NCBI RefSeq assembly: GCF_026013905.1 | Contig: NZ_CP110257.1 | Coordinates: forward strand, 2,192,001 to 2,256,000 | Source of the DNA: Schlegelella aquatica | Lineage (GTDB): Bacteria > Pseudomonadota > Gammaproteobacteria > Burkholderiales > Burkholderiaceae_C | DNA length: 64,000 nt | Direction of reading: 5' to 3' | Shown here: positions 1 to 64,000 of the stretch, piece after piece | How the letters are laid out: each line of letters starts with the position of its first letter | How positions within the stretch are numbered: position 1 is the first letter of the stretch | Notes under the pieces: generated by a model | Database searches by the model: none | Seen by the model: only the letters and a program-made list of their open reading frames with translations | What the model was told of the DNA's origin: nothing | Program-made: the position numbers and the translations under genes

Positions 1-1031
1 AAGCGGCCGGCGTCCGGGTAGGTGGGCACGCCCTCGAACACGATCTCGGTCGCGCCGTTGGCCAGGGGCCCGTAGGTGATGTAGGTGTGGCCGGTGACCC
101 AGCCGATGTCGGCCGTGCACCAGAAGACGTCGTCGGGCTTGAGGTCGAACGTCCACTTGGTGGTGAGCGTGGCGTGCAGCAGGTAGCCGCCGGAGGAATG
201 CTGCACCCCCTTCGGTTTGCCGGTGGAGCCGGAGGTGTAGAGCAGGAACAGCGGATGCTCGGCCTCGACCCACTCGGGCTCGCAGGTGGAAGGCTGCTTG
301 TCGACCAGTTCGTGCAGCCAGCGATCGCGCGACGTCCAGGCGATCTGGCCGCCGGTGCGCCGGTAGACGACGACGTGGCGCACGCTGTCGCAGCCGCCCA
401 GGCCGATGGCCTCATCGACGATGGCCTTGAGGGGCAGTTGCTTGCCGCCGCGCATCTGCTCGTCGGCCGTGATGACCATCACCGCGCCCGCGTCCTCGAT
501 GCGGTCGCGCAGCGACTGGGCCGAAAAGCCGCCGAAGACGACGGAGTGCGTGGCACCTATGCGCGCGCAGGCCTGCATGGCCACGACGCCTTCGACCGAC
601 ATCGGCATGTAGATCACCACGCGGTCGCCCTTCTTGACGCCCAGCTCACGCAAGCCATTGGCCATGCGGCAGGTCTTCTCGAGCAATTCGCGGTAGGTCA
701 CGCGCGTGACCTGGCCGTCGTCGGCCTCGAAGATGATCGCGACCTTGTCGCCGCGCCCCTCCTCCACGTTGCGGTCGAGGCAGTTGTAGGACACGTTCAG
801 CGTGCCGTCCTCGAACCACTTGTAGAACGGCGCGTCGCTCGCGTTCAGCACCTTGGTGAAGGGCTTCTTCCAGACGACGAACTCGCGCGCGAGGCGGGCC
901 CAGTAGCCTTCGTAGTCGGCCTCGGCCTCGGCGCACAGCTTCCGGTACGCCTCCATCCCCGACACGTGGGCCCCCTGCACGATCGACGCAGGCGGGGGAT
1001 AGACCTTGGTGGTGTGCTCGGCGCTGGACAT
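1..1031 (-). CDS. acs: acetyl-CoA synthetase, N-terminal part (runs off the left edge)
   Basis: AMP-forming acetyl-CoA synthetase activates acetate to acetyl-CoA through acetyl-AMP in the cytoplasm. About 343 N-terminal codons are present of a family usually near 650; the rest lies beyond the left edge. The N-terminal ACAS domain is followed near residue 265 by the adenylate-forming P-loop [11 protein letters not shown]. The segment [15 protein letters not shown] near residue 165 is also typical of Acs. The chosen ATG has a good ribosome site (AGAAGGAG) upstream. It is transcribed leftward, divergent from the YqhA-like gene. Propionyl-CoA synthetase is a less likely alternative; the missing C-terminal half would settle it. 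Confidence 0.93.
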
Positions 1032-1195
1032 GGATGTCTCCTTCTGGCGTTTGTCGCGGGGCGCGCGATGCCCCGTCGGTGCGGGTGAGTACGTTAGGGC
1101 GAGGCTCTTACGAACGGCTTACTCTGCCGCGCCAAGCTTTGAAAGATGGGGCCCCCACTAGAATGCGCGAAATCCGTACTATCCCTGATCGGTCC

Positions 1196-1792
1196 ATGAG
1201 CCGTACCCCGACCGAAGAGCGCGCCGCGCGTCTGCGCCCTCTGCCCAACCTGATCTTCGCCAGCCGCTGGCTGCAATTGCCGCTGTACCTGGGCCTCATC
1301 GTGGCCCAGGGGATCTACGTCTACCACTTCTGGGTCGAACTGATCCACCTGTTGGAGGCCGCCTGGGGCAGCCAGGCCGCCCTGGACAAGCTGGTGCACA
1401 GCATCGGCTACAAGGCCGACTTCGAAATCACGGGGTTGAACGAGACCATCATCATGCTGGTGGTGCTGGCCCTCATCGACGTGGTGATGATCTCGAACCT
1501 GCTCATCATGGTCATCGTGGGCGGCTACGAAACCTTCGTCTCACGCATGAACCTCGAAGGCCACCCGGACCAGCCGGAGTGGTTGAACCACGTGAACGCC
1601 TCGGTGCTGAAGGTCAAGCTGGCCACAGCCATCATCGGCATCTCGTCGATCCACCTGCTCAAGACCTTCATCAATGCCGGCAACACCGAGACGCAGGTGC
1701 TGATGTGGCAGACGATCATCCACCTCGCCTTCCTGCTGTCGGCCATCGCCATCGCATTCACCGACCGCTTGCTGGCCACCGACACGCATTGA
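1196..1792 (+). CDS. YqhA/UPF0114 family membrane protein
   Basis: This 198-residue integral inner-membrane protein belongs to the YqhA (UPF0114, TIGR00645) family, whose function is not established. Four hydrophobic segments are visible, starting near residues 28, 75, 140 and 165. The second carries the family-typical stretch running into GGYETFVSRM. An upstream in-frame ATG at 1163 is possible. I prefer 1196 because a TAGAAT element at 1159-1164 looks like a -10 box and would overlap the earlier start. The gene converges with mnhG, and the gap between them is filled by a duplicated repeat element. Confidence 0.85.
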   Translation: MSRTPTEERAARLRPLPNLIFASRWLQLPLYLGLIVAQGIYVYHFWVELIHLLEAAWGSQAALDKLVHSIGYKADFEITGLNETIIMLVVLALIDVVMISNLLIMVIVGGYETFVSRMNLEGHPDQPEWLNHVNASVLKVKLATAIIGISSIHLLKTFINAGNTETQVLMWQTIIHLAFLLSAIAIAFTDRLLATDTH

Positions 1793-1794
1793 GC

Positions 1795-2096
1795 GCCCCC
1801 GGGGGCGTGCGCCCCCCCCCGAGGGGGATGAGCCTGGACACGCGGGCGTGCCTGCGCACGGCCGCGTGCCTGGCGAATCCGAGCGGCATGCTTGCCGCGA
1901 GGTGGGCACGGCCCGGCTTCGGGCGGCCGGGCGCCGGGCACATATCTTTGCCCCCGGGGCTTGCGCCCTACCCCCCGAGGGGGATGAGCTTGGACACGCG
2001 GGCGTGCCTGCGCACGGCCGCGTGCCTGGCGAATCCGAGCGGCATGCTTGCCGCGAGGTGGGCACGGCCCGGCTTCGGGCGGCCGGGCGCCGGGCC
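1795..2096 (-). repeat. two tandem copies of a long hairpin-rich intergenic repeat
   Basis: Copy 1 spans 1795-1949 and copy 2 spans 1950-2096. They are nearly identical, with a few point changes. Each copy joins two modules: the hairpin module also found at 9883-9960 and 21842-22100, and an extra module of roughly 80 bases seen only here. Stem-loops visible in the sequence include CCCCC-CGA-GGGGG, and CCCGGC paired with GCCGGG. Copy 2 ends on the base next to the mnhG stop codon. No coding potential is credible here. The repeat occupies the whole gap between yqhA and mnhG. Confidence 0.8.
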
Positions 2097-2438
2097 TCAG
2101 GGCCGGGGCTGGTCGGCGGGAGGCGGGGCCTTCGCCGGGACGCGCAGGTGCAGCGCCGCCTGCGCGAGCAGGTTGGCCGACACCGGAGCGGTCACGAACA
2201 GGAACAGCGTGATCAGAAGCTCGTGCAGGCCGAACTCGCCCTGCGCCCAGTTGACCAGCATGCTGGCCATGAGCACGCCGCCCACGCCGAGCGTGGTGGC
2301 CTTGGTGGGCGCATGCAGGCGCATGTAGAAGTCCGGAAACCGCAGCATGCCGATCGCGCCGACCAGCGCGAAGACGCCGCCGACGACGAGCATGGCGGCG
2401 ATCGCCACCTGGGCCCAGGGTTGCAAACTCTCGAACAT
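2097..2438 (-). CDS. mnhG: Na+/H+ antiporter subunit G (MnhG/MrpG)
   Basis: This is the last gene of the six-gene Mrp/Mnh operon and codes for a 113-residue membrane subunit of the multisubunit cation/proton antiporter. Three hydrophobic segments are visible. The family signature region GMLRFPDFYMRLHAPTKATT lies near residues 29-48. The C-terminus is a short proline-rich tail. It starts four bases after the end of mnhF. Its TGA stop is followed directly by the hairpin repeat at 1795-2096, and the tail could have been shaped by that repeat. Confidence 0.93.
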   Translation of the reverse strand: MFESLQPWAQVAIAAMLVVGGVFALVGAIGMLRFPDFYMRLHAPTKATTLGVGGVLMASMLVNWAQGEFGLHELLITLFLFVTAPVSANLLAQAALHLRVPAKAPPPADQPRP

Positions 2439-2442
2439 GGGC

Positions 2443-2724
2443 TCACTCCATCACGTCGCCGCGGCTCAGATAGCGCGCCAGCGCCACGGTCGACACGAAC
2501 CCCAGAAGGGCGACGATCAGCGCGGCCTCGAAGTAGATGTGCGTGTCGAAGCGGATGCCGTAAAGGATCACCAGCGCCACGACGTTGATGTACATGGTGT
2601 CCAGTGCCAGCACGCGGTCCGTCGCGTGGGGGCCGCGCAGCAGGCGCACCGAGCACAGCACCAGGGCCAGGCCCAGGCAGGCAAAAGCGAAGTTCAGCGC
2701 CCACTCCACCAGCGGCAGGTTCAT
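2443..2724 (-). CDS. mnhF: Na+/H+ antiporter subunit F (MnhF/MrpF)
   Basis: A 93-residue, three-helix subunit of the Mrp antiporter complex. The segment RLLRGPHATDRVLALDTMYI near residues 29-48 is characteristic of MrpF. Its ATG overlaps the end of mnhE by four bases, implying translational coupling. It lies between mnhE and mnhG in the standard Mrp gene order. Confidence 0.93.
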   Translation of the reverse strand: MNLPLVEWALNFAFACLGLALVLCSVRLLRGPHATDRVLALDTMYINVVALVILYGIRFDTHIYFEAALIVALLGFVSTVALARYLSRGDVME

Positions 2725-3236
2725 TCGAAGATCTCCAGCAAGAGCCGCTCATAGCGATCGGCGATCTGCCGCGCCAGCGCCTCGGCATCGCGGCAGTCGA
2801 GGGCGTGCACGAGGATTTCGCGCCGGTGCTCGTCCACCACGCAAGACACCGTGCCCGGCGTCATCGTGATGACCGAGGCCAGCAGCGTCATGGCCGCGGG
2901 ATGCTGAAGCCGCAGGGGGACCCTCACCCAGGCGGGATGGGGGTTCGACCCGGGGCTCAGCACGAGGCGGGCGACGACGAGGTTGGACACGACGATGTCC
3001 CACAGCACCAGGACCCCGAACTGGAGGGCCCGGTCGAGCCGGCGCACCCGCACGCTCGGGCCCAAGAAACGGTGCACCAGCCCCGGCACGACGAGACCGA
3101 ACAGTGCGGCGGCGAGCAGTTGCGAGACGTGCAGGCTCTGCTGCAGCAGCAGCCAGACCGCCGCCAGCAGCACCGACAGCGACGGGTGGGCCAGCCAGCG
3201 GCGCTCCGCCGGCGGGGGGGTGTGGCGGCTCGTCAT
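2721..3236 (-). CDS. mnhE: Na+/H+ antiporter subunit E (MnhE/MrpE)
   Basis: A 171-residue subunit of the Mrp antiporter. Two hydrophobic helices lie in the N-terminal half. The conserved region around TLLASVITMTPGTVSC follows, then a soluble tail ending in DRYERLLLEIFE. The start was placed at the ATG (MTSRHTPPP) that overlaps the mnhD stop as ATGA. The reading frame stays open far upstream, but that part is the shadow of mnhD. MrpE is reported to aid assembly or activity of the complex rather than to carry ions. Confidence 0.92.
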   Translation of the reverse strand: MTSRHTPPPAERRWLAHPSLSVLLAAVWLLLQQSLHVSQLLAAALFGLVVPGLVHRFLGPSVRVRRLDRALQFGVLVLWDIVVSNLVVARLVLSPGSNPHPAWVRVPLRLQHPAAMTLLASVITMTPGTVSCVVDEHRREILVHALDCRDAEALARQIADRYERLLLEIFE

Positions 3237-4855
3237 TCGGGGCCCTCCTTGCGCATGGGTGGGCGCGCGCCCCGGCCGTCGTAGGGCCGAACGGTGCCGG
3301 ACGGCCGGGCGCCCTCGCCCAGCACCGCCCGGGCGTAGGCGACGCGATCGCCGAGCTGCTCGGCGGCCGCCCGGGTGTAGCGCTCGATCGGCGCGGCCAG
3401 CACGCTCATCGCCACGCTTGCGAGCAGCAGCGTCCAGGTGGCGGCCAGGAGCTTGGGACTCGCACCGGCCCGCAGGCCCACCTGCGGCCCCGGGCGAACC
3501 TGCCAGAACAGGATGCTGCCCGCGCGCGCCAGCCCGATGATGGTCAGGAACCCCACGCCCAACACGACGCTCCACACCCCGGCTTGCCACGAATGAGACA
3601 GCGAGGCTTCGAGGATCATCAGCTTGCCGATGAAGCCGGGCAACGGCGGCAGCCCGGCCGTCGAGGCCGAGGCGAGCAGCAGCATCAGTCCGAGCAAGGC
3701 CGGCTGCGCGACCGGCAACGCCGGCACCAGGCGGTCGGCCACGTCGCCGCGCTGCGCGGCCACCAGCTCCGACAGCAGGAAGAGCCCGGCGATCACCAGG
3801 CTGCTGTTGAGCATGTAGAAGATCGCGGCCGACCACGCGAGCGGCGAGTAGAGCCCCACCGCGGCGAGCACGGTGCCGATCGACGCCACGTTCAGCCAGG
3901 CGACCAGGCGCGGCAAGGTGCGCGCGGCCAGCACACCGACCACGCCGACGACGCCCGTGGCCAGCGCGAGCGGCAGCAGGACATCCCGGGCCACGAACGC
4001 GGAGTCGCCGGCCCCCTCGCCGAAGATCACGCCGTGGACGCGCACGATCGCGTAGATGCCGACCTTGGTCATCACGGCAAAGAGCGCCGCCACGGGCGCG
4101 CTGGCGGCGGCATAAGTGGCGGGCAGCCACAGAGAGAGGGGCATCATCGCCGCCTTGAAGCCGAAGACGACCAGCAGCACCAGCGCCGCGGCTTGCAGCA
4201 CCGCGGCCTCCGGCGCCGGGACCTGCGCGACGCGCAGTGCCAGGTCCGCGAAGTTGAGTGTGCCGGTCTGGGCGTAGATGAGGGCCACCCCGATCAGGAA
4301 GAGCGCCGAGGCCAGGAGGTTGAGCACCACGTACTGCAGGCCCACCCGCAGGCGTGGCCCGCCCTGCCCGTGCACCGTCAGCACGTAGGAGGCGATCAAC
4401 AGCACCTCGAAGAACACGAACAAGTTGAACAGATCGCCCGTCACGAAGGCGCCGTTCAGGCCCATCAGCTGGAACTGGAAGATCGCGTGGAAGTAACGGC
4501 CGTGCGCGTCCCAGCCGCCGGCCGCATACCACAGGGCGGCCAGCGCGATCACGGAGGTGAGCAGCAGCATCGAGGCGCTCAGGCGGTCCACCACCAGCGC
4601 GATGCCGTAGGGCGCCGGCCAAGCCCCCAGCCGGTAGACCCTCAGGTCACCGTCGGCCGCCCCGAGAGCCAGGAGCACGGCCAGCACGAGACCCAGCGCC
4701 GTACTGACGAGGCCGATGCGGCGCGCCCACAGCAACTTCGGGTGCGCGTGGCCGCCGTGGACGTCGGCGCCCTGGTCGCCCAGCAGGAGCAGCAGCACGG
4801 CGCTGAGCGCCGGCAGGAGCACCGTCAGGACGGGGAGGTGGTCGAAGAAGCTCAT
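3233..4855 (-). CDS. mnhD: Na+/H+ antiporter subunit D (MnhD/MrpD)
   Basis: A 540-residue, many-helix protein of the Mrp and complex-I (NuoL/M/N-like) antiporter superfamily. The proton-conducting family core is visible around FGFKAAMMPLSLWLPATYAA and the following MTKVGIYAIVRV. Earlier, LMGLNGAFVTGDLFNLFVFF marks the conserved glutamate-bearing helix. The C-terminal roughly 40 residues are hydrophilic. The ATG overlaps the mnhC stop as ATGA. With mnhA it provides the two large antiporter-like subunits of the complex. Confidence 0.94.
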   Translation of the reverse strand: MSFFDHLPVLTVLLPALSAVLLLLLGDQGADVHGGHAHPKLLWARRIGLVSTALGLVLAVLLALGAADGDLRVYRLGAWPAPYGIALVVDRLSASMLLLTSVIALAALWYAAGGWDAHGRYFHAIFQFQLMGLNGAFVTGDLFNLFVFFEVLLIASYVLTVHGQGGPRLRVGLQYVVLNLLASALFLIGVALIYAQTGTLNFADLALRVAQVPAPEAAVLQAAALVLLVVFGFKAAMMPLSLWLPATYAAASAPVAALFAVMTKVGIYAIVRVHGVIFGEGAGDSAFVARDVLLPLALATGVVGVVGVLAARTLPRLVAWLNVASIGTVLAAVGLYSPLAWSAAIFYMLNSSLVIAGLFLLSELVAAQRGDVADRLVPALPVAQPALLGLMLLLASASTAGLPPLPGFIGKLMILEASLSHSWQAGVWSVVLGVGFLTIIGLARAGSILFWQVRPGPQVGLRAGASPKLLAATWTLLLASVAMSVLAAPIERYTRAAAEQLGDRVAYARAVLGEGARPSGTVRPYDGRGARPPMRKEGPE

Positions 4856-5238
4856 CGCCGGTGCCCCCCGATGGACGCCTCGTCCTGGTGTGCCTCGTCG
4901 CGCTCGGCCTGCCGGTGGGTGCCATCGACGTGATCGGTGCGGTTGTCGTGCCGGCTGCGCAGCGCCAGCTCGATCACGAAGCCGGTGGTGGCAAAACCGA
5001 TGACGATGGCAGTGAGGACGAGCGCCTGCGGCAGCGGGTCGGCCACCGCAGCGTCGGACAGCAGGACGGGCGGCGCGGCGCTCCACAGCCGGCCCATGGC
5101 GAAGATGAACACGTTGACGGCGTAGCCGAGGAGCGTCAGACCGAGGACCACTGGAAAGCTGCGGCCCCTCAGCATCAGGTAGATGGCGCACGCCGTGACC
5201 CAGCCGATGCCGGTGGCCACGAGAAACTCCATGCTCAT
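4852..5238 (-). CDS. mnhC: Na+/H+ antiporter subunit C (MnhC/MrpC, NuoK-like)
   Basis: A 128-residue subunit homologous to NuoK of complex I. Three helices are predicted. Family hallmarks are GLTLLGYAVNVFIFAMGRL near residues 34-52 and ALVLTAIVIGFATTGFVIEL in the third helix. The C-terminal tail after RSRHDNRTDHVDG is charged and histidine-rich, and looks longer than needed for the fold. The chosen ATG overlaps the mnhA stop (ATGA); a second ATG two codons on is possible. Confidence 0.93.
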   Translation of the reverse strand: MSMEFLVATGIGWVTACAIYLMLRGRSFPVVLGLTLLGYAVNVFIFAMGRLWSAAPPVLLSDAAVADPLPQALVLTAIVIGFATTGFVIELALRSRHDNRTDHVDGTHRQAERDEAHQDEASIGGHRR

Positions 5239-8078
5239 GGTGCGGGGCTCCTCGGGGTGGCGGCCGGCTCCTTGCTGGCGCCCGCCAAGACGGACAAGGT
5301 GAGCAGTGTCGACCCCACGACCGTGACATAGACGCCCAGATCGAACAAGGCCGCGCTGGCGAGCGGCAACTCGCCGAGGACCGGCACACTCGGGTGGCCG
5401 TGCGCGCTGGTCAGGAAGGGTTGACCGAAGACGAAGGACCCGAGCCCGGTGAGGGCAGCGAGACCGAGCCCGGCGCCGATCCAGCGCACGAAGCGGCGAC
5501 CGCCGCCGGCATGCAACAGCGTGTCGGCCCATCCCTGGCCCACGGCCATGTACTGCAGCACCAGCGCCACCGCCGTGACGAGGCCCGCGATGAACCCGCC
5601 GCCCGGCAGGTTGTGCCCGCGCCAGAAGATGTAGGCGCTGAGCACGAGCGCGATCGGCAGCACCAGTCGTGCCACCACCCGCAGCATCACCGGCTCGGCC
5701 CTGAAGCTCCAGGGGCGCCCCCGCGGGTCGAGGGCCGGGCGGCGCACGCGCAAGCCTTCCATCAGCGCCAACACACCGATCGCCGCGATGCCGAGCACGG
5801 TGATCTCGCCGAAGGTGTCGTAGCCTCGAAAGTCCACCAGGATGACGTTGACGGCATTGGTGCCGCCACCGCCGGGCACCGATTGCTCCAGGAAGTACCA
5901 GGAGATCGAGTCATGGTCGCGGGTGAGCATCAGCCACGTGACCCAGCTCACTGCGCCTCCGCCCAGCAGCGCGACGAGCGCATCGCGCCCCCGACGCCAG
6001 GCGGGCGACTCGCGAGGAGACGTCTGCGGCAGCAGGGCCAGCCCCATGAGCAGCAGCACCGTGGACACCACGTCCACCGAGAGCTGCGTCATGGCCAGGT
6101 CCGGCGCGGAGAGCGACAAGAAGGCGAGCGACGCCACCAGGCCGACCGCGCCGGCCAGCACGACCGCCAGGAAGCGCTGGCGGTGCATCACGACCAGGGC
6201 CGCACCGGCCACGACCAGGGCCAGCCACACGGCAACCGCCAGCGGCGGGGCGGGCAGCAAGGGGCGATCGCCCGCGGCCAGGCCCTCCGCCCCGGGTTGC
6301 CATAGGGGCCAGGCGCCCAGCACGAGGGCGGCCGCGAGCATCCAGGCGACGTAGCGCTGCAGCGAACCGTTCTCGAGCGCCGCCGTCAGTCGCCCTGCGC
6401 CGCGGAACAAGCCCTCGACCAGTGCCGTGAACACGGTCTTGCCGCCCCAGGCCTTCGTGGTGTAGCGATGCAGTCCGCCCCGCTGCTGCAGCCCCATGTA
6501 CAGCAGCGCCCCGCCCGCCAGCGCGATGCCGCTCATGAGCAGCGGCCAGCCGAGCCCGTGCCAGAGAGCCAGGTGATGCTGCGGCGCGGGTGCACCGAGC
6601 ACGGCGCTCGCCGCCACCTCCACCAGGGGCCCGGCGATCATCGCAGGCAGCAGGCCCACCGCGATGGAGATCGCGATCAACAGGAGGGCTGGCAGCTTCA
6701 TGCCCAATGGCGGCTCGTGGGGGCGGGGGTGAGGCAGATCGCGCGGCGGGCCGTTGAAGAACGTGTCGTGCGCGAAGCGCAGCGAGTAGGCGACCGAAAA
6801 CAGGCTGGCCAGGGTCGCCAGCAGCGGCACGGCCCAGCTGAGGGTGCCCCACAGGCGCGACTGCACCGCTTGGTCCAGCATCATCTCCTTGCTCACGAAG
6901 CCGTTGAAGAGCGGCACGCCGGCCATCGCCGCGGCCCCGAGCAGCCCGATCGTGCCGATCCAGGGCATCAGCCGCATCAACCCGCCGAGCCGGCGCATGT
7001 CGCGCGTACCGGTCTCGTGGTCGACGATGCCCGCAGCCATGAACAGCGCCGCCTTGAAGCTCGCATGGTTGAGGATGTGGAACACCGCCGCGACTGCCGA
7101 CATCGGCGAGGCGAGACCGATCAGGAAGGTGATGAGCCCCAGGTGGCTGATGGTCGAGTACGCCAGCAGGCCCTTGAGGTCATGGCGGAAGATGGCGATG
7201 AAGGCGGCGAGCGTCATCGTCAGCAGGCCGACGCTGCCCACGATCAGTTCGAAGGCCGGGCTGGGGCCCAGCACCGGGTACAGCCGCGCGAGCAGAAAGA
7301 GGCCCGCCTTCACCATCGTGGCCGAGTGCAGATAGGCCGACACGGGCGTGGGCGCCGCCATCGCTTCGGGCAACCAGAAGTGAAACGGCCACTGCGCACT
7401 CTTGGTGAAGCAGCCGAGCAGGATCAGCACGAGCGCCCCCCCGAACCGCGGGTCGGCCCGCACGGCCTCGCCGCGCTCGAGCAACTCGGACAGCTCGTAG
7501 GTGCCGGCGATCTGCCCGAGGAGCACCACGCCCGCCAGCAGCGCCAGCCCCCCGCCGCCGGTGACGGTGAGCGCCGTGCGCGCGCCCGCACGCGCGTCCT
7601 CCCGGTGCCCCCAGTACCCCACCAGCAGGAACGACGAGATGCTGGTCAGCTCCCAGAACACGACGAGCAGGAGCAGGTTGTCGGCCAGCACGATGCCCAG
7701 CATCGCGCCCATGAAGAGCATCAGCAAGCCGTAGAACTTGCCGGCCGGGTCGTCCTCGTGCAGGTAGAACGCGGCGTAGGCGACGATGAGCAGCCCCATG
7801 GCCGTGATCAGCCCGGCGAACATGAGGGCCAGTCCGTCGAGTCGGAAACCGAGATTGAGCCCGAGTGCGGGCACCCACGACGTGCGCTCGACCCGCACCT
7901 CCCCGTCGAAGACGGAGCCGCCGAGCACGATGAGCAGCGCCAAGGCGGCCAGGGTGACGGCGGCGGCCGCGCCGGCCGCCGCGCGGCGGCGCGCGGGGGT
8001 GTTGCGGCCACCGATCCACGTGCAGGCGAGCGTGCCGAGGATCAGCGGCAGGCAGACGATCGAGCTGAGCAGACCCAT
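5235..8078 (-). CDS. mnhA: Na+/H+ antiporter subunit A fused to subunit B (MnhAB/MrpAB)
   Basis: This 947-residue protein heads the Mrp operon. Residues 1 to about 750 form the MrpA (NuoL-like) antiporter domain, with FTKSAQWPFHFWLPEAM and the following TMVKAGLFLLARL. After further helices, the last part (from about PRGRPWSFRAEPVMLRVVAR) matches the MrpB domain, including GHNLPGGGFIAGL. A/B fusion is typical of group 2 Mrp systems, so no separate mnhB is expected. The ATG was chosen for its AGGAG ribosome site. An 11-base G tract (8098-8108; C on the coding strand) lies about 20 bases upstream. The complex exports Na+ in exchange for H+ and supports pH and salt tolerance. Confidence 0.94.
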   Translation of the reverse strand: MGLLSSIVCLPLILGTLACTWIGGRNTPARRRAAAGAAAAVTLAALALLIVLGGSVFDGEVRVERTSWVPALGLNLGFRLDGLALMFAGLITAMGLLIVAYAAFYLHEDDPAGKFYGLLMLFMGAMLGIVLADNLLLLVVFWELTSISSFLLVGYWGHREDARAGARTALTVTGGGGLALLAGVVLLGQIAGTYELSELLERGEAVRADPRFGGALVLILLGCFTKSAQWPFHFWLPEAMAAPTPVSAYLHSATMVKAGLFLLARLYPVLGPSPAFELIVGSVGLLTMTLAAFIAIFRHDLKGLLAYSTISHLGLITFLIGLASPMSAVAAVFHILNHASFKAALFMAAGIVDHETGTRDMRRLGGLMRLMPWIGTIGLLGAAAMAGVPLFNGFVSKEMMLDQAVQSRLWGTLSWAVPLLATLASLFSVAYSLRFAHDTFFNGPPRDLPHPRPHEPPLGMKLPALLLIAISIAVGLLPAMIAGPLVEVAASAVLGAPAPQHHLALWHGLGWPLLMSGIALAGGALLYMGLQQRGGLHRYTTKAWGGKTVFTALVEGLFRGAGRLTAALENGSLQRYVAWMLAAALVLGAWPLWQPGAEGLAAGDRPLLPAPPLAVAVWLALVVAGAALVVMHRQRFLAVVLAGAVGLVASLAFLSLSAPDLAMTQLSVDVVSTVLLLMGLALLPQTSPRESPAWRRGRDALVALLGGGAVSWVTWLMLTRDHDSISWYFLEQSVPGGGGTNAVNVILVDFRGYDTFGEITVLGIAAIGVLALMEGLRVRRPALDPRGRPWSFRAEPVMLRVVARLVLPIALVLSAYIFWRGHNLPGGGFIAGLVTAVALVLQYMAVGQGWADTLLHAGGGRRFVRWIGAGLGLAALTGLGSFVFGQPFLTSAHGHPSVPVLGELPLASAALFDLGVYVTVVGSTLLTLSVLAGASKEPAATPRSPAP

Positions 8079-8097
8079 CGTGCTCCTGCGGACAAGC

Positions 8098-8108
8098 GGG
8101 GGGGGGGG
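8098..8108. repeat. homopolymer tract of 11 G in the mnhA leader
   Basis: Eleven consecutive G (C on the mnhA coding strand) lie 20 to 30 bases upstream of the mnhA start codon, just 5' of its ribosome site. Such tracts are prone to slipped-strand length changes. Here a change would alter leader or promoter spacing rather than a reading frame. Any regulatory effect is inference. Confidence 0.6.
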
Positions 8109-8355
8109 ACGGCAAGGCCGCGGCATAGCCGCAATGCATCGCCGGGCGAGCGGGCATTGTAGGAAGCAGCCCCGCCTTCGCCCGATTCAACCGAGCGCGC
8201 TCTAAGGGCTCTTGACGGGCTCTTGCGCGCCCCCTGTGCGGTCTGCGGGCAAGACCGGATGGCTTCTTCAGTACACTTGCGGCTGGCCCGGCGGCCGCAT
8301 GACGGCTGCGCTCGCGGCCTTGCCCCACTCACCCACGGCTGTACCCCGTCCCCAC

Positions 8356-9882
8356 ATGAGCACCACCATCCGATACGACGACCTCGTCGAAAGCGTGGCC
8401 GCGGCCCTGCAGTACATCTCCTACTACCACCCGGCCGACTACATCGCCCACTTGGCCCGCGCCTATGAGCGCGAGGAGTCGCCGGCCGCCAAGGACGCCA
8501 TCGCGCAGATCCTGACCAACTCGCGCATGTGCGCCGAAGGCAAGCGCCCGATCTGCCAGGACACCGGCATCGTCAACGTGTTCCTCAAGATCGGCATGGA
8601 CGTGCGCTGGGAGGGCTTTTCCGGCTCGATCGCCGACGCGATCAACGAGGGCGTGCGGCGCGGCTACCTGAACCCCGAGAACAAGCTGCGCGCCTCGGTG
8701 CTCGACGACCCGCAGTTCGAGCGCAAGAACACGAAGGACAACACCCCCGCCGTCATCCACATGGAGGTGGTGCCGGGCGACAAGGTGGACGTCATCGTCG
8801 CGGCCAAGGGCGGCGGCTCGGAGAACAAGTCCAAGTTCGTGATGATGAACCCGAGCGACAACCTGGTCGACTGGGTGCTCAAGACGGTGCCGCAAATGGG
8901 CGCCGGCTGGTGCCCGCCCGGCATGCTGGGCATCGGCATCGGTGGCACCGCCGAAAAAGCGATGCTGCTGGCCAAGGAAGCGCTGATGGAGGACATCGAC
9001 ATGTACGAGCTCCAGCAGCGCGGCCCGCGCAACAAGCTGGAGGAGCTGCGGCTGGAGCTGTACGAGAAGGTCAACGCGCTGGGCATCGGGGCCCAGGGCC
9101 TGGGGGGCCTGACGACGGTGCTGGACGTCAAGATCAAGATGTACCCGACCCACGCGGCCTCCAAGCCGGTGGCGATGATCCCGAACTGCGCTGCCACGCG
9201 CCATGCGCACTTCGTGCTGGACGGCTCCGGCCCGGCCTACCTCGAGCCGCCGAGCCTGGACCTGTGGCCCGACGTCAACTGGGCGCCGGACTACAACAAG
9301 AGCCGCCGCGTCAACCTGGACACGCTGACACGCGAAGAGGTCGCGAGCTGGAAGCAAGGCGAGACGCTGCTCTTGTCCGGCAAGATGCTCACCGGCCGCG
9401 ACGCCGCGCACAAGCGCATCCAGGACATGCTCGCCCGTGGCGAGAAGCTGCCGGTGGACTTCACCAACCGCGTCATCTACTACGTCGGCCCGGTGGACCC
9501 GGTGCGCGACGAGGTGGTCGGCCCGGCCGGCCCCACCACCGCCACGCGCATGGACAAGTTCACCGAGATGATGCTGGCCCAGACGGGCCTGATCGCGATG
9601 ATCGGCAAGGCCGAGCGCGGCCCGGTGGCCATCGAGGCGATCAAGAAGCACCAGAGCGCCTACCTGATGGCGGTCGGCGGGGCGGCCTACCTCGTCTCGA
9701 AGGCGATCAAGTCGGCCAAAGTCGTCGGCTTCGAGGACCTCGGCATGGAAGCGATCTACGAGTTCGAGGTCAAGGACATGCCGGTGACGGTGGCCGTCGA
9801 TGCAGGCGGCACCAGCGCCCACATCGAGGGCCCGAAAGTCTGGCAGGCCAAGATCGGCAAGATCCCGGTCGCGGCGGTCTGA
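8356..9882 (+). CDS. class I fumarate hydratase (4Fe-4S, FumA/B type)
   Basis: A 508-residue oxygen-sensitive class I fumarase that interconverts fumarate and malate in the TCA cycle. The N-terminal alpha domain carries Cys67 in PICQDTG and a later Cys in GAGWCPPGM. A third Cys is in MIPNCAATRHAHF. Together these match the three cluster ligands of the family. The beta domain includes TTATRMDKFTEMML. The start (MSTTIRYDD) gives a normal family length; a longer open frame upstream lacks conservation. It is divergent from mnhA, and its TGA stop is followed at once by one copy of the hairpin repeat. Confidence 0.95.
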   Translation: MSTTIRYDDLVESVAAALQYISYYHPADYIAHLARAYEREESPAAKDAIAQILTNSRMCAEGKRPICQDTGIVNVFLKIGMDVRWEGFSGSIADAINEGVRRGYLNPENKLRASVLDDPQFERKNTKDNTPAVIHMEVVPGDKVDVIVAAKGGGSENKSKFVMMNPSDNLVDWVLKTVPQMGAGWCPPGMLGIGIGGTAEKAMLLAKEALMEDIDMYELQQRGPRNKLEELRLELYEKVNALGIGAQGLGGLTTVLDVKIKMYPTHAASKPVAMIPNCAATRHAHFVLDGSGPAYLEPPSLDLWPDVNWAPDYNKSRRVNLDTLTREEVASWKQGETLLLSGKMLTGRDAAHKRIQDMLARGEKLPVDFTNRVIYYVGPVDPVRDEVVGPAGPTTATRMDKFTEMMLAQTGLIAMIGKAERGPVAIEAIKKHQSAYLMAVGGAAYLVSKAIKSAKVVGFEDLGMEAIYEFEVKDMPVTVAVDAGGTSAHIEGPKVWQAKIGKIPVAAV

Positions 9883-9960
9883 GGCCTGGCGCTCGGCCGC
9901 CCGGAGCCGGGCCGTCACTTCCGTGGGGGGTGGGGCGTACGCCCCGGGGGCGAAGATACA
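9883..9960 (-). repeat. single 78-bp copy of the stop-codon-adjacent hairpin repeat
   Basis: This 78-base element begins on the base after the fumarase TGA. It matches, in inverted orientation, the units repeated at 21876-22100. Bases 9883-9890 pair with 9906-9913 (GGCCTGGC with GCCGGGCC, one G-U pair in RNA) around a 15-base loop. The central block contains the perfect palindrome GGGGCGTACGCCCC. The second stem seen in the other copies (ACCCCC with GGGGGT) is degraded here. It fills the first half of the gap to the convergent mscS gene. A further small hairpin (AGGCCC with GGGCCT) follows at 9961-9977. Confidence 0.75.
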
Positions 9961-10039
9961 AGGCCCTCGCGGGGCCTCGCCTCCTCGGGGCCAAGCCCTG
10001 TCGCCGAGGCCCCCTAGCCGCCCTCCCCGGCCCCTGTCT

Positions 10040-11359
10040 TCAGGCCGCCGCTCGCTGGGTGTCGGCCGTCTCCTGCGGGCGCGCGGGGCCCTGCGCCGAA
10101 GCGTCGGGGCCGCCGATCACTCGCAGCACCCGTTGGGGGTACGGGATCTCGACGCCCTCGCGCTCGAACAGGTTCAGGATCGCCAGGTTGACGTCCGAGC
10201 GCACGTTGGCCTGGCCGTTCTCCGGGTCGGCGATCCAGAAGTACACGGTCAGTTCCAGGCCGTCCGCCGCGAAGCCGGTGAGATGGCACGACGGCCCCGG
10301 GTCCTTCATCACCCGTTCGACCGCCGAGACGACCTCCACCACCTTGGCGCGCAGCGCCGCCACGTCGGTGCCGTACGCCACCTGCACCACGCTTTGGAGC
10401 AGCACGTGGCGGTCGGCCAGCGAGCAGTTCTCGACGCGGGTGGTGATGAGGGTCTCGTTCGGGACGATCGACTCGCGCCCGTTCGGCGCGCGGATGACGG
10501 TGTAGCGGGTCGTGATGTCGGTGATCCACCCCTCGAAGTTGTCCACGCGCACGTAGTCGCCGATGCGCAACGAGCGCTCGGCCAGGATCACGAAGCCGCT
10601 CACGTAGTTGGCCGCGAGCTTCTGCAGGCCGAAGCCGATGCCCACCCCCAGCGCGCCGCTGAGCACCGACAGGGCGGTGAGGTCGATGCCGACGGCCGAC
10701 AGAGCGACGAGCAGCCCCACGAACAAGAGCACCGCGCGCAACAGGTTGGCGCCCGCCTTGCGCAGCGAGAGTTGCTCGCCCACCGCTCCTTTCAGCAGGC
10801 GGGCCTCGACGGCGGACGAGACCCACAGCGCGATCATCATCACGAAACCGGCCGACAGCGTCCCCTCGATGATCTTGCGCAGCGACACCTGCGTCTTGCC
10901 GAACGACCACCGGATCTGATCGAGTTCCTCCATCAGCACGGGCAGCACCCCGGTGACCCAGAGCACCACCGCCAGCCAGGCCATCCACGAGATGGTGCGC
11001 TCGGCCGCGCGCACCATGCCCGAGGCCGGAAAGGCGACCGACAGCACCCGCACGCTGAGCCGGATGACGGCCAGCGACAGCAGCACCGGGATGGCGAGCC
11101 GGAAGACGGCGGGGGGCACCACCGAGGCGAGGGCCAGCTTGGCGCCGAAAACGAAAGCCAGCGCCAGCACCGGAAAGAGCACCCCGTCGAAGATGCGGCG
11201 GCCGAACCACACGGAGTGGTGCCCCGACCGCGCCCCTCGGAGCAGCCGCACGACGCCCCAGGCCAGCAGGATGCAGGCCAGGACTACCGCGAGTTCGACG
11301 AGGGCCGAGGGGCGGGCGATGGCGCGCAGCAGCGCTTCGAAGTCGGTGGTGGGCATCAT
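10040..11359 (-). CDS. MscS-family mechanosensitive ion channel
   Basis: A 439-residue inner-membrane channel of the MscS superfamily, which opens under membrane tension to release solutes during osmotic downshock. About six hydrophobic segments precede the pore-lining helix and beta domain. The signature is visible in GALGVGIGFGLQKLAANYVSG, followed by ILAERSLRIGDYVRVDNFEG. The C-terminal alpha/beta domain ends in an alanine- and glutamine-rich tail. Two adjacent ATG codons could serve as the start. The gene stands alone, convergent with fumarase. Confidence 0.92.
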   Translation of the reverse strand: MMPTTDFEALLRAIARPSALVELAVVLACILLAWGVVRLLRGARSGHHSVWFGRRIFDGVLFPVLALAFVFGAKLALASVVPPAVFRLAIPVLLSLAVIRLSVRVLSVAFPASGMVRAAERTISWMAWLAVVLWVTGVLPVLMEELDQIRWSFGKTQVSLRKIIEGTLSAGFVMMIALWVSSAVEARLLKGAVGEQLSLRKAGANLLRAVLLFVGLLVALSAVGIDLTALSVLSGALGVGIGFGLQKLAANYVSGFVILAERSLRIGDYVRVDNFEGWITDITTRYTVIRAPNGRESIVPNETLITTRVENCSLADRHVLLQSVVQVAYGTDVAALRAKVVEVVSAVERVMKDPGPSCHLTGFAADGLELTVYFWIADPENGQANVRSDVNLAILNLFEREGVEIPYPQRVLRVIGGPDASAQGPARPQETADTQRAAA

Positions 11360-11463
11360 GGAGGCATCCGGCGGCGCGAGCCGCCCTGGCGCGTCAGGGG
11401 CTCAAAGGATAGCGTCGGCCGCGGCCGCTGTCGGCACGCCGCACCGCCGCGCCGTCGACCCCT

Positions 11464-12399
11464 TCACACCCCGGCCAGCACGCGCAGGTGCGCCGTGACG
11501 CTGCGGCCCAGCGCCAAGAGGTTGTAGCCGCCCTCGAGACACGAGACGATGCGCCCCTTGGCGTACCGCTCGGCCACGTCCTTGATCCGGCGGGTGATCC
11601 ACTCGTAGTCGGCCTCCACCAGACCCAGCTGCCCCATGTCGTCCTCGCGGTGGCCGTCGAAGCCCGCCGAGATGAAGATCATCTCCGGCTTGAAGCGCTC
11701 GAGGCGCGGAATCCAGATGCTCTCGATCAGCTCACGGATCTCCATCCCGCGGGTGTAGGCCGGCACGGGGAGGTTGACCATGTTGTCGGCAGCCGGGGCG
11801 TCCCCGCTGTAGGGGTAGAACGGATGCTGGAAGAAGCTGACCATCAGCACCCGGTCGTCGCCGGCGAGGATGTCTTCGGTGCCGTTGCCGTGATGCACGT
11901 CGAAGTCCACCACGGCCACGCGCTTGAGTCGCCGCACGTCCAGCGCATGCCGCGCCGCGACGGCGACGTTGTTGAAGAAGCAAAAGCCCATCGCCCGGTC
12001 CCGGGTCGCGTGGTGCCCCGGCGGGCGCACCGCGCAGAAGGCGTTGTCGAGCTCCCGGTCGATCACGGCATCGGTCGCCGCCACGGCGGCTCCGGCCGAG
12101 CGCAGGGCGGCGGCGAGCGTATGGGGGCCGATGGCGGTGTCCGGGTCGACCGAGCGGCGCTCGCCGGTGGCCGCGACCTGCTGCATCAGGTCCTTCAGGT
12201 TGGCGACGTAGGCGGCGTGGTGAGCGAGCTGAAGATCCCGGTCCTGCGCCAAGGGGGCTGCGCGGTGCTCCAGGGCCACGTCAACGCCGCTGGCGAGCAA
12301 CTGGTCGTGGATGGCGTCGAGGCGTTCGGGGCATTCGGGGTGGCCGCGGCCCATGTCGTGCCGTCGGCAGTCGGGGTGGCTGAAGTAGCCGGTGGCCAT
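11464..12399 (-). CDS. histone deacetylase family protein (acetylpolyamine/acuC-like hydrolase)
   Basis: A 311-residue zinc-dependent deacetylase-fold enzyme. Bacterial members act on acetylpolyamines or other small acetylamides rather than histones. Active-site motifs are present: RPPGHHA (tandem His), DFDVHHGNGT (zinc ligands) and ISAGFDGH. The start was set at MATGYFSHPDC, where family similarity begins, although the frame is open 20 codons further upstream. It is divergent from moxR, with about 50 bases between the two start codons. The substrate cannot be read from the sequence. Confidence 0.9.
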   Translation of the reverse strand: MATGYFSHPDCRRHDMGRGHPECPERLDAIHDQLLASGVDVALEHRAAPLAQDRDLQLAHHAAYVANLKDLMQQVAATGERRSVDPDTAIGPHTLAAALRSAGAAVAATDAVIDRELDNAFCAVRPPGHHATRDRAMGFCFFNNVAVAARHALDVRRLKRVAVVDFDVHHGNGTEDILAGDDRVLMVSFFQHPFYPYSGDAPAADNMVNLPVPAYTRGMEIRELIESIWIPRLERFKPEMIFISAGFDGHREDDMGQLGLVEADYEWITRRIKDVAERYAKGRIVSCLEGGYNLLALGRSVTAHLRVLAGV

Positions 12400-12451
12400 C
12401 GTGAAGTTTGTCCCCGTCGAGGTCTTGAAGATTCGGTTAAGGTGCGCGGCC

Positions 12452-13378
12452 ATGACCACGCCCTTGCATGCTCGGCTTCAGCGCCTGCTCGATCAGATTA
12501 ACACGATCATCGTCGGCAAACAGGCCCAGGTGCGGGACTCCATCGCCTGCCTGCTGGCCGGCGGGCACCTGCTGATCGAGGACGTCCCCGGCGTGGGCAA
12601 GACCACCCTCGCGCACGCCTTGGCCGTCTCGCTCGGCCTGCGCTTCGCGCGGGTGCAGTTCACCGCGGACTTGATGCCCTCGGACCTGGTGGGGGTGAGC
12701 GTGTACGAGCGCGGCAAGGAGGCCTTCGTCTTTCACCCCGGGCCGGTGTTCACGCAGGTGCTCCTGGCCGACGAGATCAACCGTGCGGGCCCGAAGACGC
12801 AGAGCGCCTTGTTGGAGGCCATGGAGGAGCACCAGGTGACGGTCGAGGGAGAGACCCGGGCGCTGCCCTCGCCGTTCTTCGTGATCGCCACCCAGAATCC
12901 GAACGACCAGCTCGGCACCTACCCGCTGCCCGAGTCTCAGCTCGACCGGTTCCTCATGTGCATCACGCTCGGCTACCCCGACCGCGCCTCGGAGCGCCAG
13001 CTGCTCGCGGGTTCCGATCGGCGCGCGGCGATCGAGCAGCTCCAGCCGGTGATGACGCCTGCCGAGTTGCTGGAGGCACAACAGGCCGTGCGCGCCGTCC
13101 ATGCATCGGACGCCCTGCTGGACTACCTCCAGGACCTGATCGCGGCCACGCGCTCGGGCCAGTGGTTCGTCGAGGGGCTGAGCCCGCGTGCCGGCATCGC
13201 GGTGCTGCGCGCCGCCAAGGCGCGGGCATTGCTCGACCGCCGCGACTACGTGGCGCCGGACGACGTGCAGGCCATCCTGCCGCAAACGGTCGCGCACCGG
13301 CTCGTGCCTGCGGCCGGCAGCGGACGGGGACGCGCCGAGCAGGTGCGGGCGATGATCGAGGCCGTGCCTCTGCCTTGA
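12452..13378 (+). CDS. MoxR-family AAA+ ATPase
   Basis: A 308-residue AAA+ ATPase of the MoxR group, thought to act as a chaperone for protein-complex assembly. Walker A is GVGKTT at residues 47-52, Walker B is LLADEINRA near residue 106, and a sensor-1 region reads VIATQNPNDQ. The C-terminal lid domain is complete. The ATG at 12452 (MTTPLHARL) is preferred over an open upstream extension. The next gene, a DUF58 protein, follows directly, as in the widespread MoxR-DUF58-transglutaminase operon. Confidence 0.93.
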   Translation: MTTPLHARLQRLLDQINTIIVGKQAQVRDSIACLLAGGHLLIEDVPGVGKTTLAHALAVSLGLRFARVQFTADLMPSDLVGVSVYERGKEAFVFHPGPVFTQVLLADEINRAGPKTQSALLEAMEEHQVTVEGETRALPSPFFVIATQNPNDQLGTYPLPESQLDRFLMCITLGYPDRASERQLLAGSDRRAAIEQLQPVMTPAELLEAQQAVRAVHASDALLDYLQDLIAATRSGQWFVEGLSPRAGIAVLRAAKARALLDRRDYVAPDDVQAILPQTVAHRLVPAAGSGRGRAEQVRAMIEAVPLP

Positions 13379-13389
13379 ACGCGCTCGGC

Positions 13390-14376
13390 ATGGCGGCCTC
13401 CCCTTTGCCGGCCCTCGACCCCCGGCCCGCGGGCTGGAGAGCGCGCGTGCGCCACTGGTGGCTCGCGCGCCTGCCGGCCGACGACGCCCTCACCCTGACG
13501 CAGCGCAACGTCTACATCCTGCCGACCGGCGCCGGCCTCGCGTACGCGGGCACGCTCGTCGTGCTGCTGCTCGCCTCCATCAACTACCAGCTCAGTCTGG
13601 GCTACCTGCTCACCTTCCTGCTCGCCGGTGCCGGCATCGCGGCGATGCACCTCACGCACGCCAACCTGCGCGGCCTGCAACTGCGCCTCAAGCCTCCGGC
13701 CCCGGTGTTTGCCGGCGAGGCGGCTCACCTGGACGTGACCCTGACCAGCCCGTCGAGCCGCCCGCGCTTCGGCATCGGCCTGCGGCCGCACGAGGGCGAG
13801 TCGGGCTGGGTTTGGACGGACGTGGGCGCCCAGGCGCAGGGGCAGGCGCGTCTGGCCGTGCGCCTTCCGCGCCGCGGCTGGCACCCGCTGCCCGTGCTCG
13901 TCGTCGAGACGCGATTCCCGCTCGGCGTCTTCCGGGTCTGGTCGGTCTGGCGACCCGCCGCCCGCGCCCTCGCGTACCCCAAGCCCGAGGAGCCGGCCCC
14001 GCCCCTGCCCGCCGGCGCCGGCCCGGCGCAGGACCAAGGGCCCCGCCGCACGGCCGAAGGCGGCGACACGGAGGGCGTGCGGGCCTACCGCCGGGGCGAT
14101 CCGCTCAAGACGGTGCTGTGGAAGAAGGCGGCCAAGAACGACGAGCTCGTGAGCCGCGAGATGGCGCTGCCCCTGGCACGGCAAGTGTGGCTGGACTACG
14201 CGGCCGCCGGGGTGGCCGACGTGGAAACGCGGCTCTCGCGTCTGGCCGCCTGGGTGCTCGCCGCCGAGGCGAGGGGCGTCCTCTACGGACTGCGCCTGCC
14301 GGGCCTCGAACTCGGGCCCGACCACGGCGAGGCGCACAAGCGGCGCTGCCTGACGGCCCTGGCGGAATGGGGATGA
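13390..14376 (+). CDS. DUF58 domain-containing membrane protein
   Basis: A 328-residue protein with two adjacent transmembrane helices near residues 45-95, followed by a soluble region. The DUF58 signature appears in EGVRAYRRGDPLKTVLWKKA near residue 235. The family is the usual partner of MoxR ATPases; its biochemical role is unknown. A TTG five codons upstream, overlapping the moxR stop, is an alternative start. The stop codon overlaps the next start as ATGA. Confidence 0.9.
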   Translation: MAASPLPALDPRPAGWRARVRHWWLARLPADDALTLTQRNVYILPTGAGLAYAGTLVVLLLASINYQLSLGYLLTFLLAGAGIAAMHLTHANLRGLQLRLKPPAPVFAGEAAHLDVTLTSPSSRPRFGIGLRPHEGESGWVWTDVGAQAQGQARLAVRLPRRGWHPLPVLVVETRFPLGVFRVWSVWRPAARALAYPKPEEPAPPLPAGAGPAQDQGPRRTAEGGDTEGVRAYRRGDPLKTVLWKKAAKNDELVSREMALPLARQVWLDYAAAGVADVETRLSRLAAWVLAAEARGVLYGLRLPGLELGPDHGEAHKRRCLTALAEWG

Positions 14377-16586
14377 AGCGGATGACCGGCCCGACGTCGC
14401 CTATCGCCCAGCTGCGTTGGCCCGGCTGGCGCCACCTGCCGCGGGAGACGCGCGACACGCTCTTCCTGCTCGGCGTCATCGGGTGGGTGATCGCGCCTCA
14501 CGCGCTGCACCTGCCAGCGTGGTGCGTCGCGCTTGCGCTCGTGATGCTGCTGGTGCGCGCGACGCTGGCGCTCGGCCACCGGCCGATGCCGCCTCGGTGG
14601 CTCACGACGCTCGTGCTCGTCGGCGCTCTGGGGGCCACGTACCTGTCGCACGGCACCTTGGTGGGCAAGGACGCGGGTGTCACGCTCGTCGTGGTGCTGA
14701 TGTCGCTCAAGACGATGGAACTGCGGGCCCGCCGGGACGCCTTCGTGGTGTTCTTCCTCGGCTTCTTCCTCGTGCTCACGCACTTCCTGTACTCGCAGTC
14801 GCTGCTGCTGGCCGCCTCGATGCTGGTGGCCGTGTGGGCCCTGCTGACTGCGGTCGTCCTGGCGCACATGCCGGTGGGCCACCCGTCGCTGGCGGCCGCC
14901 GCCCGCCTGGCGCTGCGCATGTGCCTCTTCGGGGCACCGGTGATGTTCGCGCTCTTCGTGCTGTTCCCGCGGTTCGGCCCGCTGTGGGGGCTGCCGGAGG
15001 ATGCGACCTCGGGGCGCACCGGTCTCGGCAACTCGATGCGCATGGGCTCGGTGGCCGAGCTGGCGTTGGACGACGGGGTGGCCATGCGGGTGCGCTTCCT
15101 CGGGGCGGCGCCCCCGCCCGAGGCGCTGTACTTCCGCGGGCCGGTGCTCGCCGCCTTCGACGGCCGCGAGTGGCGCCCCCTGCGCGAAAGCGCCTGGGAG
15201 CCGGCCCAGCGGGTGCCGGCCGCGCTCCAGGTGGAGGGCCCGGGGTGGGCCTACGAGCTGACCCTCGAGCCGACCAAGGTCGCCGTCATCCCCACGCTGG
15301 AGGCGACGCCGCAGCTGCCCGCCTTCGACGAGTTGCAGCCCCGGCGACGAGCCGACCTGCAATGGGTGCTGCCGCGGCCGCTGATGGAGCGGCACCGCGT
15401 GGAGGCGGTCGCCTACCTGCGCTTTCGCCACGGGCCGCGCGAGCCGGTGCTGGGCCTGCAGGACTACCTGCAGCTTCCGCCCGGCTATAACCCGCGCACG
15501 CTGGCCTGGGCGGCCGCCTTGCGCCGCGACCCGCGCTATGCCCGGGCGGACGCGGACACCCTGGCCCGGGCGGTGCTCGCGCACATCCGCAGGGGCGGAT
15601 TCAGCTACACCCTGTCGCCCGGGCTCTACGGAGACGCCGAGGGCCGCCATGCCATCGACGAGTTCTGGCTGGACCGCAAGGCCGGCTTCTGCGAGCACTT
15701 CGCGGCGGCCTTCGTCGTGGTGATGCGCGCGCTGGACGTGCCTGCGCGCATCGTCACCGGCTACCAGGGCGCCGAGCGCAACCCGCTGGACGGCTACTAC
15801 CTGGTGCGGCACAGCCACGCACACGCATGGGCCGAGTACTGGCAGCCGGGCCGCGGCTGGGTGCGTGCCGATCCGACCGCCGCCGTCGCGCCCGAGCGCA
15901 TCGAACACGCCGTCGCACTGCGCCCGGCCCCCGGGCTCGTGCAATCGGCACTGCAAGCGGTGAATGCGCAGTTCTGGCTGGATCTGCGCCACCGATGGGA
16001 GGCCCTCAACAACGCCTGGAACCAGTGGGTGCTCAACTACTCGCGCGGCCGGCAGCTCGACCTCTTGCGTCGGATCGGCTTTCGGGCGCCGGACTGGCGC
16101 GATCTGGCCCTGCTTCTGATCGGGCTGCTCGTGGCGGCCAGCACGGCCGCCGCGGCCTGGGCGTGGTGGGACCGCCAGCGGCAAGACCCTTGGGTGCGGC
16201 GTTACCAGCGGGTGCGCCGGCGGCTCGGCCGGCACGGCCTCCAGACGCCCCCGCACACGCCTCCCCGCACACTGGCGGTCCTGGCGCTCGAGCACTGGGG
16301 CGAGGCCGCCCGACCGCTCGCGCAGGCCCTGATCGAGCTCGAGGCGCAGCGCTACGCCCCCTCGTCAGCCCGGCTCGGGAGCAAGAAGACCGCCGCCTCA
16401 CTCCTGTCGCGCTGGGCCCGGGCGTTCCGGTCCGCTTCTACACTGGCAGGGCCTGCGGAGGAACGCCTGCTCCAGGCCCTTGCCCAGCTGCCGCCCTTGA
16501 CGCGGCCCGTCCGCGGCGGTGCATCGCCAGGCCCTGCCCCCGCTACAGTGGACGACCGGCCCGGTGTGCCGAGGCGGTCGCGTTGA
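14373..16586 (+). CDS. TgpA-type transglutaminase-like membrane protein (DUF3488 + transglutaminase core)
   Basis: A 737-residue protein. Its N-terminal DUF3488 region has five or six transmembrane helices within residues 1-190. A periplasmic transglutaminase-like domain follows, and another transmembrane helix lies near residue 575. The catalytic triad is visible as Cys440 in GFCEHFAAAF, His484 in SHAHAWAEYW and Asp500 in VRADPTAA. TgpA of Pseudomonas aeruginosa is the characterised relative, and it is essential there. The start was set at the ATG overlapping the DUF58 stop (ATGA). A segment of about 90 residues at the C-terminus is low in conservation features. Confidence 0.9.
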   Translation: MKRMTGPTSPIAQLRWPGWRHLPRETRDTLFLLGVIGWVIAPHALHLPAWCVALALVMLLVRATLALGHRPMPPRWLTTLVLVGALGATYLSHGTLVGKDAGVTLVVVLMSLKTMELRARRDAFVVFFLGFFLVLTHFLYSQSLLLAASMLVAVWALLTAVVLAHMPVGHPSLAAAARLALRMCLFGAPVMFALFVLFPRFGPLWGLPEDATSGRTGLGNSMRMGSVAELALDDGVAMRVRFLGAAPPPEALYFRGPVLAAFDGREWRPLRESAWEPAQRVPAALQVEGPGWAYELTLEPTKVAVIPTLEATPQLPAFDELQPRRRADLQWVLPRPLMERHRVEAVAYLRFRHGPREPVLGLQDYLQLPPGYNPRTLAWAAALRRDPRYARADADTLARAVLAHIRRGGFSYTLSPGLYGDAEGRHAIDEFWLDRKAGFCEHFAAAFVVVMRALDVPARIVTGYQGAERNPLDGYYLVRHSHAHAWAEYWQPGRGWVRADPTAAVAPERIEHAVALRPAPGLVQSALQAVNAQFWLDLRHRWEALNNAWNQWVLNYSRGRQLDLLRRIGFRAPDWRDLALLLIGLLVAASTAAAAWAWWDRQRQDPWVRRYQRVRRRLGRHGLQTPPHTPPRTLAVLALEHWGEAARPLAQALIELEAQRYAPSSARLGSKKTAASLLSRWARAFRSASTLAGPAEERLLQALAQLPPLTRPVRGGASPGPAPATVDDRPGVPRRSR

Positions 16587-16652
16587 CGCGGCCCCGGGCC
16601 CCGCCCCATCACCTCGAATCCCACGGTCACATTCCCGTTTCCTCGCCCCCTG

Positions 16653-17726
16653 ATGCTCCGCCCCGTCCTACCCACCCTCTCGCTGCTCCTGGCGCTCTCG
16701 CTGGGGCTCCTGCCTCCTGCCGTCTGCGCTGGCCCTCGCAGCCGCACGGTGTCCGACCAGGCCCCGGACCTCGTCACTTACGGCAGCCGGGCTGACGTCC
16801 AGGCTTACGCGGAGGAGATCGCAGCCCGCCACCAGCTCGACGCCGCCTGGACGCGTGAAGTGCTCGCGCGCGCCCGCTACGTGCCCGCCGTGGCCCGGCT
16901 CATCATGCCCCCTCCCGCGGGAACGCCGAAGAACTGGGCCGCCTACCGCAGCCGGTTCATCGAGCCGCGGCGCATTCGCGCCGGCGTCGAGTTCTGGCGC
17001 ACGCACGAGCGATGGCTGAAGCAGGCGCAGGAGATGTACGGCGTGCCACCGGAGATCGTCGTCGGCATCGTCGGCGTCGAGACGCTCTACGGCCAGCACA
17101 TGGGCAACTTCCGCGTGCTCGATGCGCTGGCCACGCTGTCGTTCGACTTCCCCCCCGGGCGCAAGGACCGCACCGCCTTCTTCCGCGACGAGCTCGCGCA
17201 GTTCCTGGTGATGTGCCGCAGCGAAGGGCTCGACCCGGCCGAGGTGCGCGGCTCGTATGCCGGGGCGATGGGCATGCCCCAGTTCATGCCCAGCAGCTGG
17301 AACCGCTTCGCGGTGGACTTCGACGGCGACGGCCATGCCGACCTGCACCGCAGTGCCGCCGACGTGATCGGCAGCGTGGCCCACTACCTGGCCGAGTTTG
17401 GATGGCAGCGCGGCCAGCCCACGCACTACGAGGTGTCGGTGCCCGCCGACAGGGCCCAGCTCGCCGTCCTGCTCGGGCCGGACATCCTGCCCAGCTTTTC
17501 GCCGCAGGAGTTCCTCGAGCTCGGTGCCGCCTTGCCGGAGGAGGCACAGCGGCACCCGGGGAAGCTGGCGTTGGTCGAGCTGCAGAACGGCGAGGCCGCC
17601 CCGAGCTACGTCGCCGGGACCGAGAACTTCTATGTGATCACCCGCTACAACTGGTCGAGCTACTACGCCATGGCCGTGATCGAACTCGGACGGGCCGTGG
17701 CCGCCGTGGCGGCCGCCACACGGTGA
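16653..17726 (+). CDS. mltB: lytic murein transglycosylase B
   Basis: A 357-residue peptidoglycan lytic transglycosylase of the MltB (SLT_2) family. It cleaves the MurNAc-GlcNAc bond to form 1,6-anhydro ends in the periplasm. An N-terminal signal sequence is clear (residues 1-26). Cleavage is likely by signal peptidase I near VCA-GP, because the Cys context is not a good lipobox. The catalytic Glu143 sits in GIVGVETLYGQHMG. AGAMGMPQFMPSSW and a DFDGDGHADL segment are further family marks. It is probably its own transcription unit, 66 bases after tgpA. Confidence 0.92.
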   Translation: MLRPVLPTLSLLLALSLGLLPPAVCAGPRSRTVSDQAPDLVTYGSRADVQAYAEEIAARHQLDAAWTREVLARARYVPAVARLIMPPPAGTPKNWAAYRSRFIEPRRIRAGVEFWRTHERWLKQAQEMYGVPPEIVVGIVGVETLYGQHMGNFRVLDALATLSFDFPPGRKDRTAFFRDELAQFLVMCRSEGLDPAEVRGSYAGAMGMPQFMPSSWNRFAVDFDGDGHADLHRSAADVIGSVAHYLAEFGWQRGQPTHYEVSVPADRAQLAVLLGPDILPSFSPQEFLELGAALPEEAQRHPGKLALVELQNGEAAPSYVAGTENFYVITRYNWSSYYAMAVIELGRAVAAVAAATR

Positions 17727-17766
17727 GGCGGGTCAGCAGCGGCCTCCGGCGCCCCGGCAGACGGAC

Positions 17767-17985
17767 TCAGCGCCGGGCCGGCTGCGGCTCGAACGGCCAT
17801 TCCGCCGCCTCCAGCTCGACCACTTCCAAGCCCTCCCGCAGGTCCTGTGAGGAGTCCAGCCAGCCGTTGGGAGAGCGGGTCGCCGCGTCCCTGGGAATCG
17901 GACCGTAGAGAGCCGCACTGTCCAAGGTCGAAGGAGCGGCGTCGCGGGTGACAGTGCGAACGCGGGTCTTGCCGAACTTGAACAT
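17767..17985 (-). CDS. small conserved-type hypothetical protein, 72 aa
   Basis: I do not recognise a named family. The 72-residue protein starts MFKFGKTRVRTV and ends with a tryptophan-bearing acidic stretch (GLEVVELEAAEWPFEPQP). No signal peptide or membrane helix is seen. A plausible ribosome site (GAGGTG) precedes the ATG, and the composition is protein-like, so it is probably real. It lies between the convergent mltB and the comEC gene on the same strand. It looks cytoplasmic. Confidence 0.6.
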   Translation of the reverse strand: MFKFGKTRVRTVTRDAAPSTLDSAALYGPIPRDAATRSPNGWLDSSQDLREGLEVVELEAAEWPFEPQPARR

Positions 17986-18100
17986 GGGTACACCTCGATA
18001 CAGCTTGAGGCTTCACTGTGCCCCGCCGTCCGGCCGGCGTCACCCCGCAAATGAAGGTGTCGATCCCTCCTCCCTGTGAGATTCCACACGAGCTCGGGCT

Positions 18101-20545
18101 TCAGGGCCCTGCCGGGCGGTGGTGCCAATAGCGGGGCCGCCGCTCGCGTTCGCACTGCCCCTGCCCGGAGGACCAGCGGTAGGCGCCGCAGACCGGCGAG
18201 GTGACCACCTCGACACCCCGCTCGCGGTAGCGGCCCAGCACCTCCGCCGCGGGATGGCCGAAGCGGTTGCGGTAACCCGCCTGGAACACGGCCACCCGGG
18301 GCTGCACCGCCGCCAGGAAGTCCGCCGTGCTGGACGTCTTGCTGCCGTGATGCGGAGCGAGCAGCCAGTCGGCGCGCAGCCTCGCCCCGTGCAGCGCGAC
18401 GAGCCGCGCCTCTTCGTGGCGCTCGATGTCGCCCGCCAGCAAGGCGCTGTGGCGGGCACCGCGGATCCTCACCACGCACGAGACCTGGTTCGGCTTGAGG
18501 GGCGGCGCCCGCTGTGCGGGCCCGGGGTGCAGCACCTCGAACCGAACACCGTCCCACTCCCAGGCCGACCCGTCCTCGCACCGGCGATGGTGGCGCACCG
18601 CATCGAGCAACGGGTGCTCGTCCTCGAGCGAACTCCACACTTCCGCGCTCGGATAGGCCGCGAGCACCGAGGAGGCGCCCCCGGCATGGTCGATGTCGCG
18701 GTGGGAGACCACCACCCGATCCAGCCGCCGCTCGCCCCAAGCCCGCAACACCGGCACGACCACGCGCTCGCCCGCATCGCTCTCCCCGGAGTACGCCGGC
18801 CCGGTGTCATACAGCAAGGTGTGGCGCGCGGTACGCACCACCACCGCGGTGCCCTGGCCCACGTCCAACGCCCAGAGCTCGAACTCGCCCGCAGCCGGCC
18901 GAGGCTGCGGCGGCAGCAACATCGGCAACGCCAGGGGCACGGCGAGCAGCTTGGCCGAGCGCGGCACGCGCATCACGGCCAGGGCGCCTGCGGCCAAGCC
19001 CAGGCCCACCGCCCACGCCGGCGCTGCGGCCGCGAACCAGCGGGCATGCTCGAAGCCGGCAAGGCCCGTGAGCCAGGTACCGAGCCCTTGCAGCAGGGCC
19101 GAGGCGGCCCACCATCCGCCGGGCACCAGGCAGCCGAGCAGCGCCAGCGGCGTGACGAGCAGCGTGATGAGCGGCACCGCCACCAGGTTGGCCACGAAGC
19201 CGACGAGCGAGATCTGATGGAAAAAGAGGAGCCCCAGCGGGGCCAGGCCGATCGTCGCGACCGCCTGCGTGCGCAGGAAGCTCCGCAGATGGCCCACCGC
19301 CCAGCGAAGGGCGCCTTCGACCCGGGCGCCGCCGCCCAGGACCGCCGGCCGCCGTGCGGCGCCGTCTGCCCGGGTGTCGCTCTCGGCCGCCAGCAGCAAC
19401 CCCACCGCACCGAAGGACAGCCAGAAACCGGGCTGGAGCAAAGCCCAGGGATCGAACAGCGTGACCACGCAAGCCGCGGCGAGGAGCACGAGCGGCCACG
19501 GCCATCGCCGACCCGACTGCTGGAGCAAGGCCACGGTCAGCAGCATCCAGACGGTGCGCTGGGCCGGCACCCCCCAGCCGGCGAAGACCGCGTAAGCCGC
19601 TGAGCAGCCGACACCCGCCCACCGCCCCACCACCGGGGCAGGGCACGCGAGCGGGGCCGCCCCGCACCGCCGCCACAGCGCCGAAGCTGCGGCAGAGGCG
19701 ACCCACGCGAACATGGTCAGATGCAGCCCGCTGATGGCGACGAGATGCGCAACGCCAGTGATGCGGAAGACCTCCCAGTCGTCCTGGTGGATCGCGGACT
19801 GGTCCCCCAGCACCAGCGCCGCGATCACCCCCGCGGAGCGCTCGTGGGGCACGTCGGCGAGGATCGCTTCGCGCACCCGTTGCCGCCATCGGTCCACGGG
19901 CGTCGCGGCGTCGGCGTCCAACAGCCGGGGCTCGAACTCGCCCTTCTTCGCGCGCACATGCCCGATCGCGCCGATGCCCTGCTGGAACCACCACAGCTCG
20001 GCGTCGAAGCCGTGCGGGTTGCTCGCCCCGTGCGGTTGCTTCAGGCGCACCGTGAAGCGCCACCGCTGCCCGGGCTCCAGCGGCGGCGCCTGCCGGGGCC
20101 GCGCGGACACACTGGCGCGGTCCGCCGCGAAGCCGCCCATGTACCAGGTGAGCTGGATGCGCCGGGGGACTGGCACCGGACGGCCCGCATGCGAGGCCTC
20201 CTCCACCTCGAGGACGAAGCGCCATGCCCCCGGCGCGCGCTGCGCCAGACCGTCCACGCGGCCGACCACCGAGAGGTCCGCTCCTTCGAGCCAGGCGGGC
20301 AGACGCTGCGCACTGTGCTCGGTCGCATGCCAGCCGGCGATGCCGAAGCCCAGGCAAGCGAGGCCCGCCGGGGCGAGCCACTGCCGCCATCGAGTGCCGC
20401 GCCGCGCGAGCCACCAGAGCACGAGCCCCCCGGCACATGCGAGTCCGTACGCCGATGGCCGGTACAGCGCTGCCTGTGTCAACTGGATGCCGACGCCGAG
20501 CAGCCACGCCAACGGCATCGCCGCCGCAAACACGATGCGGCTCAC
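18101..20545 (-). CDS. comEC: ComEC/Rec2-family DNA internalization protein
   Basis: An 814-residue inner-membrane protein that carries single-stranded DNA across the membrane during natural transformation. It has an N-terminal DUF4131 region, then the Competence domain with GDQSAIHQDDW and GVAHLVAISGLHLTMF near residues 250-280. About ten membrane segments and a C-terminal metallo-beta-lactamase-like domain follow, with HRDIDHAGG and LLAPHHGSKTSS. The GTG start (MSRIVFAAAMPLAW) has an AGGGAGGG ribosome site; an ATG farther upstream adds unconserved sequence. No other competence genes are in the window. Confidence 0.92.
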   Translation of the reverse strand: MSRIVFAAAMPLAWLLGVGIQLTQAALYRPSAYGLACAGGLVLWWLARRGTRWRQWLAPAGLACLGFGIAGWHATEHSAQRLPAWLEGADLSVVGRVDGLAQRAPGAWRFVLEVEEASHAGRPVPVPRRIQLTWYMGGFAADRASVSARPRQAPPLEPGQRWRFTVRLKQPHGASNPHGFDAELWWFQQGIGAIGHVRAKKGEFEPRLLDADAATPVDRWRQRVREAILADVPHERSAGVIAALVLGDQSAIHQDDWEVFRITGVAHLVAISGLHLTMFAWVASAAASALWRRCGAAPLACPAPVVGRWAGVGCSAAYAVFAGWGVPAQRTVWMLLTVALLQQSGRRWPWPLVLLAAACVVTLFDPWALLQPGFWLSFGAVGLLLAAESDTRADGAARRPAVLGGGARVEGALRWAVGHLRSFLRTQAVATIGLAPLGLLFFHQISLVGFVANLVAVPLITLLVTPLALLGCLVPGGWWAASALLQGLGTWLTGLAGFEHARWFAAAAPAWAVGLGLAAGALAVMRVPRSAKLLAVPLALPMLLPPQPRPAAGEFELWALDVGQGTAVVVRTARHTLLYDTGPAYSGESDAGERVVVPVLRAWGERRLDRVVVSHRDIDHAGGASSVLAAYPSAEVWSSLEDEHPLLDAVRHHRRCEDGSAWEWDGVRFEVLHPGPAQRAPPLKPNQVSCVVRIRGARHSALLAGDIERHEEARLVALHGARLRADWLLAPHHGSKTSSTADFLAAVQPRVAVFQAGYRNRFGHPAAEVLGRYRERGVEVVTSPVCGAYRWSSGQGQCERERRPRYWHHRPAGP

Positions 20546-20853
20546 GGTCCCTCCCTCGGTCGTTCTTGTCTCGGTTCTTGTCTCGCCCCCTGAGCGGCGA
20601 GTCGCCACGGCGCGGCCTTTGCTTGCCGTTGCGGTTCGGATCGCGAGATTGTGGGTGAGCCCCGGGCGCAGGCAATACCTCCTCTTGGGGGTTTGCGCCG
20701 AGCCGTTCACGAGGGGCGGGCTGCGCGGGCCGATGCAGCGGGCCCGCGCGCGATAGCATTGCGGGCTGGCACGGCTTGCGGCGGGGCGCCTTGCCCGCGA
20801 CGCCTCACGCTCGAGGGCCGCCGAAGCCGACGATTCTTCCGAGGAGTTCCTGC
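20546..20853. other. divergent intergenic region between comEC and the RidA-like gene
   Basis: This 308-base gap holds the promoters of two divergent genes. The only structure I see is a perfect 12-bp tandem duplication (GTTCTTGTCTCG at 20562-20573 and 20574-20585) beside the comEC start. No RNA gene or terminator is evident. Confidence 0.5.
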
Positions 20854-21309
20854 ATGTCCGTCTATGACCGTCTGAAAGCGCTGAACATCGAACTGCCCCC
20901 GGTGGCGACGCCGGCCGCGGCGTACGTGCCGTTCGTGCGCACCGGCAACCTGGTGTTCCTGTCCGGCCACATCGCCAAGAAGGACGGCAAGCCCTGGGTC
21001 GGTCAACTCGGCAAGGACCTCGGTACCGAGGAAGGCAAGGCGGCGGCGCGCGCAGTGGCCGTGGACCTGCTCGGCACCCTCCATGCGGCCGTGGGCGATC
21101 TCGACAAGGTGCGCCGCATCGTCAAGGTGATGAGCCTGGTGAACAGCGCGCCCACCTTCACCGAGCAGCACCTGGTCACCAACGGCGCGTCCGAGTTGCT
21201 GGGCGAGGTCTTCGGTGAGCGCGGCGCACACGCGCGCAGCGCCTTCGGCGTCGCGCAGATCCCCCTGGGCGCGTGCGTGGAGATCGAACTGATCGCCGAG
21301 GTCGAGTAA
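20854..21309 (+). CDS. RidA-family (YjgF/YER057c/UK114) protein
   Basis: A 151-residue protein of the Rid superfamily. Archetypal RidA hydrolyses reactive enamine/imine intermediates from amino-acid metabolism in the cytoplasm. The length and the segments LVFLSGHIAKKDGKPWVG and GARSAFGVAQIPLGACVE-like C-terminus (ARSAFGVAQIPLGA) place it in the longer subfamily rather than classical RidA. The ATG has a GAGGAG ribosome site. It lies 27 bases before dsbB, perhaps co-transcribed. Confidence 0.88.
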   Translation: MSVYDRLKALNIELPPVATPAAAYVPFVRTGNLVFLSGHIAKKDGKPWVGQLGKDLGTEEGKAAARAVAVDLLGTLHAAVGDLDKVRRIVKVMSLVNSAPTFTEQHLVTNGASELLGEVFGERGAHARSAFGVAQIPLGACVEIELIAEVE

Positions 21310-21336
21310 GCCCCGTCCACTCAGAAGGAATCCGGC

Positions 21337-21834
21337 TTGGTCTCCTCTCGACTCCTGACGAACCGCAGGGCGCTGCTCGGGCTGGGCAGCCTCGTCAGCC
21401 TGGCGGCCGTGGGCGCGGCGCTCGTCTCACAGTACGCGTACGGCATGGCGCCGTGCCCGTGGTGCATCCTGCAACGGGTGATCTTCCTCGCCATCGCGCT
21501 GGTGTGCGGGCTGGGCTGGCTGGGACGAGGCGCCGTGTGGCAACGCACGATGGCAGCGATCGCCGGGCTCTTGTCCGCCAGCGGCGTGGCGGCCGCCGTG
21601 TACCAGAACACCGTGGCCGCCAAGGCGTTCTCGTGCAATCTCACGCTGGCCGACCGCATCATCACGGCCCTGGGGCTGGAAGGTGCGGTGCCCTTCCTGT
21701 TCCGCATCGAGGCTTCGTGCGCCGACGCCGCCGTCACGCTGCTCGGGCTGCCGTACGAGTCCTGGAGCGGCGCCTTGTTCGCCGTGATGGCGGTGGTGGC
21801 CGCCTGGCTCGTACTGCGACGCAACGCCGACTGA
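21337..21834 (+). CDS. dsbB: disulfide bond formation protein B
   Basis: A 165-residue inner-membrane quinone reductase that reoxidises periplasmic DsbA. Four transmembrane helices are present. The first cysteine pair is Cys40 and Cys43 in APCPWCILQR; the second is Cys100 and Cys128 in FSCNL and EASCADA. The start is a TTG with an AGAAGGA ribosome site at a suitable distance; no ATG fits. Three bases after its stop, a perfect inverted repeat (GGCCGCCC with GGGCGGCC, 21837-21854) begins the repeat array. Confidence 0.93.
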   Translation: MVSSRLLTNRRALLGLGSLVSLAAVGAALVSQYAYGMAPCPWCILQRVIFLAIALVCGLGWLGRGAVWQRTMAAIAGLLSASGVAAAVYQNTVAAKAFSCNLTLADRIITALGLEGAVPFLFRIEASCADAAVTLLGLPYESWSGALFAVMAVVAAWLVLRRNAD

Positions 21835-21841
21835 CAGGCCG

Positions 21842-22100
21842 CCCCCGGGCGGCCGAGCGCGGGGCATGTATCTCTGCCCCCGGGGCGTGCGCCCCACCCC
21901 CCACGGGGGTCACGGCCCGGCTCCGGACGGCCGAGCGCCGGGCATATGTCTTTGCCCCCGGGGCGTGCGCCCCACCCCCCACGGGGGTCACGGCCCGGCT
22001 CCGGGCGGCCGAGCGCCGGGCATATGTCTTTGCCCCCGGGGCGTGCGCCCCACCCCCCACGGGGGTCACGGCCCGGCTCCGGACGGCCGAGCGCCGGGCC
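21842..22100 (-). repeat. tandem array of the 78-bp hairpin repeat (three units plus a partial)
   Basis: Full or near-full units start at 21876, 21954 and 22032, an exact period of 78. A partial unit precedes them. Units differ by single bases. Each contains GGGGCG-TG-CGCCCC, the stem ACCCCC-CAC-GGGGGT, and an outer stem GGCCCGGC with GCCGGGCC (on the minus strand). The last unit ends on the base adjacent to the parC stop codon. The array fills the whole convergent gap between dsbB and parC. It is not a CRISPR array: there are no variable spacers. Confidence 0.85.
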
Positions 22101-24419
22101 TCAGGCTCCCACCACCCGCTGCGGCTTCATCGCCAGGTCCGCCGCCTTGCCCTTGCGCGCTCGCTTCGAGACGTACGTGGCGAGGGCGGCGCCGCGCAGT
22201 TCCTCGTCCTTCGGCTTGCCGCCGCGGCCGGTGCCCTGCACGCGCAAGGTCGTGGCGAACACCGCGACGGACACCAGCGGGTCCTTGGCGTCGACGTCCA
22301 TCAGCGTCAGCCCCCGCCCCCCATTGGACTGGAGCTTCAGCTCGTCGAGCGCGAAAACGAGCAGCCGCCCGCTCATCGACAGGCACGCCACCTGCGTGCC
22401 TGCCCCCACCGCGGCCGGTGGCAGGAGGCGCGCGCCCTCGTCCAGCGTGAGGAAGCTCTTGCCGCCCTTCTGGCGCGACAACATGTCGCCCACGCGGGCC
22501 AGCAGCCCGTAGCCGGCCGTGTTCGCCAAGAGCAGCGTGGTGTCGGCCGGCGCGGCATAGTAATGCGCCAGTTGGGTGCCGGCCTCCAGCTCGATCATGG
22601 TCGTCACCGGCTGGCCGTCGCCCCGGGCGCCGGGCAGCGAGGCGACGGGGACGCTGTAGACGCGGCCGTTGGAGCCGAACACCAGCAGCGTGTCCACCGT
22701 GCGGCACTCGAAGGTGCCGTACAGCCCGTCGCCGGCCTTGAACGCGAAAGCCATCGGATCGTGCCCGTGGCCTTGGCGCGCACGCACCCAACCCTTCTGG
22801 CTCACGACCACCGTGACCGGCTCGTCGATCACCTTCACCTCGGCGACGGCGCGCTTGTCCTCCTGGATGAGCGTGCGGCGTTCGTCGCCGAACTGCTTCG
22901 CGTCCGCCTCGATCTCCTTGATCACCGTGCGACGCAGACTCGCCGGGCTGGCAAGGATGTCCTCCAGCCTGGTCTGCTCCTCGCGCAGCGAGGCGAGCTC
23001 CTGTTCGATCTTGATCGCCTCCAGGCGCGCGAGCTGGCGCAGCCGGATCTCGAGGATGTCCTCGGCCTGCCGGTCGGTGAGGCGAAAGCGCGCGATCAGC
23101 GCCGGCTTGGGCTCGTCGGCATTGCGGATGATGCGGATCACCTCGTCGATGTTCAGCAGCACCAGCTGCCGGCCCTCGAGCACGTGGATGCGGTCCAGCA
23201 CCCGGTCGAGCCGATGCCGTGTGCGCCGCTGCACCGTCTGCAGTCGGAAGGCGGTCCATTCGGTGAGGATCTGCCGCAGCGGCTTCTGCGTCGGCCGCCC
23301 GTCGCCGCCGACCACCGTCAGGTTGACCGGCACCGAGGTCTCGAGACTGGTGTGGGCCAGGAGCGCGCGCACCAGTTCCTGCTGGTCGATGCGGCTGGTC
23401 TTGGGCTCGAACACCAGACGCACCGGCGCGTCCTTGCTCGATTCGTCGCGGGCCACGTCCAGCAGGCCCAGCATCGTCGCCTTGAGTTGCTGCTGCTCCG
23501 AGGTGAGCGTCTTCTTGCCGGCCTTGACCTTCGGGTTGGTGAGCTCCTCGATCTCCTCCAGCACCTTCTGGCAGCTCACGCCCGGCGGCAGCTCGGTGAC
23601 GACGAGCTGCCACTGCCCGCGTGCGAGGTCCTCGATCTTCCAGCGGGCGCGCACCTTCAGGCTGCCCCGGCCGGTGGCATAGGCCTCGCGGATGTCGGCG
23701 GCACTGCTGATGATCTGCCCCCCACCGGGGAAGTCCGGGCCCGGCAGCAGGGTCATCAGCTCGTCGTCGCAGAGCCTGTCGTTCTTGAGCAGCGCGACGG
23801 CGGCGGCCGCCACCTCGCGCAGGTTGTGCGAGGGCACCTCGGTGGCCAAGCCCACCGCGATGCCGCTCGCGCCGTTGAGCAGCACGAAGGGCAGGCGCGC
23901 GGGCAACTGACGGGGCTCCTCGGTCGAGCCGTCGTAGTTGGGCACGAAGTCCACCGTGCCCTCGTCGATCTCGTCGAGCAGCAGGCGCGCGATGGGCGAA
24001 AGGCGCGCTTCCGTGTAGCGCATCGCCGCCGCGCCGTCGCCGTCGCGCGAGCCGAAGTTGCCCTGCCCGTCGATGAGCGGATAGCGCTGCGAAAAGTCTT
24101 GCGCCATGCGCACCAGCGCGTCGTAGGCGGCCTGATCGCCATGCGGATGGAAGCGGCCCAGCACATCGCCCACCACGCGCGCGCTCTTGACCGGCTTGGC
24201 GCCGGCGGCGCCGGTGTAGCCCAGGCCCATGCGCTGCATCGCATAGAGGATGCGGCGCTGCACCGGCTTTTGCCCGTCGGTCACATCGGGCAGGGCCCGG
24301 CCCTTGACCACCGACAGCGCGTATTCCAGGTACGCCCGCTCGGCGTAACGCGCCAGCGTCAGCGCCTCGCCCCCGTCGGCCGTGGCGTTGTCGAACAGAT
24401 CGAACGTCTCTTGGCTCAT
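22101..24419 (-). CDS. parC: DNA topoisomerase IV subunit A
   Basis: The 772-residue ParC subunit of topoisomerase IV, which decatenates replicated chromosomes. The catalytic Tyr lies in [12 protein letters not shown] near residue 123. The quinolone-resistance region reads [20 protein letters not shown]: the position equal to Ser80 of E. coli ParC is Gln and that equal to Glu84 is Asp. The C-terminal beta-pinwheel region is present but short. It is the last gene of parE-GNAT-parC. Gyrase A is excluded by the gene context and by the short C-terminal domain. Confidence 0.94.
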
Positions 24420-24441
24420 CGCAACCCTGCGGCGGAGGTCT

Positions 24442-24969
24442 TCAGTCCGCCTTCTCCAGGCCCGCCTCGCAGCGGGCGTCGTATTCGTCTTCCAGCATCG
24501 ACATCACGACCAGCGACTCGTAGCCGCCGTCGGTGCGCACGCTCTCGCGCAACCGCCCTTCCTCGACGAAGCCCTCGGTCTCGTACAACGCTTTCGCACG
24601 AGTGTTGGGCACCCGCACGTCCAGCCAGAACCGATGGGCCTTGAGGTCGTGGAAGGCCACCTTCTTGAGCAGGCGAAGGCACGCCCGCCCCAGCCCCTGC
24701 CCCTTGGCCTGCACCACCATGCGCTTGAGCTCCACCGAACGGTGCGGGTTGCGGCAGCCGACGAGGATCACGAACCCGACCGGCTGCGACGACTCGCCCG
24801 CCTCGATGATGAAGTGCCGGAAGTCCGGGAAGCGCACCGCCGCCTCGTGCTGCGTGCGCTCCCACGGCGTGATGAAGGGCCGGTTGACCGGGTCGTTCTC
24901 GACCGAGATGACGAAGTCCAGGTCGTCCAGCAGCGTGGGCCTCAGGCGCACGCGGGCATTGCCGATCAT
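24442..24969 (-). CDS. GNAT-family N-acetyltransferase
   Basis: A 175-residue acetyl-CoA-dependent acetyltransferase resembling the RimJ/RimL and polyamine-acetyltransferase groups. The acetyl-CoA binding loop appears as [17 protein letters not shown] near residues 85-101. The end of the fold reads [20 protein letters not shown]. It lies between parE and parC on the same strand, 22 bases upstream of parC, so it is probably co-transcribed with topoisomerase IV. Its substrate is unknown. Confidence 0.85.
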
Positions 24970-25071
24970 CCGGCGTCTCCTCGGCCCGGGTCACGCCGGG
25001 CCTTGCATGGTGGTGAACCCTGGGGCGCCGCGCGGCCGCGCGACGGGGCGGCCTCGCGCGGGCGTGCTGCC

Positions 25072-27075
25072 TCAGACATCGACTTCGACCGCATGGCCGT
25101 GCAGCTCCATCAGTTCACGCCGGGCCTGGGCCTCGCCCTTGCCCATCAGCTTGTTCATGGAGCTCTCGGTCGCCGCGAAGTCCAGGTCGCCATAGCGTAC
25201 CTGCAGCAGCCGCCGCGTGTCCGGGTTCAGCGTGGTTTCCCACAACTGCTCCGCGCTCATCTCGCCCAGGCCCTTGAAGCGGCTGATCGTCCACGCCCCC
25301 TCGCGGCACCCCTCCTTGCGCAGCTTGTCGAGGATGGCCGCGAGCTCCCCCTCGTCCAGCGCGTAGAGCTTGGCCGCGGGCTTCTTGCCGCGCGCCGGGG
25401 CATCGACGCGAAACAGCGGCGGCCGGGCGACGTACACGTGCCCGCGCTCGATGAGCTTCGGAAAGTGACGGAAGAAGAGCGTGAGCAGCAGCACCTGGAT
25501 GTGCGAGCCGTCCACGTCGGCGTCCGAGAGGATGCAGATCTTGCCGTAGCGCAGTCCCGAGAGGTCCGGCTCGTCGCCCACACCATGCGGGTCCACGCCG
25601 ATCGCCACCGCGATGTCGTGGATCTCGTTGTTGGCAAAGAGCCGATCGCGCTCGACCTCCCACGCATTGAGCACCTTGCCGCGCAGCGGCAGCACCGCCT
25701 GGAACTCCTTGTCGCGCCCCATCTTGGCACTGCCCCCCGCGGAGTCGCCCTCGACGAGGAACAGCTCGTTGTGCGAGGTGTCGCGGCTCTCGCAGTCGGT
25801 CAGCTTGCCGGGCAGCACCGCCACGCCCGAGCCCTTCTTCTTCTCGACCTTCTGCCCGGCGCGCTGGCGCGCCTGCGCCTGGCGGATGACCAGCTCGGCC
25901 AGGCGCTTGCCCTGGTCCACGTGCTGGTTGAGCCACAGCTCCATCGCCGGCTTCACGTAGGTCGACACCAGCCGCAGGGCGTCGCGGCTGTTGAGGCGCT
26001 CCTTGGTCTGCCCCTGGAACTGCGGGTCCAGCACCTTGGCCGACAGCACGAAGCTCGCGCGCGAGAACACGTCCTCCGGCATCAGCTTGACGCCCTTGGG
26101 CAACAGCGAGTGCAGGTCGATGAAGTTCTTGACGGCCGCGAAGAGTCCGTCCTTCAACCCCGCCTCGTGCGTGCCGCCGGCCACCGTCGGGATCAGGTTC
26201 ACGTAGCTCTCGCGCACCGGCGAGCCTTCTTCCGTGAAGGCCACGCACCAGGCCGCACCCTCGCCCTCGGCGAAGTTCTCGGTCTCGCTCTCGCGCGCAT
26301 AGTGCTCGCCCTCGAAGAGGCTGATCACCGGGTCCGCCGGCAGCGTCTGCAGCAGGTAGTCGCGCAAGCCGCCCTGGTAGCGCCAGGTCTGGGTCTCCCC
26401 GCTCTTCTCGTAGGTGAGCGTGACGGTGACGCCCGGCATCAGCACGGCCTTGCTGCGCAACAGGTGCACCAGTTCCTGCTTGGGCAGCTCCGCGCTCTCG
26501 AAGTACTTGGCATCCGGCCACACGCGCACGGTGGTGCCGCTATTGCGGTCCTCGGGGCCGGCCTTGCGCTTGCTGAGCGGCTCGATCACGTCGCCGCCCG
26601 AGAACGCCAGGCTCGCCACCTGGCCGTCACGCCAGACGGTCACTTCCAGCCGCCGGGCGAGCGCGTTGGTCACGCTCACCCCGACGCCGTGCAGCCCGCC
26701 CGAGAAGCTGTAGGCGCCGCCCGAGCCCTTGTCGAACTTGCCGCCGGCGTGCAGCCGCGTGAAGACGATCTCCACCACCGGCACCTTCTCCTCGGGGTGC
26801 AGGCCGATCGGGATGCCCCGCCCATCGTCTTCGACACTGACCGACCCGTCGGCATGCACGGTGACGGCGATGCGCCGGCCGTGGCCGGCGAGGGCCTCGT
26901 CGGCGGCGTTGTCGATCACCTCCTGCACGATGTGCAGCGGGTTGTCGGTGCGCGTGTACATGCCCGGCCGCTGCTTGACGGGCTCCAGGCCCTTGAGCAC
27001 CCGGATCGACGCCTCGCCATAGCCGGCCTCGGACCGGCCCGCTGCGGCTCTCGAACTGCTCGGTTTGCTTGCCAT
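25072..27075 (-). CDS. parE: DNA topoisomerase IV subunit B
   Basis: The 667-residue ATPase subunit of topoisomerase IV. The GHKL ATP-binding fold shows EVIDNAADEALAGHG and DDGRGIPIGLHP; GGLHGVGVSVTNALA follows. The Toprim domain includes LFLVEGDSAGGSAK and ILSDADVDGSHIQVLL. The C-terminus has RFKGLGEMSAEQLWETT. The start (MASKPSSSR) is favoured over an extension of 22 codons that would overlap the divergent MFS gene's promoter region. Its promoter is shared with the divergent MFS gene in an 86-base gap. Confidence 0.95.
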   Translation of the reverse strand: MASKPSSSRAAAGRSEAGYGEASIRVLKGLEPVKQRPGMYTRTDNPLHIVQEVIDNAADEALAGHGRRIAVTVHADGSVSVEDDGRGIPIGLHPEEKVPVVEIVFTRLHAGGKFDKGSGGAYSFSGGLHGVGVSVTNALARRLEVTVWRDGQVASLAFSGGDVIEPLSKRKAGPEDRNSGTTVRVWPDAKYFESAELPKQELVHLLRSKAVLMPGVTVTLTYEKSGETQTWRYQGGLRDYLLQTLPADPVISLFEGEHYARESETENFAEGEGAAWCVAFTEEGSPVRESYVNLIPTVAGGTHEAGLKDGLFAAVKNFIDLHSLLPKGVKLMPEDVFSRASFVLSAKVLDPQFQGQTKERLNSRDALRLVSTYVKPAMELWLNQHVDQGKRLAELVIRQAQARQRAGQKVEKKKGSGVAVLPGKLTDCESRDTSHNELFLVEGDSAGGSAKMGRDKEFQAVLPLRGKVLNAWEVERDRLFANNEIHDIAVAIGVDPHGVGDEPDLSGLRYGKICILSDADVDGSHIQVLLLTLFFRHFPKLIERGHVYVARPPLFRVDAPARGKKPAAKLYALDEGELAAILDKLRKEGCREGAWTISRFKGLGEMSAEQLWETTLNPDTRRLLQVRYGDLDFAATESSMNKLMGKGEAQARRELMELHGHAVEVDV

Positions 27076-27161
27076 GGCGGCGAATTCTAGGAGCCTCGCG
27101 GCGACCTTCCCGCCCGGGCGGCCTCCTGCAGCGCGCGCCACTTTTGGCTACAGTGCGCCGG

Positions 27162-28388
27162 ATGCAGTCCACAGTCTCCCCCACCCCTGCCGCGCGCCTG
27201 TCGATGACCCAGGTGGTCTTGTGCGGCGCCCTGATCGTCACGCTGTCCATGGGCATACGCCACGGCTTCGGTCTGTGGCTGCAACCGATCACGATGGACC
27301 GCGGCTGGACGCGCGAGACCTTCGCCTTCGCCATCGCGGTGCAGAACCTGATGTGGGGCGCCGCGGGCCCGTTCGCCGGGATGCTGGCCGACCGCTTCGG
27401 CGCCTTCCGCGTGCTGGTCGTCGGCGCGCTGCTCTACGCGGCCGGGCTGGTGCTGATGGGCCTGGCCACCTCGGGGCTCGCCTTCACCGGCAGCGCGGGG
27501 CTGATGCTGGGCCTGGCGCAATCGGGCACCACCTACGCGATCGTCTATGGCGTGATCGGCCGCAATGTCGCACCGGAGCAGCGCTCCTGGGCCATGGGGG
27601 TGACGGCCGCCGCCGGCTCGTTCGGCCAGTTCCTGATGGTGCCCGTGGAAAACTGGCTGATCGGCAGCTTCGGCTGGCAGCAGGCGTTGTTCATCCTCGG
27701 CTGCCTGGCGCTGGCCATCGCCCCGCTGGGCCTCGGCCTCAAAGAGCCGCAGAGCACGCGCGCGGCGGCGGGCCATCAGAGCATCGGCCAGGCCCTGCGC
27801 GAGGCCTTCGGCTACCCGAGCTTCCAGTTGCTGATGGCCGGCTACTTCGTGTGCGGGTTCCAGGTCGTGTTCATCGGCGTGCACATGCCCAGCTACCTGA
27901 AGGACCACGGCATGTCCCCGCAGGTGGCCACCTATGCGCTCGCGCTGATCGGCCTGTTCAACGTGATCGGCACCTATGCCGCGGGTGCGCTGGGCCAGCG
28001 CATGCCCAAGCGCTACATCCTCTCGGCCATCTACTTCCTGCGCTCGGTGGCGATCGTCGTGTTCCTCAGCGTGCCGCTCACGCCGATGAGCGTCTATGTG
28101 TTCTCGTCGGTCATGGGGCTGCTGTGGCTGTCGACCGTGCCGCCGACCAATGCGGTGGTGGCGCAGATCTTCGGCGTGCAGTACCTGTCGATGCTGGGGG
28201 GCTTCGTGTTCTTCTCGCACCAGATCGGCTCGTTCCTGGGCGTGTGGCTCGGCGGCAAGCTGTACGACGCGACCGGCACCTACGACGTGGTGTGGTGGAT
28301 CGCAGTCGCGCTGGGCGTGTTCGCCGGGCTGGTGAACCTGCCGGTGCGGGAAAGCGCCATCGCCCGGCCGGCCCCGGCTGCGGCATGA
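27162..28388 (+). CDS. MFS transporter
   Basis: A 408-residue secondary transporter of the major facilitator superfamily with about 12 hydrophobic helices. The MFS-type motif between helices 2 and 3 is GMLADRFGAFRVLV near residue 82. The opening part MGIRHGFGLWLQPIT resembles MFS carriers of the monocarboxylate/oxalate-formate type. The substrate is not identifiable. The start was set at MQSTVSPTP. It is divergent from parE and followed by a very small membrane-protein gene. Confidence 0.88.
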   Translation: MQSTVSPTPAARLSMTQVVLCGALIVTLSMGIRHGFGLWLQPITMDRGWTRETFAFAIAVQNLMWGAAGPFAGMLADRFGAFRVLVVGALLYAAGLVLMGLATSGLAFTGSAGLMLGLAQSGTTYAIVYGVIGRNVAPEQRSWAMGVTAAAGSFGQFLMVPVENWLIGSFGWQQALFILGCLALAIAPLGLGLKEPQSTRAAAGHQSIGQALREAFGYPSFQLLMAGYFVCGFQVVFIGVHMPSYLKDHGMSPQVATYALALIGLFNVIGTYAAGALGQRMPKRYILSAIYFLRSVAIVVFLSVPLTPMSVYVFSSVMGLLWLSTVPPTNAVVAQIFGVQYLSMLGGFVFFSHQIGSFLGVWLGGKLYDATGTYDVVWWIAVALGVFAGLVNLPVRESAIARPAPAAA

Positions 28389-28395
28389 TGCGGGG

Positions 28396-28542
28396 ATGGA
28401 CACGCGCCGGATTCCGCCCTCGCGCTGGCTGCGCGGCGTCGCCTGGGTTGCGGCGGCCGCGGGGTTGACCGCGGTGTTCCTCGCCTACCTGCGTCCCGGG
28501 CTCATGATGAGCCTGGCCAACCAGCTCTGGAGCTGCTTTTGA
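28396..28542 (+). CDS. 48-residue single-pass membrane protein
   Basis: This short open frame codes for 48 residues: a basic N-terminus (MDTRRIPPSRWLRG), one hydrophobic helix (residues 14-31), then YLRPGLMMSLANQLWSCF and a stop. Small proteins ending in a similar (L)ANQLW-CF motif occur widely in beta- and gammaproteobacteria, from general knowledge of the group. It begins eight bases after the MFS stop and ends 19 bases before the SDR start, so it is likely co-transcribed with both. Function is unknown. Confidence 0.65.
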   Translation: MDTRRIPPSRWLRGVAWVAAAAGLTAVFLAYLRPGLMMSLANQLWSCF

Positions 28543-28561
28543 ACGGCGCGGCGCCTCTGGC

Positions 28562-29383
28562 ATGAAAGTCGTCGTCCTCACGGGAGCCTCGGACGGGATC
28601 GGGGCCGAGATGGCCCGGCAACTGGCGCGCCGCGAGCAAGCCGGCGTGGCCCTGGTGCTGGCCGCGCGCAGCGCCGACAAGCTCGAGGCGGTGGCGGCCG
28701 ACTGCCGCGCCTGCGGTGCGCAGGCGCTCGTGCAACCCACCGACGTCTCGCGCCAAGACGACTGCCGCGCCCTCGTCGACGCTGCCGTCGACGCTTTCGG
28801 CCGGCTCGACGTGCTCATCAACAACGCGGGCATGTCGGCCCATGCGCCTTTCGAGGAGGTGCGCGACCTCGGCTGGTACGAAACGCTCATGCGCATCAAC
28901 TTCTGGGGCGCGGTCTGGTGCACCCACGCCGCCTTGCCCCATCTGCAGGCGAGCCGCGGCCGGATCGCCGCCGTGAGCAGCCTGGCCGGCCTCGTCGGCG
29001 TGCCGGGCCGCACGGCGTACAGCGCGACCAAGTTCGCGATGAACGGCTTCTTCGAGTCCTTGCGGGTCGAGCTGATCCCGCACGGCGTGTCGGTCACGCT
29101 GGCCTACCCGGGCGTCGTCGCCACCGGGATCCGCTACCGCGGGTTCAACGCCGCCGGCGAGCCCGCCGGCCGCAGCGGCCTCGATGAACGCGGCGCGATG
29201 AGCCCGGCCGCCTGCGCCCGCCTGATCCTCGACGGCGTCGAGCAGCGCCGGCGCGAGGTGGTGATGACGACCAAGGGCAAGCTCGGCCGCTGGCTCAAGC
29301 TCGTGGCCCCTCGGGTGGTGGACCGCATGGCGCTGGCCGCGCTCAACCGCGACGCCGCGCCGCCCTCGAAGGCCCGGCGATGA
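28562..29383 (+). CDS. SDR-family oxidoreductase
   Basis: A 273-residue short-chain dehydrogenase/reductase. The nucleotide-binding motif TGASDGIG is at residues 7-14 and NNAG at 87-90. The catalytic Ser140, Tyr153 and Lys157 are in place (YSATK). An Arg after the second strand (AARSADK) suggests NADP(H) preference, which is inference. The C-terminal basic stretch resembles membrane-associated SDRs. It overlaps the next gene by four bases (ATGA). Confidence 0.9.
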   Translation: MKVVVLTGASDGIGAEMARQLARREQAGVALVLAARSADKLEAVAADCRACGAQALVQPTDVSRQDDCRALVDAAVDAFGRLDVLINNAGMSAHAPFEEVRDLGWYETLMRINFWGAVWCTHAALPHLQASRGRIAAVSSLAGLVGVPGRTAYSATKFAMNGFFESLRVELIPHGVSVTLAYPGVVATGIRYRGFNAAGEPAGRSGLDERGAMSPAACARLILDGVEQRRREVVMTTKGKLGRWLKLVAPRVVDRMALAALNRDAAPPSKARR

Positions 29384-29977
29384 GCGCCGCCGCGGCTCAC
29401 CCCGGGGTGTCTCACCCGTCGCCCTGGATCCGGCGCTGGTCGCATCTGGTGCCAGCCACCGCGACGGTGCTCGACGTGGCCTGCGGCAGCGGCCGCCACG
29501 TGCGCTGGTTCGCCTCGCGCGGTGCCCGCGTCACCGGGGTGGACCGCGACGCCGGGGCCGTCGAGGGCCTGCGCGAGATCGCCGAGATCCTCGTCGCCGA
29601 CATCGAATCCGGCCCGTGGCCGTTCGAGGGCCGGCGCTTCGATGCGGTCGTCGTCACCCACTACCTGTGGCGCCCGCTGCTGCCGCGCATCGTGGAGGCG
29701 GTGGCGCCGGGCGGCGTGCTGCTGTACGAAACCTTCGCGACCGGCCAGGAGACCGTCGGGCGGCCGTCGAACCCCCACTTCCTGCTGCGCCCGGGCGAAC
29801 TGCTCGACGCCGTGCGGGGCGAACTGCGTGTGGTGGCCTATGCGGGGCGAACTGCGTGTGGTGGCCTATGAGGACGGCTTCCTGGACGAGCCCGCGCGCT
29901 ACGTGCAGCGCGTCGCCGCCGTGCGCGAGCGCGCCGCAGCCTGCGCCCCCCGCTACCCGCTGGAGCCCGTGCCCTAG
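29380..29977 (+). pseudogene. SAM-dependent methyltransferase, frameshifted by a 28-bp tandem duplication
   Basis: The first frame encodes a class I methyltransferase with the SAM motif VLDVACGSGRH near residues 30-40 and the acidic GVDRDAGAV after strand 2. A perfect 28-base direct duplication (29813-29840 and 29841-29868) shifts the frame. The natural 3' end, reading EDGFLDEPARYVQRV and ending PLEPVP, is therefore out of frame. As written, translation stops at 29871 after 163 residues. Removing one copy restores a 189-residue protein ending at 29977. It sits between an SDR gene (ATGA overlap) and dapA. Recent mutation or an assembly error are both possible. Confidence 0.82.
29813..29868 (+). 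repeat. 28-bp perfect tandem duplication inside the methyltransferase gene
   Basis: Two identical 28-base copies abut at 29840/29841. Because 28 is not a multiple of three, the duplication shifts the frame. The copies are identical, so the event is recent or artefactual. Deletion of one copy by recombination would restore the gene. Confidence 0.9.
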
Positions 29978-30022
29978 CCGCCCCGCGTGGCACAATCGCC
30001 AGATTCCGAGGAAACCAGACGC

Positions 30023-30904
30023 ATGAGACCGATTGTTGGCAGCATCGTCGCGCTGATCACGCCGATGCACGAAGACGGCAGCGTGGACTACGACACCCTG
30101 CGCCGCCTGATCGACTGGCACATCGCCGAGGGCACGGATTGCATCGGCGTCGTCGGCACCACGGGCGAGTCACCGACCGTGACCGTCGAGGAGCAGGCCG
30201 AGATCATTCGCGTGGCCGTCGAGCACGCGAAGGGTCGTGTACCGATCATGGCCGGCGCGGGCGCCAACTCCACGCGCGAAGCCATCGAGCTGTCGAAGTA
30301 CGCCAAGCAGGTCGGCGCCGACTGCACGCTGCAGGTCGTGCCCTATTACAACAAGCCCACGCAGGAAGGGATCTACCGGCACTTCCGCGCCATTGCGCAG
30401 GCCGTGGACATCCCGATGATCCTGTACAACGTGCCCGGCCGCACCGTGGCCGACATGCAGCACGAGACGGTGCTGCGGCTGGCCGAAGTGCCCGGTATCG
30501 TGGGCATCAAGGAGGCCACCGGCAACATCGACCGTGCCGCCTGGCTCATCAAGCAGGTGCCCAAGCACTTCTCGGTCTACTCCGGCGACGACCCGACCGC
30601 CATCGCGCTGATGCTGCTCGGCGGCCACGGCAACGTGAGCGTCACCGCCAACGTCGCCCCCAGGGCGATGCACGAGCTGTGCATGGCGGCCATCGCCGGG
30701 GACGCCAAGCGCGCCGTTCAGATCCACATGAAGCTGCTGGCGCTGCACAAGCTGCTCTTCGTCGAGCCCAACCCCATCCCCGTCAAGTGGGCCCTGGCCC
30801 GCATGGGCAAGGCCGGCCCGGCACTGCGCCTGCCGCTGGTGCCGCTGTCCGCCGCGCACCACGCCGCGCTGGAACAAGCCCTGCGCGAGGCCGAGCTGCT
30901 GTGA
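30023..30904 (+). CDS. dapA: 4-hydroxy-tetrahydrodipicolinate synthase
   Basis: A 293-residue Class I aldolase-type enzyme that condenses pyruvate with aspartate semialdehyde, the first committed step of diaminopimelate and lysine synthesis. Motifs are GTTGES (45-50), [10 protein letters not shown] (Tyr109 region), the YNVPGRT segment (Tyr135, Arg140) and the Schiff-base Lys163 in [10 protein letters not shown]. The start (MRPIVGSIV) fits the family length. A CACAAT sequence at 29990-29995 may be a -10 box. bamC follows, the arrangement seen in many proteobacteria. Confidence 0.96.
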
Positions 30905-30971
30905 CGCGCCTGCCGGTGCCCGCGACGGGCGCCGCCCACCTCGACCCGATCCCGTGCCGGAGAACCTTTCT

Positions 30972-32123
30972 GTGAACGTGCCCCTGTCTCGGCAACCGCT
31001 CCTCGTGCGACGCACTGCGCTGGCGACCCTCGTGGCGGCGGCCCTCACCGGCTGCTCCTCGCTGAACTCGCTGATGGAAGGCGACCGGGTGGACTACCGC
31101 AGCGGCGGATCGAAGTCCGCACGGCTGGAAGTGCCGCCGGACCTCACCCAACTGCAGCGCGATGCGCGCTACCAGGTGCCTGGCGGCGGCAGCGTGAGCG
31201 CGGCCGAACTGGAGCGCGCGCAGGCGAGCGCCCCGCGGGGCACCAGCGGCGCGAGCACGGTGGCGCCCTCGTCGATCGGCGATGTGCGCATCGTGCGCGC
31301 GGGCGACGAGCGTTGGCTCGTGACCTCGCAGACGCCCGAGCAGGTGTGGCCGCAACTGCGCGCCTTCTGGCAAGAGCTGGGATTCAACCTCACCACCGAC
31401 TCGCCGCAAACGGGCGTGATGGAGACGGACTGGGCCGAGAACCGCGCCAAGTTGCCGATGGACATCATCCGCCGCACGCTGGGCCGCGTGCTGGAGTCGT
31501 TCTACTCCACCGGTGAGCTCGACCGCTTCCGTACCCGCGTCGAGCGCACGCCCGCCGGCACCGAGATCTACATCAGCCACCGCGGGATGGAAGAGGTCTA
31601 CACCAACCAGCAGCAGGACCAGACCCGCTGGCAGCCCCGCAAGCCCGACCCGCAACTCGAGGCCGACATGCTCTCGCGCCTGATGGTCAAGCTCGGCGCC
31701 AAGCCTGAGGAAGCGCGCGCAGCGGTCGCAAACGCCCCGAGCGCACCCGCCAAGGCACGGGTCGTCGAGGTCGCCGGCGGCCGTGCCGTGCAGCTCGACG
31801 AAGGGTTCGACCGCGCCTGGCGGCGCGTCGGGCTCTCGCTGGACCGCAGCGGCTTCACCGTCGAAGACCGCGATCGCGGGCAAGGCACCTACTACGTGCG
31901 CTATGTCGCGCCGGATGCGAGCAAGGACCGCCGCGAGCCCGGGCTGTTGAGCCGCTGGTTCGGTTCGTCCGACCGCAACGCGCCTGCGCCCAGCCGCTAC
32001 CGCATCGCGGTGCGCAGCGAAGGCGAGCGCACGCTGGTCTCGGTGCTGGACGCCCAAGGCGCGCCGGACCGCAGCGGCAACGGCGAGCGCATCCTCCAGC
32101 TGTTGGCAGACGATCTGAAGTGA
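30972..32123 (+). CDS. bamC: outer membrane protein assembly factor BamC (NlpB/DapX lipoprotein)
   Basis: A 383-residue lipoprotein of the BAM complex that inserts beta-barrel proteins into the outer membrane. The N-terminus is a lipoprotein signal with lipobox LTGC near residue 28. A conserved BamC lead segment (DYRSGGSKSARLEVPPDLTQ) follows, then two helix-grip domains. The GTG start is chosen because GGAG lies nine bases upstream; another GTG six codons earlier overlaps that site. It lies downstream of dapA as in E. coli. The C-terminal domain is complete. Confidence 0.9.
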   Translation: MNVPLSRQPLLVRRTALATLVAAALTGCSSLNSLMEGDRVDYRSGGSKSARLEVPPDLTQLQRDARYQVPGGGSVSAAELERAQASAPRGTSGASTVAPSSIGDVRIVRAGDERWLVTSQTPEQVWPQLRAFWQELGFNLTTDSPQTGVMETDWAENRAKLPMDIIRRTLGRVLESFYSTGELDRFRTRVERTPAGTEIYISHRGMEEVYTNQQQDQTRWQPRKPDPQLEADMLSRLMVKLGAKPEEARAAVANAPSAPAKARVVEVAGGRAVQLDEGFDRAWRRVGLSLDRSGFTVEDRDRGQGTYYVRYVAPDASKDRREPGLLSRWFGSSDRNAPAPSRYRIAVRSEGERTLVSVLDAQGAPDRSGNGERILQLLADDLK

Positions 32124-32139
32124 CGGGCGGGCCGCGCCG

Positions 32140-32913
32140 ATGCTGCGCTTTTGCAGTCTGGGCAGCGGCAGCTCCGGCAACGCCACGCTGGTCGAGGCGC
32201 GCAGCGGCACGACGGTCACGCGGCTTCTGATCGACTGCGGGCTGTCGTTGCGCGAGCTCGACGCGCGGCTCGCGCTGCTCGGGTTGGCCGCAGGAGACCT
32301 CGACGCGGTCTTCGTCACCCATGAGCACAGCGACCATGTCGGCGCCGCGGCAGCACTCGCGCGCCGGCACCGACTCCCAGTGTGGGCCAGCCAGGGAACG
32401 TGGCTGGCATGCCGCGAAGACCTGGGGCCGCATTGGCACCCCGCCCGAGACGGCGAAGCCATCGCCCTCGGGGACCTGCACCTGCTGCCATACACCGTGC
32501 CCCACGACGCCCGCGAGCCGCTGCAGCTCGTGTGCAGCGACGGTCGCGCGCGGCTCGGGGTGTTGACGGACGCCGGCACGCACACGCCTCATCTGCTCCA
32601 GCAACTCGCCGGCTGCGAAGCCTTGATCCTGGAGTGCAACCACGACCCGGAGCTCTTGCGGCGCTCGCGCTATCCCGCCTTCCTGAAAACGCGCATCGCG
32701 GGCCCGCACGGCCACTTGTCCAACGAGACGGCGCACGAGATCCTGCGAAGCTGCCGTCACGGCCGTCTGCGGCATGTCGTGGCGGCTCACTTGAGCGAGG
32801 AGAACAACCGCCCGGCCCTGGCTGCCGCAGCGCTCGCCGCGGCACTCGGGGCCGAGCCTGACGACATCGTGGTCGCAGACGCGTCGCGCGGATTCGGCTG
32901 GCTCGAAGTCTGA
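32140..32913 (+). CDS. MBL-fold metallo-hydrolase (YycJ/WalJ-like)
   Basis: A 257-residue metallo-beta-lactamase-fold hydrolase. The metal-binding motif THEHSDH gives His61, His63, Asp65 and His66. The opening LRFCSLGSGSSGNATLVE and the later GHLSNETAHEIL and AAHLSEENNRP are typical of the YycJ/WalJ-type nuclease-like group. Cytoplasmic; the substrate is uncertain, possibly nucleic acid or cyclic phosphodiesters. It lies 16 bases after bamC and is followed by a strong terminator. Confidence 0.88.
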   Translation: MLRFCSLGSGSSGNATLVEARSGTTVTRLLIDCGLSLRELDARLALLGLAAGDLDAVFVTHEHSDHVGAAAALARRHRLPVWASQGTWLACREDLGPHWHPARDGEAIALGDLHLLPYTVPHDAREPLQLVCSDGRARLGVLTDAGTHTPHLLQQLAGCEALILECNHDPELLRRSRYPAFLKTRIAGPHGHLSNETAHEILRSCRHGRLRHVVAAHLSEENNRPALAAAALAAALGAEPDDIVVADASRGFGWLEV

Positions 32914-32924
32914 GCCGCGAAACA

Positions 32925-32952
32925 AAAAGCCGCTCGGTGTCGAGCGGCTTTT
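32925..32952. terminator. bidirectional intrinsic terminator
   Basis: A perfect 12-bp stem, AAAAGCCGCTCG with CGAGCGGCTTTT, encloses a four-base loop GTGT. T and A runs flank it on opposite strands, so it should terminate transcription from both the MBL hydrolase gene and the convergent lipoprotein gene. Confidence 0.9.
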
Positions 32953-32972
32953 CTCGTCGATTCTGACGGGGA

Positions 32973-33185
32973 TTACTGCGACGCGGCGGAAGCAGCCGGG
33001 GCAGCAGCAGAAGCAGCGTCAGCCGGAGCCGAAGCAGCGTCGGCCGGGGCAGAAGCCACCGGAGCGGGCGCCGGGGCGGGGGCCTCAGCAGCGGGGGCCG
33101 GAGCGGGAGCCGGCTCTTCCTTCTTGCCGCAAGCGGCCAGCGCCAGGGCAGCGATCACGGAAGCCAACAGAAGCGACTTTTTCAT
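32973..33185 (-). CDS. small alanine/proline-rich lipoprotein
   Basis: A 70-residue lipoprotein. The signal MKKSLLLASVIAALALAAC ends in lipobox LAAC at Cys19. The mature part is KKEEPAPAP followed by alanine/proline/serine repeats. Such low-complexity lipoproteins are common in Burkholderiales and have no known function. A TATAAT sequence on the minus strand at 33299-33304 is a possible -10 box. The gene is followed by the shared terminator at 32925-32952. Confidence 0.8.
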   Translation of the reverse strand: MKKSLLLASVIAALALAACGKKEEPAPAPAPAAEAPAPAPAPVASAPADAASAPADAASAAAPAASAASQ

Positions 33186-33298
33186 TCCTTATTTCCTCGA
33201 AAAGTTCGACCAATTACCGGTAATCGTCGGAACTCCTCCTGAGCGCTGAGTCCCAACCAAGACTTGGAACGCGTGAGCATTTCCTTGCCCAGCCGGAA

Positions 33299-33304
33299 AT
33301 TATA
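33299..33304 (-). promoter_or_regulatory. candidate -10 box for the small lipoprotein gene
   Basis: Read on the minus strand the sequence is TATAAT, in a locally AT-rich stretch about 115 bases upstream of the lipoprotein ATG. No good -35 box is seen at the usual spacing, so this is only a candidate. Confidence 0.3.
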
Positions 33305-33323
33305 GATCCGGGAAAACCAGAAT

Positions 33324-33827
33324 TCATAGTCCCAAGGTGGTGGCCGGGAAGGCGTCGATGCTCCGCAGCCACAGTTCGCCCAGCATCTCCCGGCTTTGCA
33401 GCAAATCCGATGCCTGGGTCTCCACTGCACCCCGGTACCGCTGTGTATCGAAGAGCCGCAACTGCACGTCCCCGCCCCACCAGAGGCAGGGAATGTCGTC
33501 GGGCTTGAGCTCGGGCAGGGCCCGGCAGACGACGGCATGGCTCCAAGTCCGCCTCCAGGCCACCCAACGGGCATGCTGCCGAGGCACCTCGTCGAAGCGG
33601 GAGGCCAGCATCACCAGCCGGCGGTGACCGTAGGCCCAGGCCTGCAGCGCCTCGACCACGGCGCGCTCGCCCAGGGGCCATTGCGCGTAGTCCACGTCGC
33701 AGCACCACAGCTCGCGAGCACCGGCCGCCGCCGCGTGGGCGAAGGCCTCGCGCAGTGCCTGCTGGAAGGCGGGCCGCCCGGCGATCGGGCCGGGATGCAG
33801 GCCGCCCGCGTCCGCCTCGTCAGTCAT
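33324..33827 (-). CDS. hypothetical protein overlapping the RoxA-like gene
   Basis: A 167-residue soluble protein that I cannot assign to a named family with confidence. Recognisable stretches are ARELWCCDVDYAQWPLGERA near residue 40 and LPELKPDDIPCLWWGGDVQL near residue 105. It has no signal or membrane helix. The start (MTDEADAGG) overlaps the end of the RoxA-like gene by eight bases, so the two are probably translated from one message. It may be a protein that works with, or is merely co-expressed with, the oxygenase. Confidence 0.75.
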   Translation of the reverse strand: MTDEADAGGLHPGPIAGRPAFQQALREAFAHAAAAGARELWCCDVDYAQWPLGERAVVEALQAWAYGHRRLVMLASRFDEVPRQHARWVAWRRTWSHAVVCRALPELKPDDIPCLWWGGDVQLRLFDTQRYRGAVETQASDLLQSREMLGELWLRSIDAFPATTLGL

Positions 33828-34977
33828 CGTCGACCTCCGCACTCCGGGGGTGCACCCAACCGTCGTCCGCCCACTGCTGGAGCAACTCGCACGCCTCCGG
33901 GCTCAAGCGAGCGACATCTGCCGCCTCCAGCTGGCGCTGGTCGGCCAGCCTGCGCATCAGGGCCGCGTCGCGTCCAGTGGCCCGATACGATGCCCCGTTG
34001 ATGAACACATGGGCGTCGTCGTAGAGCATGCGGCTGCGCCGGTCCAGGCGCACGCCCGCGCGCACGTCGTCCGCCTCCGCGATCTCGAAAGCCACGTGGC
34101 ACTTGGGCTCGCTCAGGTACTCGCCCAGGGCGCGCGCCAGTGCGCGTTCGTCGGCGAGCACCGCATCGATCGCCCGGCGCGCGAACTCATGCAATGCCGC
34201 CGGCACCTCGCCCGGCATCTCGGTGGCCGGCTGTGAAGGGTCCCGGTACAGCGGATCGCGGTCCTCGTCGAGTTCCTCCTCGTAGGCCTCGATCATGCGA
34301 GCCACGACCTCGCGGACGAGTTCGCTGCGGCGAGGGGCGCGAAACCCGATCGAATAGGTCATGCACTCGCCCACCGCCACGCCATCGTGCGCCCAGCGCG
34401 GCGGCAGGTACAGCATGTCGCCCGGCTCGAGGACGTACTCCTCCTCGGGCTCGAAGTGCTTGAGGATCTTGAGCGGCACGCCCTCCTCCAACTCGGCATG
34501 GGCCATGCGCCCGATGCGCCAGCGCCGCTGCCCGTGGACCTGCAGCAGGAACACGTCGTAGGAGTCGAAATGCGGGCCCACGCCGCCCCCGTCGGTGGCG
34601 TAGGAGATCATCAGGTCGTCCAGTCGTGCATCGGGCACGAACCGGAACGACTGCATGAGCCGGTGCACCGATTCGTCGTGCAGATCCATGCCTTGCAGCA
34701 GCACCGTCCAACCGCTTTGGGTGATCGGGGGAAGCGCCCGGCGGGGCAAAGGCCCCTGCCGCAGTTGCCACTCGCGGCCCTGGCGCACGACGAGGCGCGA
34801 CTCGACACCCTCTTCGCCGGCCAAGGCCAGCAGTTGCGTGCGCGTCAGCAAGGGCTGGATGCCAGGGACCGCCTGGCGAACGAGCAAGGGCTTTTTGTGC
34901 CAGTGGCGGCGCATGAACTGAGCAGGGCTGAGCCCCCCGAGCAGTGAGAGCTTTTGGTCGATGTCCATGCCCGCCAT
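33820..34977 (-). CDS. JmjC/cupin oxygenase, RoxA (YcfD)-like 50S protein L16 arginine hydroxylase
   Basis: A 385-residue 2-oxoglutarate/Fe(II)-dependent oxygenase. The metal triad is visible as His136 and Asp138 in GPHFDSYDVFLLQVHG and His197 in PPRWAHDGVA. Residues 1-40 (LGGLSPAQFMRRHWHKKPLL) and the C-terminal winged-helix-like part match the ribosomal oxygenase family. E. coli RoxA hydroxylates an arginine of ribosomal protein L16; the substrate here is inferred from family. It is divergent from an FKBP isomerase with only 17 bases between the starts. Confidence 0.88.
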   Translation of the reverse strand: MAGMDIDQKLSLLGGLSPAQFMRRHWHKKPLLVRQAVPGIQPLLTRTQLLALAGEEGVESRLVVRQGREWQLRQGPLPRRALPPITQSGWTVLLQGMDLHDESVHRLMQSFRFVPDARLDDLMISYATDGGGVGPHFDSYDVFLLQVHGQRRWRIGRMAHAELEEGVPLKILKHFEPEEEYVLEPGDMLYLPPRWAHDGVAVGECMTYSIGFRAPRRSELVREVVARMIEAYEEELDEDRDPLYRDPSQPATEMPGEVPAALHEFARRAIDAVLADERALARALGEYLSEPKCHVAFEIAEADDVRAGVRLDRRSRMLYDDAHVFINGASYRATGRDAALMRRLADQRQLEAADVARLSPEACELLQQWADDGWVHPRSAEVDDD

Positions 34978-34994
34978 TGTGCGATCATTGGCCG

Positions 34995-35519
34995 ATGCTG
35001 ATATCCGCTCCCTGCGTCGTCAGTCTCACCTGGCGACTCGAAGACACCCTGGGCAACCTGATCGACGAGCTGAGCGATCCGGTGGAGTTCTTCTACGGAG
35101 GAGACGACCTGCTCGCCAAGGTCGAGGAAGTGCTCGAGGGACAGGAAACCGGATTCGAGACGCAGGTGCAGCTCGAGCCGGACCAGGCCTTCGGCGACTA
35201 CGACTCCTCGCTGGTCTTCTTCGAGGAACGCCACCTGTTCCCCGAGCAGATCGAGCCCGGCATGCAGTTCGACGGGCCTCCCGAGGGAACGACGACGCCC
35301 GGCATGCCGACCGATCGCATCTACACCGTCACGGAGGTCTACGACAGCCACGTGGTGCTCGACGGCAACCACCCGCTGGCCGGCATCGCGCTGCGCCTGA
35401 CGCTCAAGGTGCGAGACGTGCGGCCGGCCACGCCCGAGGAGATCGAGCAGCGCTCGGTCAGCGAGCCGGTGTTCACGGTGATGAACACGGTGATGCCGCC
35501 CCCCGGGCAGGTGCACTGA
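34995..35519 (+). CDS. FKBP-type peptidyl-prolyl isomerase (SlyD-like)
   Basis: A 174-residue proline isomerase/chaperone of the SlyD-like group. The FKBP fold is interrupted by an insert-in-flap domain, from about VQLEPDQAFGDYDSSLVFF to the HPLAGIALRLTLKVRDVR segment. The histidine-rich metal-binding tail of E. coli SlyD is absent; the C-terminus ends MPPPGQVH. It is probably cytoplasmic, since no signal peptide is present. It is divergent from the RoxA-like gene. Confidence 0.88.
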   Translation: MLISAPCVVSLTWRLEDTLGNLIDELSDPVEFFYGGDDLLAKVEEVLEGQETGFETQVQLEPDQAFGDYDSSLVFFEERHLFPEQIEPGMQFDGPPEGTTTPGMPTDRIYTVTEVYDSHVVLDGNHPLAGIALRLTLKVRDVRPATPEEIEQRSVSEPVFTVMNTVMPPPGQVH

Positions 35520-35601
35520 GCCCGGTTCGCTCCCCTCCCGCGGCCGGCTCCCTGCGCGCACGATGCGAGCGCGTGGAAGACGCTCGCCGCGGTCGCCGCG
35601 C

Positions 35602-36057
35602 TCAGTGCTTGCCGGTCGAGCCGAAACCGCCCTCGCCGCGCTGCGAGGTGCCGAACTCCTCGACGCGCCGGAAGCTCGCCTGCACGACGGGCACGATGAC
35701 CATCTGCGCGATGCGCTCGAAGGGTTGCACGGTGAACGACTCGTGGCCGCGGTTCCAGCAGCTCACCATGAGCTGCCCCTGGTAATCGGAGTCGATCAGA
35801 CCGACGAGATTGCCCAGCACGATGCCGTGCTTGTGCCCGAGGCCGGAGCGCGGGAGGATCAAGGCGGCGAGCCCCGGGTCGGCGATGTGCATGGCCAGGC
35901 CGGTGGGAATCAGTGCCGACTGGCCCGGTTGCAGCACCACAGGTTCGTCCAAGCAGGCGCGCAAGTCGAGCCCCGCGCTGCCGGGTGTGGCGTAGGCCGG
36001 CAGGAAGTCCGCCACCCTGGGGTCGAGCACCTTGAGATCGATGAGGGTCATGGTCAT
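35602..36057 (-). CDS. dut: dUTP diphosphatase
   Basis: A 151-residue trimeric dUTPase that hydrolyses dUTP to dUMP and pyrophosphate, keeping uracil out of DNA and feeding dTMP synthesis. Conserved motifs are [45 protein letters not shown] and the C-terminal [12 protein letters not shown]. The start overlaps the coaBC stop as ATGA, so the two are translationally coupled, an arrangement common in proteobacteria. Confidence 0.96.
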
Positions 36058-37304
36058 GCTTGATAAGCGGCCAGCCGGCCCGCGATCTCGGCCACGAGCA
36101 GGCGCGCCAGGGTCTGCTTGTCGGCCATCCCGCCGCCCGGCGGCAGCTCGCGATGGCCTTGTGCATCCACCAGCAGCAGGCTGTTGTGGTCCTTGCCGAA
36201 GGTGGCGGGGCCCAGGTTGCCCACCACGAGCGGCACGCGTTTGCGCTCGAGCTTGCTGCGCGCGTGGGCGAGCAGGTTCTCGCTTTCGGCCGCGAAACCC
36301 ACGCAGTAGGGCGGCTTCGGCAGCGCGGCCACGGTGGCGAGGATGTCGGGGTTCTCGGTCAGCTCGAAGCTGGGGGCCAGCTTCTTGCCGTCCTTCTTGA
36401 TCTTGTGCGGGGCCAGCGTCGCGGGCCGCCAGTCGGCCACGGCCGCCGTGGCGACGAAGACGTCGTACTGCGCAGCGATCGGCACCACCGCGTCATGCAT
36501 CTCCTGCGCACTGCGCACATCGAGGCGGCGCACGCCCCGCGGCGTGGCCAGGGCGACGGGCCCGGCCACCAGGGTCACCTCGGCGCCGGCTTCGCGCGCG
36601 GCCCGTGCGATGGCGAAGCCCATCTTGCCGCTGGAGAGGTTGGTGATGCCACGAACGGGATCGATCGCCTCGAAAGTGGGGCCGGCCGTCACCAGCACCT
36701 TGCGACCGAGCAGGCTCTTCGGCCGCAAGGCGGCGACGATCTCCTCCAGCAGTTCCTCGGGCTCGAGCATCCGCCCGTCGCCCACTTCGCCGCAAGCCTG
36801 GTCGCCCAACGCCGGTCCGAGCACGAGCGCACCGTCGGCCCGCACCTGCGCGACGTTGCGCTGCGTGGCCGGGTGCGCCCACATCTCCCGGTTCATGGCC
36901 GGTGCCAGGAGCAGCGGGCAGCGCTCTTCGCCCGCCCCCCAGGGGCGCGCCAGACACAGCAGGCTGAGCAGATCGTCCGCCCGGCCCTGGGCCAGCTTCG
37001 CGATGCCATCGGCGCTGGCCGGCGCGATCACGATGGCGTCGGCGCCGCGCGTGAGATTGATGTGCGCCATGTTGTTCGGCTCGCGGGCGTCCCATTGGTC
37101 GGTGTAGACCGGATGCCCCGACAAGGCCTGGAACGTGACGGGCGTGACGAAGTGCTGTGCGGCCTCGGTCATCACCACGTGCACGCTCGCGCCGGCCTTG
37201 ACCAGCAGACGCACGAGCTCGGCGCTCTTGTAGCAGGCGATGCCGCCTGACAGGCCGAGCACGATGCGGCGGCCTTGCAACTCGGGGGTGTCGGCTATGC
37301 TCAT
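36054..37304 (-). CDS. coaBC: bifunctional phosphopantothenoylcysteine decarboxylase/phosphopantothenate-cysteine ligase
   Basis: A 416-residue fusion enzyme for two steps of coenzyme A synthesis. The N-terminal CoaC flavoprotein domain shows [16 protein letters not shown] and the active-site region [16 protein letters not shown]. The CoaB domain starts near residue 190 ([20 protein letters not shown]) and includes [11 protein letters not shown] and a conserved [12 protein letters not shown]. The ATG at MSIADTPEL is preferred to one four codons upstream. It forms an operon with dut. Confidence 0.95.
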
Positions 37305-37363
37305 GGAGGCTCGCAATCAGCGCAGGGGCTTCGGGTCGGTCGCAGACAGCAGGGCCGGCGCGA

Positions 37364-38503
37364 TCATGCCGCTCCGATCTCCCGGGCGGTGATGGTGTAC
37401 TTGAAGCGGTCGGGGTCCAGCGGGTCGAAGCGCCCGCCGGGCCCTTCGCCTTGAGGGTACATGAAGAAGCCGAGGCGCGGGCCCGGCGAGCCGGGCAGCG
37501 CGACGTCGTGCGCCATGTTGAAGCCGAGCCAGTTGCCCTCCCAGCCTCCGAAGAGGCCCCGGTAGACGGGCGCGACCAGCGGATGCTGCGGGTCCTTGAT
37601 CCAATCGGCCGACTCCAGGCGCATCACCTTGCCGACATCGGCCGGGTCCATCGCCACCCAGCCGTACTCGCGCAGGAACACCTCCGCACGGCAATGCTGC
37701 GCCGAATTGAGGTTGGCGGGGTTGCCGCCCAGTTCGCGGTAGCCGAATGCCGAGGGCGCCAGCCGGATGCCGTAGACGTCGCGCGCCGGCACGCCGATCG
37801 CGCGGCACAGCCCCACGAACAAGGCGTTGATGTCGCCGCACTTGCCGCCGAAGTTGCCCGTCTCGAGCATGGACTTGATGTCGCCCACGCCGCAGCCGCG
37901 AACCTGCGGCTCGCGGTAGGTGGTGCGCACGACCCACTCGTACAGCCGGCGCACCTTCTCGACGTCGGTGCGTGCACCGCGCGTGACCTCGCGGGCCGTT
38001 TCGAGCACGATGCCGTCGGTCGGCATCAGTTCGGTCGGCTGCGTCCAGGCCCGCTGCGCGGCCGGATCGAGGCGGGCCGGAGTCGGTCGCGACCAGTCGG
38101 TCGCGCGGTCGCGGGTGCGCACGCGGGAGGTGAGTTCGAGCGTGGGTCGCAGGACGTGGGCATCGAACTCCGCCACCAACATGCGCGCGCCGTAGGCAGC
38201 GTCGCTCGTCAAGCGCACGCGGCTGGCGTTGCCGCTCCAGCGGCTGTCGAGCGACTGCTGGTAGCCGCTGTCGATCGAGGGCACCGGCAGCCACACCCTC
38301 GTCGGCCCCTCGTGCGAGTGCACCTCCACGCGCGTGGTCAGCTCGAACTCGCGCCACGCGAGCGGCCGCGGCTCGAAGCGTCGTGCGGCGCTCGCGGCGG
38401 CGACCCAGGACGGCGCGGTCAAGACCGGCGTGCCGGCCAGCCAGGCGCAGACCCGACGGCGGGCGAGCGATGGGCAAACGGGCGTGGAGGCGTTGGATGT
38501 CAT
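37364..38503 (-). CDS. exported transglutaminase-like domain protein
   Basis: A 379-residue protein with a transglutaminase/protease-like core. The catalytic triad is Cys222 in GGKCGDINALFVG, His270 in SAQHCRAEVF and Asp286 in VAMDPADVG. The N-terminus (SLARRRVCAWLAGTPVLTA) has a twin-arginine-like basic motif and a hydrophobic stretch, so export to the periplasm is likely. This is a second transglutaminase-type protein, distinct from TgpA at 14373. Substrate unknown. Confidence 0.82.
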   Translation of the reverse strand: MTSNASTPVCPSLARRRVCAWLAGTPVLTAPSWVAAASAARRFEPRPLAWREFELTTRVEVHSHEGPTRVWLPVPSIDSGYQQSLDSRWSGNASRVRLTSDAAYGARMLVAEFDAHVLRPTLELTSRVRTRDRATDWSRPTPARLDPAAQRAWTQPTELMPTDGIVLETAREVTRGARTDVEKVRRLYEWVVRTTYREPQVRGCGVGDIKSMLETGNFGGKCGDINALFVGLCRAIGVPARDVYGIRLAPSAFGYRELGGNPANLNSAQHCRAEVFLREYGWVAMDPADVGKVMRLESADWIKDPQHPLVAPVYRGLFGGWEGNWLGFNMAHDVALPGSPGPRLGFFMYPQGEGPGGRFDPLDPDRFKYTITAREIGAA

Positions 38504-38639
38504 CGGTGGACTCGATCGCGGGCGCGCTCGCGCCCGGGGAGGTCGGGATTATCCCTGTTCGGGTGCCGCGCGGCCCATCCGGACCCTCGGCGGCCTCACC
38601 GGCCGGCAGGCGGCGTCGGCCAGCGCCTCGTTCGCCCGC

Positions 38640-39176
38640 TCAAAGCCGGTCGACGAGCGCCAGGGCCGCCTCGCCCGCCCAGTCCATCTCGCCCACCACC
38701 AGCCAGCGCGCGCGCCCCTGACGGTCGAGGATCACCGTGCTGGGGAACACGCGCGGCGTCCACGCGCGCGCGGCCGCTCCGTCGCGGTCCAGCAGCATGA
38801 GCAGGCTCTCGGGGACCTCTCCGAGCACGGTCTCGAGGAAGGTCCGGATCTTGGCCGACCCCTCCTGGTAGTTGACCGCGACCACGACGACGCCGCGGTC
38901 GGCGCGCGCCTCGGCCAGGCGCAGCAGGCTGGGCATCTCCGCCGCACAGGGCTCGCACCAACTGGCCCAGAAGTTGATCACCGCCACCTTGCCCAGCCAC
39001 TCGGAGCTGCGGCGCACGGTGCCGTGGAGGTCGGGCAGCGCGAGCGCGGGCGTGGGCCGCCCGGCGGGCCACGCCTTCACGAGCGCCCGGGCCGCGGACG
39101 GGCGGGGCGACGCCCCCAGTGCCAGGCTGACCCAGAACAAGCGATGCAACGCGGCGCGACGGGAAAGGCACGACAT
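38640..39176 (-). CDS. TlpA-family thioredoxin-like protein
   Basis: A 178-residue exported thioredoxin-fold protein. The redox motif is WCEPC with Cys74 and Cys77, and the cis-proline region is RVFPSTVILDRQG. The N-terminus (SRRAALHRLFWVSLALG) resembles a Tat or Sec signal. TlpA/ResA-type proteins reduce disulfides in the periplasm, often in cytochrome maturation. It lies 136 bases upstream of the exported transglutaminase gene on the same strand. Confidence 0.87.
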   Translation of the reverse strand: MSCLSRRAALHRLFWVSLALGASPRPSAARALVKAWPAGRPTPALALPDLHGTVRRSSEWLGKVAVINFWASWCEPCAAEMPSLLRLAEARADRGVVVVAVNYQEGSAKIRTFLETVLGEVPESLLMLLDRDGAAARAWTPRVFPSTVILDRQGRARWLVVGEMDWAGEAALALVDRL

Positions 39177-39337
39177 GGGCGGCGATTATCGACAAGAGCC
39201 GACGCCCCCACGGGTGCGAGGCCGTCCCCACCCTCGAGGCACTGGGGCTCGGCGAGCCCTTGCCCCGAGAGGCGATCGCCGGGAAGCCGCTCGCTCGATG
39301 CGGGACCGGCGCTGGACCCGCCCGCGATGGCACGCGC

Positions 39338-39453
39338 CTGCCCGTTCGCTTGCCCGTTCGTCTGCCCGTTCGTCTGCCCGTTCGTCTGCCCGTTCGCCTG
39401 CCCGTTCGTCTGCCCGTTCGTCTGCCCGTTCGTCTGCCCGTTCGTCTGCCCGT
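39338..39453. repeat. 12-bp tandem repeat array (nine full units plus a partial)
   Basis: Units of CTGCCCGTTCGT or one-base variants start at 39338 and recur every 12 bases to 39434, with an eight-base partial at 39446. Variation is confined to a few positions. The array lies outside recognised genes, about 140 bases upstream of the regulator's start codon. Copy number is likely variable between strains. Confidence 0.9.
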
Positions 39454-39538
39454 CCCGCCTGCCGGAGCGCGGGCGTTTCGCGGGGCATTTCGCCGGCATC
39501 AACCCCGAATTTGCAAAGATTCAGAAAATCCTGAAAAT

Positions 39539-39553
39539 TCAAGCATTGCTTGA
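39539..39553. promoter_or_regulatory. candidate operator upstream of the GbsR/MarR regulator
   Basis: A perfect 7-bp inverted repeat, TCAAGCA-T-TGCTTGA, lies 40 bases before the regulator's start codon in the AT-rich island. A second, shorter dyad (TTCAG at 39520-39524 with CTGAA at 39531-39535) lies just upstream. The positions suit autoregulation by the regulator; binding is inference. Confidence 0.45.
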
Positions 39554-39593
39554 TCGAACGCAACCCGCCGCCTTGACACCCCCGGAGGCCTTC

Positions 39594-40160
39594 ATGAGCA
39601 GCTTGTCTCCCCTCGTGCGCAGCTTCGTGTCCCACTTCGGAGAGATGGGCAGCCGTTGGGGCATCAACCGGACGGTCGGCCAGATCTACGCGCTCATCTT
39701 CGTCTCGCCGCGCCCTCTGCACGCCGAGGAGATCGCCGAGCAGCTCGAGTTCTCCCGCTCCAATGTGAGCATGGGCCTGAAGGAGCTGCAGGCCTGGAGG
39801 CTGGTGCGCCTCAAGCACCTGCCCGGCGACCGGCGGGAGTACTTCGAGGCGCCGACCGAGCCATGGGAAATCTTCCGCACGCTGGCCGAAGAGCGCCGGC
39901 GCCGCGAGATCGAGCCGACGCTGTCCATGCTGCGCAGCGCGCTGATGGACAAACCGGCCACCGAGGAGGACCGCATCGCGCAGGAGCGCATGAAAGGCAT
40001 GCACGACCTGATCGAACTCATCACGACCTGGTTCGACGACGTGCAGCGCATGGACACCAAGACCCTGGTGCAGCTGATGCGCATGGGGTCCAAGGTGCAG
40101 AAGCTGCTCGAACTGACCGGCAAGATGAAGGTCCTGCCGGGCGGCAAGAGCGGCGCGTGA
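39594..40160 (+). CDS. GbsR/MarR-family transcriptional regulator
   Basis: A 188-residue DNA-binding protein of the GbsR branch of MarR regulators. The winged helix-turn-helix includes PLHAEEIAEQLEFSRSNVSM near residues 43-62 and a wing region LKHLPGDRREYFEAP. The C-terminal helical part should dimerise. The ATG at 39594 has a GGAGG ribosome site; the frame is open far upstream through the minisatellite, but that is not credible protein. It lies 18 bases before cydA, so it probably regulates itself and the cytochrome bd operon. Confidence 0.88.
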   Translation: MSSLSPLVRSFVSHFGEMGSRWGINRTVGQIYALIFVSPRPLHAEEIAEQLEFSRSNVSMGLKELQAWRLVRLKHLPGDRREYFEAPTEPWEIFRTLAEERRRREIEPTLSMLRSALMDKPATEEDRIAQERMKGMHDLIELITTWFDDVQRMDTKTLVQLMRMGSKVQKLLELTGKMKVLPGGKSGA

Positions 40161-40178
40161 CCACCGACGAGGACTCTC

Positions 40179-41573
40179 ATGGACGCTCTGCTACTCGCCC
40201 GCATCCAGTTCGCGGCGAACATCACTTTCCACATCCTCTTCCCGACCATCAGCATCGCGCTGGGCTGGGTCCTGCTGTTCTTCCGATGGCGCTGGCTGCG
40301 CACCCGCTCCCACGCCTGGCTCTCGGCCTACCGCTTCTGGACCAAGGTCTTCGCGCTCACCTTCGCGCTGGGGGTCGTCTCCGGCATCACGATGAGCTTC
40401 CAGTTCGGCACCAACTGGCCCGGCTTCATGGAACGGGCAGGCAACGTGGCCGGCCCGCTGCTGGGCTACGAGGTGCTGACCGCCTTCTTTCTCGAGGCGA
40501 CCTTCCTCGGCGTGATGCTCTTCGGGCACGGCAAGGTCTCCGAGCGGGTGCACCTGATCGCGACCTTCCTCGTCGCCTTCGGCACCACCATGTCCGCCTT
40601 CTGGATCCTGAGCCTGAACTCCTGGATGCAGACCCCCGCCGGGGTGGAGATCGTGGACGGCGAGTTCCACGTGCGCTCCTGGTTCGAGGTGGTGTTCAAT
40701 CCCTCGTTTCCCTATCGGCTTGCGCACATGCTGATCGCTTCGGGGCTGACGGTGGCGTTCCTGCTGGCGGGGCTCGCGGCCTGGCAGCTCTTGCGCGGCG
40801 CCGCCCACCAGGCCACCCCGGTGGTGCTGCGCACGGGGCTCACGCTCGCCGCGGCTCTGATCCCCTTGCAGATCCTCGTGGGCGACCTGCACGGCCTCAA
40901 CACGCTCGAGCACCAGCCGCAGAAGATCGCCGCCCTCGAAGGCATCTGGGAGACGGAACGAGGCGCCCCGCTGCTGCTGTTCGCGGTGCCGAACGAGGCC
41001 GAGCGACGCAACGAGTATGCGGTGGGCATTCCGCGCGCCGGCAGCCTCATCCTCACCCACGAGTGGGACGGCGAGATCAAGGGGTTGTCGGAGTTCGAGG
41101 GTCGGCACCCCCCGGTCGCCCCGATCTTCTTCGCCTTTCGCCTCATGGTGGGGGTGGGACTGCTGATGCTGGCCGTCAGCTGGGTCGGCTGGTGGATGGC
41201 ACGCAGGCGCCGCTGGGAGGCGGGGGCCTTGCCGCGACCGCTGCTGTGGACGCTGGCGGGCATGACGTTCTCCGGTTGGGTGGCCACCGTGGCGGGCTGG
41301 TACGTCACGGAGATCGGCCGCCAACCGTACATCGTGTTCGGGCTGCTGCGCACCGCGGAGGTCGCCTCCGACGTGCCCTCCCCGATGATCGCGGCGACGC
41401 TCACCGCCTACTTGCTGCTCTATGCCGTGCTGACGCTGGCGTACGTGGCCGTGCTGAAGTACCTGGCGGAGAAGCCCGAGGAGGTGGTCGCGCAGGAACG
41501 AGCCGACGAGGCGCGCACGCCCGTCGGCGCCCTGACCCCCCCGCTGCCCGCATCCCAAGGAGAACGCGCATGA
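40179..41573 (+). CDS. cydA: cytochrome bd-type quinol oxidase subunit I
   Basis: A 464-residue heme-bearing subunit of the bd terminal oxidase in the inner membrane, which reduces O2 to water using quinol. The heme ligand His18 lies in FAANITFHILFPTIS. The quinol-site GDLHGLNTLEHQPQKIAALE segment is followed by a short Q-loop, as in the CIO (cyanide-insensitive) type. Several membrane helices follow. It is coupled to cydB by an ATGA overlap. High oxygen affinity is family knowledge. Confidence 0.93.
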   Translation: MDALLLARIQFAANITFHILFPTISIALGWVLLFFRWRWLRTRSHAWLSAYRFWTKVFALTFALGVVSGITMSFQFGTNWPGFMERAGNVAGPLLGYEVLTAFFLEATFLGVMLFGHGKVSERVHLIATFLVAFGTTMSAFWILSLNSWMQTPAGVEIVDGEFHVRSWFEVVFNPSFPYRLAHMLIASGLTVAFLLAGLAAWQLLRGAAHQATPVVLRTGLTLAAALIPLQILVGDLHGLNTLEHQPQKIAALEGIWETERGAPLLLFAVPNEAERRNEYAVGIPRAGSLILTHEWDGEIKGLSEFEGRHPPVAPIFFAFRLMVGVGLLMLAVSWVGWWMARRRRWEAGALPRPLLWTLAGMTFSGWVATVAGWYVTEIGRQPYIVFGLLRTAEVASDVPSPMIAATLTAYLLLYAVLTLAYVAVLKYLAEKPEEVVAQERADEARTPVGALTPPLPASQGERA

Positions 41574-42568
41574 CGACGCTCGAGACCGTGCTGCCCGTGA
41601 TCTTCATGGGCCTGATGGGGCTGGCCATGCTGGCCTACGTCGTCCTGGACGGCTACGACCTGGGGGTGGGCATGCTGATGCTGCGCGCCAGCGATGCGGA
41701 GAAGGACACGATGGTCGCCTCCATCGGGCCGTTCTGGGACGCCAACGAGACGTGGCTGGTGCTGGGCGTGGGCATTCTGCTGATCGCGTTCCCCAAGGCC
41801 CATGGGGTCGTGCTCACCGCCTTGTACCTGCCCACCGCGGTGATGCTCGTCGGGCTGATCCTGCGGGGGGTCGCGTTCGACTTCCGCGTCAAGGCACGGG
41901 CGCAGCACAAGCCGTTGTGGAACCACGCGTTCTTCGCCGGCTCGACGCTGGCTTCGCTGGCGCAGGGGTGGATGCTCGGCCGCTACGTCACCGGCTTCGC
42001 CGAAGGCGTGCTGCCCACCGCGTTCGCGGCCGTGATCGCGCTCGCGCTGCCGGCGGCCTATGTGTTGCTGGGGGCCACCTGGCTCATCTTGAAGACGGAG
42101 GGCGAGCTGCAGCGCCGCGCGATCGACTGGGCCAAGGCGGCCTGGGTGCCGGTGGTGCTGGGCATGGGGATGATCTCGCTGGCCACGCCCTGGGCGAGCG
42201 AGACCGTGCGCGAACGGTGGTTCAGCATGCCGGCGTTCATCGCGCTGCTGCCCATCCCGCTCACGACCGCGCTCGCCCTGGGCGCCGTACGCGCGCTGCT
42301 CAACTCCTCCCGCATCCGCGGCAAGCTGTGCTGGGTGCCCTTCGTGCTCGTGATCGCGGTGTTCGTGCTCGGCTTCTTCGGCCTGGCCTACAGCCTCTAC
42401 CCCTACGTCGTGATGGACCGCATGACCCTGTGGGAGGCCGCGAGCGCCACGAACTCCCTGGTCGTCATCCTGATTGGCGCGGCGATCACGGTGCCGGCGA
42501 TCATCGGCTACACCATCTTCGCCTACCGGGTGTTCTGGGGCAAGGCGACCCCGCTGAGCTACGGCTGA
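41570..42568 (+). CDS. cydB: cytochrome bd-type quinol oxidase subunit II
   Basis: A 332-residue inner-membrane partner of CydA. The conserved N-terminal region reads YVVLDGYDLGVGMLML, and FWDANETWLVLGVGILLIAF is a family mark. About eight helices are present. The start overlaps the cydA stop as ATGA. I found no CydX-like small open frame in the short gap after it. Confidence 0.94.
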   Translation: MTTLETVLPVIFMGLMGLAMLAYVVLDGYDLGVGMLMLRASDAEKDTMVASIGPFWDANETWLVLGVGILLIAFPKAHGVVLTALYLPTAVMLVGLILRGVAFDFRVKARAQHKPLWNHAFFAGSTLASLAQGWMLGRYVTGFAEGVLPTAFAAVIALALPAAYVLLGATWLILKTEGELQRRAIDWAKAAWVPVVLGMGMISLATPWASETVRERWFSMPAFIALLPIPLTTALALGAVRALLNSSRIRGKLCWVPFVLVIAVFVLGFFGLAYSLYPYVVMDRMTLWEAASATNSLVVILIGAAITVPAIIGYTIFAYRVFWGKATPLSYG

Positions 42569-42660
42569 TCTTCGGCCCCGATCCTGTGCAGGTAGGGCCC
42601 GCGCGGCGACCGGACCACGAGCGGCACGGGTGGCGGGCGCTTCTGCCCGGTGCGGCCCCC

Positions 42661-43506
42661 TCAGCGCGGCTGACCGTCGGGATCGAAGCCCGGGGCCGCC
42701 GGCAGACGGGCGAGTTGCAGGGCCTGGGCGGACGGGGCCTCGCCCAGCGTCGTCACCGCCCCGAGGGCCCAGTCCTGGGCGCCGCCCGCGCGGCGGTAGC
42801 GCCACTGCACGTGGCGCCGCCAGGCGCCCGCCCGCTCCACCGTGCGATCCACCACGAGTTGCAGCCGCCCCCGCTCGGCGAGCTGCGAGGTGGCAAGGAG
42901 CAGCGCCTGATGCACCAGGGGCCCGGGAGCCCGCTCGGCCCAGACGGTGCAGCGCCCGTCGGCGCTGACGGCGAGCAAGACGGGCTCGGCCGTCGCGCGC
43001 GCGGCCAGCACCGCGCCGTACCCGCCGTCCAACAGGGTGCGCGCGCCTTCGTCGCTCGCATCCAGGGGTTCGAACCCCTGCGTCAGCGCCCAGTCGACGA
43101 CGGCCGTGAGAGCGCCTTCGTGGCGCACGCAACCCTCGATGAAGACGCGCACGGCCGCGTGGGCGAGCGGCGCGGCGGCAGCGCCGGCCCCCACACCGGA
43201 GGCCGAACCGGAGGCCGAACCGGAGGCCGAACCGGAGGTCGATGGCGCATCGGTGGATGCGCCGGGCGGCGTGGCCGCGGCGGGCGGGGCCGCGGGGGCC
43301 CGGCCGGCGGCAGAACCAAGGGGCCCGAGCGGGCTGGCGGTGACCACCCCCGTGCCCGCCGGGGCGGGCGAGGTGACGGCCGGCTCCTGAGCGCCTGCGA
43401 CGAGCCCCCAGCCCGCCAGCAGCGCGGTCAGAGCGCCGGCCGACCAGCCCCGCGCTCGGCGCTGGGGAGCGGGCAGGAGGGTCCTACGAGGCACGGTGCG
43501 GCTCAC
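42661..43506 (-). CDS. exported low-complexity hypothetical protein, 281 aa
   Basis: No named family recognised. The N-terminus is basic with a hydrophobic stretch (ALTALLAGWGLVAGAQ), consistent with a signal sequence cleaved near AGA-QE. Residues 40-105 are an alanine/proline/serine linker containing a (Ser-Gly-Ser-Ala) repeat encoded by a 12-bp tandem repeat. The C-terminal domain, from about AVRVFIEGCVRHEGAL, has a Cys pair and mixed strands. The stop is 27 bases beyond alaS on the same strand side, and the gene lies just downstream of alaS. It may be periplasmic. Confidence 0.65.
   Translation of the reverse strand: MSRTVPRRTLLPAPQRRARGWSAGALTALLAGWGLVAGAQEPAVTSPAPAGTGVVTASPLGPLGSAAGRAPAAPPAAATPPGASTDAPSTSGSASGSASGSASGVGAGAAAAPLAHAAVRVFIEGCVRHEGALTAVVDWALTQGFEPLDASDEGARTLLDGGYGAVLAARATAEPVLLAVSADGRCTVWAERAPGPLVHQALLLATSQLAERGRLQLVVDRTVERAGAWRRHVQWRYRRAGGAQDWALGAVTTLGEAPSAQALQLARLPAAPGFDPDGQPR
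43195..43242 (-). repeat. 12-bp in-frame tandem repeat (four units)
   Basis: Units of ACCGGAGGCCGA start at 43195, 43207, 43219 and 43231, the last with one change. They encode the Ser-Gly-Ser-Ala linker of the 281-residue exported protein, so length changes would keep the frame. Confidence 0.8.
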
Positions 43507-43533
43507 GTCAGTCCCGGCGCCTTGCGTGCGTGC

Positions 43534-46173
43534 TCAGAGCCGCTCGGCGACCCAGCCCTGGACCGAGGCGAGAGCCGGGCCGAGCTTGGCCGGCTCGGTG
43601 CCACCGGCCATCGCCATGTCGGGCTTGCCGCCGCCCTTGCCGCCCACCTGCTGGGCGACGAAGTTGACCAGCTCGCCCGCCTTGACCTTGGCCGTCGCGT
43701 CGGGCGTGACGCCGGCGGCCAGTTGCACCTTGCCGCCGTCCACCGCCGCGAGCACGATGGCCGCGGACTTGAGCTTGTCCTTGAGCTTGTCCATCGTCTC
43801 GCGCAGCGCCTTGGCGTCGGCGCCGTCCAGCGTGGCGGCCAGCACCTTCAGGCCCTTGACGTCCACCGCCTGGGCCAGCAGCTCGTCGCCTTGCGCAGCG
43901 GCCAGCCGGGCCTTGAGCGTGGCGACCTCCTTCTCGAGCGAGCGCACCTGCTCGAGCACCTGCGAGACGCGCTTTTGCAGCTCGGCCGGCGTGGCCTTGA
44001 GGGTCGAGGCGGTCTGCTGCACGGTCGATTCCAGCGACTGCAGGTAGGCCAGCGCGTTGTCGCCGGTCACGGCCTCGATACGGCGGATACCGGCGGCCAC
44101 GCCTCCTTCGGAGACGATCTTGAAGAGGCCGATGTCGCCCGTGCGGCGCACGTGCGTGCCGCCGCACAACTCGCGGCTCGTGCCGATGTCCAGCACGCGC
44201 ACCTGGTCGCCGTACTTCTCGCCAAACAGCATCATGGCTCCGAGCTTTTGCGCCTCCTCGATGGGCATCACCCGTGCCTGTGTGTCGGCGTTGGCCAGGA
44301 TCTCAGCGTTGACCAGGGCCTCGATGCGGCGGATCTCCTCCGCGGTGAGCGGCGCGTGGTGCGAGAAGTCGAAGCGGGTGCGCTCGGGCGTCACGAGCGA
44401 ACCCTTCTGCTGCACGTGGGGGCCCAGCACCTCGCGCAGGGCCTTGTGCATCAGGTGCGTGGCGCTGTGGTTGCGCACCGTGCGGGCGCGCTTCTCGCCA
44501 TCCACGCGGGCGCTCACGGTGTCGCCCACCTTGATCTCGCCTTCGACCACGCGGCCGTGGTGGCCGTACACGTCAGCCTGGATCTTCTGCGTGTCTTCGA
44601 CGAGGAAGCGGCTGGTGTTGTTGCGCAGCTCGCCCGTGTCGCCCACCTGACCGCCGGACTCGGCGTAGAACGGCGTGTGGTCGAGCACGATCACGGCGTC
44701 GTCGCCCGCGCGGGCGGACGGCACCGCCGTGCCGTCCACGTACACCGCGACCACCTGGCACTGCTCATGCACCAGTTTGTCGTAGCCATGGAAGGTGGTG
44801 GGCACGCCAGCGTACTCCAGGCCTTGCGCCATCTTGAACTTGCCGGCCGCACGGGCCTGCTCGCGCTGGCGCGCCATGGCGGCGTCGAAGCCGGCCGCGT
44901 CCACCGTCACGCCGCGCTCGCGGCAGACGTCGGCGGTCAAGTCCAGCGGGAAGCCGTAGGTGTCGTGCAGCTTGAAGGCCGTCTCGCCGTCGAGCTCGCT
45001 CTTGCCCGCCTGAGCCAGCGTCGCGAGCGCCGACTCCAGGATCTCCATGCCGTTGGCAATGGTCTGGAAGAAGCGCTCCTCCTCCTGCTTGAGCACGTCA
45101 GTGATGCGCTCTTGCTGCTGGCGCAGCTCGGGGTAGGCCTCGCCCATCTCCTTGACGAGCGCGGGCACCAACCGGTGGAAGAACGGCGCGCGCGCGCCGA
45201 GCTTGTAGCCGTGGCGGATCGCGCGGCGGCAGATGCGGCGCAGCACGTAGCCGCGGCCCTCGTTGCCGGGGATCACGCCGTCAGCCACGGTGAACGAGCA
45301 GGCCCGGATGTGGTCGGCGATGACCTTGAGCGAGGGCGACGCCGGGTCGCAGTCCTTGGCACCGGCCACGTCCACCGCCTGCTTGGCCGCGGCCAGGAGG
45401 TTCACGAACAGGTCGATCTCGTAGTTGGAGTGCACGCCCTGCAGCACGGCGGCGATGCGCTCCAGCCCCATGCCGGTGTCCACGCTGGGCTTGGGCAGCG
45501 GGTGCATCTGGCCGTCTTCGGTGCGGTTGAACTGCATGAAGACGTTGTTCCAGATCTCGATGTAGCGGTCGCCGTCGGCGTCGGGGCTGCCCGGGGGGCC
45601 GCCGGCCACCTCCGGCCCGTGGTCGTAGAAGATCTCGGAGCACGGGCCGCACGGCCCCGTGTCGCCCATCATCCAGAAGTTGTCGGAGGCGTAGCGCGCG
45701 CCCTTGTTGTCGCCGATGCGCACGACGCGCTCGGCGGGCAGGCCGATCTCCTTGACCCAGATGTCGTAGGCCTCGTCGTCCTCGGCATAGACCGTCGCCC
45801 AGAGCTTGTCCTTGGGCAGTTTGAAGTGCTCGGTCAGGAGCTCCCAGGCGTATTTGAGCGCGTCGCGCTTGAAGTAGTCGCCGAAGCTGAAGTTGCCGAG
45901 CATTTCGAAGAACGTGTGGTGGCGGGCGGTGTAGCCCACGTTCTCGAGGTCGTTGTGCTTGCCGCCGGCGCGGATGCACTTCTGCGCGGTGGTGGCCCGC
46001 GTGTAGGGCCGCTTGTCGAAGCCGAGGAAGACGTCCTTGAACTGGTTCATCCCGGCGTTGGTGAACAAGAGCGTCGGGTCGTCGCCGGGCACCACCGGGC
46101 TCGACGGGACGATGGTGTGGCCCTTGGATTCGAAGAACTTGAGGAACGTCTGGCGGATCTCGGCGGCTTTCAT
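43534..46173 (-). CDS. alaS: alanyl-tRNA synthetase
   Basis: The 879-residue enzyme that charges tRNA-Ala. The class II catalytic core holds [20 protein letters not shown] and the motif-2 region. The editing domain has [12 protein letters not shown] and the zinc-binding [13 protein letters not shown]. The C-terminal DHHA1 oligomerisation domain ends GVAERL-like (QGWVAERL). The start [14 protein letters not shown] is the family-standard one; the frame is open upstream without similarity. A TATAAT box about 135 bases upstream may be its promoter. Confidence 0.97.
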
Positions 46174-46305
46174 CCGGTGCTTTCCGATCGGCATAGGGGG
46201 CCGGGCGCTCGATGCGGGGCGTCTTCCCGCCGGCGCGCGGGCGGCCCGTGCATCTGCGCTTGGCTGCCTCGCAGGGCGTAAATGCTTGATTTGACGAAGT
46301 TTTCG

Positions 46306-46311
46306 ATTATA
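46306..46311 (-). promoter_or_regulatory. candidate -10 box for alaS
   Basis: The minus strand reads TATAAT in an AT-rich stretch within the divergent alaS/gabD gap. A convincing -35 box at 17 bases is not seen. Transcription would start near 46299, leaving a leader of about 125 bases. Confidence 0.35.
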
Positions 46312-46435
46312 GGCAGCGGCCTGCCGCCCACGCGGGCGGCGCATGGCGCCAGGGTGACAACGCCCGCGCAGCCACGGCCGTAACATAGGCCGTTCCCACC
46401 CCCCTTTCACCACCCCTCCTGGGCGAGCCCGAGCC

Positions 46436-47914
46436 ATGGACATGAAGACTTCTCCCCTTGCCACGCTGAAGGACCCCACCCTGCTCAAGACGGACGCGCT
46501 GATCGCGGGCGAGTGGGTGCGCGGCGACAGCCGCTTCGACGTGACCGACCCGGCCACCGGCCAGAAGCTGGCCAACGTGGCGAACCTGGGGGCGGCCGAT
46601 GCGCAGCGCGCCATCGCGGCGGCCGACGAGGCATGGCCGGCCTGGCGCGCGATGACGGCCAAGGCGCGCCACGCGGTGCTGATGAAGTGGTTCCATCTGC
46701 TGCGCGAGCACGCCGAGGACCTCGCGCGCATCATGACGGCCGAGCAAGGCAAGCCCCTGGCCGAGGCCAAGGGCGAGGTCGCCTATGCCGCGAGCTTCGT
46801 CGAGTGGTTTGCCGAGGAGGCCAAGCGGGTCTATGGCGAAACCATCCCGACCACCGACCCCAACAAGCGCTACGTCGTCATCAAGCAGCCGATCGGGGTG
46901 TGCGCGGCCATCACGCCGTGGAACTTCCCGATCGCGATGATCACCCGCAAGGTCGCGCCGGCGCTCGCAGCCGGGTGCCCGGTGGTCATCAAGCCGGCCG
47001 AGCAGACGCCGCTGTCGGCGCTGGCCACCGCGGAGCTCGCGGTGCGCGCGGGCTTTCCGGCCGGCGTGCTGAACGTGGTGACGGCCGATGCCGCCCGCTC
47101 GATCGAGGTCGGCAAGGTCATGTGCGCCAGCGATACCGTGCGGCACCTGTCGTTCACGGGCTCCACCGAGGTCGGCCGCATCCTGATGCAGCAATGTGCG
47201 CCGACGATCAAGAAGCTCTCGCTGGAGCTGGGCGGCAACGCGCCCTTCATCGTCTTCGACGATGCCGAGCTGGACAGCGCGGTGGAAGGCGCCATCGCCA
47301 GCAAGTACCGCAACGCCGGTCAGACCTGCGTGTGTGCCAACCGGCTCTATGTGCAGGAGGGCATCTACGAGGCGTTCGTCGCCAAGCTGGCCGACAAGAC
47401 CCGCGGGCTCAAGGTCGGCAACGGGTTCGAGCCGGGCGTGGTGCAGGGCCCGCTGATCGACGACCAGGCCGTGGCCAAGGTCGAGCGGCACGTGCAGGAT
47501 GCGGTGCAAAAGGGCGCGCGCGTGCTGGCCGGCGGTCAGCGGCTGGAAGGCCGATTCTTCCAACCCACGGTGCTGGCGGACGCCACGCCCGAGATGCTGT
47601 GCTCCCGCGAGGAAACCTTCGGCCCGGTCGCGCCCGTCTTCCGCTTCAAGACCGAGGAGGACGTGATCGCGCTGGCCAACGCGACGGAGTTCGGCCTGGC
47701 GAGCTACTTCTACAGCCGCGACATCGGGCGGATCTTCCGCGTGGCCGAGGCGCTGGAATACGGCATGGTGGGCGTGAACACGGGGCTGATCGCGGTGGCC
47801 GAAGTGCCCTTCGGCGGGGTCAAGCAGTCGGGCCTGGGCCGCGAGGGCTCGCACCACGGGATGGACGACTACGTGGAGATCAAGTACCTGTGCCTGGGCG
47901 ACATCCTCAAGTGA
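46436..47914 (+). CDS. gabD: NAD(P)-dependent succinate-semialdehyde dehydrogenase
   Basis: A 492-residue aldehyde dehydrogenase close to GabD, which oxidises succinate semialdehyde to succinate. The nucleotide-binding/active-site motifs are [40 protein letters not shown] and the catalytic Cys298 in GQTCVCANR. The C-terminus reads [15 protein letters not shown] and [10 protein letters not shown]. GabD-type enzymes often carry this second nearby Cys (Cys300), reported as a redox switch. No gabT or other GABA gene is adjacent, so the physiological substrate is inferred. Confidence 0.92.
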
Positions 47915-47968
47915 GGCGGGTCGCGCCGGGTCGCAAGGCGTGAGCGGGCCGCCTCGCCGCACGCCTGC

Positions 47969-49666
47969 TCACAGCATCTCCTCCGGCGCGAAAGGGGTCA
48001 GCATCCACAGCATCAGCCGCAGCCACGCGCTGGCCTGCGGCTCGCTGGTATGCACCTGGGCGGCGGCCCCGGTGCCCTTCACCCACCGCACGCGGCCCTC
48101 GTCGTCGAGTTCGACGCGATAGCTGTGGTCGGCGGTCACACCGTCATAGAGGCGAACCAGGTCATCGGCCAGCGCCGCACTGCGCACCACCAGGCCCATC
48201 TCGGTGTTGAGCCGCTCCGAGCGCGGGTCCATGTTCATGGAACCCACCAGCAGGAGGCGGCGGTCCACGACGACGGCCTTCACGTGCAGGCTGGCGCGTG
48301 AGGAACCGAACGAGCCGATGTGCCGGGTGCGGGGTGCGGCGATCCGCGGCTCCAACTCGTGCAGCTCGACCCCCAGCCGCACCAGCTCGGGGCGGTAGCG
48401 GGCGTAGCCGATGTGCACCACCGGTGCGTCGGTGGCGGCCAGGGAGTTGGTCAGCACCCTCACGCGCACGCCCTTGGCCCGCAGCTCCTGCACGAGTGCC
48501 AGGCCGCGCGCGCCGGGCACGTAGTAGGGCGAGATGATGACGGCCTCGTGCTCGCTCCTGCGCAGCAGTGCCGCCACGTCGTCGGCGATCGTCTCGGTCG
48601 AGGCCGGGTCGCCTTCGCTGGCGATCTTCGAAGGCTGATCGACGAGCAGCGTCGCCGGGGCCCAGTCGAGCTGCAGCCGGCCTCGCGCAAGCTCGCGCTC
48701 CAGGCGGGACGGGGCGGCCTGCCCGCCCTCCTTCGCGGGCGCGAGCAGCGAGGGCGCCGGAGTATCGCGGCCTTGCGCCCGGCCCTCGTGCACGCCGGGG
48801 GCCGGGGACGACGGTGCGGGGATGCCGTCGGCCTCGAGGCCGTCTTCCTCCGCGCCCTGCCCTGCACGCCCCTTGCCGCGCCCCTCCTCCTTGCGCGCGA
48901 GGGACTCGACCGGGTAGGCGAGCCGGTGATTCCAGTAGGTGTCGAAAGCGTGGGAAAGCTGCTGCACCACCGGCCCGGCGGCGAGCACGTCCAGGTCGAG
49001 GAAGTTGCTCTGCGGACTGCGCAGGAAGTAGGGATCGCCCAGGTTGCGGCCTCCGGTGACGGCCAGGGCGTTGTCGGCGACGAGCATCTTGTTGTGCATG
49101 CGCTGATTGATGCGAGCGATGTCCGTCAGCGAAGAGAACACGCGCGTGACCATCGAGAAGCGGCCGCCGGGGAAGGGGTTGAACAGGCGCACGTCGATGT
49201 GCGGATGGGCGGAGAGTTCGAGCAGCTCCGCCTCGACATCGGCGGTATGGATGTCGTCGAGCAGGAAGCGAACCCGCACCCCGCGATCCGCGGCGGCCTT
49301 CACGTCCTGCAGCAGCGCGCGCGTCGACCCGTCGTTGTGGATCAGGTAGTACTGCAGGTCCAGCGTGCGCTGCGCAGAGCGGATCAGCGTGCGCAGCGTG
49401 GCGAACGCCTCCTCGCCGGAGACCAGCAGCCGAAAGCCGGAGTAGCGGGGCTGCGGGCTGGAGGCGGCCGCCACCTGCCCCAGCCGCGTGGCCTGCGGCC
49501 GCGACCAGGCGAAGCTGGGCTCGCTCGCCACGGCCGCGGGCAGGCTGGCGCAGCCGCTCAACCACCAGGCGGCCCACAGTGCCAGAAGCGCGCTGCGCCA
49601 CGCGCGCCCCGGAGGCGCCGGCGGCGGGTGAGCAGCGCAGGACGAGACGCATCGCACGGCCAGCAT
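47969..49666 (-). CDS. phospholipase D-like lipoprotein (cardiolipin-synthase-type)
   Basis: A 565-residue protein with two HKD phosphodiesterase motifs, MHNKMLVADNALAVTGG and LHVKAVVVDRRLLLVGSMN. The N-terminus is a lipoprotein signal with lipobox LSGC near residue 38, so it is probably anchored in the envelope. Between the two halves is a low-complexity insert of about 70 residues rich in Gly, Glu, Ala and Pro (from RKEEGRGKG to PAKEGGQAAP). It resembles ClsC-like proteins; cardiolipin or other phospholipid chemistry is inferred. A second, ClsB-type enzyme is at 53365. Confidence 0.86.
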   Translation of the reverse strand: MLAVRCVSSCAAHPPPAPPGRAWRSALLALWAAWWLSGCASLPAAVASEPSFAWSRPQATRLGQVAAASSPQPRYSGFRLLVSGEEAFATLRTLIRSAQRTLDLQYYLIHNDGSTRALLQDVKAAADRGVRVRFLLDDIHTADVEAELLELSAHPHIDVRLFNPFPGGRFSMVTRVFSSLTDIARINQRMHNKMLVADNALAVTGGRNLGDPYFLRSPQSNFLDLDVLAAGPVVQQLSHAFDTYWNHRLAYPVESLARKEEGRGKGRAGQGAEEDGLEADGIPAPSSPAPGVHEGRAQGRDTPAPSLLAPAKEGGQAAPSRLERELARGRLQLDWAPATLLVDQPSKIASEGDPASTETIADDVAALLRRSEHEAVIISPYYVPGARGLALVQELRAKGVRVRVLTNSLAATDAPVVHIGYARYRPELVRLGVELHELEPRIAAPRTRHIGSFGSSRASLHVKAVVVDRRLLLVGSMNMDPRSERLNTEMGLVVRSAALADDLVRLYDGVTADHSYRVELDDEGRVRWVKGTGAAAQVHTSEPQASAWLRLMLWMLTPFAPEEML

Positions 49667-49730
49667 GGAGCAAACGCCGCGCCCGGCACGGTGCAGGCTG
49701 TGCTGCGCCCTGCCCCGAAGGCCCCGGGGC

Positions 49731-50537
49731 TCAGGCGCCCTCGCCGGCCTGCTCGCCCCGTGCGCGCCAGCGCCGCAGCCACCCCAGCCCGGCCGACGTT
49801 TCGCCGCGCGGGCGGTACTCGCAGCCCACGTAGCCGTCGTATCCCAGCCGGTCCAGAAGCTCGAACACCCACGGATAGTGGATCTCGCCGGCGTCCGGCT
49901 CGTGGCGGTCCGGCACGCCGGCGATCTGGATGTGGGCCACCCGGGGAAGATGACGCTCCAGGCGTCGGGTGAGGTCGCCTTCCATGATCTGGCAGTGGTA
50001 GAGATCCATCTGCACGGCCAGGGCCGGCTCGCCCACTTCCTCCACGACGTCGTGCGCCTGTTGTTGGAAGTTGAGGAAGTACCCCGGCATGTCGCGCAGG
50101 TTGATCGGCTCGATGGTGAGGGTCACGCCCTCCTGGGCGGCGCGCCGGGCGGCGGCGCGCAAGTTCTCCACGAAGGTCCGGTGCATCTCGTTCCTCGGGG
50201 CGCCGGGGAGCGCCACGCCCGCCATGGCGTGCAGGCGCCGGCACCCCGTGGCGCGGGCGTAGGCGAGCCCGCGCTCGAGCCCTTGCCGGAACTCGACCTC
50301 CCGCCCCGGCAACGCGGCGAGCCCCCGCTCACCGGCCGCCCAGTCGCCGGGCGGCAGGTTCATGAGGGCCAGGGTGAGGCCGCACTCCCTCAGGCGCTCG
50401 GCGATCGCCTGCGGGGGGTGGTCATAGGGGAACAGGCATTCGACGGCCTCGAATCCATCGGCCGCCGCGGCGGCGAAGCGCTCCAGGAAGGGCCGGTCGG
50501 TGTAGAGCAAGGTCAGGTTCGCGGCGAAGCGTGGCAT
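49731..50537 (-). CDS. hydroxypyruvate isomerase family TIM-barrel protein
   Basis: A 268-residue sugar-isomerase-fold (AP endonuclease 2-like) enzyme resembling Hyi, which interconverts hydroxypyruvate and tartronate semialdehyde in glyoxylate metabolism. Typical segments are MPRFAANLTLLYTDRPFLER at the start, TIEPINLRDMPGYFL with the metal-binding Glu, QMDLYHCQIMEGDL, and GCEYRPRGETSAGL at the end. The frame is open upstream but family similarity starts here. No glyoxylate genes are adjacent. Confidence 0.9.
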   Translation of the reverse strand: MPRFAANLTLLYTDRPFLERFAAAAADGFEAVECLFPYDHPPQAIAERLRECGLTLALMNLPPGDWAAGERGLAALPGREVEFRQGLERGLAYARATGCRRLHAMAGVALPGAPRNEMHRTFVENLRAAARRAAQEGVTLTIEPINLRDMPGYFLNFQQQAHDVVEEVGEPALAVQMDLYHCQIMEGDLTRRLERHLPRVAHIQIAGVPDRHEPDAGEIHYPWVFELLDRLGYDGYVGCEYRPRGETSAGLGWLRRWRARGEQAGEGA

Positions 50538-50661
50538 GGCCGTGTGGGTCGGGGGTGAGTGGTGGATGATACGAAGCGGAATAAAACGGCCTCGGCGCAC
50601 GTCTACCGCCTTGCGCGTGCATGGCAGCACGCCGTCCCCCTGGATTTCCGAGGAGAGCCTG

Positions 50662-51045
50662 ATGATCAGATCCACCCTGAGTGCCTGCGTGCTGGCCGCC
50701 ACCCTGCTGGGCGGATGCGCCGCGATGAGTTCCGCCGAACCGCCGGTCAAGGTCACCGACGGCGTGCTCGTCAACCGGGCGGGCATGACGCTCTACACCT
50801 TCGACCGCGACCCGGTGGGCGCCGGCAAGAGCGTGTGCAACGGTCAGTGCGCCACGAACTGGCCCCCGCTGGCGGCGCCGGCCGACGCGAAGGCCAGCGA
50901 GCCCTACTCCATCGTCGTCCGCGACGACGGCACGCGCCAGTGGGCGTACAAGGGCAAGCCGTTGTACCTGTGGGTGCGCGACCAGAAGCCGGGCGACCGC
51001 ACGGGCGATGGTGTGAACGGCGTGTGGCGCCTGGCCCGGCCCTGA
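50662..51045 (+). CDS. COG4315-type lipoprotein (secreted repeat of unknown function)
   Basis: A 127-residue lipoprotein with lipobox LGGC at Cys19 and two copies of the short repeat type that defines the family, seen in GMTLYTFDRDP and GKPLYLWVRDQKPGDRTGDG. The conserved CNGQCATNWPP segment provides a cysteine pair. Function is unknown; relatives sit next to ECF sigma factors in several bacteria. GAGGAG precedes the ATG. It is divergent from the hydroxypyruvate isomerase and 79 bases upstream of the sigma gene. Confidence 0.87.
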   Translation: MIRSTLSACVLAATLLGGCAAMSSAEPPVKVTDGVLVNRAGMTLYTFDRDPVGAGKSVCNGQCATNWPPLAAPADAKASEPYSIVVRDDGTRQWAYKGKPLYLWVRDQKPGDRTGDGVNGVWRLARP

Positions 51046-51124
51046 CACCGCCCCGCCTCGTGCCCCTGCCCCGGCTGCCCCCGGCTGCGCCACGGGGCAG
51101 GAACGCGAGAACGCTTGACCTCAC

Positions 51125-51643
51125 ATGGACCCTCGAGCCCAGGCCCTGCTTGCCTGCCTGCCCCGGCTGCGGCGCTATGCCCGCGCGCTGGTGGGAGACG
51201 CCGCGCAGGCCGACGACCTGGTGCAAGACACGCTGGAGCGCGCCTGGACGCGTCTGCATCAGTGGCGCGGCGAAGGCGAGCTGCGTGCCTGGCTCTTCGG
51301 GATCATGCACAACGTGCGCGTGGACCAGCTTCGGCGCGCCCCGGCCGCGGTGGTGCCGCTGGAGGAGGCGCCTGCCGAGCCTGCGCAGGGCGGCGACCCC
51401 GCACGTTGGCTCGAATGGCAGGACCTGGAGGCCGCCGTCGCCCGTCTGCCGGACGAGCAACGCGAGGTGCTGCTGCTGGTGTGCGTGGAGGAACTGCGCT
51501 ACGAGGAAGTGGCGCAGGCGCTCGGCGTGCCGGTGGGCACCGTGATGTCGCGCCTGGCCCGTGCGCGAGAGAAGCTGCGCGCCTGGCGGAACGGCGCTCG
51601 CGACGAGCCCCGCGCGGGCACCTCTCTGAGGGTGGTGAAATGA
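51125..51643 (+). CDS. ECF-type RNA polymerase sigma factor
   Basis: A 172-residue extracytoplasmic-function sigma factor. Region 2 includes AQADDLVQDTLERAWTRLHQ near residues 27-46 and the -10 recognition part RAWLFGIMHNVRVDQLRR. Region 4 carries the helix-turn-helix YEEVAQALGVPVGTVMSRLA. It ends overlapping the next gene as ATGA, coupling it to its likely anti-sigma partner. The target regulon is unknown; the upstream COG4315 lipoprotein is one candidate. Confidence 0.92.
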   Translation: MDPRAQALLACLPRLRRYARALVGDAAQADDLVQDTLERAWTRLHQWRGEGELRAWLFGIMHNVRVDQLRRAPAAVVPLEEAPAEPAQGGDPARWLEWQDLEAAVARLPDEQREVLLLVCVEELRYEEVAQALGVPVGTVMSRLARAREKLRAWRNGARDEPRAGTSLRVVK

Positions 51644-52407
51644 ACGACGCACCGGTGACCGACCTCGAGCTCCACGCCTATGTGGATGACGAGCTCGATG
51701 CGGCCGCCCGCGCACGGGTGGAGCGTCATCTGGCCGACCACCCGCACGATGCGGCGCGGGTGCGCGACTGGGCTGCGCAACGGGCGGCCCTGCGCGAGCG
51801 TTTCGGCCGCCTCCCGCAGGAGCCCCTGCCGGCCGGCTGGTGGCCCACGATGCAGGCGGCCTCACCCGTCCGTTGGTGGCAGCAGCGCTGGGCGGCGGCA
51901 TGGCTGGCTGGCGTGCTCGGCTTGGCGGCAGGCTGGGGCGCGCGCGAAGCGTGGTCGGCCAGAACGCCCGCCGCCCTGGCCGCCTTGCCGCGGCAGGCCG
52001 CCGTCGCGCATGTGGTCTACGCCCCGGACGCGCGACGCCCGGTCGAGGTGGCGCAACTCGAGCCGCTGGTCGCATGGCTGAGCAAACGCATGGGGGTGGG
52101 GGTGCATGCACCCGACCTGACCCCGGACGGCTTCGAACTGATAGGCGGTCGTCTCCTGCCCGGGCGGGCACGCCCGGTCGCCCAGTTCATGTACCAGGAC
52201 GCGGGCGGCCGCCGGCTCACGCTCTACCTCACGACCGAACTTCCGACGGGCACGGAAGCCGGATTCCGCTTCGCCGAGGAGGCGGGGGTACAGGTGATGT
52301 ACTGGGTGGACGGTGCTTTCGGCTACGCCCTGTCGTCGGGCTCGCTCGACCGCGCCGCTCTCGCGCGCTTGGCCCAGACGGTGCACCGGCAAGCCGCCCC
52401 CTCCTAG
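51640..52407 (+). CDS. anti-sigma factor, membrane-bound
   Basis: A 255-residue protein. The N-terminal zinc-finger-like anti-sigma fold starts DLELHAYVDDELDAAARARV, although the classical HXXXCXXC cysteines are not all present. One transmembrane helix lies near residues 85-100 (AAWLAGVLGLAAGWGA). The periplasmic part (about residues 120-255) is of the kind annotated as a transmembrane anti-sigma sensor. Overlap with the sigma gene (ATGA) supports the pairing. Confidence 0.85.
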   Translation: MNDAPVTDLELHAYVDDELDAAARARVERHLADHPHDAARVRDWAAQRAALRERFGRLPQEPLPAGWWPTMQAASPVRWWQQRWAAAWLAGVLGLAAGWGAREAWSARTPAALAALPRQAAVAHVVYAPDARRPVEVAQLEPLVAWLSKRMGVGVHAPDLTPDGFELIGGRLLPGRARPVAQFMYQDAGGRRLTLYLTTELPTGTEAGFRFAEEAGVQVMYWVDGAFGYALSSGSLDRAALARLAQTVHRQAAPS

Positions 52408-52570
52408 CCTCGCGCCCCCACGAGCCCGTCCACGGGCGCGCCGATTGCCCGCGCTGTCGGAGCCGTCCGACAAGGACGTGAGTGATTCGGGAGTCGTGCG
52501 CTGCGTCGCCGGTACGTAGCATGCCCTGCATGTCCCACCCGACCGCGCACCGGCCCGGACGAACAGGACG

Positions 52571-53368
52571 ATGCTCAGAACTTTCGAGAACCCTCTGCCC
52601 GGTGCCCACAGGACGCGGGCGCAATCCCTGACCCTGCGCGTTCTGACGGTGAACACGCACAAGGGCTTCACCGCGTTCAACCGGCGCTTCATGCTGCACG
52701 AACTGCGCGATGCCGTGCGCGAGGTGTCGGCCGACGTGGTGTTCCTGCAAGAAGTGCAGGGCATGCACGAACGGCACCCCCAGCGTGTGGAGAACTGGCC
52801 CGACGCACCGCACTACGAGTTCCTGGCCGACTCGATCTGGACGGCTTATGCCTACGGCCGCAATGCCGTCTACCCGTTCGGTCACCACGGCAATGCGGTG
52901 CTGTCCAAGTACCCGATCCTGCGCTACGAGAACCGCGACGCCTCGGTGAGCGGCCCGGAGAAGCGCGGCCTGCTCCACTGCGCCATCGGGGTGCCGGGGC
53001 AAGACCGCGAACTGCACGCGATCTGCGTCCACCTGGGGCTGCGCGAGGCGCACCGGCGCGTGCAACTGCGCTTGCTGTGCGAGTTGATCCACGAGCAGGT
53101 GCCGTCCGAGGCCCCTCTGGTCGTGGCAGGCGACTTCAACGACTGGCGGGTGTCGGCCGAGCAGCAACTCGCACACGCGGGGCTGGCCGAGGTCCACGCC
53201 CACACGCACGGGCGCCCGCCGCGCACCTTCCCGGCGCGGTTTCCGATGCTGCGGCTCGATCGCATCTACGTGCGCGGCGTGCGCCGCTTCCGCCCGATGC
53301 CGATGCCGCAGCGCCCCTGGGCCCACCTGTCGGACCACTCGCCCCTCGCCGCGGAGATCGAGCTATGA
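52571..53368 (+). CDS. endonuclease/exonuclease/phosphatase family protein (YbhP-like)
   Basis: A 265-residue metal-dependent phosphodiesterase-fold protein. Motifs include [36 protein letters not shown] and [12 protein letters not shown]. It is followed by clsB and a YbhN-like gene, the same order as ybhP-clsB-ybhN in E. coli. Its substrate is unknown, but this context suggests lipid head-group metabolism. It overlaps clsB by four bases (ATGA). Confidence 0.88.
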
Positions 53369-54624
53369 ACGTGTGGCGCCCCGGCAATCGGATCCGCCTG
53401 CTGGAAAACGGCGAGGCCTACTACCCTCGGGTGTTCGAGGCGATCCGCGCCGCGCAGCGCGAGGTGCTGATCGAAACGTTCATCTTGTTCGACGACAAGG
53501 TGGGGCGCGCCTTGCGGGACGAGCTGATCGCCGCGGCGCGCCGGGGCGTGACGGTGCACCTCACCGTCGACGGCTACGGCTCCCCGGACCTCTCCGAGGA
53601 GTTCATCGAAGGCATGACGGCCGCGGGCGTGCACTTTCACGTGTTCGACCCGCAGCCCAAGTTGCTGGGCCTGCGAACCAACCTCTTCCGGCGCATGCAC
53701 CGCAAGATCGTGGTGGTCGATGCGACGCTGGCCTTCGTGGGTGGCATCAACTTCTCGCTCGATCACCTGCAGGAGTTCGGGCCCGAGGCCAAGCAGGACT
53801 ACGCGATCGAGATCGAGGGCCCGGTGGTGGCCGACATCCACGGATTCGCCGCGCAGGTGGTGGGCGGCACGCGCGAGCAGCATCGCCGGTGGTGGCACTG
53901 GCCGGGCCACCGGCACCTGGCGCCCGCCCCGCTCGACACCCAAGACGCCGTCGCGCTCTTCGTGGTGCGGGACAACCAGGGGCACCGCACCGACATCGAG
54001 GAGCACTACATCGACGCCCTGCGCCGCGCCAAGGGGAGAGCGCTGATCGCCAACGCCTACTTCTTCCCCGGCTATCGGCTGCTGCGCGAGCTGCGCAACG
54101 CGGCGCGCCGCGGCGTGGACGTGCGCCTCGTGCTGCAGGGTCAGCCGGACATGCGCTGGGTGCAGTTCTTCGGGCGCATGCTGTACGACTATCTGCTCAG
54201 GGAAGGCGTGCGGATCTACGAGTACTGCGAGCGCCCGCTGCACGGTAAGGTGGCCGTGATCGACGAAGAGTGGGCGACGGTGGGCTCGAGCAACCTCGAC
54301 CCCTTGAGCCTGGCGGTCAATCTCGAGGCGAACGTCGTCGTGCGCGATCGTGCCTTCGCGCAACGGCTGTACGAGCGGCTCGACGGGCTCGTGCGCAGCC
54401 ACTGCAGGCTCATCACATCCGAGGAGGTCTCGAGCCGCAACCCCTTGCGGCTGGCGCTCAGCTTCCTGGCCTACCACTTCGCGCGGCGCTTTCCGGCGTG
54501 GGTGGGCTTGCTGCCGGCCCACACGCCCAGGATGGAGCACATCCTGCCGCGCGAGGGCGATGCCGCGCTCGGCACGGCCGACCACGCACGCGAGACCGCG
54601 CCCAAGGAAGCGCACGGCCTGTGA
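53365..54624 (+). CDS. clsB: cardiolipin synthase B
   Basis: A 419-residue phospholipase D superfamily enzyme that makes cardiolipin from phosphatidylglycerol and, in E. coli ClsB, can also make phosphatidylglycerol. The HKD motifs are [17 protein letters not shown] and [19 protein letters not shown]. No N-terminal membrane helices are present, as in ClsB rather than ClsA. The start overlaps the upstream gene (ATGA) and the stop overlaps the next start (GTGA). It is the middle gene of the ybhP-clsB-ybhN cluster. Confidence 0.9.
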
Positions 54625-55679
54625 CTGCAAGCACCGGCAAGAGCAGGCCCCAGGGCGCCGCCCGCAGCCCCCGCGCCACCGCGGAAAGAGGCGCGCCTTC
54701 TTCGCACCATGCGCCGCCCTCCGGCCGCGCCGGTGTCCCAGCCAGCGGCTGGCGGCGCCACTGGCCGCGTATCAAGCGCGTGCTGCCGTGGCTCTTCCTG
54801 GTGCTGGTGGTGACGCTCGTGGCCAACCAAGCGCGCGAGCTCGACTGGCAGGAGGTGCGCAAGGCGATCCGCCGGTACGACGCGATCACCCTCGCCTCGG
54901 CCGCCGGCATCGCGGCGGTGAGCTATGCGCTCTACAGCTGCTACGACCTGCTCTCACGCCGCTACGCGGGGCATCGCCTGCCGGCCGGCCGCGTGCTGGC
55001 CATTACCTTCGTCAGCTACGCCTTCAACCTGAACCTGGGCTCGCTCGTCGGCGGAGTGGGCTTCCGGCTGCGCCTGTACTCTCGCCTGGGGCTCGACCAG
55101 GCCCAGATCTCGCGGGTGCTCGGGTTCAGCGTGCTCACCAACTGGCTGGGCTACCTGCTGCTGGCCGGCACCGTGTTCGTCTCCGGCACGGTGGAACTGC
55201 CGCAGGACTGGAAGCTGGGCAGCACCGGACTGCGCTGGCTCGGGATCGCCCTTCTGGCCGTGGCGGCCGCCTACCTGGGCCTGTGCGCCTTCTCACGCCG
55301 TCGCAGCTACACCTGGCGCGGACACGAACTGGCCCTGCCCTCGTGGCCGCTGGCGCTCGCGCAGTTCGCGCTGTCCGCGTGCAACTGGCTGGCGATCGCC
55401 TGCGTCCTCTACGTGCTCTTTCGCCAACAGCTGGCCTTCGGCACGGTGGTGGCGGTGCTGATGGTGAGCGCCGTGGCAGGCGTGGTGACGCACGTGCCGG
55501 CCGGGTTGGGCGTGCTCGAGGCCGTGTTCATCGGTCTGCTGGGGTGGAAGTTCTCGCGCCCCGAGCTCGTCGCCACCCTGGTCGCGTACCGCGCCGTGTA
55601 CTACCTCGCGCCCCTGACGGTGGCGGCCGCGCTCTACGCGGTGCTCGAGTGGCGCGCCCGGCACCTGCGGGTGCAGTGA
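54621..55679 (+). CDS. YbhN-like membrane protein (lysylphosphatidylglycerol synthase TM region family)
   Basis: A 352-residue inner-membrane protein of the UPF0104/YbhN family, related to the transmembrane half of MprF. About eight hydrophobic segments are visible; the central FVSYAFNLNLGSLVGGVGFR is characteristic. Residues 1-50 are hydrophilic and low-complexity. It has no catalytic lysyl-transferase domain. The GTG start overlaps the clsB stop. A role in lipid transport or flipping is inferred. Confidence 0.88.
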   Translation: MTASTGKSRPQGAARSPRATAERGAPSSHHAPPSGRAGVPASGWRRHWPRIKRVLPWLFLVLVVTLVANQARELDWQEVRKAIRRYDAITLASAAGIAAVSYALYSCYDLLSRRYAGHRLPAGRVLAITFVSYAFNLNLGSLVGGVGFRLRLYSRLGLDQAQISRVLGFSVLTNWLGYLLLAGTVFVSGTVELPQDWKLGSTGLRWLGIALLAVAAAYLGLCAFSRRRSYTWRGHELALPSWPLALAQFALSACNWLAIACVLYVLFRQQLAFGTVVAVLMVSAVAGVVTHVPAGLGVLEAVFIGLLGWKFSRPELVATLVAYRAVYYLAPLTVAAALYAVLEWRARHLRVQ

Positions 55680-55690
55680 GGCGCTCGCAT

Positions 55691-55912
55691 CTACTGCTTG
55701 GTGGCCGAGAACGGCGCGACGATGCCCGCGCTTTCCGAGAGCTCCGCCAACATGGCGCGGGCGACGGGATGCAGGGCCTCGTTGTGCGAGGCCGCTTCGA
55801 GTGCGGAGGCGAACAAGGGCATGTTGGCGCGCGACGAAGCGGCCAAGGCCAGCAAGGACTGGCGCAGAACCTGTTGGAGGATGTCGAGGGTCTCGCTTTG
55901 GACGGCGTTCAT
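55691..55912 (-). CDS. small helical hypothetical protein, 73 aa
   Basis: No named family. The 73-residue protein is mostly helical by composition (ETLDILQQVLRQSLLALAAS, then SALEAASHNEALHPVARAML). It lacks a signal and membrane helix. The start (MNAVQSETL) gives a compact product. It is convergent with the YbhN-like gene, 11 bases away. It is probably real but poorly supported. Confidence 0.5.
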   Translation of the reverse strand: MNAVQSETLDILQQVLRQSLLALAASSRANMPLFASALEAASHNEALHPVARAMLAELSESAGIVAPFSATKQ

Positions 55913-56116
55913 GGGCGGTGCGAGTGGAATCGTGGTCGGGCGGGTGCGCGGCGGGCGCGTCAGATGCCCGCGAGCACGCGGCGTACCCGGCAGCCGCACG
56001 GCAGACCCTCTTGCTCGATCTTGGGGGAGCGTCGCGACGCCGCCTTGTAGGCATGGGCTGACAGCGGCGTCGGACACGTGGGGATTCGCCGTCGTGTCAT
56101 GGAGTCCTAGCATGCT

Positions 56117-56446
56117 GTGCATTCCGACTTCTGCATCGACGGCACAATTGACATGGAGCGTTCCACTTGCGGGAAGTACCTCGTGCTGGTGGGTGACGAG
56201 CAGTCACCGCGCGCACTGCTGTTCGGCGGCACCTTCGACTATCTGGCCGAGCTGGAGTACGACAGCCTGACGGTGGCTCATCTCGTGCAAGGGGGCCGCC
56301 CGTGCCGCCCGCCGCAACCCCTGCGCCGCAACCGCCTGCTGGCCCAAGCCGAGGACGGTCTGGTGCGTTGCTATCACTTGGGAGACTGGAAGACCCGTCG
56401 CGAGGCCGAGAAGGCCCACCACCAGGGCGAGGTGTCGCAAGCCTAG
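56117..56446 (+). CDS. hypothetical protein, 109 aa
   Basis: Unrecognised. The protein (or a 97-residue form starting at MERSTCGKYLVL, 56153) has a beta-rich opening (YLVLVGDEQSPRALLFGGTF) and a basic C-terminal half. A tryptophan near residue 90 (HLGDWKTRREAEKAHH) is notable. No signal or membrane segment. Neighbours give no clue. The coding call rests only on plausible composition and length. Confidence 0.45.
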   Translation: MHSDFCIDGTIDMERSTCGKYLVLVGDEQSPRALLFGGTFDYLAELEYDSLTVAHLVQGGRPCRPPQPLRRNRLLAQAEDGLVRCYHLGDWKTRREAEKAHHQGEVSQA

Positions 56447-56545
56447 CGAAGCCCCTCGGTGTGCGGCCCCGCGAGCCTCACCGCGGTCGCAGATCGGCGG
56501 CAGATCGGCCGCCAAGGCGCCCTCGGTGGGGCACCAGGCCGACGG

Positions 56546-56872
56546 CTACAGCGGCGCCTCCACCACCTCTCGGACTTCCCATTCGATGGCCGACGAGGCG
56601 TACTCGTCACGTCCGGCCTGAAGGAGCACGCCCGGCCCTCGGCTGCCCGCCTCGACCGAGGCCGGGTCCAGGCCCTGGAGCACCACGGCCGCGCCCATGT
56701 CCTTGGCCACGAGGAGCAGCGTGTCGCCGTCGCGGCACTCCAGCGGCCCGTCGTGCCAGCGCAGCAGGCCTTGGGACTCGTCGGCAAGCCAGCGGTCGTG
56801 CCGCAGCTCGAAGCGTGCGGTCACGCCGGCCGGCAACAGCAATTGACCCAGGACGAGGCGCCGGTCATCCAT
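56546..56872 (-). CDS. hypothetical protein overlapping the DUF502 gene, 108 aa
   Basis: An unrecognised 108-residue, probably all-beta soluble protein. Its ATG overlaps the end of the DUF502 gene by eight bases on the same strand, which supports a real co-translated gene. The sequence contains RHDRWLADESQGLLRWHDGP and GDTLLLVAKDMGAAVVLQGL, resembling beta-hairpin repeats of a cupin or immunity-type fold, but I cannot assign it. Confidence 0.55.
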   Translation of the reverse strand: MDDRRLVLGQLLLPAGVTARFELRHDRWLADESQGLLRWHDGPLECRDGDTLLLVAKDMGAAVVLQGLDPASVEAGSRGPGVLLQAGRDEYASSAIEWEVREVVEAPL

Positions 56873-57542
56873 GCGGTGTTCCCCCGGTCGGAAAGCTCTT
56901 GAGGTATTGCGACGAAGACACGCCCATCGAGACGTAGATGCTCGTCACCGCCTCGACACCGAGATCGGCAGGTTGCACCCACTCCTGCGGCACGTAGAGC
57001 AGGCCGCCGCCGATGGGCACCGGCGCGGTGGGGATGAGCACCGCCAGATAGGGCCGGCCGTTGAGTTCCACCGGCGTGGGCCCCGACAGCAGACCGAGCA
57101 CCGCCGCCCCGCCCGGTCCACCGAAATGGCACCACACCGGGCTCATCGACTTGAGCCCTTCCTTGCCGTCCTTCTTCGTCACGAGGGCGACGAACCGGTC
57201 GATCACATCGTAGATGGTGCGCACCACCGGGATGCGCAGCAGCATCGTATTGACGGCGCGCCGCAACCCGCGCTGCACACCGGATTCCACTGCCAGACCG
57301 AGCAGGAACACGAAGGCCAGCACGATCACGATGCCGAACAGGTAGGCAATGGCCTCCGAACCGGCCACGCCGACGCCGATGCCGATGAGGATGCTGCCGA
57401 GGATGCTGTGGGGCCCGAGCCAGTGATAGACGAGCATCCCCATCCAGACGAGGACGGTGATCGTCACAGCCAGGGGCAGCACGGCCAGCAGGCCGGTGAC
57501 GAAGGTGCGGGCGAGGGAACGCAGACGAACGGGCAGCGGCAT
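56865..57542 (-). CDS. DUF502 family membrane protein
   Basis: A 225-residue protein of the DUF502 family, function unknown. Two hydrophobic regions near residues 12-35 and 60-80 span the membrane. The conserved parts are the LLRIPVVRTIYDVIDRFVALV segment (first 20 residues of it: LLRIPVVRTIYDVIDRFVAL) and the GLLYVPQEWVQPADLGVEAV region. It has a plausible ATG at MPLPVRLRS. It overlaps the small downstream gene. Confidence 0.85.
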   Translation of the reverse strand: MPLPVRLRSLARTFVTGLLAVLPLAVTITVLVWMGMLVYHWLGPHSILGSILIGIGVGVAGSEAIAYLFGIVIVLAFVFLLGLAVESGVQRGLRRAVNTMLLRIPVVRTIYDVIDRFVALVTKKDGKEGLKSMSPVWCHFGGPGGAAVLGLLSGPTPVELNGRPYLAVLIPTAPVPIGGGLLYVPQEWVQPADLGVEAVTSIYVSMGVSSSQYLKSFPTGGTPHG

Positions 57543-57688
57543 GGTCTTCCACAGGCGATAGGCTGCCCGCAGCCGACGGACGGCCGAGGGCACCGGCCCT
57601 ATTGTGGGGCCGAAGCGCGCGCCGCCTGCTGCCGCCTCGGGCCGGGGCCTCGGCGGAGTACCGCCCGGCGAGGGGTCCGAAGGGGGAC

Positions 57689-59330
<1,642 letters not shown>

Positions 59331-59577
59331 GGTGTTCGTCTCCCTGGCTTTGCTGGAGCGCCGAGGCGGTCGGAACCGTCGGCGTCTTCCTGCAGCCCGC
59401 GCCGTGCTGCCGGATCGGGTGGCCGGTCCACGAGAGGGCTGCCTGACTCTACTCAGGCTGGCCGGCGCAGGCCACGCCCATCTCGGGGGTTTGGCGCGGC
59501 AGCCGCGGGGCACAGGGCCTGGACCGGAAGGACTCGCGCCCACCGGCCCCGGCGGGAGCCGCCGGCTCCGCTGGCTT

Positions 59578-60516
59578 TCAGCCTCGCCGCGGCGCGTCGG
59601 ACAGGCCGGCCTCGTCGATCGCCTGCTGCAGCATGTCGAGAAAGGCCCGCGTGCGGGCCGGGACGAGGCGCCGGCCGGGCATGACGGCCCAGGCCTGGGT
59701 GCGGGGCAGGCACCACTCGGGCAACACGCGCACCAGCGAAGGCCGCTGTCCTGCCTGCACCGGGCAGGCCTGCCGTACCACGGTGTGCGGCAGCGCAACG
59801 ATGCCCGCGCCTTGCTCGGCCAGGCGCATCAGCAGCGGAGGCGAGTTGGCGATGACGCGCGGTGGCGCCAGCCCCTTCCATCCTTCCTCGCCGCGGGCGA
59901 GCTGCCAAGGCCACGCGTCTCCCGCGCGGGTGCGCAGCGTCAGGCCCTGATGAGCGTGCAACTCCTCGGGCTCTCGCGGCTCCCCGTGGAGCGCCAGGTA
60001 GTACGGGGACGCGTACAGCCCCCATTCGTGGTCGAAAAGCCGGCGCGCGACGAGACTGGCGTCGTCTTCCAGCTCGCCCATGCGGATCGCCAGGTCGTAG
60101 TTCTCGCCGATCAGATCGACCCGCCGCGGCGTGATGTCGAGCTCGAGCGAGACTTGTGGGTAGCGCGTCAGGAACTGCCTGAGCAGCAGCTCGACGTCCA
60201 GCCCGGCAAGGTCGCCTGGCAGCGAGACCTTGAGCCGGCCGCTGGGCTGGGCCTGCCGGTGCAACGCGAGCGCCTGTGCCGCCTCCACTTCGCTTGCGAC
60301 CTGCCGCGCGTGCTCCAGCAGATGACGGCCGAAATCGGTGAGGCTCAGTTTGCGCGTGGTGCGCAGAAGCAGTTGCTCGCCCAACAAGCGCTCCAGCGCG
60401 GCCAGACGCCGCGACACGCTGCTCTTGGGCAGGCCCAGGCGCTCGGCAGCCCGCGTGAAGCTGCCGGTGTCGGCGACCCTGGCGAAGAGCAGCAGGTCGT
60501 TCGGATCGATCTGCAA
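59578..60516 (-). CDS. LysR-family transcriptional regulator
   Basis: A 312-residue LysR-type regulator. The N-terminal winged helix-turn-helix reads TGSFTRAAERLGLPKSSVSR near residues 15-40, followed by the linker helix and a periplasmic-binding-like effector domain. The TTG start is chosen for its GAGGGAAC ribosome site; an ATG 17 codons upstream is the alternative. It is divergent from azoR and pirin and probably controls them through the dyad at 60529-60551. Confidence 0.85.
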   Translation of the reverse strand: MQIDPNDLLLFARVADTGSFTRAAERLGLPKSSVSRRLAALERLLGEQLLLRTTRKLSLTDFGRHLLEHARQVASEVEAAQALALHRQAQPSGRLKVSLPGDLAGLDVELLLRQFLTRYPQVSLELDITPRRVDLIGENYDLAIRMGELEDDASLVARRLFDHEWGLYASPYYLALHGEPREPEELHAHQGLTLRTRAGDAWPWQLARGEEGWKGLAPPRVIANSPPLLMRLAEQGAGIVALPHTVVRQACPVQAGQRPSLVRVLPEWCLPRTQAWAVMPGRRLVPARTRAFLDMLQQAIDEAGLSDAPRRG

Positions 60517-60528
60517 GATTGTTCCCTC

Positions 60529-60551
60529 AGCGGAACGATCTAATGTCCGCT
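60529..60551. promoter_or_regulatory. dyad in the LysR/azoR intergenic region
   Basis: AGCGGA (60529-60534) is repeated in inverse as TCCGCT (60546-60551), separated by 11 bases. This spacing and location fit a LysR-type binding site between the regulator and its divergent target. It lies just upstream of the preferred LysR start and overlaps its upstream alternative. Confidence 0.45.
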
Positions 60552-60633
60552 GGCCGCTTTTTATCACCCTTTGGCACCAATAGAGTGATCTCCATCGTCA
60601 ACCCCGGGCCCTGCCCGGCCAGGAGATCGGAAG

Positions 60634-61245
60634 ATGAACATCCTGCAAGTCAACTCCAGCGCCCGCACCGAAGGCTCTCACTCCACCGCGCTGGCCGCCC
60701 GGCTGGTGGAACGGCTGCGCGAAGCCCGGCCCGACGCTCGCCTGGTCGTGCGCGACTTGTCGCGCCGGCCGCACCCGGCCCTGGACGAGGCGGCCCTCCA
60801 GGCGCTGTTCACGCCCGAGGACGCCCGCACACCGGAGCAGGCGCGTCGCGTGGCGATGGACGACGCGCTGATCGAGGAGATCCAGGGCGCCGACGTGGTC
60901 GTGCTGGCCGTTCCGATGTACAACTTCGGCGTGCCCGCTGCGCTCAAGAACTGGATCGATGCGATCTCGCGTGCGCGCGTCACCTTCCGCTACACCGAGC
61001 ACGGCCCCGAAGGTCTGCTCACCGGCAAGAAGGTGTATGTCGTGCTGACGCGCGGCGGACAGTACCGCGACACGCCGGCCGATACCCAGGTGCCCTATCT
61101 GCGCATGGTGCTCGCCTTCCTGGGGATGACGGACGTGGAGTTCATCTACGCCGAGGGGCTGGCGCTGGGGGCCGAGGCCGAGCGCGAGGCGATTGCCGCC
61201 GCGCGGGCGCGCATCGACGCGATCACCGAGCCGCTCGCCGTTTGA
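60634..61245 (+). CDS. azoR: FMN-dependent NADH:quinone oxidoreductase/azoreductase
   Basis: A 203-residue flavodoxin-like reductase of the AzoR family, which reduces quinones and azo dyes with NAD(P)H. The FMN phosphate loop is [11 protein letters not shown] near residues 8-18. The flavin-binding [16 protein letters not shown] and the TRGGQYR loop are both present. It is divergent from the LysR gene and followed 19 bases on by a pirin, a common LysR-azoR-pirin arrangement suggesting response to quinone or oxidative stress. Confidence 0.92.
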
Positions 61246-61264
61246 CCGTACGAGGAGCCTTGCC

Positions 61265-62152
61265 GTGAACACACCGACGCCTTCCGTCCCCCTCGCCACG
61301 GACGCGGTCCGCCGCCCCCGCGTGGTCGAGCAGCTCGTGCGCGGCACACCGGGGTCCGACGGCGCGGGGGTGAAGCTCACCCGCGTGCTGGCCCAGCCGT
61401 TGCAGCGGCGGCTGGATCCGTTTCTCATGCTGGACGCCTTCGGCAGCGACGACCCGCGGGACTACGGTGCGGGCTTTCCGGACCACCCGCACCGCGGCTT
61501 CGAGACCGTCACCTACATGATCACCGGGCGCATGCGCCACCGCGACAGCGCCGGGCACGAGGGATTGTTGCAGTCGGGCGGCGTGCAGTGGATGACGGCC
61601 GGGCGCGGCCTCATCCACTCGGAGATGCCCGAGCAGGAGGAGGGCCGCATGGAAGGCTTCCAACTGTGGCTGAACCTGCCTGCCGACGAGAAGATGTGCG
61701 AGCCGTGGTACCGCGACATCCAGCCGGCCGAAATCCCGCAGTTCGATCTGCCGGGCGTGCGGGTGCGCGTGATCGCCGGCCAGAGCCACGGGGTGGCGGG
61801 GGCGGTGTCGCGCGAGCGCACGCAGCCGCTGTACCTGGACGTGCACTTGGAGCCGCAGGCCTCCTTCGCGCAGGCGCTGCCCGCCTCGCACAACGCCTTC
61901 GCCTACGTCTACCGAGGTCGATTGCGCACCGGCGGGCGGGAGGTGCCGGTCCGGCACATGGCGATCTTCGGCAACGAAGAGCACGCCGACGGCATCGTCC
62001 TGCACGCCGCCGAGGAGCCGGCCCGGGCGCTGTTGATCGCGGGGCAGCCGTTGGGCGAGCCGATCGTGCAGTACGGACCGTTCGTGATGAACTCGCACGA
62101 GCAGATCCACCAGGCGGTCGAGGACTTCCGCGCGGGCCGTCTGGGCCGCTGA
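61265..62152 (+). CDS. pirin family protein
   Basis: A 295-residue bicupin of the pirin family. The iron-binding N-terminal cupin carries HPHRGFETVTYMI and GGVQWMTAGRGLIHSEMP. Some bacterial pirins have quercetinase activity; others act as regulators. The GTG start has a GAGGAG ribosome site. It is probably co-transcribed with azoR. Confidence 0.92.
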   Translation: MNTPTPSVPLATDAVRRPRVVEQLVRGTPGSDGAGVKLTRVLAQPLQRRLDPFLMLDAFGSDDPRDYGAGFPDHPHRGFETVTYMITGRMRHRDSAGHEGLLQSGGVQWMTAGRGLIHSEMPEQEEGRMEGFQLWLNLPADEKMCEPWYRDIQPAEIPQFDLPGVRVRVIAGQSHGVAGAVSRERTQPLYLDVHLEPQASFAQALPASHNAFAYVYRGRLRTGGREVPVRHMAIFGNEEHADGIVLHAAEEPARALLIAGQPLGEPIVQYGPFVMNSHEQIHQAVEDFRAGRLGR

Positions 62153-62286
62153 GCCGCCGCGCGCCGGACTTGCGGGCGCGAGCAGGAGCGGCGCTGTCGC
62201 CCTGGGCGCGGGCGGCAGGTGTTTCGACCCACTCGCACCGGGGTCTGTCGCCGGGCTGCGGTCGCCGGGGGGAGTAGCATGGGCGC

Positions 62287-62718
62287 ATGGCCCGAAGCGC
62301 CGGTGCGATGCACTTTCTCGTCGTGGAAGACAACCCGGTCAACCAGCTGCTGGCCAGCGAGATGCTGCGGGCGCTCGGATACCCGGTGCGCACCGCCGAC
62401 GACGGGGTGCATGCCATCGAGTCGTCCCGCAGCGATCCGCCCTTGGCGGTGCTGATGGATGTTCAGATGCCCCGTCTGGACGGTCTGGCGACGATGCGGG
62501 AGCTTCGGCGCCTGCAAACACAGGGGGAGTTGCCCGCCTTTCCGATCATCGTCTGCAGCGCCTTTTATGCACCGGCCGAGCGTACCGCCTGCTTTGCCGC
62601 CGGCGCCGACGGCTTCGTGACGAAGCCGCTGATGCTGGCGAAGCTGGGCGCCGAGATCTTCCGCGTGCTCAAGGGCCAGAGCGACGACCGGCCCCCGGGG
62701 GGCCGCCCCCGTGCCTGA
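62287..62718 (+). CDS. single-domain response regulator (receiver only)
   Basis: A 143-residue CheY-like receiver. The acidic pair Glu14-Asp15, the phospho-acceptor Asp58 in MDVQMP, Ser91 and Lys113 (TKPL) are all in place. There is no output domain, and the C-terminal tail is Pro/Gly/Arg-rich. No histidine kinase is in the window, so its partner is elsewhere. A second ATG at 62308 is an alternative start. Confidence 0.88.
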   Translation: MARSAGAMHFLVVEDNPVNQLLASEMLRALGYPVRTADDGVHAIESSRSDPPLAVLMDVQMPRLDGLATMRELRRLQTQGELPAFPIIVCSAFYAPAERTACFAAGADGFVTKPLMLAKLGAEIFRVLKGQSDDRPPGGRPRA

Positions 62719-62745
62719 AACCCGCCGCCCGGCCGCAGCCTCCCT

Positions 62746-63483
62746 ATGACCCTTGCAAGCTCTGCGCCCCTGCCGCCCACCCCCCACGTCTTGAGCAAGA
62801 CGGTCGTGTCCCCTCACCTCGCACTGCCGTTTCGCCTCAGAGCCGCCCACGCCGGCGCGACGCGGCGGCCCCTGTTGCTCCTTCTGCACGGCGCCGGGGG
62901 GGACGAGTCCAGCCTGGCCCCGCTCGTGCCTTTGCTGCCCCCGGACGTCGGGGTGGCGCTGGTGCGCGCGCCCCTCGCGGCCGCGCAAGGAGGCTATGCC
63001 TGGTACACCCTGCGGGAAACCGCCCTCGGCCTGCGGCCCGACACCGACCAGGCCGAGGCGGCCCGGCAACTCCTGCTGCGCTTCATCGACCAACTGCGGC
63101 AGGTGCACCCCTTCGACCCCCGGCAGCTCTACGTGGCCGGGTTCAGCCAGGGGGCGGTCATCGCGGCGAGCGTCGGCCTCACACGGCCCGACAAGGTCGC
63201 GGCCATCGGCATGCTGAGCGGACGCATCCTCTCGCAAGTGAAGTGGCAGCTCGCCCCCACCGACCAGCTCGCGCGTCTGCACGCCTTCCTCGCGCACGGC
63301 GGGGCCGACGACGTCATCCCCTGCGAGCATGCGGTGGACACGATGCACACCCTGGCCGAGCACCGTGTGCGGCTGGTCTACCGCGACTACCCGGGCGGGC
63401 ACGAGATCTCGCACGAGATGGCCCGCGACTTCGCCGCCTGGGTCGCCCAGCGCGCACGCGTGGCGTACGAGCCGCCACGCTGA
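62746..63483 (+). CDS. alpha/beta hydrolase (phospholipase/carboxylesterase type)
   Basis: A 245-residue serine esterase of the phospholipase/carboxylesterase group. The nucleophile Ser134 is in GFSQGAVIA, the oxyanion-hole region in LLLHGAGGDESS, and the Asp/His partners in HGGADDVIP and GGHEIS. Substrate unknown; short-chain esters are inferred. It follows the response regulator by 27 bases. Confidence 0.87.
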   Translation: MTLASSAPLPPTPHVLSKTVVSPHLALPFRLRAAHAGATRRPLLLLLHGAGGDESSLAPLVPLLPPDVGVALVRAPLAAAQGGYAWYTLRETALGLRPDTDQAEAARQLLLRFIDQLRQVHPFDPRQLYVAGFSQGAVIAASVGLTRPDKVAAIGMLSGRILSQVKWQLAPTDQLARLHAFLAHGGADDVIPCEHAVDTMHTLAEHRVRLVYRDYPGGHEISHEMARDFAAWVAQRARVAYEPPR

Positions 63484-63807
63484 CGCTCCGGCCGGCTCGC
63501 CGGCACCCTCGATCCTCGGCGGGGCGACGGGCCCGGGCGAGGGCCGCTGTCTTGCGTTCTTACTTACCCGCATGCCGCTGCGGGCCCCTGCGGCCTCGAC
63601 GCTCGCGCTTCGCGTCCAGCCCCGCCTTGTCTACTGGGGATGTTCCTCCGCCCGAACGCGGGGACCGCTGGGCACGCCCTCTGCTACTTCAGCTGCAGAG
63701 GGATCGGGCCGGGCCGCCGGGGCTCATCTCGCGGCCCCTACTCGACGCGCCGGCCCTGCGGCCCCCTCGTTGTGTGCAACGTTTTCACGGAGGAAAGGAA
63801 CCAGAAG
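63484..63807. other. intergenic region before the secreted-protein gene
   Basis: This 324-base gap contains one hairpin: CCCTCTGC (63677-63684) with GCAGAGGG (63695-63702) and a 10-base loop, without a clear T run. The right end holds the leader and GGAGGAAAGGAA ribosome site of the next gene. Nothing else is recognised. Confidence 0.45.
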
Positions 63808-64000
63808 ATGCAAATGAAACACTTGATCGGATGTGTGGTGGCGGCGACCTTCGCCGTCGGGTCTTATGCGCAGGGCGGCGCAGCCGGCACGCCCGACAGC
63901 GCGGCCGGGGCCGGCAGCGCCACGATGAGCACCTCGCCGTCCCAGGAGCCCCAATCGGTGCAGGGCTCGCCCTCCTCGGCGACGGGGGGCTCGAGCAGCA
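63808..64000 (+). CDS. secreted low-complexity protein, N-terminal part (runs off the right edge)
   Basis: The first 64 codons are present. MQMKHLIGCVVAATFAVGSYA forms a signal sequence (first 20: MQMKHLIGCVVAATFAVGSY) with likely cleavage near SYA-QG. The mature start is Gly/Ala/Ser-rich (GSATMSTSPSQEPQSVQGSP). A strong GGAGGAAAGGAA ribosome site suggests high expression. A second ATG two codons on is possible. The rest lies beyond the window, so no function is given. Confidence 0.72.
   Translation, partial: MQMKHLIGCVVAATFAVGSYAQGGAAGTPDSAAGAGSATMSTSPSQEPQSVQGSPSSATGGSSS

Follow-up and report, generated by a model that had tools for sequence, protein, structure and literature searches.

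The closest described system is the Beta-proteobacterial repeat element (BRE; Hot et al. 2011, PMC3110155), which according to its published description is 75-91 bp long with 69% GC, stands in tandem in variable number and is mostly intergenic, with some copies overlapping ORF ends by a few bases and some in coding sequence. Its distribution among betaproteobacteria is patchy, including Bordetella and Comamonadaceae, and the highest number listed is 29 copies in one genome (PMC3110155). The published section gives no hairpin model, stop-codon rule, target or empty site (PMC3110155), and no stop-codon rule for BRE was seen in the literature searched. Other short repeats offer partial parallels: REPs measure 20-40 bp and BIMEs alternate in orientation (PMC2817692), the Correia/NEMIS, ERIC, RUP, RPE and YPAL elements are described as non-autonomous and structured, with in-frame gene insertions and target duplications (PMC2229807), and MIRUs, according to a 2025 review, seem to be mobile, with start codons as insertion sites and a coupling of -4 nt (PMC12548453).

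Here we analyzed a window of 64,000 nucleotides, bases 2192001-2256000 of the 3,348,564-base single-contig genome of Schlegelella aquatica (G000), in which the initial annotation had noted a hairpin-rich repeat at three places, as a tandem array, as one inverted copy and twice as a longer variant. All three were recovered (Table 1), the tandem array being placed by TRF at 21845-22099 with a period of 78, 3.3 copies and 96% matches; the stems of the unit match those described, and Pfam searches bear out tail-to-tail flanks at each locus, namely UPF0114 (YqhA)/MnhG, fumarase/MscS-like and DsbB/topoisomerase IV subunit A. The repeat unit is about 79 bp long and consists of three successive hairpins, arranged in head-to-tail direct tandems. 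Hairpin 1 of the parC array begins on the base next to the parC stop codon, the array reading away from parC, and an equally exact abutment to one gene's stop is found at all three arrays of the window (mnhG 2097, fumarase 9882, parC 22101). The 81-bp insert of the long variant folds strongly alone, and among 929,326 bases taken from the own genome it has no strong match elsewhere (next best E 0.004). The window also holds two 12-bp tandem arrays, one at 39338-39453 (9.7 copies, 95%) inside a called gene (39327-40160) and one at 57959-58026 (5.7 copies, 98%) between called genes.

Table 1. Repeat units and the genes that they adjoin (window positions unless marked G000; CM, covariance model)
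Feature	Position	Strand	Basis and remarks
Array of three full units and a partial far-end copy	21843..22100	(-)	TRF; CM matches 22022-22100 and 21866-21944
Middle unit of the parC array	G000:2213944-2214022 (own-genome coordinates)		CM match
Anchor gene, topoisomerase IV subunit A (parC)	22101..24419	(-)	Stop codon 22101-22103 adjoins the array; Pfam
Single unit directly 3' of the fumarase stop codon	9883..9961	(+)	CM, 93.3 bits
Parts of the unit 9883-9961	hairpin 1 9883-9913; hairpin 2 9917-9931; hairpin 3 9932-9945; tail 9946-9961		Limits set by eye
Anchor gene, class I fumarase	8356..9882	(+)	Gene call, Pfam
Two long units in tandem (period 155), directed away from mnhG	1795..2096	(-)	CM match, distance to stop
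First copy of the 81-bp insert, located between hairpins 1 and 2	1827..1907	(-)	BLAST of insert
81-bp insert, other copy, 98.8% identical to the first	1983..2063	(-)	BLAST of insert
Anchor gene, Na+/H+ antiporter subunit MnhG/PhaG	2097..2438	(-)	Gene call, Pfam

Further copies exist in the genome far above chance. BLAST of the own genome returned at least 120 pieces at E<=10, most of them far below that limit (40 of 88 candidates scored), and a covariance model (R1) made from an alignment of 33 first units (A1) gave at least 123 genome matches at E<=0.01 (150 of 10707 candidates scored). After the stretches around the arrays were re-searched, the count by covariance model stood at a minimum of 119 matching units at E<=0.001, grouped into 58 arrays (51 own-genome sources); these copy counts, as well as the counts of genomes given below, are lower bounds because only part of the candidates was scored. 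Outside the 58 stand a piece found by BLAST only (G000:30849-30901) and a degenerate copy near G000:2315360 that failed the E<=0.001 threshold. The units are spaced 76-81 bp apart in the own genome, the exceptions being 156-157 bp, where a hairpin 1 was missed, and 155 bp in the long variant, and the GC content of the model matches is 0.67-0.88.

Using flanking genes called by our own codon model, we found that 32 of the 58 arrays have convergent neighbours and 2 have neighbours called divergent; where the flanking genes are co-directional, the unit shares their sense in 19 arrays and opposes it in 5. By comparison, a systematic 400-kb sample of the own genome (n=329 junctions) held 39 convergent, 249 co-directional and 41 divergent junctions. 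Convergent junctions are enriched, so that orientation is not random, yet the arrays are not confined to them, as had been proposed from the three loci of the window; by our gene calls, 3 of the 10 convergent junctions of the window itself hold the repeat. In 51 of the 58 cases, the closest gene beyond hairpin 1 reads in the direction of the array. The convergent excess persists among these arrays whose hairpin-1 side faces a gene end, 32/51 being convergent vs 72/203 control 3' ends with room, that is, with a gap of >=20 bp if convergent and >=60 bp if co-directional (p ~7e-5).

The position of the arrays follows the stop codon of a single gene more closely. In 36 of the 58 cases the array begins exactly 0 nt after the stop codon of a called gene and reads away from it; by chance, such a hit on the correct strand would occur in roughly 0.3% (327 gene 3' ends; 49,894 bp of gaps >=30 bp, two strands). 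A stop triplet directly precedes 40/58 arrays, one of the 40 being a junction inside an array. Of the 22 arrays without an exact start at a called stop, five begin 1, 3 or 7 nt after one and one begins 11 nt after, and an array of a second subfamily, whose first unit escaped the model, lies at distance 0. Once this last array is counted as anchored, 15 of the 58 lie more than 11 nt from a called stop or have none within the search range, several of them degenerate or without hairpin 1. At the other end, none of the 58 arrays has its last matched unit within 1 nt of the stop of the opposite gene. We also rejected the idea that hairpins generally adjoin stop codons, the best stem starting within 3 nt of the stop at 3/203 gene 3' ends of the own control sample, in which a few arrays are included. 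This polarity and this anchoring form a rule that is absent from the initial annotation, whose observation is partly confirmed and whose interpretation is partly supported. To the eye, a unit resembles its neighbours in the same array more than the units of other arrays, which points to tandem amplification in place. RAGGCC closes many arrays and also follows the stop codon at their start; this terminal motif may be a target duplication or a remnant of the next unit. Two gaps between called genes, L127:4407-4689 and 7445-7745 (G000:60001-80000), share 175 bp at 95% identity that are unrelated to the repeat.

The second subfamily occupies G000:3257122-3257479, with 4.5 copies of 80-bp units that have other stem letters. 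Its upstream NMT1-like gene ends in ATGA, and the downstream gene matches ABC_tran (Pfam), with an in-frame ATG for this gene in the last partial copy; the gene caller chose a later start. This locus is an example of the stop/start type within the host genome.

The unit is maintained as a structure across genomes. In an alignment fitted to the model (A2; 33 rows from 20 loci, several of them from one array and four from the own genome), 96.6% of 560 cells are paired and 15 of 19 pairs have changed on both sides, with a covariation score of 0.547 vs 0.132 in shuffles, none of 500 shuffles reaching as high, and at most 47.9% pairing when the partners were slid. Because the alignment is model-fitted and its rows are non-independent, these counts lean upward; the slid and shuffled controls still differ widely from them. 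One pair of the inner 3-bp stem of hairpin 1 also covaries, and the tip of this hairpin is near-invariant, reading GCN-SGG-CCGY-CCS-RAG (columns 9-25). Within the own genome, where the copies are too similar, covariation is nearly nil (1 pair). In the RNA fold of minimum energy, the own unit pairs its C-tract with the terminal G-tract, an alternative that was discarded as it is without covariation support. A comparison with Rfam gave no family that reached its gathering score, either in the window or in 19 loci, and none matched at E<=10 at 21700-22200.

We then turned to relatives, with searches that scored 11-15 candidates per genome. R1 matched at least 14/299 genomes of the family, and a second model (R2), built on 33 matches, found the element in at least 36/399 genomes of the Burkholderiales, from ten families, and in at least 2/369 sampled genomes of the class, both from the own family; the own genome is included in all three counts. 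The relatives' matches mostly span 75-95 bp (extremes 66 and 100), and tandem copies also occur in some of them (L225, G390, G500). By DNA search, the unit was absent among the 22 candidates scored in each of 8 genus relatives, and in 400 kb from each of two genus relatives we found one marginal model match between them and no intergenic repeat families of this kind. One DNA match outside the own genome (G011) was dropped as coding by eye. No match to the parC array was found in 72,556 plasmid and 50,697 phage records, and a plasmid or phage origin was set aside for want of matching records. The exact hairpin-1 pattern was found in no viral contig and in two stretches of genome contigs, one an in-frame copy in an uncultured bin and the other in Streptomyces, which was judged by eye to be a chance coding match.

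Translation-termination sites recur among the relatives' copies. We classified the 45 copies with a retrieved locus (1 of 46 had no called genes and was dropped), using a gene-calling model trained on G001, and set them against 1944 control windows, mostly noncoding. A called stop lies <=12 nt from an end of 27 copies vs 6.8% of control windows, a start lies near an end of 10 copies vs 7.9%, and both are present in 9 copies vs 1.2%; three copies sit within coding frames, and for 14 none of these features was seen. Hairpin 3 is the side facing the stop in 23 copies and hairpin 1 in 5, one copy being counted in both; the own genome shows the reverse.

A filled and an empty state of the same site were found at the ftsW-murG junction, which we surveyed in 19 genomes of one genus, 17 of them with a MurG match and 16 with a readable junction. 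G323 and G450 carry the element with GCATGAA on both flanks; 13 of the 14 others show a 4-nt stop/start overlap, ATGA in 11 and GTGA in 2, and the upstream open frames of the empty-site genomes have >=409 codons. Judged from the flanking letters, the filled sites fit what insertion into ATGA with duplication would give, and the site was probably filled once, before the split of two sister species. In G698 (L272), a different palindromic insertion with a junction-region repeat occupies the same stop/start site.

In-frame copies lie in genes for HPPD (L108), HypB (L209) and a UvrD-like helicase (L212). For HPPD, we aligned the query with 15 homologues picked by hand from at least 120 listed (8000 proteins passed); the insert is present in 10 of the 15 and absent in 5, and the closest homologue, 96% identical, is without it. 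As the insert is found in several relatives and is absent in close ones, it is old or was repeatedly gained. The HPPD of L108:3107-4243 and homologues P0005, P0007, P0008, P0013 and P0121 carry a repeat-derived stretch of ~20 residues in frame.

Several explanations have been considered for such a distribution. The units could be functional 3' ends, that is, mRNA-stabilising or factor-dependent terminator hairpins that spread by gene conversion and are kept by selection at the ends of transcription units, with mobility playing a minor part. Their exact position behind stop codons, the excess at convergent junctions and the stable predicted hairpins agree with this possibility, as does the 80-nt RNA reported from a BRE locus in Bordetella (PMC3110155). 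We nevertheless consider it rather unlikely: a terminator of the T-run form, one of the roles first suggested for the repeat, was not found at the parC array (21600-22300 scanned), some copies in relatives are found within operons, between two genes, or in coding frames, positions at which a terminator would do harm, the eight genus relatives searched by DNA gave no copy of the unit, and stop-adjacent hairpins are no general rule at gene 3' ends. Another possibility is that the units were selected to keep convergent transcription apart, as a barrier (already raised in the initial annotation) or insulator, or to bind gyrase in the manner of BIME-2. The convergent excess that would speak for it stands, at 32/58 arrays vs 39/329 junctions; a barrier is unnecessary to explain the position, because the anchor is a single stop codon with a fixed polarity, not a gene pair, and 19/58 arrays are co-directional. 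With most convergent junctions of the window unoccupied, such a role is highly improbable as the main explanation.

The resemblance to a selfish REP/BIME-type element, as initially annotated, holds insofar as the repeat appears to be a selfish, dispersed and structured sequence. Small palindromic repeats in many copies would be expected of a classical REP or BIME mobilised by a RAYT (Y1 transposase), and GTAG REPs also often supply stop codons (PMC3733652), REPs in general being palindromic, numerous and often downstream of genes (PMC2817692). The unit is, however, a 79-bp three-hairpin sequence in direct tandems, and the search for a RAYT gene gave no PF01797 match at E<=0.001 in the own genome. 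A Y1 transposase is present in 5 of 14 element-bearing genomes, and 9 of the 14, the own included, are without it. Since it was not found in the own genome and its presence does not track the element in relatives, we rejected RAYT as the mover, and a REP mobilised in this way has very little probability.

We consider it probable instead that the repeats are order-wide non-autonomous mobile elements that use stop sites as a safe haven and are then amplified in tandem in place. The unit described here would be a local subfamily of an order-wide superfamily of non-autonomous elements of ~75-95 bp with three hairpins, which would insert at translation-termination sites; in relatives the site could be a stop/start overlap (ATGA), and in operons the ends of the insert would leave the upstream gene with a stop codon and the downstream gene with a start codon. 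The main subfamily of the own genome sits immediately behind stops, hairpin 1 first, mostly where free space follows, and convergent junctions are favoured, perhaps because nothing downstream suffers. After arrival, copies would multiply by head-to-tail duplication and be homogenised within the array. The tip of hairpin 1 is a likely recognition site of a putative trans-acting enzyme that would read folded single-stranded DNA or RNA. Roles at 3' ends, in translation termination or in supercoiling, if any, would be secondary, and the elements would be mainly selfish. The weak points of this proposal are that the filled and empty states were seen at one locus in relatives, that the usual orientation there is opposite, and that no empty site was found for the own subfamily, whose eight genus relatives gave no DNA match, so that its movement is inferred.

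The repeat is probably BRE. It shares with BRE the unit length, the high GC, tandem copies with few or no spacer bases, a mostly intergenic location, the overlap with ORF ends and some coding copies; these tested features fit, and membership, matched on published features, is probable and not proven. The likeness to MIRUs is one of behaviour and comprises short tandem repeats and insertion at a start codon or stop/start overlap, the latter for the superfamily only (ftsW-murG; 9/45 copies). MIRUs have a DTGA target. They belong to another phylum and carry a coupled small ORF, and the main subfamily of the own genome, unlike them, lies mainly behind stops at gene ends and not in operon joints. 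With the MITE-like elements of bacteria, the repeat shares a non-autonomous, structured nature, in-frame insertions and target duplications; it differs from them in its three successive hairpins and its stop/start site, and no terminal TA rule was seen.

A wider proposal, which we put forward tentatively and regard as possible though slightly on the doubtful side, is that these elements represent an unrecognised, order-wide class of mobile DNA that is recognised by structure and targets stop or stop/start codons. Their ends would rebuild the codons, and a non-RAYT enzyme would read the hairpin tip while the stems drift by paired changes, giving near-costless entry to operons and gene ends. If membership in BRE holds and the model is true, a repeat so far named and unexplained becomes testable through its structure, its recognition motif, its target rule and one locus in filled and empty form. 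Insertion at stop/start codons may be a strategy common to the repeats of betaproteobacteria and the MIRUs of mycobacteria. A hairpin that follows a stop codon in these genomes need not be a terminator, and some protein inserts, as in HPPD, HypB and the UvrD-like helicase, are repeat-derived.
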